From Prevotella sp. (GTDB lineage: Bacteria > Bacteroidota > Bacteroidia > Bacteroidales > Bacteroidaceae), in contig JAFWSS010000147.1 of the NCBI GenBank assembly GCA_017524385.1, positions 1-36,696 of the forward strand: a stretch of 36,696 nt of DNA, written 5' to 3'. Below, in pieces: positions 1 to 36,696 of this stretch. Positions within the stretch are counted from its first letter, which is position 1. Every line of letters begins with the position of its first letter. A program made the position numbers and the translations under genes. The notes below the pieces were generated by a model. The model saw only the letters and a list, made by a program, of their open reading frames with translations, was not told the DNA's origin and searched no databases.

Positions 1-386
1 AAGTAAGCATTGTTGATCATGGAGCTGTTGAGCAGCATCTTCTTCTGAGCCGTCGACAATTGGTTGTAGCTCCTCACTCCCCAGGAGTTGGTGGCGAACC
101 ATTTGTCGAATGCGGCGTCGTTCGCGGCAAACAGGGTCTTCGACCCCGTGTGCCTCAGCACTTCCGTCTGGTTCAGGTCGTCTATCAGGCGGATGAGCGT
201 GTTGTACTCGCCCTCATGCTGCAGCTGCTCGTAGATGGAGTTGCCCAACCATGACGGTTGGCCGGTGAGCAGGTACTCGTCCTCGCAGGACTGCAGTGAC
301 CAGACTCCCATCAGCAGACCACAGCCTATGAGCGCATGGCGTGCCATCCGCTTGAACGACATGTGTCCTAACTTTTTCTGTTTCAT
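1..386 (-). CDS. Fasciclin (FAS1)-domain lipoprotein, N-terminal part
   Basis: The first 128 codons are visible; the gene runs off the left edge. The start at 386 gives a basic N-terminus, a hydrophobic stretch and a lipobox (LQSC, Cys34), so the product should be an outer-membrane lipoprotein. From about residue 49 it reads like a FAS1 domain: a helical opening (NSIYEQLQ), an LIRLIDDL segment, then the TLFAANDAAFDKW block typical of the family. In Bacteroidetes such lipoproteins often sit with SusC/SusD-like genes and are thought to bind matrix or polysaccharide; this is family knowledge, since the neighbours lie outside the window. No TAnnTTTG promoter was found upstream. Confidence 0.75.
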   Translation of the reverse strand, partial: MKQKKLGHMSFKRMARHALIGCGLLMGVWSLQSCEDEYLLTGQPSWLGNSIYEQLQHEGEYNTLIRLIDDLNQTEVLRHTGSKTLFAANDAAFDKWFATNSWGVRSYNQLSTAQKKMLLNSSMINNAY

Positions 387-785
387 AGTCGTTAGTTGTT
401 GATATTAAGTTTTTTTTATGAATTAGAATTATCTTGTATAGTCTTTACTCTTTTCCGTCACAGGCTTTTATCCCATAGGGGCTGTATATATATATAATAG
501 GTGTATTTCCAAGATGTCCTTTTCAGATGGACATCATCATCCGTGAATGATGCTGTCTGTCCGGTGTTTTCTTATAGGTTGGAATGTGGATGATGGGAGC
601 ATCTTGATGTGTGCACCATGGTTTGTTATGCAGTTCTTTGCTTTTTGATGTTTTTCGCCCTTTTTGAAACAAACGAAGAAACCGGTAGGCAGGCGTGGGC
701 CTGCCACCAGTTTCTTTGTCCTATGTGTCACGTTGGGATTGACTTCATCAGATATTCAATCTTTCAGTGAATGATGTTTTCGTGA
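387..785. other. Intergenic gap between two minus-strand genes
   Basis: No credible gene is present. It holds an alternating TA run near 484-497, a 7-bp hairpin (GATGTCC 513-519 / GGACATC 529-535) and the terminator-like hairpin listed separately at 678-714. A 64-codon minus ORF (537-731) has no family resemblance and overlaps the terminator, so it is not called. Confidence 0.6.
678..714 (-). terminator. Intrinsic terminator-like hairpin after the 786-4385 gene
   Basis: GAAAC-C-GGT-A-GGCAGGC pairs with a near-perfect complement around a short loop: about 16 pairs, one mismatch and one bulge. On the minus strand it is followed by a T-rich tract (TTCTTCGTTTGTTTC). It lies 71 nt after the stop codon at 786. 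Confidence 0.65.
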
Positions 786-3700
786 TTATTTGACACTCAC
801 CTTCATCACGCGCACGGTTCCGTCGTTCATGGTCTCACGAACGATGTTCACGCCCTTCTGGAGGCCGTTGGTGCGTGTGCCGTTCACGGTGAAGAACTCT
901 CTGCTCACCACTGAGCCGCTGTTCAGCTGCTCGATGCTGAGAGGATTGTCGCTTGGCTGCAGGTTGCTGTTCTTGCCATAGTAGAAGAGCTGCCAGTTGG
1001 TCCAGAGCGTCCAGTCGCTGTTGATGAGGACGTCCTTCTTCAGACCAATCACGAGCTTGCCGTCCTCGCCCACCTTCGTCACGACGTTGTTGCCGGAGTA
1101 GAGCAGTTCGGTACCTTCAGAGTTGTAGGTGCAGAATGCGTCACCGCCAGTGGTCATTGAGTTGGGCACTGCCAGCATGGCTTCTTCATTGCAATAGATC
1201 CAACCGTCGGAGAGGCCTTCCATTACGAGGGCTTCAGTGCAGAGGCGCTTCAGTGCTACGCTCACGGTGTCCTCGCCTGCAGCGGCATAGAGGAATGCGT
1301 TGTTGTTGGCTGCGGGATTCTCAACCCAGGAGTTGTAGTCGACGTCAGCCAAGCCGGCACGATAGAAGCCTTGTACCACGACACGGTAGGTTCCCTCGGG
1401 CAGGCCGGAGAGCACCTGGAAGTAGTCGAAGTTGGTGTTGAACTTCTCAGCATCGCAAGAGGTGGCGTTCACGGCTGCTCCACCTGTCCAGCCCTGGTCG
1501 TTGCCAGCGGCGTAAGCCGGGTTGATGATGATGGTGCTGCACTCGATGGGGCTGGCATCGCTGGCGTTGGCCATGTCTTGCGGGATGCCCAGGCGGTGCA
1601 TCATGGTGTTGATTTGCTCGAGGAGGCCTTCCACATCGCTGTTGGAGAAGGTGTGGTTCTCCAAGCCGTCGTTGATGGAGGTGATGAGGGCCTCAGCTTC
1701 GCGGATGATGTCGGCGGAGCATACTGCGCCACCAAGTGCGGAGGCCAGTTCCTCGTTGGCTTCAACCAACTTGGCGAAGAGGGCCTTCGATTCGTTCACT
1801 GCTTCTTGGATGTCGAAGAGTCTTGTCAGGGCGGCGAACATTGCTTCTCCGTCGTCGCCGTTGACCACTGCCTTGGCTGCGTCGATGGCGGCTTGCAGGT
1901 CGCCTACGACGTCCTTGCCGATGGCGCCGTTGAGGGCGTTCTCAGCATCGATGATGGCTTGCTCGAGCACGGGCTTCACCACGTCGGCCTTGAAGCCGCA
2001 CCATGTGATCTTGAAGTTGTCCCAGATAGACCAGCTGTCGCCCAACTGGTTGGAGGAACCCTTCACACCGATGCGCATCACGTCGCCGTCATTGGCCACG
2101 AGGCCATAGGCAGACTGGGTGTACATACCGGCACCGAAGGCAACGGAAGCACTCTGCATGCCGTTGGGGAAGTAAACAGTCGTTCCGTCGGGGAGTTGCT
2201 CGGAGGTAGCGTCGTTGGCGCTGCTATAGAATTCAGCATCGTAAATCTGCATCGGGTCGCCATAGACGTTGGTGAACGGAGTGGTGTTGGCGTTCATGTA
2301 GACGAACACCGGACAGGTCTCCCTTGTGGTGTATTGCTCGCCGTTCAGGTAAGCCTGGAAGGCGGTGCGGCCGTAGCGGTAGAAACCTTGCACGGAGATG
2401 CGGTACACACCCTTGGGTGCGTTCTGCACGTTCTGGTAGATGTCGAAGTTGGCGTTGTTCCAAGCCTCGTAGCATGGGTTGTCGGCCAAGCCGCCGGCGG
2501 TCACGTTGCCACCAGAAGCAGCCTCGCGGGTCCAACCTTCACCATACTGGGTGAAGTTCGGGTTCACCATCAAGTTGGTCATGTCAACCTCGGTTCCGAT
2601 CGGGTGACGATAGACCTCATCGATCATGGTTCTCACCTTTGCAATCTCAGCCTCCAACTCTTCGTTGGTGGCGGTGCGGGCTTCCAGAAGGTCCTCGCAG
2701 TCGAAGTCGGCCCATTCGCCGCAGTCTGTGCGATAGAACTCAATGTAGTCCTCGCTGGCAGCAGCCTTGTAGGCTTCCTCGCGCAGGGAGATGATTTGCT
2801 TCCACAGACCGATGTTGGTCTCCAGGTCTTTGGAGGCTTTCTGCACGGCAGCGATGGCAGCCATGATCTCTTCCTTCGTGCTGGCACTCTGGATGGCAGC
2901 AGCAGCCTCATTGTAAGCGTCGAGATAGGAGTAGGTGTAGATGTCCTCGATGTTGCTGTAGTCGGCAAGCTCGATGTTGTCGAGGATCAGCTTGTAAGCG
3001 TCGCCGCTGTCACCGAAGTAGGTGAGGGAGAAGTCGTCGAAGATGCTCCAGTCTTCACCGATGGTGATGTCCTTGCGGGCGCCAATCTTCATGTAACCGT
3101 TGCTCACGGCGATGAACACCTCGTTGTCGTTGCAGTAGCCTGCCTTGAAGAATTCGTCGGCGGCAACCATGTTGTTAGGAATCCACCAGGTCTCGCCGGT
3201 CTCAGCGTCGGTGGCGGAACTCCAGGCGCCGGTGGACATCTGGGCGGTCAGGCCTGCAGAGAAAGGTGAGAGGATGTCGGTGGTGATGCTGTCGGTGCCG
3301 TTGGTGGCATACAACTTGGCATATTTCGACTCCTTGTTGTCAGCCTTGTAGTTCTGGTAGGCGGAGTTGGTATTGCCGGCGCGGTAGAATGCGTTGGCTT
3401 TGAGCTTGTAAACACCTTCGAGAAGACCTTCAAACTCTTGGTAGGTGTCGTAGTTCTTGTTGTATTGCTCGGCATTCTCTTGTCCGTTGTAAGCGCCCCA
3501 GGCGGTGCCTTTCCATCCGGTGCTGATGTCGTTGCCGTCGAAGCTGGGGTTCTTGATGAACAGCTTCGTCACGTCGACAGGATTGTTGACGGTGGCGTTG
3601 GCATAGTTCTCCATGATGAGTTCAGCCTCACGATTCTGGATGGCTTCCTTCACAGCTGCGATGGCGGCGTTGATTTCTGCAAGAGTGCTGTTCGTGTTGT

Positions 3701-4385
3701 TGTAGACAGCAATCTGGTCGGCCACGCTGGCACCGATGGACTCAGCCTTGTTGAGCAGGTCCTTCAACTGCATGGCGGCGTCGTACAGGTTGCAGTAATT
3801 GATGTATTCTTCAGTGAAGAAACTCTCGCCGTAGGCCTCGGGCACCAACTTCCAGTTGATGAAAGCACCACCTTCAGCGGTATTGTTGGCTGTCAGGACG
3901 GTGGTGTTGGGGTCGTTGGTGCGGTTGAGTCCCAGATACAACAGGTTGTTGTTCACATCGGGGTTGAGGGCTGAGGGAGAGAAACGATAGGTTTGTGCGC
4001 CTACGTCGGTGATTTCCCACAGGTGGTTGGCCTGGCCGTTGTAGTCCACAAACATGTTCTCAGCGTTGTCGAAGAACACCCAGAGCCATGCGCTCTTGCT
4101 CTCGCAGTAGTCGGTCAGGTGATAGACACCCTCGGCGCCTTCCACCGACTCGATTTTCACTTTCAAGCCTTTGTGTCCCACACTGGCTTGCGTGCCCCAA
4201 GCGTTGCCTTGGGTGAAGAACATGTTGCTGCCGACGTTGTAGAAATAGTAGGTTTCTCCGTCGACCATGCTCGCGTACTCTGCTGGCGCTGCTGGGGGAG
4301 CCCAGACGTTGTCGTCAACAGCTTTCGCTGCACTGCTTCCCAAAAGAAGCACTGCACCTAAAAGGAGTAGTTTTGCAAATCTCAT
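786..4385 (-). CDS. Large secreted modular protein with three repeated beta modules and T9SS-type C-terminal domain
   Basis: 1199 aa. A signal peptide (residues 1-22, ending SSAAKA) is followed by a region at about 40-180 that resembles a ricin-like beta-trefoil (YYFYNVGS...W). Three copies of a ~190-residue module follow, at about 275-460, 602-800 and 950-1140. Each opens with an NPxF...GW motif, has a central LPEGxYRxxVQGFYRxG motif and closes with a DWSxxDNFxxxYxG motif. Alanine/glutamate-rich helical spacers (about 200-260, 480-595, 805-940) join them. The last ~50 residues (NGTRTNGLQKGVNIVR...VKVSVK) look like a type IX secretion sorting domain. The exact role is unknown; a surface glycan-binding or scaffold protein is inferred from the lack of a recognisable catalytic domain. 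The promoter is at 4643-4650, giving a long leader. Confidence 0.8.
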   Translation of the reverse strand: MRFAKLLLLGAVLLLGSSAAKAVDDNVWAPPAAPAEYASMVDGETYYFYNVGSNMFFTQGNAWGTQASVGHKGLKVKIESVEGAEGVYHLTDYCESKSAWLWVFFDNAENMFVDYNGQANHLWEITDVGAQTYRFSPSALNPDVNNNLLYLGLNRTNDPNTTVLTANNTAEGGAFINWKLVPEAYGESFFTEEYINYCNLYDAAMQLKDLLNKAESIGASVADQIAVYNNTNSTLAEINAAIAAVKEAIQNREAELIMENYANATVNNPVDVTKLFIKNPSFDGNDISTGWKGTAWGAYNGQENAEQYNKNYDTYQEFEGLLEGVYKLKANAFYRAGNTNSAYQNYKADNKESKYAKLYATNGTDSITTDILSPFSAGLTAQMSTGAWSSATDAETGETWWIPNNMVAADEFFKAGYCNDNEVFIAVSNGYMKIGARKDITIGEDWSIFDDFSLTYFGDSGDAYKLILDNIELADYSNIEDIYTYSYLDAYNEAAAAIQSASTKEEIMAAIAAVQKASKDLETNIGLWKQIISLREEAYKAAASEDYIEFYRTDCGEWADFDCEDLLEARTATNEELEAEIAKVRTMIDEVYRHPIGTEVDMTNLMVNPNFTQYGEGWTREAASGGNVTAGGLADNPCYEAWNNANFDIYQNVQNAPKGVYRISVQGFYRYGRTAFQAYLNGEQYTTRETCPVFVYMNANTTPFTNVYGDPMQIYDAEFYSSANDATSEQLPDGTTVYFPNGMQSASVAFGAGMYTQSAYGLVANDGDVMRIGVKGSSNQLGDSWSIWDNFKITWCGFKADVVKPVLEQAIIDAENALNGAIGKDVVGDLQAAIDAAKAVVNGDDGEAMFAALTRLFDIQEAVNESKALFAKLVEANEELASALGGAVCSADIIREAEALITSINDGLENHTFSNSDVEGLLEQINTMMHRLGIPQDMANASDASPIECSTIIINPAYAAGNDQGWTGGAAVNATSCDAEKFNTNFDYFQVLSGLPEGTYRVVVQGFYRAGLADVDYNSWVENPAANNNAFLYAAAGEDTVSVALKRLCTEALVMEGLSDGWIYCNEEAMLAVPNSMTTGGDAFCTYNSEGTELLYSGNNVVTKVGEDGKLVIGLKKDVLINSDWTLWTNWQLFYYGKNSNLQPSDNPLSIEQLNSGSVVSREFFTVNGTRTNGLQKGVNIVRETMNDGTVRVMKVSVK

Positions 4386-4784
4386 AAAGGTTAAATTTAA
4401 TAAAGTTAATAAATATCCTGCAACTGAGTTGACAGGCGCACGAAAAAATAGGTTTTTTAATCTTTTGGGTTATCACCGCCCAGACATTCACATGCGTGTG
4501 GTGATTTGGTAATGTAATAAATTGGTATTTAGAGCGTTCTGATGGTTGTGACAAGAAGGCTGACGGGATGGTAGCTGATGCTTGCCCCACATCTTGCGCC
4601 TATTGCTTGAACACAATATGCCCATCTTCTTACTTTTAGTTGCAAAGATAATAAAAAAAATGATACGATAACTTAATTTTCCTTATTTTTTTTTCAATTT
4701 GGTGTATTTTTTACATTTAATGTCCCTGCCCACCCATTTTTCTAAGGGATAGGACAAAAATCATGGGTTTTTCAAGGGGGGATA
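4386..4784 (-). other. Upstream region and long 5' leader of the 786-4385 gene
   Basis: AT-rich, without a credible gene. It contains the promoter at 4643-4650 and the leader hairpin at 4472-4505. The leader is much longer than the roughly 15-90 nt leaders inferred elsewhere in this window. Confidence 0.5.
4643..4650 (-). promoter_or_regulatory. Bacteroidetes -7 element (TATCTTTG) for the 786-4385 gene
   Basis: On the minus strand the sequence reads TATCTTTG followed by C, matching TAnnTTTG. No clean TTTG is seen 19-21 nt upstream. If used, the transcript starts near 4638 and has a leader of about 250 nt, containing an ATCACC/GGTGAT hairpin (4472-4477 with 4500-4505). Confidence 0.5.
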
Positions 4785-4790
4785 GTGTTA

Positions 4791-4864
4791 CTAGTCTTCC
4801 TAGTTTTCCTAGAAACCCTAGACACCCTAGAAACTCTAGTATCTCTAGTATCTCAATCCGCTAG
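4791..4864. repeat. 9-bp-period CTAG repeat
   Basis: CTAG occurs at 4791, 4800, 4809, 4818, 4827, 4836 and 4845, exactly 9 bp apart; the 4854 unit is degenerate and another CTAG follows at 4861. The unit is roughly CCTAGNNNN. A second array with the same period and a CCTRG core is at 18998-19078. Both lie just past the 3' end of a minus-strand gene. Confidence 0.8.
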
Positions 4865-4880
4865 TGCCTCTATAGGTGGT

Positions 4881-4913
4881 CAAGAAAAAGACCCGTCCTT
4901 GCGGGCGGGTCTT
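4881..4913 (-). terminator. Rho-independent terminator of the 4988-7672 glycosidase gene
   Basis: AAGACCCG (4888-4895) pairs with CGGGTCTT (4906-4913) around a GC-rich loop. Read on the minus strand, the stem is followed by TTTTTCTTG. It lies 75 nt beyond the stop codon at 4988. Confidence 0.85.
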
Positions 4914-4987
4914 ATGGCGTTTATGGCAGTTTGCCTGAAAAATATAAATCGTCCCTGTAAAAATTATAAATTTTCAATTGTAAATTA

Positions 4988-7672
4988 TTAATTATCAATC
5001 GTTTTTGTCTTTTTGCTTACGACGATGCCCTTGTGGTGTTTGCTCACGCGTATGCCGTCCACGCCGTAGAGAGGTGTTCCTTCCGGGGTGGGGGTTGTTT
5101 CTGGAGCCTTGATGCCAGTGGCGGCATTCATGGCCTCTTTCACTTCTTCTTCATTGAGGGCGTAGTTGTAGATGCGCACGTCATCGACATAGGCTTTCAG
5201 CATGGATGTGCTCCCTTGCTGTGTGCGTCCTATGTAGTTGATGGTGGTGTGTAGGTCGGCGGGTGTCACGGTGAGGCTGGTGGAGGTGGCCACTGGTTCT
5301 CCGTCCACATATATGGTGGTGGCGCCTTTGCTGATGGTGACGGCGACGTGCTTCCATCGTGTGGAAGGCAGTTTGGTGGTGCTTTCCACCACTTGCTCGC
5401 CATTGCCGTCGTTGATGACGAATGCCACGCCATTGCCATTGGAAGGTGTGAGGTAGGCATATTGTCCAGGACCGTTGCCGAAGTCGAACAGCCGTTGTTT
5501 GGGTGTGCTGGTGCTGCGCCAGTTCACCCATGCAGCGAAGGTCATCTCCTCGCTGGATGCTATTTCGTAGGGCAGTTGCACAAACTGCGACGTGCCGTTG
5601 AGGTTGAGCGACTTGGTACCTTCCACCTTGGTGACGATGAAGGAAGGTGTGCCATAGGTGGCGCCGTCCATCTGGTTGGGCGTGGCATCTGCCAGATTGT
5701 CGTCGAAGGTGTAGTGGGCAATCATCGTGTGTTCACCGTTTGTTGTCGCCTCCACGCTCTCGCATGCGGACGATTGGTTCTCGCTCTTGTCGATGGCTTT
5801 TATACGGTATTCATATGCGATGCCTTGTTGACAATTATTGTCAATAAATTTCGTAGTTTTCAACTTCCTTGCAATGGTGTGCCATTTGTTCGTGTTTTTT
5901 TCAGCCCTCAGCACCATGTATCCGTCGAGGTCGGTCTCCGTGTTGGCTTCCCATTCCAACAGGATGCTGGCGGATTGTGAGGTGGTGGTCAGGCCAGTGG
6001 GTGTTGCCGGAGCCACGGTCTCGCAGGCGGCGTCGATGGGTAGGAAGCGCCACAGTTGGCGCGTGGGGTCGTCGAGCAGGTTCTGTTGGTTGATGTTCAT
6101 TCCTTGTACACGGTTGGACGAGGTGAGTGTCAGGTAGAGTGCGCTCTCGCGGTTGCGGATGAAGTACCATCCGTCGCCGGCGTGTTCCAGGTACCATTGT
6201 TGGTTGGTCGACGGTGTGCCGGTGCCGAAGGATATGACGTTGGCGCCGCTTGTCGTGGCGAAGTTGAGCACGTCCCAGTGTTTGCCGTCGTTCACCGACT
6301 TGATGTCATAGAAGCTGTAGTCGCCGTCCACCGTGCTGCCCACGGGTGTCACCTCCCATTGCGTGGTGGCTCTGCCGTTGTCGTTCGCCTGGCTGATGTT
6401 GGGCTGGCCGTTCAACTCGCCATGTTCCGCCACCAGCATGTTGGTGGCTTTGTTCATGATCTTGTAGGTTCCGTCGATTGCGCTAGGCTGCACGTCGTCG
6501 CCCCATGTGATGTCCACCACGCGCTCAGCGTTCTTCTGTCCTTTCTGGTATCCAGTGCCGCCGTGGATGACTTGCGTGATTTCGCGGGTTGGCCCCACGC
6601 CGTCGTAATAGACGTCGTGGTCGGTGCAGATGAACTGGTATGATGTGGTGTAGGCCTGGCGCTCGCTGCTTCCCAGGAAGGCTTTCACTTTTCCGTTGTC
6701 ATGGCGGTAGACGGTGGCTGCGGTCCAGTTGCCGGGGTTGTCGGCATATCCCAGTCGCACGCCGTGGCGGCTGATGTCGCAGAACTCGCCCCTGGCGCGG
6801 CTGTCGAAGCCCCACCAGATGCCGACGGTCATACCGTTTTCCAGTCCGATGAATGCCTCTGCCACGTTGTGCATCTCATCGTTGTAGCCCACCTTTCCGT
6901 CACGAGCCAACAGTTGGTAGAAGGCCTTGTAATTGTCCATCGAACCCGCCAGTTGGTGGGTGTTGCCCCAGTCGTAATAGGCTTTGCCCACATTGTACCA
7001 TTGGGCGGCCTTGTCGTCGTTGAGCGTGTTGCCGCCCACGATGGCGACATTGGCCATCGGCAGATAGTTTTCCTTCAGTGTCTTGGCGATGTCTCTGCTG
7101 TTGGTGGTCGTGGCACCCTCTTCCGTCCAATAGTCGGGTTCGTTGAACACGGAAACGCCGGCAACGCGGTGGTTGGTGTTGTCTTGAAGCCATTTCACAT
7201 GGGCGTTGATGTTGGCTGCCCAGTGGTCTATGTTGGCTGTGTTCCCCGTGCGGTAATAGCCGTCCACACCAGCCTCTTGGTCGCAGGTGAGCACGAGCGG
7301 CAGGGTGTCGCTCAGGATGTTGAAGATGCCGTTTCGCCTCTTGAGGGCGTTGATGGGGTCGGAAGCAAGTTCGGTGTCGTTCACCAAAGGTTTCGTGTTG
7401 CGGAAACACGAGCGGCCTATGCCGACGTTCGCCTTGCCCATGTGGTTGACACCCTTGCGGAAGTTCTGCTCGCTGATCCATGCTTGGTCGAGGCCCCATA
7501 TGGGTTGGAAGCGATGGCCTGCATCATAAATGGAGTAGGTGACGACGCCTACGCCAGGTGAGGACGGGGAGAGGTTGTCGCTGGAAGAAGGTATGCGTTC
7601 CTCTTGGGCTGAACACAGGGTGGTAAAGCCTGATAACAGCAACGATAATGTAAAGATATTTCCTAGTTTCAT
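4988..7672 (-). CDS. Secreted clan GH-A-like glycoside hydrolase with ricin-type lectin, FN3 and LamG modules
   Basis: 894 aa from the start at 7672, which gives a signal peptide (MKLGNIF...LCSA). The longer frame from 7732 is rejected because its start lies upstream of the promoter at 7698-7729. Residues about 40-395 look like a TIM-barrel glycosidase: a VFNEP motif (Glu178 as likely acid/base) and a DEMHN motif (Glu266 as candidate nucleophile), followed by GIWWG. Residues 400-545 resemble a ricin/CBM13-type beta-trefoil (QW repeats), 555-645 an FN3 domain and 650-840 a LamG/concanavalin-like domain. The C-terminus (PLYGVDGIRVSKHHKGIVV) resembles a T9SS sorting signal. The GH family could not be fixed; GH30- or GH39-like is possible. 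It acts outside the cell or on its surface. Confidence 0.78.
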   Translation of the reverse strand: MKLGNIFTLSLLLSGFTTLCSAQEERIPSSSDNLSPSSPGVGVVTYSIYDAGHRFQPIWGLDQAWISEQNFRKGVNHMGKANVGIGRSCFRNTKPLVNDTELASDPINALKRRNGIFNILSDTLPLVLTCDQEAGVDGYYRTGNTANIDHWAANINAHVKWLQDNTNHRVAGVSVFNEPDYWTEEGATTTNSRDIAKTLKENYLPMANVAIVGGNTLNDDKAAQWYNVGKAYYDWGNTHQLAGSMDNYKAFYQLLARDGKVGYNDEMHNVAEAFIGLENGMTVGIWWGFDSRARGEFCDISRHGVRLGYADNPGNWTAATVYRHDNGKVKAFLGSSERQAYTTSYQFICTDHDVYYDGVGPTREITQVIHGGTGYQKGQKNAERVVDITWGDDVQPSAIDGTYKIMNKATNMLVAEHGELNGQPNISQANDNGRATTQWEVTPVGSTVDGDYSFYDIKSVNDGKHWDVLNFATTSGANVISFGTGTPSTNQQWYLEHAGDGWYFIRNRESALYLTLTSSNRVQGMNINQQNLLDDPTRQLWRFLPIDAACETVAPATPTGLTTTSQSASILLEWEANTETDLDGYMVLRAEKNTNKWHTIARKLKTTKFIDNNCQQGIAYEYRIKAIDKSENQSSACESVEATTNGEHTMIAHYTFDDNLADATPNQMDGATYGTPSFIVTKVEGTKSLNLNGTSQFVQLPYEIASSEEMTFAAWVNWRSTSTPKQRLFDFGNGPGQYAYLTPSNGNGVAFVINDGNGEQVVESTTKLPSTRWKHVAVTISKGATTIYVDGEPVATSTSLTVTPADLHTTINYIGRTQQGSTSMLKAYVDDVRIYNYALNEEEVKEAMNAATGIKAPETTPTPEGTPLYGVDGIRVSKHHKGIVVSKKTKTIDN

Positions 7673-7697
7673 AGGCTTGTTTGATTTGATTTTTCCC

Positions 7698-7729
7698 CAA
7701 AGATAATCTTTTTTTTTGTCTTCTTCAAA
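7698..7729 (-). promoter_or_regulatory. Promoter of the glycosidase gene (TTTG-N20-TATCTTTG)
   Basis: On the minus strand, TTTG (7729-7726) and TATCTTTG (7705-7698) are separated by exactly 20 nt, a full match to the Bacteroidetes -33/-7 consensus. It implies a start near 7693 and a leader of about 20 nt to the ATG at 7672. It also decides the start codon. Confidence 0.8.
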
Positions 7730-7732
7730 CAC

Positions 7733-8069
7733 GAGCCACTTACCTATGTCATTTTTGCATTTATTAACAGTCTGTCGACGAGAAACTAGTTATTCTGCGA
7801 ATAGCATAAAAGCATATACCACACAACGAATTTGGCTAGTCCAAGAATTATGTTAGGACCATTTACGCTGTTAGATTGGAAATACAAGTGAATGATGTAG
7901 GCTAAATCCATTTTTTCAACCGATTTTTTTGATTTTTCGGTAATTCTTGCTAATTTAGCAGCCCAAACGAGCACATTGTCACCATGGCCCCCACTTGAGA
8001 AAATTGCCCGTGGGCATACAGAGCAGTGAGAGGGAGGCCGAAATGGACAAGAAATCCGAAAACAATCCG
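7733..8069. other. Divergent intergenic gap with a doubtful ORF remnant
   Basis: The gap separates two divergent genes. A minus-strand frame ending at 7786 could encode a hydrophobic tail (LGLAKFVVWYMLL) after a basic stretch (KLARITEKSKK). It has no recognisable family, no promoter of its own and overlaps the start of the plus-strand gene, so it may be a decayed fragment or chance. Nothing else was seen. Confidence 0.3.
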
Positions 8070-8077
8070 TATATTTG
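8070..8077 (+). promoter_or_regulatory. Bacteroidetes -7 element (TATATTTG) for the SUMF1-type lipoprotein
   Basis: TATATTTG matches TAnnTTTG, with no clean TTTG at -33. Transcription would begin near 8082, so the in-frame ATG at 8085 would be almost leaderless. The ATG cluster at 8112-8121 fits better. Confidence 0.5.
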
Positions 8078-8111
8078 ACTATTTGTGAATAAAAAACAAC
8101 CCAATTTATAT

Positions 8112-8948
8112 ATGAATATGATGAAACCGAGAACATTGATTTTCACCTTTGCTTTGCTGATTGTCACTATTTGTTGTAAACGAGAGACTGTTAACACAGT
8201 GCCCGAACAGGTTAATCCTCCAAAACTTAATGCAGAGCAGACCCTCGTCATTGACAGTCTGGTTGCTAATATGGTTGGTGTGGAGGGCGGTACTTTCACC
8301 ATGGGTGCCACCGCGGAGCAAGGAGACGATGCTGATGAGGATGAGAAAACCACTCACAGCGTGACGTTGTCTTCGTTCTCCATTGGCAAGTTTGAGGTGA
8401 CGCAGGAGGAGTGGGAAGTTGTGATGGGTGAGAATCCTTCTCGTTTCAAAGGTGCCAAGCGTCCTGTGGAACAAGTTTCTTGGGAGGATTGCCAAAAGTT
8501 TATTGCAATACTTAACGCTTTGACAGGTAAGAACTTCCGCTTGCCGACAGAGGCTGAATGGGAGTTTGCTGCACGTGGAGGCAATAAAAGTAGGCATTAT
8601 AAATATTCAGGAGGAGATGATGCCGGCGAGGTGGCTTGGTATGATGCTTTCTATGTAGATGATTCAAGTGCAGACTACGGTAGTCACCCTGTGGGACAAA
8701 AGAACCCAAACGAATTGGGGCTATATGATATGTCTGGCAACGTATGGGAGTGGTGTCAGGATTGGAGCAGTAATGATTATTACAGCAAATCTCCATCGGT
8801 CGATCCCTGCAACTCAACTTCAGCATCCGAACGTGTGTATCGAGGGGGAAGTTGGTGCAACAATGCCGCGGGATGCCGTGTGTCGAATCGGAACGGAAAG
8901 GCTCCCGATTTCAAAGGCAGCAGCCTAGGGTTGCGCCTTGCTTATTAG
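8112..8948 (+). CDS. SUMF1/FGE-fold (formylglycine-generating-enzyme-like) lipoprotein
   Basis: 278 aa from 8112; starts at 8085, 8118 and 8121 are also possible. The N-terminus is a signal peptide ending in a lipobox-like VTICC, so a lipoprotein is likely. From about residue 58 it shows the SUMF1 signature blocks: GGTFTMG, VTQEEWEVVMG, PVEQVSWEDCQKF, RLPTEAEWEFAARGG, LYDMSGNVWEWCQDW and RVYRGGSWC...CRVSNRN, ending GLRLAY. In true sulfatase-activating enzymes the active-site cysteines sit as GGSFLC(x4)C. Here the spacing is GGSWC(x5)C, so sulfatase activation is not supported; Bacteroidetes encode many such paralogues of unknown role. It has its own promoter and stands alone. Confidence 0.85.
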   Translation: MNMMKPRTLIFTFALLIVTICCKRETVNTVPEQVNPPKLNAEQTLVIDSLVANMVGVEGGTFTMGATAEQGDDADEDEKTTHSVTLSSFSIGKFEVTQEEWEVVMGENPSRFKGAKRPVEQVSWEDCQKFIAILNALTGKNFRLPTEAEWEFAARGGNKSRHYKYSGGDDAGEVAWYDAFYVDDSSADYGSHPVGQKNPNELGLYDMSGNVWEWCQDWSSNDYYSKSPSVDPCNSTSASERVYRGGSWCNNAAGCRVSNRNGKAPDFKGSSLGLRLAY

Positions 8949-8979
8949 GACTGTTTGACATTTTTCGCTCCATCGTGCG

Positions 8980-9002
8980 CAAGGCGGGAGATTCCTGCCT
9001 TG
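8980..9002 (+). terminator. Hairpin, possible terminator of the SUMF1-type gene
   Basis: CAAGGCGGGA pairs with TCCTGCCTTG across a 3-nt loop (10 pairs, one of them a G-T wobble). It lies 31 nt after the stop codon. No T-run follows, so termination here is only possible. Confidence 0.45.
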
Positions 9003-9053
9003 GGGCATTGGTGGATTATTCCCTTTATCAAGAAAAATGTTGGTTAGATAAAC

Positions 9054-9122
9054 TATGGCAAATGATAGCAAACGATAGCAAAAGACAACAATGTTATAAA
9101 GAGGATAGCAAAAATAGCAAAC
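9054..9122. repeat. Short degenerate repeat, unit about 10 bp (GATAGCAAA)
   Basis: TATGGCAAA at 9054 and GATAGCAAA at 9064, 9074 and 9104, with a last AATAGCAAA at about 9113. The units between are degenerate. The pattern resembles the other short-period intergenic arrays of the window. Confidence 0.5.
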
Positions 9123-9275
9123 TATAATAATGATTAATCAGGTTTTAGGGCCTTTAAGCACTTTGAAGCATTCTGGGTCTTTATTGACAGGTCAGTCGGG
9201 CCGTCATGGTCAGCCCTCCATGCCCTCCATGAGAAAAAAATATCAAAATAGCATGATGGAATCATTTTTTTTGCG

Positions 9276-9283
9276 TATATTTG
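9276..9283 (+). promoter_or_regulatory. Bacteroidetes -7 element (TATATTTG) for the GH128-like gene
   Basis: TATATTTG followed by C matches TAnnTTTG, with no clean TTTG at -33. It predicts a leader of about 95 nt to the ATG at 9384. Confidence 0.5.
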
Positions 9284-9383
9284 CATGCTATGTGTCGAGT
9301 TGTGCTAGAAAACATTATCACCATACCCAGACACGGCATCTTTACCTAACCCATCATTAGAGAAAAAAACAAACCAAAACCAT

Positions 9384-12300
9384 ATGAAAAGACACTCCAT
9401 CATTTTGACCATTGTCCTCCTCTGGGGGATGGCACTTGCCGTGTCTGCCAATACGACACAAAGAGTGGTGCAAGTGACCAACACCGTCACCATCTCCAGC
9501 GATGTGGACTATGTCATCACTTCAGTAACACCCTTCACCGAAGCAGGAGAGGTGGACATCACCAACACAGAGCATGCGGTACTCATCCTCGAAGCCGTCA
9601 AACCCTCAAAGGCTGCAACATGGCTCTCCCATGTGAAAATCAATGGCGTCAGGGCAGTCAACAACTCCAACTGCCAGGTGAAGATACACAACAGGGGATG
9701 CATCATCATGCCCTATGCCGCAAACTTCAAGCCGCTCACCGTCTATTCCGAGAAAAACTTCGAAGGCACCGCCGTCAATGATTTCGGGTTGGAAAACAGC
9801 GGCGGCTTCATGAACACCCTCTCCGCCGAGAAACTCAACAACAAGATACAAAGTTTCAAACTCAAGAGAGGTTACATGGTCACCTTCTCCACACAACCCC
9901 GGGGAAGAGGCTACAGCCGCTGCTTCATCGCTGCCGACAAGGACATCGAGATGGCCGAACTGCCCACCATCCTCGCCGGACGGATTTCCTCCTATCGCAT
10001 CTTCAAGTGGAACGATACCAGCAAGTCGGGCATCGCCAACGACACCAGGGCCGACCCCTGCGCCCAACTCAACGTCACCACCTGCTATTCCTTCGGACTG
10101 GGAGAAGATCGTGGGCCCGATGTGGAATGCGTGCCGCATCACATCTATGAGGACTGGCCATCGGCAAGCGCTTGTGGCTCCGTGGGTTACTCGCCACATA
10201 TGAAAACCAACAACGAACCCGGCAACTCCGCCGACGACCATCCGCAGAGTGTCGATGACATCCTCAACAACTGGGAGAACCTCATGGCAACAGGCATGCG
10301 ACTCTGTTCGCCATCCTCACACGACGGAAGCCTCAACCACCTTCGCGCCTTCCTCGACTCCATCGACGCCAGGGGATGGCGATGCGACATCATCGACCTC
10401 CACTGTTACTGGCCGGAAGGCAGTTTCAACAACATCAAGGGGTGGGTGGATACTTACAAACGTCCCGTATGGATTTCCGAATGGGTGTGGGGCGCCTCTT
10501 GGAACAACAACGGCATCTTCGGCATTGCCACGGGAGCCAACCGCGACAATCCCACAACCGCCCAACTCAACCAAAACAGGGACGCCGTGAAGAGCATCTG
10601 CACCAAACTCAACTCCTGGGACTACATCGAGCGTTACTATTACTGGAACAGCGAAGCCAATTGTTCCAAGATTTACTGGAACGGAAGCCTCACCCCCGCA
10701 GGAGAATACTATGCCAGCATGAACACCGGCGTAGGATACAACGGCAAATATGAGTTCGTACCCACCCTCCCGCGCCAATTCGGCCTTTCCAATTTCAAGG
10801 TTGTCACGGAGGAGGGCAATAATACGCTCACCTGGCGCGACAACAACGGAGAATACAACCAACTCATGGAGGTGCAGCGCAAGGCGAGGGGAGGGCAGTG
10901 GGAGACCATCGCCACCGTGGAACTCAAAGAGACTGCCGCCAACTACACCTACGTTGATGATAACGCCCCCGAGGGAGCCGCCTACAGGGTGCATATCATA
11001 GACCTCGTGGGAGTGGACCACTACACCAGCGACGACATCGACGTGGGCGACGCCATCACCATCGACACCGGAGGGAAGAAATATGCCGGAGGCAACGTCT
11101 TTGTCAACGGCGACTTCGACCTGGGTTTCTACGATTGGACGTCAGGAAACGGCTCGCCCATCGGAATGCCCTATTTCGAAGTGGTGCAGAAGGGTGGACA
11201 CGACGGTGGCCCATACCTGCAGGCCTGCGGTTCGGGAGGTGTAGACCACGCCGCATCGCTCAAGAAAGCCATCGCCCTGAAACCCAACCAAGACTATATG
11301 TTCTCCATCGCCTCGCGCAACGCCGGCATCTACCTCAGGTTCAGTCTTTCCAAGGACGGCAATGACGAGACAGTGAACGTGGCCAAATTCAATTCCACAT
11401 CCGACTGGATGAAACAGACCGTCACCTTCAACAGCGGCAACTACGAGCAAGCCCTCCTCGCTTTCAGATGGCTCAACGCCAAGGGGCAGTTGGACAAGAT
11501 AGAACTGAGACCGCTGTACAACACCCGCGAAGAGGCTGTGGCCGACGGTGTGGAGAAGGCCAAAGTGCAAGCCGCTGCCTTGATGGAGACCAACACCATA
11601 TGGGAAGACCTCAACAGCGACATGTCATCCAAGATGGCCACCATCACCACTGTGGACGACGAGGCACTCTACACCGCACAGGACGCCATCGACGACATGC
11701 TGACCGCCATGCGCGACAAGACGGTCATCGACTCCTTGGTCACCGTGGCCAACACCATTGGCGACATGCAGTTCGAGGGGAAGGAACGCCTTGACGAAGC
11801 CCTCGCTATGGTTGGCAGCATCGGCACCGCCGAGCAGACCATCAATGTGCGCAAGCAACTTCAGACCGCCCTTGAAGCCTTCTTCCCCACCACGGAAGCC
11901 GAGGTCCAGCCACAGCAACCCAAGTTTGCCTCATCCAATGGATGGGAGGTGAAGGTGGGCACCTACAAAGGCGGCGACCAACGCCTCAACACCGTCGGCG
12001 GCAAGACCTGTTGGAACGCATGGTGGAGCAACGTCAACGCCTCACAAGGGAAGAAACAGACCATGGAAGTCAGGCAGAACATCCAACAACTGCCCGAAGG
12101 ACTCTACATGCTCGAGTGCAAGGCCACCACGCAGCACTACTGCCTCAGCGACCAGCACGGCTACCTCGTCTGTCAGGGTGACACCGCCATGACCCCCAAC
12201 CTGCAATACGACTATTTCGACCTGACTTCAGTGGGTGACATCTGGCAGACGCTCACCACCACGCCGCTATATGTGGAAGATGGTGGGGAGGTCACCATCG

Positions 12301-13001
12301 GATTCGTCGGTTCCAAAGATGGTGCCATCGACAACGCCTGGCATGCCATCGGCGATCCCAACAACATGGGCGACAAGCGTGAGGGATGGTGGTGCGCCAC
12401 CGACTTCGTGTTGCGCTTCCATCCCATCCACAAGCATGCTGCTGAACCGGGTGTGTGGAAGACCATCTGCCTTCCCTACGCCTACAAGGTGCCAGAGGGA
12501 GCCAAATGCTATGTCCTTGCAGGCATCCTCTCGTCACACGACAAGGTAGCCTTGCAGGAAGTGGATCAAGTGGAGGCTGGGCAGCCGGTCATCTATATCG
12601 CCGACACCGACAACATCGTCTTCTATGAATATGGCGAGATGGCCAAGACACCGCTGCCCTATGCCACACAAAACAACCTCAGGGGCTTCTTCAAGACCAC
12701 TGCAAGAGCGCCCATTGGCACCTATGTGCTCGACAACGGCTGTTGGATGAAGGTGGGCGAGGAGCGTCCGAAGATAGAAAACTACTCCGCCATCATCTAC
12801 ACCCTAGACGGGATGGAAGAGTTGGACGGATGGGACGGACTCGTCATGAACCTCGTGGACGATCCCGAAGGCATCATGTCGCCTAGCATGGATAGGCAGG
12901 GTGTCAGGATTTACAACATCAACGGACAACCGGCAAGCAACCAGAAGGGCATCGTCATCCAGGTCAAGGATGGCAAAGCCGTCAAGACGGTCAAGCATTA
13001 G
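9384..13001 (+). CDS. Secreted GH128-like (Asl1-like) beta-1,3-glucanase, multimodular
   Basis: 1205 aa. Signal peptide 1-22 (MKRHSII...AVSA). Residues about 25-190 form a beta-rich N-terminal domain of a kind often found before GH128. Residues about 200-450 carry the glycosidase signature: TNNEP with Glu278 as probable acid/base, LHCYWP, then VWISEW with Glu365 as probable nucleophile, all as expected for Asl1-like/GH128 clan GH-A enzymes, which cleave beta-1,3-glucans. Next come an FN3-like domain (465-550), a carbohydrate-binding-like beta-sandwich (570-710, opening VNGDFDLGFYDW), a helical spacer (715-835), a second beta module (850-1015) and a TICLPY...VPEG beta domain (1025-1115). The C-terminus (GVRIYNINGQPASNQKGIVI) resembles a T9SS sorting signal. 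The substrate is inferred from the family. Confidence 0.82.
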   Translation: MKRHSIILTIVLLWGMALAVSANTTQRVVQVTNTVTISSDVDYVITSVTPFTEAGEVDITNTEHAVLILEAVKPSKAATWLSHVKINGVRAVNNSNCQVKIHNRGCIIMPYAANFKPLTVYSEKNFEGTAVNDFGLENSGGFMNTLSAEKLNNKIQSFKLKRGYMVTFSTQPRGRGYSRCFIAADKDIEMAELPTILAGRISSYRIFKWNDTSKSGIANDTRADPCAQLNVTTCYSFGLGEDRGPDVECVPHHIYEDWPSASACGSVGYSPHMKTNNEPGNSADDHPQSVDDILNNWENLMATGMRLCSPSSHDGSLNHLRAFLDSIDARGWRCDIIDLHCYWPEGSFNNIKGWVDTYKRPVWISEWVWGASWNNNGIFGIATGANRDNPTTAQLNQNRDAVKSICTKLNSWDYIERYYYWNSEANCSKIYWNGSLTPAGEYYASMNTGVGYNGKYEFVPTLPRQFGLSNFKVVTEEGNNTLTWRDNNGEYNQLMEVQRKARGGQWETIATVELKETAANYTYVDDNAPEGAAYRVHIIDLVGVDHYTSDDIDVGDAITIDTGGKKYAGGNVFVNGDFDLGFYDWTSGNGSPIGMPYFEVVQKGGHDGGPYLQACGSGGVDHAASLKKAIALKPNQDYMFSIASRNAGIYLRFSLSKDGNDETVNVAKFNSTSDWMKQTVTFNSGNYEQALLAFRWLNAKGQLDKIELRPLYNTREEAVADGVEKAKVQAAALMETNTIWEDLNSDMSSKMATITTVDDEALYTAQDAIDDMLTAMRDKTVIDSLVTVANTIGDMQFEGKERLDEALAMVGSIGTAEQTINVRKQLQTALEAFFPTTEAEVQPQQPKFASSNGWEVKVGTYKGGDQRLNTVGGKTCWNAWWSNVNASQGKKQTMEVRQNIQQLPEGLYMLECKATTQHYCLSDQHGYLVCQGDTAMTPNLQYDYFDLTSVGDIWQTLTTTPLYVEDGGEVTIGFVGSKDGAIDNAWHAIGDPNNMGDKREGWWCATDFVLRFHPIHKHAAEPGVWKTICLPYAYKVPEGAKCYVLAGILSSHDKVALQEVDQVEAGQPVIYIADTDNIVFYEYGEMAKTPLPYATQNNLRGFFKTTARAPIGTYVLDNGCWMKVGEERPKIENYSAIIYTLDGMEELDGWDGLVMNLVDDPEGIMSPSMDRQGVRIYNINGQPASNQKGIVIQVKDGKAVKTVKH

Positions 13002-13004
13002 CGG

Positions 13005-13216
13005 TTTTATCCCGAATTAGAGAATTAGCGAATAACGATGGTCCAAAACTCGTGTTCTTTTATCCCGAATTAGAGAATTAGCGAATAACGATGGTCCAAA
13101 ACTCGTGTTCTTTTGTCCCGAATTAGAGAATTAGCGAATAACGATGGTCCAAAACTCGTGTTCTTTTGTCCCGAATTAGAGAATTAGCGAATTACGATGG
13201 CTCAAGCCTCGTGTTC
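13005..13216. repeat. Four tandem copies of a 53-bp repeat
   Basis: Copies start at 13005, 13058, 13111 and 13164. The first three are nearly identical (ATCCC or GTCCC near the start); the fourth differs in its second half. Each contains the nested short motif GAATTAGAGAATTAGCGAAT. The array fills the gap between the GH128-like gene and the CotH-kinase gene and ends 19 nt before the latter's start codon. Unique spacers are absent, so it is not CRISPR. Confidence 0.92.
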
Positions 13217-13235
13217 TTTTCATCAAAATAAGACA

Positions 13236-16200
13236 ATGAATCAAAAAAGAATCCTTCTTGCATTCCTCCTCCTGGCATCGTTTTTCCAAGCCAGGGCGGA
13301 ATGGATCGATGTCACCGACATCTATTTTGACAACCCACGTTTCGACAATAATTCCGGCAGTGGCTGGGATTGGAACAGTAATGCATCATCTCAGACCGCC
13401 AATTTCGGGTGTTTCGAGTTCTGGAACGGATATTTCTATTTCTTTAAAACACTGAAACTGCCAAAAGGCAACTACCGCCTCTCCTTGCAAGGCTATTACC
13501 GATGTGGCGACTTCGGAGTGTGCTACAACGACTATGAGGCAGGAAGGGAAGAGGTCACCGCATACATCTTTGCTGGTGAGGAGGCGATGCAACCCATCAA
13601 GAGCGTATTCTCAAAGCCCTTTGGCGCTTGGAACCCCGGCTCGTGGTGGACGCCCGACAACGAGCATTATTACCCCGACAACATGCAAGCCGCAGCATAC
13701 GCTTTCTCCGAGGGGGAATACCAGAACGTCTTTGAGTTCTCTTCCGATGGCGAATACATGGACGTAGGAATACGTTGTCTTGATTATCAAGGTTCCAATT
13801 GGTGCATTTTCGACAACTTCAAACTGGAGTACGATGGCGAAATCGTGCTGGCATCAGAATTGAATGTGACTATCGGGAGTACTGAAATCCTTCCCGGGGA
13901 AACGACATGGGTGGCGGCTGCCATCTTGCCGGAAAACGCTGCCAGCGATGAGGTGACATGGGAGTCGAGCAACCCTGTAGTTGCTTCTGTGGGAAGGAAC
14001 GGTGACGTGTATGGCAACAGTGTCGGCACAGCCGTCATCACCGCCACCACCACCGATGGGTCCAACCTCAAGGCTTCCGCAACAGTCACCGTGGTGCCAG
14101 ACACCTTGAAATGGGTGGACCTCACCGACTTCTTCCTTGTCAACCCCAGGTTTGACAACAACGGAACCGATGGTTGGGAATTCAACTCCAACGCCTCTTC
14201 ACAAAAGGTCGGCTATGGCTGCTTTGAGTTCTGGAACGGCTATTACGCGTTCATACAAACGCTCAAGGGGATGCCCGAGGGAATGTACAAAGTCTCCGTA
14301 CAAGCTTTCTACCGTACAGGCGACAACGATGTGGCCTATGAGGCATACCTCAACGGGAAGGAAGAAATCACCGGGATGATGCAAGGTGGATATGATTCAA
14401 GGCCTATCGCCAGCATCTACTCCTTCTCCTTCGACGACTACTCCACCAATTGCTGGAGCCCCAATTGGATGGGAGGCCCTTATTACCCTAACGGTATGGA
14501 ATCGGCTGCGGAGGCGTTCTCCAGGGGCGCCTACAACAACAGCCTCGTCTTCTATCATCATGGTGGAGAGGATGACCTGCATGTCGGACTCTATGGTTAT
14601 GACACCAATTATTCCAATTGGTGCTGTTTCGACAATTTCAAGTTGGAGTATGCCGGAGACTTCGTCAAGGCCACCAGCATCGATGTCAGTATCGAGAAGG
14701 CCGACATCATCGTGTCGGAATCCACCCAGTGCACCGCCACCGTCAAGCCAGACAACACCCTCATCAAGAACGTTGTCTGGACCTCTTCCAACGAGGGCGT
14801 CGCCACCGTTGACCAGAACGGTCGCGTCACGGGCATCGCCAACGGCGTCGCCACCATCACCGCCACCACCTGCGACGGTTCCAACCTCAGCGCATCAGTG
14901 ACGGTGCGGGTGGGCAGCGGGTCGACCAATGATGCCATCGTCATCAACGAGGTGATGGCCTCCAACGTGGATGAGTTCATCAGCCCGGCCTTCAACTTCG
15001 ACGGATGGGTGGAACTCTACAACCCCACACGTCAGGCCACCAAACTGGTGGGACTTTATCTCAGCGACGACGCCGGCAACCTCAAGAAATGGCGTATACC
15101 GTCCAGCGTTGGCATCGTGCCCGCACGTGGCTTCCGCGTAGTCTGGTTTGACAGCAACACCCTCAATCCCGCCCAGGCACCCTTCAAACTCGACACCGAC
15201 GGGGGAGAACTCATCCTCAGCGATGGAGAGAAGGTCATCGCCTCCGTGCAATACCCGGAGAGCATGGAAAGGGTCAGTTATGCACGCACCACCGACGGCG
15301 GTGAAACCTGGGGGTTCACGGCAGATGCCACTCCGGGGAAAACCAACAAGAATTCACACTTTGCTGATGCCCAACTCGCCGCCCCCGTGGTGGACCAACC
15401 CTCGCAACTCTTCAACAACCCCCTCAGCGTGAACGTCACCATTCCGGCCGGCACCACCCTCAGGTACACCACCGACGGTTCATTGCCCACCATGTCAAAT
15501 GGAAGCACGAGCCAGACCGGGCAGTTCAGCGTCAACGAGACGCAATGCTACCGCTTCCGTCTCTTCGCCGATGACATGCTCCCTTCAAGGGTCACCACGC
15601 GCTCCTACATCCAGCGCTCGCGTGACTTCAGCCTTCCCGTCGTTTCCGTCGTCACCGACCGAAGGTTCCTCTACGACGACTCCATTGGAGTATATGTAAG
15701 AGGTGTCAATGGCAGGCCCGGCAACGGCCAGTCGTCGAAATGCAACTGGAACATGGACTGGGAGCGACCCGTCAATTTCTCCTACCTCGACGCCGACGGG
15801 GAGATGGTGCTCAACCAGGATGTCAACCTCGAGATGTGTGGTGGGTGGAGCCGTGCATGGACACCACACGCATTCAAACTCAAGGGCAGCAAGGAACTGG
15901 GTGGCAACAAAAACCTCCCGTATCCCTTCTTCAAGGAGAAACCCTATATTCGCAACAGGACTCTCCAAATCAGAAATGGAGGAAACGACACCGGATGCCG
16001 CATCAAGGACCCGGCGCTGCAATACATCGTACAGAGTTCCGGCATCGACATCGACGTGCAGAGTTATGAACCCGTACATGAGTTCATCAACGGACAGTAC
16101 ATCGGCGTGCTCAACGTACGCGAGCCGAACAACAAGCATTACGTCTATGCCAACTATGGATGGGACGAGGAGGAAATCGACCAGTTTGAGATGTCGCCCG

Positions 16201-18365
16201 ACTCTGGCTACATACAGAAATGCGGTACCGACGTAGCCTTCCTCGAACTGGTGGACAACCTCTCCGTCAACGCAGCAGACAATGACGTCTATGCAGAGAT
16301 CTGCAAGATGCTCGACATCGACGAATACATCAACTACATGGCGGCAGAGTTCTACCTCGCCAACTGGGACTGGCCGCAGAACAACGTGAAAGGCTTCCGC
16401 AACAGGGACGACGGGAAGTTCAGGTTCATCTATTTCGACCTCGACGGCTCGTTCCAAGCGGGAGATCCCTTCGGGACGTTCATGTCAAAGGAATGGTACA
16501 CGTTCGACCCACTCTATCCCACATCACTTGGACATATAGAGGGACCCATACGTTTCGTCACTCTCTTCCGCAACCTGCTCGACAATGCATCTTTCAGGAA
16601 GAAATTCATCGACACCTTCTGCCTCATGGGGGGAAGCGTTTATGAAGCCAACAGGGTCGTCGATATCGTTGACCAACTCGTGGCGAGGGTCAATCCTGCC
16701 ATGCGACTGGAAGGTGGCTCTGCCGACAACACCGCCAACAGCATCAAGAACTTCATGAGGAGAAGAAACGGAGAGGCCATCAACAGCCTGCGCAACTACT
16801 GGATGTTCGACCTCAATGGCACCACGCCGCAGAAGGTCACGCTGCAAAGCAACGTCGAGGGCGCCGACATCCTCGTCAATGGTATGAAAGTGCCAACGGG
16901 ATATTTCAACGGACACCTCTTCCAACCAGCCACACTCCAGGCTGTGGCACCTGCCGGACACGTGTTCCAAGGATGGGCCAGCGGATATGGCAATGAGTCC
17001 ACGGTGCTGCCCTACAAGTCGGTGTGGAACTACTATGACGCCGGTTCGCTCGACAATAGGAACTGGACCTCGCCCTCTTACATCGAAAATGGATGGCACA
17101 CCGGCGTTGCGCCATTAGGCTATGGGAAGAGCGACATCGGAACGGCACTCAACTATGGGACCAATGACAATCAAAAGCGACCGACGGCCTATTTCCGCAT
17201 CAAGGTCAACTTCCCCAGCGCACCGAAGGCGAACGACAAGGTCACGCTTCATTACATCATCGACGATGGCTTCATCATCTATGTCAACGGCGTCGAGGCG
17301 GGACGATACAACATGCCCACCGGACATGTGAGCTACAACTCCTACGCATCCACCTATGCACAGAACAACCCCGACACGGGGACGATGCAACTTGATCCGG
17401 GCCTCTTCCACAGCGGTGTCAACATCATCGCCGTAGAGGTGCACAACAATAGCGCCAGTTCCACAGACCTCTATTGGGAAGCAGCGCTCACCACAACGGC
17501 CATCAACACTTCCGACGTTGATTACATCTCCCCCGACGCTACTATCGCATTGCCCGACGGTGACATATCACTCACTGCCTGCTACAGGGAGATGACAACT
17601 GCCGAAATGGCCGAGGCAGGATATCATCCCGTCAGTGTCAACGAGGTGAGTGCATCCAACAATGCGCTCATCAACGAATACGGGAAGAAGAACGACTGGG
17701 TGGAACTTTACAACGCCACAGATGAAGGTATCGACATCGAGGGGATGTATCTCTCCGACAAACTTGACCAACCGCTACAGTATAAAATCACCAAGGCTGG
17801 CACGTCGGCGAGCACAATCATTCCCGCACATGGCTATCTCGTCATCTGGTGTGACAAGTTGGAGACCACCAACCAGGCGCTTCATGCACCCTTCAAACTC
17901 GCAGGTGAGGAGGGCGTTGTCGTGCTGACGGCTGCCAACGGCAGTTGGAGCGACATCCTGCAATATGGACCACACGACGGCAACTCCACCGTGGGACGCT
18001 ATCCCGACGGCACAGCAGACATCTATATGATGAACGTGCCGACCATCCAAAAAACCAACATCCTCACCAGTTACATGGTGAAGGTGGAGCAGGGTGATTT
18101 CACCAGTGTGCGCAACCCATATATCGCTTCCGCCAACGGCTTCCGCATCTATTATGCCGCCCAACAACTCTGCATCAAGAGCGAGGAGAGCAAATGGGCG
18201 AAAGTCGATATCTACACCACAGATGGAAGACTTGTGGAGCAGCAGACAGTGGAAATCAACCATGGAGTGGCGCGACTGGACATGAGGCATCTGCCCAGCG
18301 GCTTCTATGTGGCAAGAGCCACCGACGACCAAGCCTCAAAGGTGGCCTGCAAATTCGTCAGGTGA
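13236..18365 (+). CDS. Giant secreted CotH-kinase protein with Big2, lamin-tail and T9SS sorting domains
   Basis: 1709 aa from 13236, which gives a signal peptide (MNQKRILL...FFQARA); the frame start at 13197 lies inside the 53-bp repeat. Domains in order: beta module (about 23-200), bacterial Ig-like Big2 (207-287), second beta module (293-475), Big2 (480-560), lamin-tail domain (566-700, IVINEVMAS...WVELYN), chitobiase-like beta segment (715-795, LRYTTDGSLP), CotH kinase-like domain (about 845-1190: VNLEMCGGWSRAW, GVLNVREPNN, NWDWPQNN, FIYFDLDGSF), a beta domain (1200-1250), a galactose-binding-like domain (1260-1425), a second lamin-tail domain (1465-1600) and a T9SS type A sorting domain (about 1640-1709, DIYTTDGRLV...LPSGFYVARA). 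CotH domains phosphorylate proteins in spore formers; the role here is unknown. It may be co-transcribed with the GH128-like gene. Confidence 0.83.
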   Translation: MNQKRILLAFLLLASFFQARAEWIDVTDIYFDNPRFDNNSGSGWDWNSNASSQTANFGCFEFWNGYFYFFKTLKLPKGNYRLSLQGYYRCGDFGVCYNDYEAGREEVTAYIFAGEEAMQPIKSVFSKPFGAWNPGSWWTPDNEHYYPDNMQAAAYAFSEGEYQNVFEFSSDGEYMDVGIRCLDYQGSNWCIFDNFKLEYDGEIVLASELNVTIGSTEILPGETTWVAAAILPENAASDEVTWESSNPVVASVGRNGDVYGNSVGTAVITATTTDGSNLKASATVTVVPDTLKWVDLTDFFLVNPRFDNNGTDGWEFNSNASSQKVGYGCFEFWNGYYAFIQTLKGMPEGMYKVSVQAFYRTGDNDVAYEAYLNGKEEITGMMQGGYDSRPIASIYSFSFDDYSTNCWSPNWMGGPYYPNGMESAAEAFSRGAYNNSLVFYHHGGEDDLHVGLYGYDTNYSNWCCFDNFKLEYAGDFVKATSIDVSIEKADIIVSESTQCTATVKPDNTLIKNVVWTSSNEGVATVDQNGRVTGIANGVATITATTCDGSNLSASVTVRVGSGSTNDAIVINEVMASNVDEFISPAFNFDGWVELYNPTRQATKLVGLYLSDDAGNLKKWRIPSSVGIVPARGFRVVWFDSNTLNPAQAPFKLDTDGGELILSDGEKVIASVQYPESMERVSYARTTDGGETWGFTADATPGKTNKNSHFADAQLAAPVVDQPSQLFNNPLSVNVTIPAGTTLRYTTDGSLPTMSNGSTSQTGQFSVNETQCYRFRLFADDMLPSRVTTRSYIQRSRDFSLPVVSVVTDRRFLYDDSIGVYVRGVNGRPGNGQSSKCNWNMDWERPVNFSYLDADGEMVLNQDVNLEMCGGWSRAWTPHAFKLKGSKELGGNKNLPYPFFKEKPYIRNRTLQIRNGGNDTGCRIKDPALQYIVQSSGIDIDVQSYEPVHEFINGQYIGVLNVREPNNKHYVYANYGWDEEEIDQFEMSPDSGYIQKCGTDVAFLELVDNLSVNAADNDVYAEICKMLDIDEYINYMAAEFYLANWDWPQNNVKGFRNRDDGKFRFIYFDLDGSFQAGDPFGTFMSKEWYTFDPLYPTSLGHIEGPIRFVTLFRNLLDNASFRKKFIDTFCLMGGSVYEANRVVDIVDQLVARVNPAMRLEGGSADNTANSIKNFMRRRNGEAINSLRNYWMFDLNGTTPQKVTLQSNVEGADILVNGMKVPTGYFNGHLFQPATLQAVAPAGHVFQGWASGYGNESTVLPYKSVWNYYDAGSLDNRNWTSPSYIENGWHTGVAPLGYGKSDIGTALNYGTNDNQKRPTAYFRIKVNFPSAPKANDKVTLHYIIDDGFIIYVNGVEAGRYNMPTGHVSYNSYASTYAQNNPDTGTMQLDPGLFHSGVNIIAVEVHNNSASSTDLYWEAALTTTAINTSDVDYISPDATIALPDGDISLTACYREMTTAEMAEAGYHPVSVNEVSASNNALINEYGKKNDWVELYNATDEGIDIEGMYLSDKLDQPLQYKITKAGTSASTIIPAHGYLVIWCDKLETTNQALHAPFKLAGEEGVVVLTAANGSWSDILQYGPHDGNSTVGRYPDGTADIYMMNVPTIQKTNILTSYMVKVEQGDFTSVRNPYIASANGFRIYYAAQQLCIKSEESKWAKVDIYTTDGRLVEQQTVEINHGVARLDMRHLPSGFYVARATDDQASKVACKFVR

Positions 18366-18730
18366 TATTTGAGATGTTAAGAAGGGAAAGAAGTTAACGA
18401 AGTTATCGCTTCGCTCGAAGTTAGCGACAATAGTCTGTCAAAGGCAGAACTATTGTCGCTAATTTCGTTGCTCCTCTAACTTCGTTAAAAGTCAGTGCGC
18501 ATATCCCCCCCCCTCCAGTAGGGTCAGGTCTTGTGCCTGACCGCAAAGGAGCTGAGGTGGGGCCTTTGATTAAAAGTTGATACAACAAATTGGACTCCCG
18601 ACTTCGCAAACTTCAAAAAAGGAACTATTGTCTCTAACTTCATTAACTCCTCTTACTTCTTTAACTTCAAAGAAGGAACTATTGTCGCTAACTTCGTTAA
18701 CTCTTCTTACTTCATCAACTTCAAAGAAAC
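18366..18730. repeat. Cluster of direct and inverted intergenic repeats
   Basis: A motif around ACTATTGTCGCTAACTTCG recurs. It is inverted at about 18391-18434 and direct from 18449, and it lies within two adjacent 54-bp copies at 18611-18664 and 18665-18718, with the start of a third. The inverted and direct copies form a 14-bp perfect stem (18421-18434 with 18449-18462), extended by four pairs past one mismatch. A second hairpin, GGTCAGG/CCTGACC, is at 18522-18542, and a run of nine C's is at 18505-18513. No gene is seen. Confidence 0.8.
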
Positions 18731-18847
18731 ATTGACATTTATTATGGTTTATTCAATCGATTACGCAGGAAAAAGTTATAAAATTTGTTAAATTTTCAAT
18801 TGTGTGGGTGCACAACATTTTTCCGTTGAAAAAATTTATTTAATAAT

Positions 18848-18878
18848 TTTGGTCATTAAGAAAAATGCCTTACCTTTG
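18848..18878 (+). promoter_or_regulatory. Orphan promoter (TTTG-N19-TACCTTTG)
   Basis: TTTG (18848-18851) and TACCTTTG (18871-18878) with a 19-nt spacer match the Bacteroidetes consensus fully. No plus-strand gene follows; a terminator lies about 60-95 nt downstream. Confidence 0.7.
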
Positions 18879-18882
18879 CATC

Positions 18883-18979
18883 GTTATCCTGAAAACAATC
18901 TTTTTACCTTAAAAAAAACTAATACCTATTGAAGATTCGAAGCGGTCGCCTGAGAAGGTCATCGCTTTTTTTGTTTTTA
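18883..18979 (+). ncRNA. Candidate small RNA, about 95 nt
   Basis: This stretch runs from the predicted start of the orphan promoter to an intrinsic terminator. The terminator stem is AAGCGGT (18940-18946) with ATCGCTT (18961-18967), containing an inner GCC/GGT stem, followed by seven T's, a G and five more T's. There is no ORF of useful length. The gene downstream is on the opposite strand, so the transcript serves no visible coding sequence. It matches no RNA family I can recognise. Confidence 0.55.
18940..18979 (+). terminator. Intrinsic terminator of the candidate small RNA
   Basis: A 7-bp outer stem (one G-T wobble) and a 3-bp inner stem are followed by a strong T tract at 18966-18978. 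The complementary strand has no T tract after the stem, so the terminator faces plus. Confidence 0.75.
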
Positions 18980-18997
18980 TAAGGTTTAGTTTTTTTC

Positions 18998-19078
18998 TTG
19001 GTAATCCTGGTTTTCCTAGTAAGCCTAGTAATCCTGGTTTTCCTGGTAATCCTGGTTTTCCTGGTAATCTTGGTTTTT
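18998..19078. repeat. 9-bp-period CCTGG/CCTAG repeat
   Basis: The core CTRG (or TTGG at the ends) recurs every 9 bp at 18998, 19007, 19016, 19025, 19034, 19043, 19052, 19061 and 19070. TAATCCTGG and TTTTCCTGG units alternate. It abuts the stop codon of the DUF4249 gene and shares period and core with the array at 4791-4864. A plus-strand reading gives GNPGFP-like triplets, but no start codon or promoter supports a protein. Confidence 0.85.
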
Positions 19079-19079
19079 C

Positions 19080-19967
19080 CTATTTTCCCCCAAAACTATC
19101 TATTATTCCAGGCAGGTCGTATTCCTTTACATCGTTGAGGTTGAGGACGACGGTGTCGCCATAGGTGATGCTTGATGCCATGAAATAGCCGAGGCAACCA
19201 CCGGATACGTTGCTGATGGGGTTGGCTCCTTGGCCTTGTCCGGCGAATAAAGTCCTGAAATAGTCATAAGCAGGCAGGTCGAGGGTTTGGAGTTGGATCA
19301 TGATGGTGTCCCCGTCGTAAAGGATATGCTCCCAGTCATCCTCTTTGTCATCAAGAGCCATTCGCTCCATCATGCAATGAATGTCGCGGAACACCATTCC
19401 CGGGGGATTCCCCCGGTCGTCGAAGACGCTCCATCGGTATGCCCTTTTCTGCATCTTCGGTGTGACATGCGGGTTGGAGGAGTGCCGGTCGACGCGGTAA
19501 AGGAAATAGTTGCGCTGCTCCGGGTCGGGGTCTGTGGCCCACAGCACGTCGACGAGCAATCGTTCGTCAATAATGTTGAACCAGTAGAAATTTGTGGAGA
19601 GGATGGTGGAATGAGCCGGCATGGTGGAGTACGCCTCGTAACGTTTTCCCTCGAAATCCACTGTCATGCGGTAGTTGTGCCCTGCTACCCCTACCAGGTT
19701 CGTCCGGTAGCATCCATCCTTCGGGTCATAGTTTAGTCGATGCTCCTCGCCGTTGTCATAGATGGAGATGCTGGCTCCTGGCAGGGAAACACCTTTTATG
19801 GAATCATTGACGGAGCGTGAGCGCCTCACCGACACCTCGGTGCCCTCATTGGTCACCCGTCCTTCGATGACCACCATGGGGTCAATCTCATGATAGTGTA
19901 TGTCTATCTCCTTCTCGCATGAAACGAGTAGTAGCAGCAGCGTGGTGATGGTCAGCAACTTTTTCAT
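19080..19967 (-). CDS. DUF4249-type outer-membrane lipoprotein
   Basis: 295 aa. A signal peptide with lipobox (LLVSC, Cys17) is followed by a short acidic linker and a beta-rich N-terminal domain with the VVIEGRVTNEGTEVSVRRS and PGASISIYDNGEE segments typical of DUF4249. That family is regularly encoded next to a TonB-dependent receptor in Bacteroidetes and is presumed to be its surface-exposed partner. Here the start codon lies two bases past the receptor's stop codon, so co-transcription and coupling are very likely. The substrate is unknown. The gene ends against the 9-bp repeat array, and no T-run terminator was found on this strand. Confidence 0.85.
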   Translation of the reverse strand: MKKLLTITTLLLLLVSCEKEIDIHYHEIDPMVVIEGRVTNEGTEVSVRRSRSVNDSIKGVSLPGASISIYDNGEEHRLNYDPKDGCYRTNLVGVAGHNYRMTVDFEGKRYEAYSTMPAHSTILSTNFYWFNIIDERLLVDVLWATDPDPEQRNYFLYRVDRHSSNPHVTPKMQKRAYRWSVFDDRGNPPGMVFRDIHCMMERMALDDKEDDWEHILYDGDTIMIQLQTLDLPAYDYFRTLFAGQGQGANPISNVSGGCLGYFMASSITYGDTVVLNLNDVKEYDLPGIIDSFGGK

Positions 19968-19969
19968 GA

Positions 19970-22042
19970 TCAGTATTTCACGGTGAATGAAACGTATGGG
20001 ACGATGCCGAACATGGCGAAGAGTGTGGCTTTGGTGCCAGAAGGCTTGTCGTCATCGTTCTCAAACCTGATGACAAGTGGATTGTATCTGTTGTAGGTGT
20101 TATAGGTGCCAAACGCCCATAGGTGTGTGCTGCGCCGCCATTTCTTGGTATATGTTGCACCGAGGTCGAGTCGGTGGTTGGCTGGTGCGCGGTATCCGTT
20201 TCTCTCTGCATAATAGTAGAATGTGCGTCCGTCAATCTCATATTTCGCACTGGGGGCCGTGAGTGCCTGCCCTGTGTTGTAGTGCCACATGGCGGTGAAC
20301 TCCCACGAGTCGTTGGCCCTGTAGATGCCGATGACGCTGATGTCGTGACGGCGGTCGTTGGATGCGGTGTACCACTCTCCGTTGTTGATGCCCGCAATCT
20401 TGTTCTGTGACCACGAGAGCGTGTATGCCAGCCATCCTGTCAGTTTTCCCTTGTTCTTGTGCGCGCAGAATTCCAGACCGTAGGCACGTCCTTTTCCTCC
20501 GAGCAGGATGCGTTCTATCTCTACCTCCGAATAGAACGATTTACCGTCGCGGTAGTCGTAGATGTTTCTCACCCATTTGTAGTAGCCCTCGGCGCTGAAA
20601 TCGTAGTCGCCATTCCTTGTGATGCCCGTCCATCCCATTGCCACCTGGTCGGCCAATTCCGGTTTGAGCAGGTTGCTTGTCATGGTGTATCTGTCGAACG
20701 GCATGGACATCGAGGCGGCCCTGATGGCGTGTATGTCTTGTGTGCTTCTGCTGTACCCCATCTTGATGCTGTGACGTTGTGAGAGTTTGAGGTTGGCGCT
20801 CAGGCGTGGTTCCAGGTCGCAGTAGGTTTTCACGACGTGCCATTTCTCGGGATTGGTCGTGTTGATGATGTTCCCTTCGGAATCCAACTCATAGTAGGGT
20901 GCTCCTCCCAATACGGAGTGCAGTCGCAGGCGTATTCCCGCCGAGATGTTAAGCCTGTCGTTGATGTTGAGTTCCTGGTTCACCCACAGGGCATTGCTCC
21001 ACGCGTCGCGTTTCTCCTTTTGATGCAGGAGGTTGATGTCCCATTCAGCCGACAGCAGTTGCAGGTAGGTGGACTCCAGTCCATACTTGAGAGTGAATTT
21101 CTTCGATGGTGCCCACCGCTGGTCGTGATGGAAGGTGAGGTGTCGGATGAATCCCTTCATCGTGTAGTAGATATCCATCATGTCGATGCCAATGTCGTCG
21201 GCGAAAGCGCTGTAGGTGAGTTGGGTGTGTGCATATAGACGGCTGTTGGCATTGTGCAGCCAACTGGCATTGGCCGTGGTGTTGTCCCATTTCATGTCGG
21301 TGAGGTCTTCTACTCCGATGTTGTCTCTTCCCTTGAAGAAAGTGAGCGACAACCTGTCGCGTGTTGACAGGCGGAAGGTGAGTTGCAGGTTGGCGTCGTA
21401 GAAATTGAATGTGTTGTCCCTGAAGTCTTTCTTGGCTTTGAGGAAGAAGTCGAGGTACGACCTTCTGCCTGCGAAGAGGAATGATGACTTGTCTTTCTGG
21501 ATGGGTCCTTCCGCCGCCACGTTTGAAGAGAGTAGTCCGACGGTTGCGTTGAGATGGTATTGGCTTATGTCGCCCACCCGTGTGCTGATATCAAAGACCG
21601 ACGAGGTGGCTCCTCCGTAGTTGGCTGGCACAAGTCCTTTGTATAATGCAGCGTTGCTAAGTGCGTTGTCGTTGAACGTGGAGATGAGCCCCATGAGATG
21701 TCCGGCATTGTATATGGTAGCCCCGTCGAGCAGGATGAGGTTCTGTGCCGAAGTGCCGCCCCTCACCTGGTATCCGCTCGTCGCTTCGCTCTCGCTTTTC
21801 ACTCCAGGGAGCAGTTGCAGCGACCTGATGATGTCGCGCTCTCCGAAGAGTGCGGGAGTCTTGCTCATCGTTCCTATGTCGATGCGCTCCACTCCTACCT
21901 GCACTTCGTTGAGTCTGCGTTGTGCGGTACGAGACATCACGGTGACCCCCTCAAGGGTGTCCTCACGCACCACGTCGTCGGTCTGGGCGTGAAGAGTGGA
22001 GGCCCCACAAAGGAGCATCACCAATGTTTTCCACCGTTTCAT
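19970..22042 (-). CDS. TonB-dependent outer-membrane receptor paired with DUF4249
   Basis: 690 aa. Signal peptide 1-19 (ending TLHAQ), then a plug domain at about 30-160 with the motifs GVTVMSRTAQ, LLPGVKSESEATSGYQVRGG and NLILLDGATIYNAGH. A long beta-barrel follows and ends in an aromatic C-terminus (SFTVKY). Most receptors of this DUF4249-linked type carry a carboxypeptidase-regulatory-like beta domain before the plug; here the plug begins almost directly after the signal peptide, so that domain is missing. It is downstream of a TerB-like gene with a 16-nt gap. The transported substrate cannot be told from sequence. Confidence 0.87.
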   Translation of the reverse strand: MKRWKTLVMLLCGASTLHAQTDDVVREDTLEGVTVMSRTAQRRLNEVQVGVERIDIGTMSKTPALFGERDIIRSLQLLPGVKSESEATSGYQVRGGTSAQNLILLDGATIYNAGHLMGLISTFNDNALSNAALYKGLVPANYGGATSSVFDISTRVGDISQYHLNATVGLLSSNVAAEGPIQKDKSSFLFAGRRSYLDFFLKAKKDFRDNTFNFYDANLQLTFRLSTRDRLSLTFFKGRDNIGVEDLTDMKWDNTTANASWLHNANSRLYAHTQLTYSAFADDIGIDMMDIYYTMKGFIRHLTFHHDQRWAPSKKFTLKYGLESTYLQLLSAEWDINLLHQKEKRDAWSNALWVNQELNINDRLNISAGIRLRLHSVLGGAPYYELDSEGNIINTTNPEKWHVVKTYCDLEPRLSANLKLSQRHSIKMGYSRSTQDIHAIRAASMSMPFDRYTMTSNLLKPELADQVAMGWTGITRNGDYDFSAEGYYKWVRNIYDYRDGKSFYSEVEIERILLGGKGRAYGLEFCAHKNKGKLTGWLAYTLSWSQNKIAGINNGEWYTASNDRRHDISVIGIYRANDSWEFTAMWHYNTGQALTAPSAKYEIDGRTFYYYAERNGYRAPANHRLDLGATYTKKWRRSTHLWAFGTYNTYNRYNPLVIRFENDDDKPSGTKATLFAMFGIVPYVSFTVKY

Positions 22043-22058
22043 ATATGTCCTTGCAACT

Positions 22059-22430
22059 TTATAGGTTGTCGGGGTCTTTGGGGAGATTGAACTTGTCTAA
22101 AAGAATGTCGAAGAACACTTGTTCGTGTTCGGTCACCTTGCCGTCTGCAAAGATCATGTGGGCGATGAATTTGGCCACGTATGCCCTTTGCAGGTCGTTC
22201 ATGTTAAGGATGGTTTGGGTCAGGGTTGGTTCGTCAAGTTGCCTGGATTCTTCACGCTCCTTTTCGGTGAGTCCAATGATGTCGATGATTTCCTTGACGA
22301 GTTCATACTCCTGGGGGTCTCTTTCTCCGTCAACCACCATGGCAGCGCAAACCACCTGGTAGATGCACTCTTTTTCTATGGATGAATAATTGGAGAGCAC
22401 CAATTTGTCTAAAGCCGTAAAATTCAACAT
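22059..22430 (-). CDS. TerB-like helical protein
   Basis: 123 aa, no signal peptide. It is all-helical in appearance, with the acidic loops MVVDGERDPQEYELV and MIFADGKVTEHEQ spaced about 75 residues apart. This two-fold DG(E/K)xxxxE pattern is characteristic of the TerB/DjlA-like domain, thought to bind metal or membranes. A link to tellurite is not implied. It is the first gene of a likely three-gene unit with the TonB receptor (16-nt gap) and the DUF4249 gene, and the promoter at 22456-22463 lies just upstream. Confidence 0.7.
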   Translation of the reverse strand: MLNFTALDKLVLSNYSSIEKECIYQVVCAAMVVDGERDPQEYELVKEIIDIIGLTEKEREESRQLDEPTLTQTILNMNDLQRAYVAKFIAHMIFADGKVTEHEQVFFDILLDKFNLPKDPDNL

Positions 22431-22455
22431 GTCATATTTTGTTTGATTTCCGCGA

Positions 22456-22463
22456 CAAAGTTA
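22456..22463 (-). promoter_or_regulatory. Bacteroidetes -7 element (TAACTTTG) for the TerB-TonB-DUF4249 unit
   Basis: TAACTTTG on the minus strand, 26 nt upstream of the ATG at 22430. The -33 region is weak. Confidence 0.6.
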
Positions 22464-22600
22464 ATCAACTTTTTCTTAAACTCTCACCATTTTTGAAAAG
22501 ATTTGAAAAAAAACATTCAGTGATTGTCGACAGACCATGCCAAAGAGCAACGTAAAAAAACAAATTGAGCGCGTTTTTTCTCAATGTAGGAAATTTTGCC

Positions 22601-22608
22601 TACTTTTG
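22601..22608 (+). promoter_or_regulatory. Bacteroidetes -7 element (TACTTTTG) for the EamA gene
   Basis: TACTTTTG followed by C matches TAnnTTTG and predicts a leader of about 37 nt to the ATG at 22650. No clean -33 TTTG is seen. Confidence 0.55.
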
Positions 22609-22649
22609 CAGGCTGAAATGGATGTGATGAGAAAATCATATGTCATAGA

Positions 22650-23579
22650 ATGATGATGGATAACAACAACCGACCTTTTTACGCACATTTGAGCATGTTT
22701 CTGGCATGCGCCATCTGGGGTCTGATGTCACCCATAGGAAAAGATGCGATGACACACGGTCTCGATGGCATCGTCATGGTGTCGTTCCGGGTGGCAGGAG
22801 GTGCGCTTCTTTTCTGGTTCACCTCGCTCTTCCTTCCTAAAGAGCATGTAGCCACTCGCGACAAGTTCATTTTTGCCGGTGCAGCACTATTCGGACTGGT
22901 GTGCAACCAATGCTGTTTCACCATCGGGTTGAGCATCACCTCGCCCGTCAATGCGAGCATCGTCACTACGTCGATGCCCATCTTCGCCATGCTTCTCTCT
23001 TTCCTCATACTCCATGAGCCCATCACATGGAAAAAGGCGGGAGGCGTTGCCATTGGATGCTGTGGAGCAGTGACGCTCATCCTCACCAGCCTCTCGGCTT
23101 CAGATGCCAAGGTGGGTGATATCCGTGGAGACCTTCTCGTGTTGGGTGCACAGTTTTCCTATGCCTTGTTTCTCTCCCTCTTCAACAAGTTCATCAAGAA
23201 ATATTCCATTTTTACTGTGAACAAATGGATGTTCCTGTGGGCCACCATCATTGTTTGGCCGTTTACAGGATTCCATGTGTCGCAGACCGAGTGGGCAGCC
23301 GTGAACTTCACGACATGGATGGAAACGGCTTATGTGGTGGTGTTCGGAACTTTTTTGGGATACATCCTTATCGTCAATGCTCAGAAGGTGCTGCGCCCCA
23401 CGGTTGTTGCCATCTACAATTACGTTCAGCCATTGGTGGCCGTCATCGTCAGCCTTGCCATGGGTATCGGCGTTGTGAAATGGAGCCAGGGTTTGGCTGT
23501 GCTGCTCGTGTTTGCAGGAGTGTGGATGGTGACGAAGTCGAAGTCAAGACGCGACATGCTCGAGGAGGAGAAAAGATGA
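22650..23579 (+). CDS. EamA/DMT-family inner-membrane transporter
   Basis: 309 aa with about ten hydrophobic segments in two homologous halves, the 5+5 arrangement of drug/metabolite transporters. Recognisable blocks are ACAIWGLMSPIGKDA near the N-terminus, the SPVNASIVTTSMPIFAMLLS segment closing the first half, and LRPTVVAIYNYVQPLVAVIVS in the second half, which is typical of EamA. A basic tail (KSKSRRDMLEEEKR) ends it in the cytoplasm. Three consecutive ATGs at 22650-22658 make the exact start uncertain. The substrate is unknown. It converges on the ccsA gene with a 20-nt gap. Confidence 0.88.
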   Translation: MMMDNNNRPFYAHLSMFLACAIWGLMSPIGKDAMTHGLDGIVMVSFRVAGGALLFWFTSLFLPKEHVATRDKFIFAGAALFGLVCNQCCFTIGLSITSPVNASIVTTSMPIFAMLLSFLILHEPITWKKAGGVAIGCCGAVTLILTSLSASDAKVGDIRGDLLVLGAQFSYALFLSLFNKFIKKYSIFTVNKWMFLWATIIVWPFTGFHVSQTEWAAVNFTTWMETAYVVVFGTFLGYILIVNAQKVLRPTVVAIYNYVQPLVAVIVSLAMGIGVVKWSQGLAVLLVFAGVWMVTKSKSRRDMLEEEKR

Positions 23580-23599
23580 CGCTTATGAACCCCTAAAAA

Positions 23600-24385
23600 T
23601 CAAGTAGAATAGGTGTGCACTGAACTTCCCTGTGCGGATGGCAAGTAATTGATACCCCACCAGCACATTTGGAGCAGGATGAAAGCGGCAATGAGCATCC
23701 ATAGCGACAGACGTAGACGGTGGTGAGGCATCAGCCGGTAGTGGATGTAGGCTAAATAGGCAAACCAGGTGATGGCCGCCCATGTCTCTTTAGGATCCCA
23801 TGACCAGTAGTGCCCCCATGCCTCTTTTGCCCATAAGGCACCGAAGAGCATGCCGATGGTCATGAAGGCCAGTCCCACGTATACGAGGTTGTCGGTGATT
23901 TCCATCTCATCTGCCGACGCGTGGTCTTTCTTGAAAAACAGCAGATAGAGCGCCATGACGGTAGCGGCACCGAGGAGAGCGTAGGCAAACATATAGACGA
24001 TGACGTGGGGGGCGAACCATGGGCTTTGCAGTGCGGGCATCAGCGTCTTGGAGTGAATCTCAGGCTTGAAGAGGTTGACGCAGATGAAGACGGTGGCGAG
24101 TATGGTCGAGAAAGTGAGTATCCACTTGTATTTCCACCGGCTATAGACCATGAGGCCTGCCAGTGGCAGGAAAAGGGAATACCACAACCGTGTCTCGCCC
24201 ATGGTGCGGAGAGGTGGGCGTTCCAAGGATACCCACATGAGAAGGATGTAACAGAAAAACACAGCCAGGCCGGCCGCGGTGAAAAGAACTGCGATGCGAC
24301 CTTTTTCTTTCCATGCTCCGACGGCCCCCGCTATCCACAGTAGCAGCGCCACGGAAGCAAAATAGATAAATTGATCCCAACTCAT
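23600..24385 (-). CDS. ccsA: Cytochrome c biogenesis protein CcsA (System II)
   Basis: 261 aa, with about eight hydrophobic segments. The WWD heme-handling motif is at residues 185-206 (WAKEAWGHYWSWDPKETW). Candidate heme-ligand histidines are His127 in the APHVIVY segment and one near the C-terminus. CcsA with CcsB/ResB carries heme across the membrane and attaches it to CxxCH motifs of periplasmic cytochromes c. Its ATG overlaps the ccsB stop by 4 nt (ATGA), and it is the last gene of nrfH-nrfA-ccsB-ccsA. Its likely clients are the NrfH and NrfA encoded upstream. Confidence 0.9.
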   Translation of the reverse strand: MSWDQFIYFASVALLLWIAGAVGAWKEKGRIAVLFTAAGLAVFFCYILLMWVSLERPPLRTMGETRLWYSLFLPLAGLMVYSRWKYKWILTFSTILATVFICVNLFKPEIHSKTLMPALQSPWFAPHVIVYMFAYALLGAATVMALYLLFFKKDHASADEMEITDNLVYVGLAFMTIGMLFGALWAKEAWGHYWSWDPKETWAAITWFAYLAYIHYRLMPHHRLRLSLWMLIAAFILLQMCWWGINYLPSAQGSSVHTYST

Positions 24386-25266
24386 GGCTTACTCCTCCTC
24401 CTTACTCCTAAGACAAACATACATACAGCACCCGCCAGCATCATGTAGATACCGGTGTAGACTGCTGGCAACCAAGGGTCGCTCACCAGTTCCAAGATAC
24501 TGATGTTGCTCATACTGCCCATCGCCGTGTCATAGCCATATTGATAGATTTTCCATCCCTCCACCTCGACAGGTTTGTTCACATCGACAGTGGCTTGGAT
24601 GTTCTTACCCGTTTTGGTCAGAATCTGCACCTCAGAGGCGAAGCGTTTGGGAGTGCCGTCGTCATACTCCTCCATGATGAATCGTTTCAGTTCGATGGCG
24701 ATGGGAAGTTCCTTGACCAAGCCGTCGTCGCTGAGGGCACGCCACTCCGGCTCTCCGATGGCGGTGATCATCTTCAGACGTTGCATGTCGGCGTTGCCCA
24801 GAGTGGCTGTGGTGATAGCAATGAAGAGTCCGAGATGGTTGAGCAGGAAGGGGATGTCGCGCCGCCAGTGGAAATGCAGGATATGGTGGATGATGACCTG
24901 GGAGAGTATGACGGTGATGTAGACATATATGATAACAAAAGGCCAGAAAGAGAGCATGTTGTAAATCCAGTCTCCGTTGGCGGACTGACGGGTGAGGCCC
25001 ATGATGATGGTGAGGCCCACCGCGAAGAGTAGTGCCGGCACCGCCGCACGATAGGTGCTTAGGAAACGGAAGGCATATGTCCGTTGGCGAAGCAGGTAGA
25101 TGCTGACACACAACACGATAAGTCCAGCGAGCACGATGATATTGGCTGGCCAGGCAAACGAATCCCAAACGACAGGGCCGACACTCAGTTCGAGCATCAG
25201 TCCTGCCACTACCAGGCCACAACAGATGATGAAGCCTTCACGGAGTGTCCATGGCTTGGTCCACAT
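24382..25266 (-). CDS. ResB/CcsB-like cytochrome c biogenesis protein
   Basis: 294 aa from the ATG at 25266, chosen because it overlaps the nrfA stop as TGATG; a longer frame from 25311 would reach into nrfA. Four N-terminal membrane segments come before a periplasmic domain (about 165-265, containing IQATVDVNKPVEVEGWKIYQYGYD, read as two motifs), and a final membrane segment and basic tail follow. The VNKPVEVEGWKIYQ motif is characteristic of ResB-type proteins, partners of CcsA in System II heme attachment. It is shorter than many ResB proteins, as is usual for the Bacteroidetes split form next to nrfA. Confidence 0.85.
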   Translation of the reverse strand: MWTKPWTLREGFIICCGLVVAGLMLELSVGPVVWDSFAWPANIIVLAGLIVLCVSIYLLRQRTYAFRFLSTYRAAVPALLFAVGLTIIMGLTRQSANGDWIYNMLSFWPFVIIYVYITVILSQVIIHHILHFHWRRDIPFLLNHLGLFIAITTATLGNADMQRLKMITAIGEPEWRALSDDGLVKELPIAIELKRFIMEEYDDGTPKRFASEVQILTKTGKNIQATVDVNKPVEVEGWKIYQYGYDTAMGSMSNISILELVSDPWLPAVYTGIYMMLAGAVCMFVLGVRRRSKP

Positions 25267-26813
25267 CAGAGTGATATGAGTTTGCCGTTCTTTTTTGCTT
25301 CCTCTATCCATTTAGGCTCAATCTCTAGCAGGAAGCGCTGCTTGTTGGCGTTCAAAGTCTTCATGTCGAGACCGATGGCTGCCTGAGCCTTCGCCTTGGT
25401 GGAATAGTCGGGTACGGGAATCTCGCCGATGTGACCATACTTGGCAGCCACACGGGCAATCAACAGACGTGCCTGCTGAGCATAGTCTACAGAGTGGGAG
25501 AGCAGGCGGGTCACCTCCTGGGGAGCATGGAAGGTGGCACCGTGTGAGGCGATGGCATAGTCCCAACGCCATTGGCTCTTTCGCAGCAGAGCCTGGATGG
25601 GAGCCATCTCTGCCTCGGTTGCCCCCTTGTCGATGATGAACTTCGCCTCGAAGTGGGCACGGGCTAACTCCTGCTCGGCACGGTCGCGCACCTCGTTGCA
25701 CTTTTCCTGACGCTCATAGACATTTTGGCGCAACACCTCGGCGTCCTGACGGTGACAGGTTTGGCAGGTACGGTCTATCTTAGCCAGCGGCGACATGATT
25801 TGATGGTCGGAGAACTTTACTCCACCCTCGCTCTTATAAGGCATGTGACAGTCGGCACAACTGACGCCACGTTGGGCGTGGATGCCCTGTTGTGACATTT
25901 CCCAGCCTGGATGCTGGGCTTTCAGGATCTTGGTTTTGGACAGAGGGTGAATATAGTCGTAGAAACCAATCTCGTCAAACCACTTCTCTGCAGCCTCGCA
26001 GGTCAGGCCATAGTGTTGGGGGAAGACCAAGTAATTGGCCTTGCCTGGGTTGTCTGGGTCGTTGGGTTTGATGAAGTAATACTCCACGTGGCACTGCGCA
26101 CAAACCAGTGAGCGCATTTCCTGATGGGAAGCTTTCTTCACATCCTTGCCCACACGGGCAAAAGCCTCGTAGATGGCGGGGCGTGCTGGGCGCAAATCCA
26201 TCGTGCGTGCATCGTGACAGTCGGAACAGCCTATGGTGTTCACTTCTTCGGCACCCAATTCACTCCACTTCTTGGCATAGAAGTTGGCTGGGTCCATGAC
26301 AGACTTCGAATCACTCAATTCGCGCATCATGCGAGGTACATCAGGCCCCTTGCATGTCCAGCAAGTAGCTGGCTGCATGTCTGCGGCGATAGAGTCGGCT
26401 CCTATCTGTATGCCGGGGTTGCCCGTGCGCAGTATCTTGCGCATGTCCTCAAGAGCGTGCTTGTGCCCACGGGGTGTGTTGTAATGACGTGAGAAAGCGT
26501 AGCCAGCCCACAACACCACCATTTCAGGACGTGCCTCCAGTACATCGACCTCTTGAGAACTGTTGAACTTTGACTTGAACGTGGTGTCCTCAGTCATTGC
26601 CCATGTTTCGTACTCACGTGGATAGTCTGCCTTGAACTTCTCGTTTTGTGCGATGATGGAGTCGGTAAACTCCGTACGCTTGTTGTTGAACACACTGGCC
26701 ACCTCGGCCCGACGTTCCATCAACGATGACACGAGCAGGCCTAAAAGAAACACTAAGATCATGGAACCTCCGAAGAGTGCCCAGCCTTGCCATTTTTTCA
26801 ATTTTTTTGCCAT
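25266..26813 (-). CDS. nrfA: Cytochrome c nitrite reductase, pentaheme NrfA
   Basis: 515 aa from the ATG at 26813, which gives a proper N-terminal membrane/signal segment (KKWQGWALFGGSMILV); the frame extends upstream without support. Five heme sites are visible: CWTCK (151-155), the lysine-ligated catalytic heme diagnostic of NrfA, and CSDCH (196-200), CAQCH (238-242), CADCH (319-323) and CQTCH (350-354). The family reduces nitrite to ammonium with six electrons in the periplasm. A 53-nt gap follows nrfH, its electron donor, and the ccsB start overlaps its stop. The uncleaved-looking N-terminus may anchor it to the membrane. Confidence 0.97.
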   Translation of the reverse strand: MAKKLKKWQGWALFGGSMILVFLLGLLVSSLMERRAEVASVFNNKRTEFTDSIIAQNEKFKADYPREYETWAMTEDTTFKSKFNSSQEVDVLEARPEMVVLWAGYAFSRHYNTPRGHKHALEDMRKILRTGNPGIQIGADSIAADMQPATCWTCKGPDVPRMMRELSDSKSVMDPANFYAKKWSELGAEEVNTIGCSDCHDARTMDLRPARPAIYEAFARVGKDVKKASHQEMRSLVCAQCHVEYYFIKPNDPDNPGKANYLVFPQHYGLTCEAAEKWFDEIGFYDYIHPLSKTKILKAQHPGWEMSQQGIHAQRGVSCADCHMPYKSEGGVKFSDHQIMSPLAKIDRTCQTCHRQDAEVLRQNVYERQEKCNEVRDRAEQELARAHFEAKFIIDKGATEAEMAPIQALLRKSQWRWDYAIASHGATFHAPQEVTRLLSHSVDYAQQARLLIARVAAKYGHIGEIPVPDYSTKAKAQAAIGLDMKTLNANKQRFLLEIEPKWIEEAKKNGKLISL

Positions 26814-26866
26814 AATATTTGTTTTTTCAAATTTCGGTTTGGGATAGAAGTAGAGAAGTTCTGGCA

Positions 26867-27460
26867 TTACCTGCCTATCATGCCATGAAGCCATTTTGGC
26901 ACTGGACTTGGCGGCAATGGAGTCACACCCTCTGCTGCTGGTGTGCTCGACAGTGAGTTCATACCGCCATGGGGTACGTTGCGGTGGCAGTCCCAGCAGG
27001 CTTTGCCTTCACCGCGTTTGGCCATCATATAGTCGATGCGGCCGGTATTGACAAACTCTTGGTTGAGCTGGGTGTGGCAACGGATGCAGTTGTTCATGAT
27101 CACCTGGGCGCTCATATCTTCTGCCATAATGGCTTGTCGCTCGGAGTGGGTGACAAAATAGGCCACATGCTTCATGCCGTCCATCGCCTTGAAACCGTAT
27201 TTTGCCACCAAACTGGAGTGGGGCACATGACAATCGTTGCAAGTGGCGTCTCTGCCATGCGAAGAATGGCTCCACGAGGCGTAGTAGGGTGTCATGATAT
27301 GACAGTTGACGCAGGCTGAAGGATTGTCGGCTATATAGGTATGTGCCCGGAGCAAATACATAAACAGCCCCCCTAAGCCCACCATCACACCACCCAAGAT
27401 GAGCAGTCCCACTTTTTGCTTGTAAGAGAATCTGTCGATGATTTGATCAATAATCTTCAT
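26867..27460 (-). CDS. nrfH: Tetraheme quinol dehydrogenase NrfH
   Basis: 197 aa from the ATG at 27460; the longer frame from 27517 would start inside the operator palindrome. One N-terminal membrane anchor (about 15-37) precedes four CxxCH heme sites at 50-54 (CVNCH), 74-78 (CNDCH), 125-129 (CIRCH) and 155-159 (CWDCH). This is the NapC/NrfH family, which takes electrons from menaquinol and passes them to NrfA. The proline-rich tail after heme 4 ends in WLHGMIGR. It is the first gene of the nrfHA-ccsBA unit. Confidence 0.96.
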   Translation of the reverse strand: MKIIDQIIDRFSYKQKVGLLILGGVMVGLGGLFMYLLRAHTYIADNPSACVNCHIMTPYYASWSHSSHGRDATCNDCHVPHSSLVAKYGFKAMDGMKHVAYFVTHSERQAIMAEDMSAQVIMNNCIRCHTQLNQEFVNTGRIDYMMAKRGEGKACWDCHRNVPHGGMNSLSSTPAAEGVTPLPPSPVPKWLHGMIGR

Positions 27461-27480
27461 GGATATTTTATATTTTAACA

Positions 27481-27488
27481 CAAAAATA
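27481..27488 (-). promoter_or_regulatory. Bacteroidetes -7 element (TATTTTTG) of the nrf operon
   Basis: TATTTTTG on the minus strand gives a predicted start near 27477, with a leader of about 17 nt to nrfH. The usual -33 TTTG is absent and the operator palindrome at 27511-27524 occupies that zone, as expected for an activator-dependent promoter. Confidence 0.55.
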
Positions 27489-27510
27489 CTCATTAATGAG
27501 GAAAAGAAGG

Positions 27511-27524
27511 GTAACAATTGTTAC
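27511..27524. promoter_or_regulatory. Crp/Fnr-type operator palindrome GTAACAATTGTTAC
   Basis: A perfect 14-bp palindrome in the region between nrfH and the Crp/Fnr regulator gene. Its centre lies about 40-41 bp upstream of the predicted nrfH start (class II activator spacing) and about 70 bp upstream of the predicted regulator start. The link to the neighbouring regulator is inference. Confidence 0.6.
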
Positions 27525-27574
27525 TCCTGATATGTAAAATTTGTTAAATTTTAGAAAAATTCACAATTTGTTTT

Positions 27575-27595
27575 TACCTTTGCTAAGCAAAGATA
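27575..27595. promoter_or_regulatory. Facing -7 elements around the palindrome CTTTGCTAAGCAAAG
   Basis: TACCTTTG (27575-27582, plus) is the candidate -7 element for the Crp/Fnr gene. TATCTTTG on the minus strand (27595-27588) faces it. They share the perfect palindrome CTTTGC-TAA-GCAAAG (27578-27592), so polymerases could not use both at once. The minus one may be chance, since a better-placed nrf promoter is at 27481-27488. Confidence 0.5.
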
Positions 27596-27656
27596 GGAAG
27601 CATTGCGCTCGCTTTTTCACCATCTTTGCCATGTGATGCTTTTCATTTATTGAAGT

Positions 27657-28307
27657 ATGGATATAGATACATTAAGAGGATTGTCTTCCTGCCAGCTTTT
27701 CAAGGGACTGACCGACGAGGAGATCATGAATGCGATGCATAGTGTGCGCTATCGTGTGCTGACGTATAAGCGAGGTACTCTCTTCGCCATGGCGGGTGAC
27801 GAGTGCCTTCATGCTGATATTGTCATCAGCGGTGAGATGACAGCCTCCATGATGAGTCCATCGGGCAAAATCATCACCCTCAATTTGCATCATTCCGGCA
27901 ACATGTTGGCGCCCGCTTTTCTCTTTGCTGCCGACAACCACTATCCTGTGACTGTAGAGGCTGTTGTCGACACCCGTGTCCTACGGCTTATGCGCACGGA
28001 TGTGGAAGCGCTGATTCTTATAGACAGCCGTATAGCCCTCAATGAGATTCAAATCCTTTCCAATATCGTGTCGTTTCTCACCAAGAAGGTGTCGATGCTC
28101 TCTATGAGTGTACGTGAGAAGGTTGAAATATATTTCAAAGAAGAACAAAAGAAGCAACAGAGTCGACATTTGCGGATTCCTCTCTCCCGGCAGGCACTGG
28201 CTGAGCATTTCGGCATACAGAAGTATTCTTTGCAGCGGTGTCTCAGAGAGATGCAGGAGGCTGGTGAGATACAGATAGAGGGCAGGGTAGTGCATCTTTT
28301 GAAATAA
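27657..28307 (+). CDS. Crp/Fnr-family transcriptional regulator
   Basis: 216 aa. The cyclic-nucleotide-binding-like beta-roll covers about 15-120 (YKRGTLFAMAGDECLHADIVISG, seen as successive strands), then a long dimerisation helix (about 125-155) and a winged helix-turn-helix (about 170-205: LSRQALAEHFGIQKYSLQRCLREM). The N-terminus lacks the cysteine cluster of FNR, so iron-sulfur oxygen sensing is not indicated; heme- or NO-sensing relatives such as HcpR/NnrR types are possible. It is divergent from nrfH, with the palindrome at 27511-27524 between them, which suggests control of nitrite ammonification. The DNA-recognition helix (IQKYSLQRC) is atypical for CRP or FNR. Confidence 0.87.
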   Translation: MDIDTLRGLSSCQLFKGLTDEEIMNAMHSVRYRVLTYKRGTLFAMAGDECLHADIVISGEMTASMMSPSGKIITLNLHHSGNMLAPAFLFAADNHYPVTVEAVVDTRVLRLMRTDVEALILIDSRIALNEIQILSNIVSFLTKKVSMLSMSVREKVEIYFKEEQKKQQSRHLRIPLSRQALAEHFGIQKYSLQRCLREMQEAGEIQIEGRVVHLLK

Positions 28308-28340
28308 CCGACAAGACGCTTCGTTAATTGTTTATTTATT

Positions 28341-28348
28341 TAACTTTG
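28341..28348 (+). promoter_or_regulatory. Bacteroidetes -7 element (TAACTTTG) deciding the next start
   Basis: TAACTTTG followed by C predicts a start near 28353. This excludes the upstream in-frame ATG at 28328 and supports 28370. Confidence 0.6.
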
Positions 28349-28369
28349 CAGAAAAATCAGCCACAGCTT

Positions 28370-29137
28370 ATGAAAAGAATTGTTTTCGTCTTGTTGTTGC
28401 CATTGATGATGACCATCCCTGCTTTAGCCCAGGGCATCCCCGTCACACGGCATGCTTACACCGCCCAGTTCAAGAAATCGAAGATCACAGCCCTCATCTG
28501 GTATGAGGAGACCGAGGACGGCGACCTGTCGGGAGAGATTATCTACACCAGCAGCAAGCAGAAGACTCCTATCAGGATCTTTGGCATAGCATACGAGATG
28601 GAAGGTGGGTTGTGCCGCCATCAGCTGTTTGAGTACCAGGCAGACGGTGAACGATCTGGGCATATTGAGATAGACAGAGACCCACGTACATCTAAGTTGA
28701 GCGCACAGTGGGGTGATATGCGTAATGATGACAGCCAGCGCACCTATGCCTTACGGCTTACACCCACGGCCTTTCCTACGGGTAAAGGTGGCACTTTCAC
28801 TCTGGCGGATGACATCACAGGTCGTTTTGTCTACAATTATCAGCACCACTTCAAGGGCAACCAGGGTGGCACTGTTGTCATCAACCACCTGAAAGGTAAT
28901 CCAGGGGTGGAGGAGGTGTCTATCTCCAAATATGACCCTCACATAGCTGAGTACAACGCACATGCCGTCTTCAGCAATGGAACTTACAGTGATGAGTTGG
29001 AGGATTGTGGCTATAAGTTTGTGATGTATGTTTTTAGAGACTTCGTGCGGGTGAAGACAACCTCTGACATATATAAGGAATACGATTGCTTCGGTGCCTT
29101 CACCACGCTCGACGGCTTTTATCTCCGGGTGGAATAG
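28370..29137 (+). CDS. Secreted hypothetical protein
   Basis: 255 aa with a clear signal peptide (MKRIVFVLLLPLMM...ALAQ) and no lipobox. I do not recognise the rest. It is beta-rich with alternating charged and hydrophobic strands (ITALIWYEETEDGDLSGEI, then KTPIRIFGIAYEM), few cysteines and no membrane segment after the signal, so it is likely periplasmic or outer-membrane associated. It follows the Crp/Fnr gene by 62 nt on the same strand but has its own -7 element. It faces the BspA-like gene with a 117-nt gap. Confidence 0.75.
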   Translation: MKRIVFVLLLPLMMTIPALAQGIPVTRHAYTAQFKKSKITALIWYEETEDGDLSGEIIYTSSKQKTPIRIFGIAYEMEGGLCRHQLFEYQADGERSGHIEIDRDPRTSKLSAQWGDMRNDDSQRTYALRLTPTAFPTGKGGTFTLADDITGRFVYNYQHHFKGNQGGTVVINHLKGNPGVEEVSISKYDPHIAEYNAHAVFSNGTYSDELEDCGYKFVMYVFRDFVRVKTTSDIYKEYDCFGAFTTLDGFYLRVE

Positions 29138-29254
29138 GCTTGTGTATAAAGCTTGTATGGGAGGGGATATGCGCATCGATGACTTGGTGTTGTACGGACA
29201 ACTATGAAGTAAGTCTCTGCGAAGATGGTGGTTGTTCAACACCTCTGCTGCTTT

Positions 29255-31561
29255 TCAATCTTCAATCTTCCTTCCTCTTGCGGGTCCACTCCCACCATCT
29301 CCAAAACTGATGGGAGAGCCATCGGTGTTGACCACTACATTGTAAATATGTCTGCTGTTGTTGAGGATGAGATTCACCATTTCCGTCACATCAGTCACGG
29401 TGACCTGTCCGTCACCGTTGACGTCGGCATTCCCAACGATGAAGTGGCTTTCGTGAAAGCCCAAGATATTGTTCACGAGAAAGGTCACATCTGTCACGTT
29501 GAGGCTCCTGTCGCCATTCACATCGCCCAGGTTTGAGATGACCATGTCCTTGCCTAACTGGAAATATCCGCGGAACGCATTGATGTTGAAGGATATTTCA
29601 GCAAAGTAGAGTTTGTTGTCGGCACCCAGGTATAGCTTCCCTCTGTCGCCTGACTTGGCGATGACGAGTGGTTTGTAAAGCCCTTTGAACGTGACGCCGT
29701 CGGTGGTGATGTCGGTAAGGTTCTTGCTTACTCTCACTGCTTTGAACGTCGGCTGATAAAGGTTGTGGGTCTTGTCGTTGACGTAATCGTCAGCCTTTGC
29801 CCACTTGATGATATAGGGTTTGCCCGCCTCGATGGAAGAGGCTTCCTTGAAATTCATTGTCAACGTGCCATTTGTAATGCTTGCATTGTCGAGTGTCATG
29901 ATCTTTTCGGGGCTCTCGAGCATCGTTGCAATCTGTGTGGCCTTGAGGTCGAACGGCAGGCACAGGGTGTTCCACGAGCCATCCTTGTAGAGCATGCGGC
30001 CAGAGAGGGTGACATCGTAATATCCGTCTGATTCCATCGCACTGGCTATCAACGAGGTGTTGTCGCTGTCGTCGTATAAAGTGAGCGGTGATGTATGTAC
30101 GCGCATATAGCCGCCAGCGTCGGCATGGGCCTTGGTCTTGTTCGTGTAATTGCTGTCGTAGGTAGTGCCGTCCTGCCCGACGATGTCGGTGCAGTTTTGG
30201 AACATCTGTATGGAACCGATATCGCTTACTCTGGAAAGGTTCCATTTTGCGCCGATGTAGATGCTCTTAAGCTTTGAGCATCCTTTGAACATATAGGCTG
30301 TTTGATTCACTTTGCCCGTGTCGAAACTGCTCAGGTCGAGGGTGGTGAGGTCGGTGCAGCTTCCAAACATGGATGACATTTCTGTAACTTTGCTCGTAAC
30401 GAAGTTTGTCAGGTTGAGCGAAGTGAGTCGGGTGCATCCATAGAACATCGCCTCAATGTTTGTTACATCGCTCGTGTTCAGGTTGTTCATCCTCAGCACC
30501 GAAGACAGTTTTGTGAAATCCATGAACCATCTTTTTGTACTTATGGGTTTCACAGAATTGAACGATGGTTCGAAGGCAACCGTGGTCACGTTGTTTTTCA
30601 TACTGTAGTTGCGGTACCATTCAGGATATTCACCGGTTTCCGTCACGTTGGTATCGTACCAATAGGCAGCGACGGAGTATGTCTCGGTGCCACCCTCGGG
30701 GGAGTAATAGGCATTGTCTGGATTGAAACTCCTGGTGAAATACATGACCTTGGAGTCGGCGCAATAAACTGCAGCAGGTTGGTAAAAAACCTGCTTTCGC
30801 ATATATCCCCCAGAACCGGCATGGGCCTTTCTCTTGTCCGTGACACTGCTGTCGTAGGTTGTGCCGTCTTGCCCGACAATTTTCTTACACCATTGGAACA
30901 TTGACCCTGAACTTTGCACATTGGCAGTAGTCCATCCATCACCGATATAAATGCCAACAACTTGCTCGCACATTGCGAACATCCCTGTCATACTGGTCAC
31001 ATTCGCAGTGTTGAAGCTGCTGATGTTGAGGTTAATAAGATTTGTGCACCCATGGAACATGGAGTTCATGGTAGTCACCTTTGCCGTATTGAAATAATTG
31101 AAGCTTAATGATGCCAAACTGGTGCAATTCGCGAACATCATGTTCATATTCCTGGCCTCGCTGGTATTGAAGTTTTCAAAGCCTTCCATGCTCTTCAACC
31201 CGCTGAAGCCTTTGAACCAACTATTCAGCATCGTGGGTTTCACATCGGCGAAAGAAGACTCAAACACCACCTTTTGCACATCGCCAAGGTCCGACCTGTC
31301 ACCCCAATACGGGCTTTCTGCGTCAACAGACTCGATTTGATAGTACCAGGTGACATTCAACGAGCGATTTCCTCCCTCTGGAGTGAAAAGGCCACCTTGT
31401 GACAAACTTGTCTCCAGTCCATTTCTTTTTGTGAAATAGAGGGTGTGGTTGTCATTGGAATACACAGCGAGGACCCCTGCGTGGATGGAGGTAGTCAAAC
31501 ATAGCGTTATGAGCAGCGTCATGGCCGCCCGGATAAAACTTGTTGATAAGGTTGTTTTCAT
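29255..31561 (-). CDS. BspA-like DUF285 surface protein with C-terminal dockerin-like domain
   Basis: 768 aa. Signal peptide 1-28 (ending TSIHA). Two blocks of DUF285 leucine-rich-like repeats follow (about 85-250 and 345-500), with the recurring SMFxxCTxLxxLxxSxFxTxxVTxM pattern. Each block ends in a GQDGTTYDS...KAHA...GGYMR motif. A beta domain (about 515-675, WNTLCLPFDL) precedes a dockerin type I-like pair of calcium loops (about 677-736: DVNGDRSLNVTD and DVNGDGQVTVTD). The tail is glycine/charge-rich (GDGGSGPARGRKIED). BspA-like repeats in Bacteroidetes and protists mediate adhesion. Dockerin normally docks to cohesin, and no cohesin gene is in the window. Secreted adhesin is the best reading. 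Confidence 0.85.
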   Translation of the reverse strand: MKTTLSTSFIRAAMTLLITLCLTTSIHAGVLAVYSNDNHTLYFTKRNGLETSLSQGGLFTPEGGNRSLNVTWYYQIESVDAESPYWGDRSDLGDVQKVVFESSFADVKPTMLNSWFKGFSGLKSMEGFENFNTSEARNMNMMFANCTSLASLSFNYFNTAKVTTMNSMFHGCTNLINLNISSFNTANVTSMTGMFAMCEQVVGIYIGDGWTTANVQSSGSMFQWCKKIVGQDGTTYDSSVTDKRKAHAGSGGYMRKQVFYQPAAVYCADSKVMYFTRSFNPDNAYYSPEGGTETYSVAAYWYDTNVTETGEYPEWYRNYSMKNNVTTVAFEPSFNSVKPISTKRWFMDFTKLSSVLRMNNLNTSDVTNIEAMFYGCTRLTSLNLTNFVTSKVTEMSSMFGSCTDLTTLDLSSFDTGKVNQTAYMFKGCSKLKSIYIGAKWNLSRVSDIGSIQMFQNCTDIVGQDGTTYDSNYTNKTKAHADAGGYMRVHTSPLTLYDDSDNTSLIASAMESDGYYDVTLSGRMLYKDGSWNTLCLPFDLKATQIATMLESPEKIMTLDNASITNGTLTMNFKEASSIEAGKPYIIKWAKADDYVNDKTHNLYQPTFKAVRVSKNLTDITTDGVTFKGLYKPLVIAKSGDRGKLYLGADNKLYFAEISFNINAFRGYFQLGKDMVISNLGDVNGDRSLNVTDVTFLVNNILGFHESHFIVGNADVNGDGQVTVTDVTEMVNLILNNSRHIYNVVVNTDGSPISFGDGGSGPARGRKIED

Positions 31562-31613
31562 ATCTTCGTTTTTTTCGATTTTGAGGAATAGTTGTCAAGA
31601 ATACTCACCATTA

Positions 31614-32186
31614 CTAAACTATCCATTTAATCTGAGAATACTTATCCTTCAAGATTTTTGCAGCAAGTTGTGAATTCTTCCACCTGCTTTCTACTTCTTT
31701 TTCATTTTTTGGATATAACATTCTCCCCATGGTTCTTATGACCCCACTGTTGGTTTCTGTCTCGTTCATGCTGAAATCGTACCATTGTTTGCATAAACAG
31801 TGATATTCCGAGGATATGGTGTCCAAGAAATCTGTGTCAACATATTTTTCTTGAAAAAGCTCCTTTATTTCATCATTTGTCGGAAAGAAAGACAGTGTTG
31901 CTCCTTCGTTTAACAATTTCCACCTGAATATTGCTGCCAATGTGTCGTGAACGTTTTGGACGAGCCGATGGTCACCCTGATAGTTGTTATTCATGAACTC
32001 AATCTCATCATTATCGAGAAATATGCTTATTTGTGGAGAGTATAAATACTTTCTTTGAACAACAAATCTCATCGAACTAGAGATGTATTCATACATCTCA
32101 TATTGAATATTCATGATGTCTTTTATACTTTCATCATATTCATAAGAACGATACTTGTCGCCCTCAAACATTTCATATACCCACAT
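31614..32186 (-). CDS. Hypothetical protein, possibly the downstream half of a frameshifted gene
   Basis: 190 aa, without signal peptide or membrane segment, AT-rich compared with the genes to its left. I recognise no family. It is rich in acidic and aromatic residues (YEYDESIKDIMNIQYEMYEYI) and probably cytoplasmic. Its start overlaps the end of a 61-codon frame (32173-32358) by 14 nt in the +1 register. The frame upstream of its ATG (TTTSNRGN before MWVYE) stays open for eight codons, so the two could be one broken gene or two coupled genes. Confidence 0.55.
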   Translation of the reverse strand: MWVYEMFEGDKYRSYEYDESIKDIMNIQYEMYEYISSSMRFVVQRKYLYSPQISIFLDNDEIEFMNNNYQGDHRLVQNVHDTLAAIFRWKLLNEGATLSFFPTNDEIKELFQEKYVDTDFLDTISSEYHCLCKQWYDFSMNETETNSGVIRTMGRMLYPKNEKEVESRWKNSQLAAKILKDKYSQIKWIV

Positions 32187-32358
32187 ATTGCCCCGGTTGC
32201 TTGTTGTTGTTTATGCGCACGACAGCATCAATGCCTTTATCGTCCACCACTGGCAGATAGACATCAAGGCCTTCTTTGAGCATTTGTCCAATTGGGAAAT
32301 GTTCTATGCGCTTCCAGAAAGAAGCGAGACTGGAGAAGGATAGTCTAACCATAATCAA
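32173..32358 (-). pseudogene. Short ORF resembling the N-terminal part of a VVDDKGIDAVV-type nuclease-like protein
   Basis: 61 codons. The segment EGLDVYLPVVDDKGIDAVVRINN resembles the start of small cytoplasmic proteins with a restriction-endonuclease-like fold (read here in two parts: LDVYLPVVDDKG and IDAVVRI). In those the aspartate is followed by an ExK or QxK strand. That strand is absent, as the frame stops eleven codons later, just inside the 190-aa ORF. A -7 element (TAACTTTG, 32435-32428) lies upstream. The family link is tentative. Confidence 0.4.
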
Positions 32359-32427
32359 TTATTTATAGTTCTGTATTTCACAAAGCTCTGGCTATTCGTT
32401 TCCAAAGGATGGACGATAGGTTGGGGA

Positions 32428-32435
32428 CAAAGTTA
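32428..32435 (-). promoter_or_regulatory. Candidate -7 element (TAACTTTG) for the 61-codon/190-aa pair
   Basis: TAACTTTG on the minus strand, about 70 nt upstream of the ATG at 32358. No -33 match. Confidence 0.4.
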
Positions 32436-32553
32436 CAAAATATTATTGACATAGGAGATGAAAGTACTGGGGAAAATATGTTTTTGTCTATAATGATGTA
32501 TAACGATATCGAATCCCCAAAACCAACTTCAAACAATTTCAAAAACAGCAATT

Positions 32554-32594
32554 ATGATTTACGGATACATCAGGGTGAGTAGCGACAAGCAGAC
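32554..32594 (+). pseudogene. Mpi-type serine recombinase, 5' fragment interrupted by the RIT element
   Basis: ATG at 32554 opens MIYGYIRVSSDKQT, the invariant N-terminus of Mpi-like invertases/resolvases with the catalytic serine in RVSS. The frame then runs into the inverted repeat and stops after YHN. The matching 3' part resumes at 36069. The intact family reads SDKQTVENQRFEI, which the two parts bracket. Confidence 0.88.
32578..32585. repeat. 8-bp direct repeat AGTAGCGA at the left edge of the RIT element
   Basis: Identical to 36069-36076. It falls in the SSD codons of the invertase on both sides, so it could be a target duplication or crossover core. In an 8-bp motif a chance match remains possible. 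Confidence 0.6.
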
Positions 32595-32685
32595 TTATCA
32601 CAACTAAAATTAAATCACAACTTTTTCATTGAGGTGCTGATTACGAGGTCGTTCTGCAAGCAATTAAGTTGTGATTTAATTCGTT
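32595..32685. repeat. Left 91-bp terminal inverted repeat of the RIT element
   Basis: The exact reverse complement of 35963-36053 over 91 bp. It contains a nested 16-bp inverted pair (AATTAAATCACAACTT and AAGTTGTGATTTAATT) and an outermost direct copy of ATCACAACT, which are plausible recombinase binding sites. Confidence 0.97.
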
Positions 32686-32686
32686 T

Positions 32687-32717
32687 TAATAGAGTAATGG
32701 TTTCAAAAACTCTATTA
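32687..32717 (+). promoter_or_regulatory. Hairpin just upstream of ritA
   Basis: TAATAGAGT (32687-32695) and ACTCTATTA (32709-32717) form a 9-bp stem with a 13-nt loop, ending 2 nt before the ritA start codon. It could limit translation started from outside the element. Confidence 0.55.
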
Positions 32718-32719
32718 GT

Positions 32720-33949
32720 ATGGATTTAAGCAATTTAAAAGCAAAAAAGGAAGCCCTGTTTTCAGCATTGAAAGATGGAGGCTATTCGAAGAAGACGATG
32801 ATGGACATAACTTCATGTTACAATGTCCTTATGAAGTATGGAGCAAGCAAAGACTACGCCTCCTATGAAGATTTCTACACCTTTTTCATTGTACCTAACT
32901 ATTCGCCTTCAAGTGCGAAGGACAAAAAAGGCTGTTTGGCGACTCTATGGTATTTTGACAAAAACGGTACCCTTCCGACACCATGTGTCCCAAAGGGATT
33001 TATGCCGCGCGACACCTATGGTCTTTTGTGTGATGAGTTCAAGCGTGTTGTGGATAATTACAGGCGAGGAAAACGAGAAAGACGAAATCTTGAAAATACA
33101 ATAAAAGGCAGGACTTACTCCTTGAAGAAATTCCTCTTGGCGTGCCAGAATGCAGGGTGCAAGAAAATTTCCGACATCACTGAGGATATTGTCAGGGATT
33201 ACTATACGAATGAGAATTTGCAGTCTATCGAGGTTACGAGCGTCATAAGGGATGCCTTGTCTTATTCTTCAGAAGAAATACAAGGATGTGATGTCGTGTC
33301 ATCATATCTCCCAAAGAAGAAGATGACGAGGAAACCATACGATTTCCTGTCTTCGTCAGAATCAAAAGCACTACAAGCAGTCATCGAGTCCCCTGATAAC
33401 GGTTTATCACTACGTAATAAGGCGATAATGACCATAGTGTTCTATCTTGGCTTGAGACGGGGTGACGTAGCGGCACTAAAACTTAAGGATGTGGACTTTC
33501 AAAAGGACAAGATTTCTTTTGTCCAGTCGAAGACCAATGTCCGACAAGAATTGCCTTTGCGCCCCGTAGTAGGGAACGCCATATATGAGTACATCGTGAA
33601 GGAGCGTCCACGTTGCAACCATGAACACCTCTTCTTAATCGATGATGGGAAGAATGTACGCCCCATCACGGCATGGGCGATATATGACATAGCCGAGATC
33701 GTATTTGAAAAGGCAGGTGTCCGTACCGACGGCAGAAGGAGGGGAGTCCATGTTTTTCGTCACAATCTTGCCACTTCTCTGATAAAAGAAGGCTGTGACG
33801 CACTGGAAGTCACATCAGTTATGGGGCATGTTTCACCTTCTTCTCTTGAAGTCTACCTTTCTGCTGACGAGAATCTGTTAAGGGCATGTGCACTTAGCAT
33901 CGAGGAGTATCCGCTATATAATGACATCTTTAAGCACTGCAAGCCATGA
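32720..33949 (+). CDS. ritA: RIT tyrosine recombinase RitA
   Basis: 409 aa. The N-terminal half (1-200) holds a SAM-like, DNA-binding region. The C-terminal catalytic domain shows the tyrosine recombinase residues Arg246 (YLGLRRGDV), Lys271 (QSKTNV), His344 and Arg347 (VHVFRHNLAT), His370 (VMGHVS) and nucleophile Tyr379 (SLEVYLS). All active-site residues are present, so the protein should be competent. Family members cut and rejoin DNA strands through a covalent tyrosine. It is first of three; ritB starts 4 nt before its stop (ATGA). Confidence 0.93.
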   Translation: MDLSNLKAKKEALFSALKDGGYSKKTMMDITSCYNVLMKYGASKDYASYEDFYTFFIVPNYSPSSAKDKKGCLATLWYFDKNGTLPTPCVPKGFMPRDTYGLLCDEFKRVVDNYRRGKRERRNLENTIKGRTYSLKKFLLACQNAGCKKISDITEDIVRDYYTNENLQSIEVTSVIRDALSYSSEEIQGCDVVSSYLPKKKMTRKPYDFLSSSESKALQAVIESPDNGLSLRNKAIMTIVFYLGLRRGDVAALKLKDVDFQKDKISFVQSKTNVRQELPLRPVVGNAIYEYIVKERPRCNHEHLFLIDDGKNVRPITAWAIYDIAEIVFEKAGVRTDGRRRGVHVFRHNLATSLIKEGCDALEVTSVMGHVSPSSLEVYLSADENLLRACALSIEEYPLYNDIFKHCKP

Positions 33950-34914
33950 CTACTGTTAATCTGTCGAAAACTATAGATGAATACTTTTCCTACCGTGATT
34001 TGTGCGGCTTGAAGCAGTGCCCGAAAGAGGGTGTACGAAAATTTTATTCTTTCTCTTGTAAAGCATTCCCGGGGGAGGATACCCTGATACAGGCCATGAT
34101 AGATACCTGGTGGGAGAAACGAGATACAGAAAGGGTTGATTCATACTGCATCAGGGTGTGCCAGGTCCTTCCATACTTGAAATTTGTCATTGCACGATAT
34201 CCGAATGCCGAGTACATAGTCCCTGACACTCCAAAATGGAAGCTCTCGAAATACGTTCCTCATTTCTACACCAAGGAGGAATTGACCAAATTCTTCAAGG
34301 AATGTGACAACATGGGACACCATAACAACATGCTCGAGTGTCTGCTCAATGAAATCGAGTTCCCTGTCCTCTTTAGACTGCTTCTGAGTACGGGGATGAG
34401 GACGACGGAAGTAAGGCTGCTTGAAAAGGTGAACGTGGACCTGGCCAAAGGATGCATATACATAGTACGGGAAGCCACCAAAGGCTATATGGAACGGAGG
34501 GTGTTCCTTCATGAAAGTATGCGTCGGCTATTGGTTGATTACGACGCGGCTGTTGAGAATCTGGTACCTAACAGGAAGGTGTTCTTTCCAAACGATCATG
34601 ATCAGACGCATTCTGACGAGTGGATAAGTATCCATTTCAAGCGGATTTGGAAGAAAGCCGTAGGGACGGACGGTGTAATAGCCTATGATTTGAGGCATCA
34701 TTTCATTATCGACAGGATAAATTCATGGACGGGTAGGGACTATGAGGTTTATCCAAAGATGATGGCACTCTGCAAGTATGTCGGCCATTCTGATTTGGAA
34801 AGCACCTACAGTTATTACGCTTATGCGCCGCAGATGGGTCAGATTATGGACAGCGCGTCTTCAGCAAAGATGGACAGGATGATACAAAGTATACCACCAC
34901 CAAACGAGATGTGA
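33946..34914 (+). CDS. ritB: RIT tyrosine recombinase RitB
   Basis: 322 aa, shorter than RitA. Catalytic residues: Arg152 (STGMRTTEVR), Lys179 (EATKGY), Arg250 in YDLRHHF, where the first histidine of the usual HxxR is Tyr247, then His281 (YVGHSD) and a tyrosine cluster at 288-291 (TYSYY) supplying the nucleophile. The His-to-Tyr change at HxxR is tolerated in many active tyrosine recombinases. Its start overlaps the ritA stop by 4 nt and ritC begins 1 nt after its stop, pointing to translational coupling and fixed dosage of the trio. Confidence 0.92.
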   Translation: MTTVNLSKTIDEYFSYRDLCGLKQCPKEGVRKFYSFSCKAFPGEDTLIQAMIDTWWEKRDTERVDSYCIRVCQVLPYLKFVIARYPNAEYIVPDTPKWKLSKYVPHFYTKEELTKFFKECDNMGHHNNMLECLLNEIEFPVLFRLLLSTGMRTTEVRLLEKVNVDLAKGCIYIVREATKGYMERRVFLHESMRRLLVDYDAAVENLVPNRKVFFPNDHDQTHSDEWISIHFKRIWKKAVGTDGVIAYDLRHHFIIDRINSWTGRDYEVYPKMMALCKYVGHSDLESTYSYYAYAPQMGQIMDSASSAKMDRMIQSIPPPNEM

Positions 34915-34915
34915 C

Positions 34916-35962
34916 ATGAAGAAGGAACCAGTTATCTGTGAGGCCAAGCAGATGGCACGTTTATATTGGAGGTGGATAAAGGAATGTGAAAAAGCCAAGA
35001 GTCCACATACTATAAGGGCATACAAAGTTTCCATAAGAATATACATGGAATATATGAAGGCCAAAGGAAAAAGTCTCACCAACTTCGAATCTGAAGACAG
35101 TTTTTCCAGAGATACCATACTGCAGTGGCTAAACTGGCTGAAAGATGAGAAAGGCTGTAGTCCAGAGACATGCAACAACCGGCTGTCGCATATCCGCACA
35201 TTTCTTGAATATATTTCCGACCGCGACCTAAAGTACGCGCATATCTATCTGGATGCAATTAGTATAAAGCCATTTAGGTACATCAAGAAGAAGCAGTATG
35301 CCATACCAGAAAACGAGTTGACGATTCTTATGCAGACACCTGACCCTAATTCACGAAGTGGCTGTCTTGACATCATGATTATGTCATTCCTTTACGGAAC
35401 AGCCGTAAGAATGGGAGAGATGAGGATGGTACAGGTCAAAGACCTGCATTTGACAGGAGACGACCGATATGTGCATATTGTTGGAAAGGGAAACAAAGAA
35501 CGTCTTGTACATCTTCCTGAAAAGATTGTAAAGAATCTGCGCAACTACATATCGCTGTTTCATGGGATTGAACCCGAAGGCGAATCCTTCTTGTTCTACT
35601 CAAGGGTAAAAGGGAAAGGATTCCCGATTACCGAAGCCGCCATTGATAAGCGCCTGAAGAACATTGCGAAGAAGGCAAACGAGAAAGATCCAAACATATC
35701 ACTTAATCTTCATGCCCACCAATTTAGACGCACAAGGGCAACAGACTTGTCAAGCGACGGAATGAACCCGTTCCAGATAGCCAATATGCTTGGCCATGCA
35801 AACTTGTCAACCACAATGAAATATGTAGATGTAAGTATTGAAAAGAAAACCAAGGACCTAATGGCTATAGAGAGTGCGAAAGCTAGATTAGTTAAGCCCT
35901 TATGGCACAACAAGGATGTCGATCTGGTTGATCTTTTCAAGGATGTGACAACGATAAAGTAG
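34916..35962 (+). CDS. ritC: RIT tyrosine recombinase RitC
   Basis: 348 aa. N-terminal SAM-like core-binding domain (about 10-105: SPHTIRAYKVSIRIYMEYMK), then the catalytic domain with Arg165 (YGTAVRMGEMR), Lys191 (VGKGNKER), His268 and Arg271 (HAHQFRRTRATDL), His294 (MLGHANLS) and Tyr303 (TMKYVDV). This is the most canonical, XerD-like of the three. The stop codon at 35960-35962 directly abuts the right inverted repeat at 35963. Confidence 0.94.
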   Translation: MKKEPVICEAKQMARLYWRWIKECEKAKSPHTIRAYKVSIRIYMEYMKAKGKSLTNFESEDSFSRDTILQWLNWLKDEKGCSPETCNNRLSHIRTFLEYISDRDLKYAHIYLDAISIKPFRYIKKKQYAIPENELTILMQTPDPNSRSGCLDIMIMSFLYGTAVRMGEMRMVQVKDLHLTGDDRYVHIVGKGNKERLVHLPEKIVKNLRNYISLFHGIEPEGESFLFYSRVKGKGFPITEAAIDKRLKNIAKKANEKDPNISLNLHAHQFRRTRATDLSSDGMNPFQIANMLGHANLSTTMKYVDVSIEKKTKDLMAIESAKARLVKPLWHNKDVDLVDLFKDVTTIK

Positions 35963-36053
35963 AACGAATTAAATCACAACTTAATTGCTTGCAGAACGAC
36001 CTCGTAATCAGCACCTCAATGAAAAAGTTGTGATTTAATTTTAGTTGTGATAA
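35963..36053. repeat. Right 91-bp terminal inverted repeat of the RIT element
   Basis: The perfect reverse complement of 32595-32685. It begins at the base after the ritC stop codon. At its outer edge, TTGTGAT (36045-36051) and ATCACAA (36062-36068) form an inverted pair around 10 nt, which only this end has. Confidence 0.97.
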
Positions 36054-36068
36054 CTTCCCAAATCACAA

Positions 36069-36076
36069 AGTAGCGA
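36069..36076. repeat. 8-bp direct repeat AGTAGCGA at the right edge of the RIT element
   Basis: A copy of 32578-32585. It continues in frame into the invertase 3' fragment. Confidence 0.6.
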
Positions 36077-36569
36077 TTTAGACCCAGTAGAGAACCAGCG
36101 TTTTGAAATCAATAAGTTTTGTGAGAAAAACCAGTTGAAGATTGACGACTGGATAGAAGAAACCATCAGTGGCACCAAGAACTATACCAAACGACAGTTG
36201 GGTAATCTTTTAAAGAAAGTACACAAGGATGACATCATCATATGTAGTGAACTATCTCGACTTGGAAGAAATCTCTTTATGATCATGGAGATACTGAATA
36301 TCTGTATGACGAAGGAGTGTCGGGTGTGGACCATCAAGGACAACTATCGTCTGGGTGATGACATCCAAAGCAAAGTTCTCGCTTTCGCATTTGGGTTGTC
36401 TGCCGAGATTGAACGCAATCTGATAAGTCAGAGGACAAAGGAGGCGTTGGCAAGGAAAAAGGCAGAGGGAGTGGTGCTTGGTCATCCTCGCGGATTTCGC
36501 TGTAGGCTCAATCCCCAATGCACTAGCAAGCATAAGTATATCGTGAAAGAATTAACCTACGATAATTGA
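36069..36569 (+). pseudogene. Mpi-type serine recombinase, 3' fragment, also truncated at the C-terminus
   Basis: 166 codons open from 36069: SSDLDPVENQRFEINKFC, then WIEETISGT, IICSELSRLGRNL, RVWTIKDNYRLGDD and AFAFGLSAEIERNLISQRTKEALARKKAEG. These are the resolvase catalytic core and long helix of the Mpi family, which flips promoters in Bacteroides. The family normally continues after VVLGxPxG with a helix-turn-helix of about 40 residues. Here the frame ends soon after at KYIVKELTYDN, without that domain. So the gene is split by the RIT element and lacks DNA-binding capacity. The internal ATG at 36135 is not a natural start. Confidence 0.85.
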
Positions 36570-36579
36570 AAATTTAGCA

Positions 36580-36696
36580 CTACATTTTTCCAAGAGCCAT
36601 TTTTTCGAGGTCGGTGAGTTTCATATACGCAGGGATCTTTGCCCCCATCAGCTTGGCCATCTCCTTGACCTGCTTGTTCGGTGTTTCAATCTTTAT
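36580..36696 (-). CDS. C-terminal fragment of a hypothetical protein
   Basis: 38 codons enter from the right edge on the minus strand and end at TAG (36580-36582): the reading contains KQVKEMAKLMGAKIP and KLTDLEKMALGKM. It is basic and helical, with no recognised family. It converges on the broken invertase with a 10-nt gap. Confidence 0.45.
   Translation of the reverse strand: MKIETPNKQVKEMAKLMGAKIPAYMKLTDLEKMALGKM

Follow-up and report, generated by a model that had tools for sequence, protein, structure and literature searches.

A RIT element in a Prevotella Mpi-family gene is accompanied by a 20-bp satellite, suggesting a two-part mobile unit

Introduction

How does a RIT (recombinase in trio) element enter a gene, and why would it need more than one recombinase? 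The question is raised by a copy in the window, the whole stretch of 36,696 nucleotides of a Prevotella sp. contig (JAFWSS010000147.1) that was analysed here. In the portions of the literature used, RITs are described as adjacent, distinct tyrosine recombinase genes in the order ritA-ritB-ritC, about 3.5 kb long with terminal inverted repeats, insertions in an IS66 tnpA and in radC genes have already been published, and the ends are unsettled between a 28-9 bp inverted repeat and an overlapping palindromic sequence (PMC3414803, PMC2864759). The part of PMC8138268 drawn on assigns two core-binding domains to RitA and an extra C-terminal helix to RitC. In the sections consulted of a 2023 study, RIT target specificity is listed as not tested, and its authors state that they knew of no laboratory reproduction of RIT transposition (PMC10214605).

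Results

The element in the window

Judged from its sequence, the insertion is a complete RIT element plus a satellite, integrated in an Mpi-type serine recombinase gene (Table 1). Between the repeats, no genes were recognised other than those of three adjacent, co-oriented, distinct tyrosine recombinases in the order A-B-C with short overlaps. RitA, RitB and RitC each match Pfam Phage_integrase above cut-off and align with their counterparts in 8-9 other trios at 26-37% identity, and the catalytic R, K, R, H and Y are invariant columns in each of the three alignments. The open reading frames, Pfam matches and alignments agree with a sequence-only reading of this DNA, which had recognised a ritA-ritB-ritC trio with its catalytic residues present, and its 4-nt overlap and 1-nt spacing recur in the gene ends (33946 versus 33949; 34914 versus 34916). 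In RitB, Y247-D-L-R250 carries a tyrosine in place of the first histidine of the HxxR motif usual in many tyrosine recombinases; the same tyrosine is found in all nine further RitB rows of the alignment (10/10 rows).

Table 1. Parts of the insertion and its target, numbered along the window
Feature	Position	Strand	Basis or remark
5' fragment of Mpi-family gene, MIYGYIRVSSDKQ	32554..32594	+	
Target B arm, GTAGCGACAA	32579-32588	+	
Native 6-bp spacer GCAGAC (far spacer, beside RIT arm)	32589-32594	+	intact homologues
Left terminal inverted repeat	32595..32688	+	repeat comparison
Left repeat outer arm, TTATCACAAC	32595-32604	+	
Left repeat inner arm, AAATCACAAC	32612-32621	+	17 bp inward of outer arm
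Left repeat third arm, inverted	within 32666-32681		
ritA, tyrosine recombinase, 409 aa	32720..33949	+	ORF, Pfam, alignment
ritB, tyrosine recombinase, 322 aa	33946..34914	+	ORF, Pfam, alignment; 4-nt overlap with ritA
ritC, tyrosine recombinase, 348 aa	34916..35962	+	ORF, Pfam, alignment; 1-nt gap after ritB
Right terminal inverted repeat	35960..36053	-	outer arm 36044-36053
Middle 6-bp spacer CTTCCC, RIT end to satellite	36054..36059	+	
Satellite, AAATCACAAAGTAGCGATTT, 20-bp imperfect palindrome	36060..36079	.	7/10 pairs
Outer 6-bp spacer AGACCC	36080..36085	+	read as imported coupling sequence
3' part of Mpi-family gene (B' half)	36086..36569	+	C-terminal part absent relative to a congener

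The RIT measures 3,459 bp from outer end to outer end. Its repeats had been called identical over 91 bp, which is true of their outer 91 nt; the full repeats extend over 94 nt, with a single mismatch at 32686. The element is complete, as had been claimed. The inverted repeat had also been taken for the right end of the insertion, and this did not stand: beyond the repeat come a 6-bp spacer, the 20-bp palindrome and a second stretch of 6 bp, so that the inserted DNA ends at 36085 and comprises 3,491 bp (32595-36085). The satellite and the 6-bp spacers had been overlooked, which matters because the information on movement sits in them. The genome holds one copy of the RIT element, and in its whole 5.05 Mb the pattern of satellite, 6 bp and arm fits a single place, the satellite in the window.

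The interrupted gene had been described as recognisable, and it could be named as a 'master DNA invertase Mpi family serine-type recombinase' (NF009949), which is intact in relatives. The model scores 252 bits against the 3' part, below its 272-bit cut-off, and 287 bits, above it, against a longer stretch. The 3' end of the target gene has also been lost, and the broken gene is the only Mpi match in this genome. BLAST pieces from intact congener homologues, for which a codon alignment was also made, extend on the left up to 32594 and resume on the right at 36080-36087. Both junctions are readable, as had been claimed, and the homologues reveal the target site. GCAGAC is present in 6 of 15 intact-homologue rows, which represent 11 distinct loci from 9 genomes, the other rows differing from it there by one or two bases, whereas AGACCC stands at the corresponding place in none of the 15. 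No two of the three 6-mers of the window agree, either directly or as complements. An 8-bp target-site duplication (AGTAGCGA in both flanks) was considered and dropped, as its right copy lies inside the satellite and the register is arm-6-B'. An assembly artefact is unlikely, since the contig runs unbroken through either junction and unrelated assemblies show the architecture too.

Evidence for mobility is comparative, the target being uninterrupted in congeners. That the insertion is recent, as had been suggested, is plausible and compatible with the intact open reading frames, with the near-perfect repeats and with the 398 congeneric and 399 family genomes sampled, in which no further RitB match at E<=1e-25 exceeds 38% identity. 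A single-protein query of genome_contigs and viral_contigs confirmed no close RitB relatives.

The satellite recurs 6 bp outside RIT elements

We surveyed 102 RitB loci, of which 67 had ends that could be set and 55 of these had flanks; L064, L072 and L118 were dropped from the satellite, arm and spacer statistics owing to doubtful ends. A palindrome lies exactly 6 bp outside the RIT at 51 of 114 ends, with one each at 7, 22 and 23 bp and none at the remaining offsets within 0-30 bp. Control offsets of 100-130 gave one match each, with five at 113; these trace back to a stretch of N in L093 and to a single palindrome shared by four similar Salegentibacter flanks. The overall count of satellites (47/55) is biased because the satellite motif itself served to place the ends in 39 of the 67 elements. 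Two counts are fairer. Where ends were set without the motif, the palindrome is found at 6 bp at 16 of 46 ends, and once each at 7 and 23 bp; where they were set from repeats alone, a satellite with at least 8/10 pairs is found at 6 bp in 35 of 52 loci with flanks (of 74 repeat-bearing loci, 10 without a recognised arm and 12 with cut flanks were excluded). Among 12 plasmid RITs fetched later, six score 15-19 for the satellite, the background maximum being 13.5. The satellite occurs at either RIT end, and it is absent from six of the 55 flanked elements (L052, L062, L063, L066, L096 and L122). That the satellite might be a terminator, or a leftover from a second RIT, was rejected on the grounds of its fixed 20-bp size and the 6-bp spacing.

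Spacers, arms and target halves

For the spacer and arm-likeness statistics, like target sites were merged from 44 to 39, which still contain related elements. Several contigs are duplicates as judged from their length and position (L040=L056, L042=L059, L045=L110, L043=L111, L044=L115, L041=L069). The commonest relation among the 39 sites, found in 27, is an outer spacer equal to the reverse complement of the middle one (shuffled-pairing mean 1.6). The far spacer equals the outer one at 5/6 or more positions in 19 sites, and equals the reverse complement of the middle one in 19 (shuffled-pairing mean 1.3 for each); seven sites have no spacer relation. The 6-mers seem to behave like tyrosine recombinase spacers, the one at the RIT arm being native and the one on the satellite side apparently carried in.

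Many RIT targets are cut at conserved motifs, often the HxxR-H of integrases. Integrase targets were testable at 12 loci that bear a satellite and where Pfam supports the half in question; in all 12, the N-terminal half abuts the RIT arm and the C-terminal half the satellite. Over the 39 sites, the B arm weakly resembles, in an element-specific manner, both the RIT arm (p 0.005) and the satellite arm (p 0.002), and a likeness of the B' arm to either found no support (p 0.10 and 0.29, respectively). In the window, the outer arm of the satellite, GTAGCGATTT, is identical to the target B arm at 7/10 positions. The inner arm of the repeat groups with the satellite in 15 loci and not in 5, with 4 equal, the loci being partly related.

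Identical copies in two configurations

A Salegentibacter genome carries five identical copies, one of which is inserted as if via the other junction. Copies 1-3 read TCTTAG-RIT(+)-CAGGTA-satellite-TCTTAG, and a 100% identical copy, inverted together with its 32-bp block, reads TCTTAG-RIT(-)-CTAAGA-satellite-TACCTG. No freed satellite was found near copy 4 in two scanned stretches of about 20 kb, and the four satellite matches of this genome all belong to other copies. The RITs of L056 and L053 are 99.5% identical and keep their middle and outer spacers, but the far spacer differs. In L185, a contig without the element, ATCGAA precedes the B' half and is nearer to the outer than to the far spacer of L128/L129; this comparison is not clean, as the left flank of L185 fails to align. 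A RIT-free satellite between integrase C-terminal halves had been predicted beforehand and was found in one of six genomes searched; four of the six have no satellite match at up to 2 mismatches. One of the four halves adjoining the two RIT-free satellites passes Pfam, and the other three were assigned by eye.

Discussion

We propose that RIT and satellite probably move together as a circle with two inverted attachment sites. The anatomy, the sharp 6-bp spacing, the spacer relations, the integrase arm/half rule and one identical copy in the opposite configuration can be read from the sequences directly. The Rit recombinases would act on Xer-like core sites, in which two arms of about 10 bp surround a 6-bp spacer, and strand exchange would take place within the spacer. 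The mobile unit would consist of the RIT, 6 bp, the 20-bp satellite and a further 6 bp, and its circle would hold two oppositely oriented core sites, one at the circle junction and one, the middle site, between RIT and satellite, both with the order satellite arm - 6 bp - RIT arm. Either could recombine with a target B-6-B', after which the RIT arm would lie beside B with the target's own spacer and the satellite arm beside B' with the spacer of the circle. We count in favour of this model that the far spacer of the window matches intact homologues and the outer spacer does not. Recombination between the two core sites would invert the RIT and leave two complementary spacers. The layout of the inverted Salegentibacter copy is the one predicted for insertion through the middle site, which we count for two sites. 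The outer arm on the one hand and the inner and satellite arms on the other may bind different Rit proteins.

A strand-biased copy-out/copy-in route via a replicated circle, as proposed for strand-biased circularizing integrative elements (SEs), instead of conservative double-stranded exchange, is compatible with this model and deserves serious consideration, even if we would not quite bet on it. The polarity, with the target spacer at the RIT arm and the circle spacer at the satellite arm, mirrors the SE rule as given in the part of PMC10214605 used here; however, it is clean only in the window, one Salegentibacter copy and the L053/L056 pair, and not in the L129/L185 comparison, and the sequence data do not separate replication from conservative exchange. 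It is unlikely that the RIT moves alone by an end-to-end circle, with the satellite inherited alongside as a regulatory palindrome or an accessory site for binding, outside strand exchange. The six flanked RITs that lack a satellite would fit such a circle, but the satellite sits between element and target with the target 6-mers on its outer side, is seen at either RIT end, takes the C-terminal half in all 12 integrase loci, and also occurs at target halves with no RIT adjacent. Homologous recombination between RIT copies or their terminal repeats, with spacer identities as plain target duplications, is a poor candidate for the inversions and for the RITs that have two satellites or lie between two N-terminal halves. 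In its favour, the repeats are long and almost the same, a genome can hold several copies, and crossing-over between the ends of two RITs should yield such products too. It leaves unexplained that in the identical inverted copy both the spacers and the 32-bp block are reversed, and that complementary middle spacers form the commonest relation.

Whether the two-part organisation of RIT and satellite applies to RITs generally is, in our estimation, an evenly balanced matter. If so, the satellite would complete two inverted attachment sites for the recombinase trio by contributing the second half of each, which would account for insertion via either site, inversion, the dragging in of foreign DNA between RIT and satellite, and satellites left behind. 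Two arm specificities, one for the outer arm and one for the inner and satellite arms, would be the reason for more than one recombinase, many lineages would aim at codons of conserved motifs, mostly the HxxR-H of other integrases, and the carried 6-mers would record earlier hosts. Should the target rule hold, many RITs would be specialised parasites of the recombinase and transposase genes of other mobile elements. Exactly placed ends, a delimited unit, a rule for the spacers and the finding of identical copies in two configurations make the movement of RITs and their need for three recombinases accessible to PCR and plasmid tests.

The dif sites of XerC/XerD likewise have two unlike arms around a 6-bp spacer, and the outer edges of the RIT arms (...ATAA/TTAT...) presumably resemble dif arms; RITs differ in that they encode their own recombinases and insert in genes. 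The window element shares the gene trio, size class and terminal inverted repeats of described RITs; the sections of PMC3414803, PMC2864759 and PMC10214605 drawn on mention neither a 20-bp satellite 6 bp away nor the spacer relations nor insertion through two sites. As described in the portions of PMC10214605 used here, GInt islands (reference PMC5385486) and Tn554 are similar in having several tyrosine recombinase genes per element, and a 6-bp footprint is reported for Tn554-related elements (PMC10214605), but both carry other gene sets than RIT, which sets them apart by description. SEs resemble RITs in their tyrosine recombinases, and their 6-bp spacer, with the donor copy at a fixed side of the new insertion, may be a further likeness; in contrast, they carry intA, tfp, intB and srap, a set that the window element does not have, and are described in the part of PMC10214605 at hand with imperfect ends of 13-19 bp and no satellite.

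The RIT element of the window and its insertion site

The trio of tyrosine recombinases within inverted repeats proposed by the sequence-only reading is borne out by the open reading frames, which overlap or abut each other, by their Pfam matches and by the repeat coordinates. The repeats, described earlier as identical over 91 bp, are so in their outer 91 bp but run on to 94 bp with one mismatch. The element is the sole copy in its 5.05-Mb genome.

Features of the recombinase-in-trio (RIT) element in the window
Feature	Position	Assignment	Support or remark
ritA	32720-33949	tyrosine recombinase	Pfam Phage_integrase, E 3.8e-22
ritB	33946-34914	tyrosine recombinase	Pfam Phage_integrase, E 1.6e-12
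ritC	34916-35962	tyrosine recombinase	Pfam Phage_integrase, E 5.2e-30
Terminal inverted repeats, 94 bp	32595-32688 / 35960-36053		single mismatch at 32686

The split gene, rightly taken to be recognisable, matches the Mpi-family serine recombinases (NF009949; E 4e-75 for the 3' part, with the model cut-off exceeded in another search), and the insertion site lies after its RVSS motif, in which the serine is presumably the catalytic residue. Intact homologues (15 rows representing 11 distinct loci; of the 9 genomes concerned, two lie outside the genus) read B arm, 6 bp and B' at the insertion point, B and B' being the target half-sites; the 6 bp are GCAGAC in six rows, and the remaining rows have GCAAAC, ACAGAC or ACAAAC. 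GCAGAC closes the left flank of the window's element (32589-32594). To the right, the repeat stops at 36053 and is followed by CTTCCC, the imperfect 20-bp palindrome AAATCACAAAGTAGCGATTT, here called the satellite, AGACCC and, from 36086, the target again. From the target layout in the intact homologues and both flanks, the inserted DNA therefore amounts to 3,491 bp, namely RIT + 6 + 20 + 6 bp. Both junctions are thus readable as had been claimed, but the right end was placed too early, as these further 6 + 20 + 6 bp precede the target. The combined satellite, spacer and arm pattern has one match in the entire genome, at the window's own site (reversed-pattern control: 0).

The Mpi gene split by the RIT is, in addition, cut short at its C-terminal end: it reads ...KELTYDN followed by a stop (36480-36569), whereas the gene at L141, a congener's locus, runs on for about 40 residues; this loss is a second lesion, separate from the RIT insertion. 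On the minus strand, 29258-31561 encodes a surface-type protein of 768 aa with DUF285 repeats and a dockerin domain. The window's own assembly (G000; 5.05 Mb, 6.56% contamination) may be mixed; the 59 other congeners listed have 1.4-4.3 Mb.

Occurrence of the satellite

RitB relatives (31-38% identity, E<=1e-25) occur in 9 further genomes of the genus sample (398 genomes) and in 6 further genomes of the family sample (399 genomes); 49 plasmid records also matched, with a best identity of 35.1% among the 40 listed. The RitB alignment (A4), used as query, yielded 80 loci in named genome records spanning several phyla (the best 80 of 186 confirmed candidates) and 12 in viral contigs; adding 9 from the genus and family samples and the window itself gave 102 loci. 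Both ends could be set in 67 loci, 55 of which have at least 40 bp of flank on each side. Two contigs (L117 and L089) stop at the RIT ends and have record names giving 2251x and 1326x coverage, behind which many copies or circles are possible.

A strict pattern detected the satellite in 51 of the 102 loci and in none after shuffling (20 rounds). It lies to the right in 28, to the left in 15 and on both sides in 4 of the 55 flanked loci and was missing from 8, a count that is biased because the motif itself was used to set the ends in 39 of the 67 loci. Two of these eight have a satellite at another distance, L116 at 7 bp and L101 at 23 bp, the latter of which would become 6 bp if the true end lay one 17-bp arm step outward; in the other six flanked elements the satellite is absent. 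With ends set from repeats alone, a satellite with at least 8 of 10 pairs lies at 6 bp in 35 of 52 loci, and the other 17 include weaker palindromes (the window, L033, L077 and L126), L101, L116, the six absences and five loci in which the outermost arm was mis-picked (L055, L060, L080, L090 and L133). Outside palindromes over 114 ends are offset by 6 bp in 51 and by 7, 22 and 23 bp in one each; over the 46 ends set without the motif, the offset is 6 bp in 16 and 7 and 23 bp in one each.

In a further set of 12 plasmid RITs, chosen by us from the 49 matching records and none used in deriving the motif, six carry a satellite (Priestia, Bacteroides ovatus, two Rhodococcus, Methylomonas and Agrobacterium vitis), scoring 15-19 where the background reached at most 13.5. 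No strong terminal repeat was found near the trio in five of the six satellite-negative plasmid RITs, and in the sixth (L183) the repeat is a nearby region copied in inverted orientation over 543 bp. The arm sequence varies by lineage; in Methylomonas, for example, the arm is CTATGTATAG and the satellite CTATGGATAGCTATCCATAG.

At most RIT ends an outer arm is followed, 17 bp inward, by a second arm in direct orientation. Where the two differ (24 distinct rows), the satellite is closer to the inner arm in 15, to the outer in 5 and equally close in 4, and an inner arm could not be recognised at one end or at both in L031, L040, L053 and L082, which make up four of the five 'outer' cases. As the satellite is mostly nearer the inner arm, this sequence likeness suggests two binding specificities among the putative Rit protein sites.

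The genome of L066 holds MITE-like derivatives, namely a gene-free 98-bp miniature RIT (L170, 6819-6916) with two ends, its own satellite and the 6-bp direct repeat TTCCAC, and similar RIT ends next to satellites at L160 and L162.

Target genes, target halves and composites

When the halves of integrase targets were searched separately, Phage_integrase (172 positions) matched up to 123-132 or from 134, which corresponds to the HxxR-H motif, with the exception of L066, where the match ends at 86. The cut falls between 26 and 28 in MutS domain I and between 257 and 260 in the IS66 transposase, and a DinB (IMS) target resumes at 5; further targets are TerL, TnpV, DruA, Mutator transposase, TraG-type, helicase and lysozyme-like genes. 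Seven of 40 target pieces gave no Pfam match (L067, L076, L079, L103, L114, L119 and L129). By our reading of the residues, cuts outside the integrases fall on catalytic motifs too. RIT insertions in IS66 tnpA and radC are already reported in PMC2864759 and PMC3414803.

In all 12 satellite-bearing loci with a Pfam-supported half (L065, L074, L075, L085, L087, L088, L097, L106, L120, L127, L135 and L166), judged usually from the longer half alone, the RIT arm adjoins the N-terminal half of the target or the satellite adjoins its C-terminal half. Judged by eye, N-terminal halves apparently flank the satellite-free RITs L062, L063, L096 and L122 at both ends, and L066 has one at a single end and is ambiguous at the other; Pfam matches back this reading at both ends of L062 and at a single end of L066, of L096/L165 and of L122. 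At L096/L165, the last of the Salegentibacter copies, an apparent N-terminal half adjoins either end, and a scan of roughly 20 kb on each side found no satellite. Four RITs have a satellite on both sides (L046, L060, L080 and L090) and may be the counterparts, as reciprocal products, of the RITs that lack a satellite and have two N-terminal halves.

We had predicted beforehand that satellites would be found between two C-terminal halves, and a search of six genomes allowing up to two mismatches gave matches in two and none in four. In genome G840, two perfect satellites (L152 and L154) lie between C-terminal halves, one of the four halves being backed by Pfam and the rest assigned by eye. One of these two satellites forms part of a composite (L167, 8429-17589), in which 5.7 kb of cargo separates it from the satellite-free RIT on the same contig, with CGAATA at both outer sides and, outside it, what look like both halves of one integrase gene. 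Such a composite would be the expected remainder of a RIT-bearing circular molecule inserted via its middle site, the one between RIT and satellite; its history is uncertain because the inner junctions of the cargo form no single clear gene. L064 is a possible second composite, with identical satellites 7 kb apart (5641 and 12719), each by an apparent helicase-target half.

Spacers and a proposed mechanism

Each element has three 6-bp spacers: far (next to the RIT arm), middle (between RIT and satellite) and outer (between satellite and target). Over 39 target sites, not all of them from unrelated elements, and counting 5/6 or better as a match, far equals outer in 19 (mean for shuffled pairings 1.3), far is the complement of middle in 19 (1.3) and outer is the complement of middle in 27 (1.6); the shuffled maximum was 7 for any relation. 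All three agree at 15 sites, outer and middle alone at 9 and none at 7, with other combinations at 8. We reason that these patterns could arise by exchange inside the 6-bp spacer followed by replication. Integration would leave far and outer unlike, unless the spacers matched beforehand, and inversion between two inverted sites would make both spacers alike.

The five RIT copies of Salegentibacter sp. oa5 share an identical sequence of 3,432 bp. L095, L099 and L100 read TCTTAG-RIT-CAGGTA-satellite-TCTTAG with identical flanks, and these three may therefore not be independent. In a target resembling theirs (flank pieces of 94.9-99.9% identity), L166 reads TCTTAG-RIT(reversed)-CTAAGA-satellite-TACCTG, so that the RIT and the 32-bp middle-satellite-outer block are both reversed relative to the other three. 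This layout is what would be predicted for the same circle inserted via its middle site, whereas inversion of the RIT only would keep TCTTAG as the outer spacer, unlike L166. On two viral contigs, identical 4,099-bp RITs (L128, 4638-8762; L129, 4950-9074) have far and outer swapped (ATCGTA/GTCAAA); L185 is a place similar to their target without the element, yet not a clean empty site.

Relation to described RIT elements

No description of a satellite at 6 bp was found in the titles and passages of the RIT literature searched, which cover PMC3414803, PMC10214605, PMC8138268 and PMC2864759. For RIT ends, PMC3414803 mentions an inverted repeat that a palindromic sequence overlaps. Part of the end structure may therefore already be published, there or in Ricker et al. 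2013: RIT elements are a known kind to which the window adds a member, and the mechanism is the part put forward as new.
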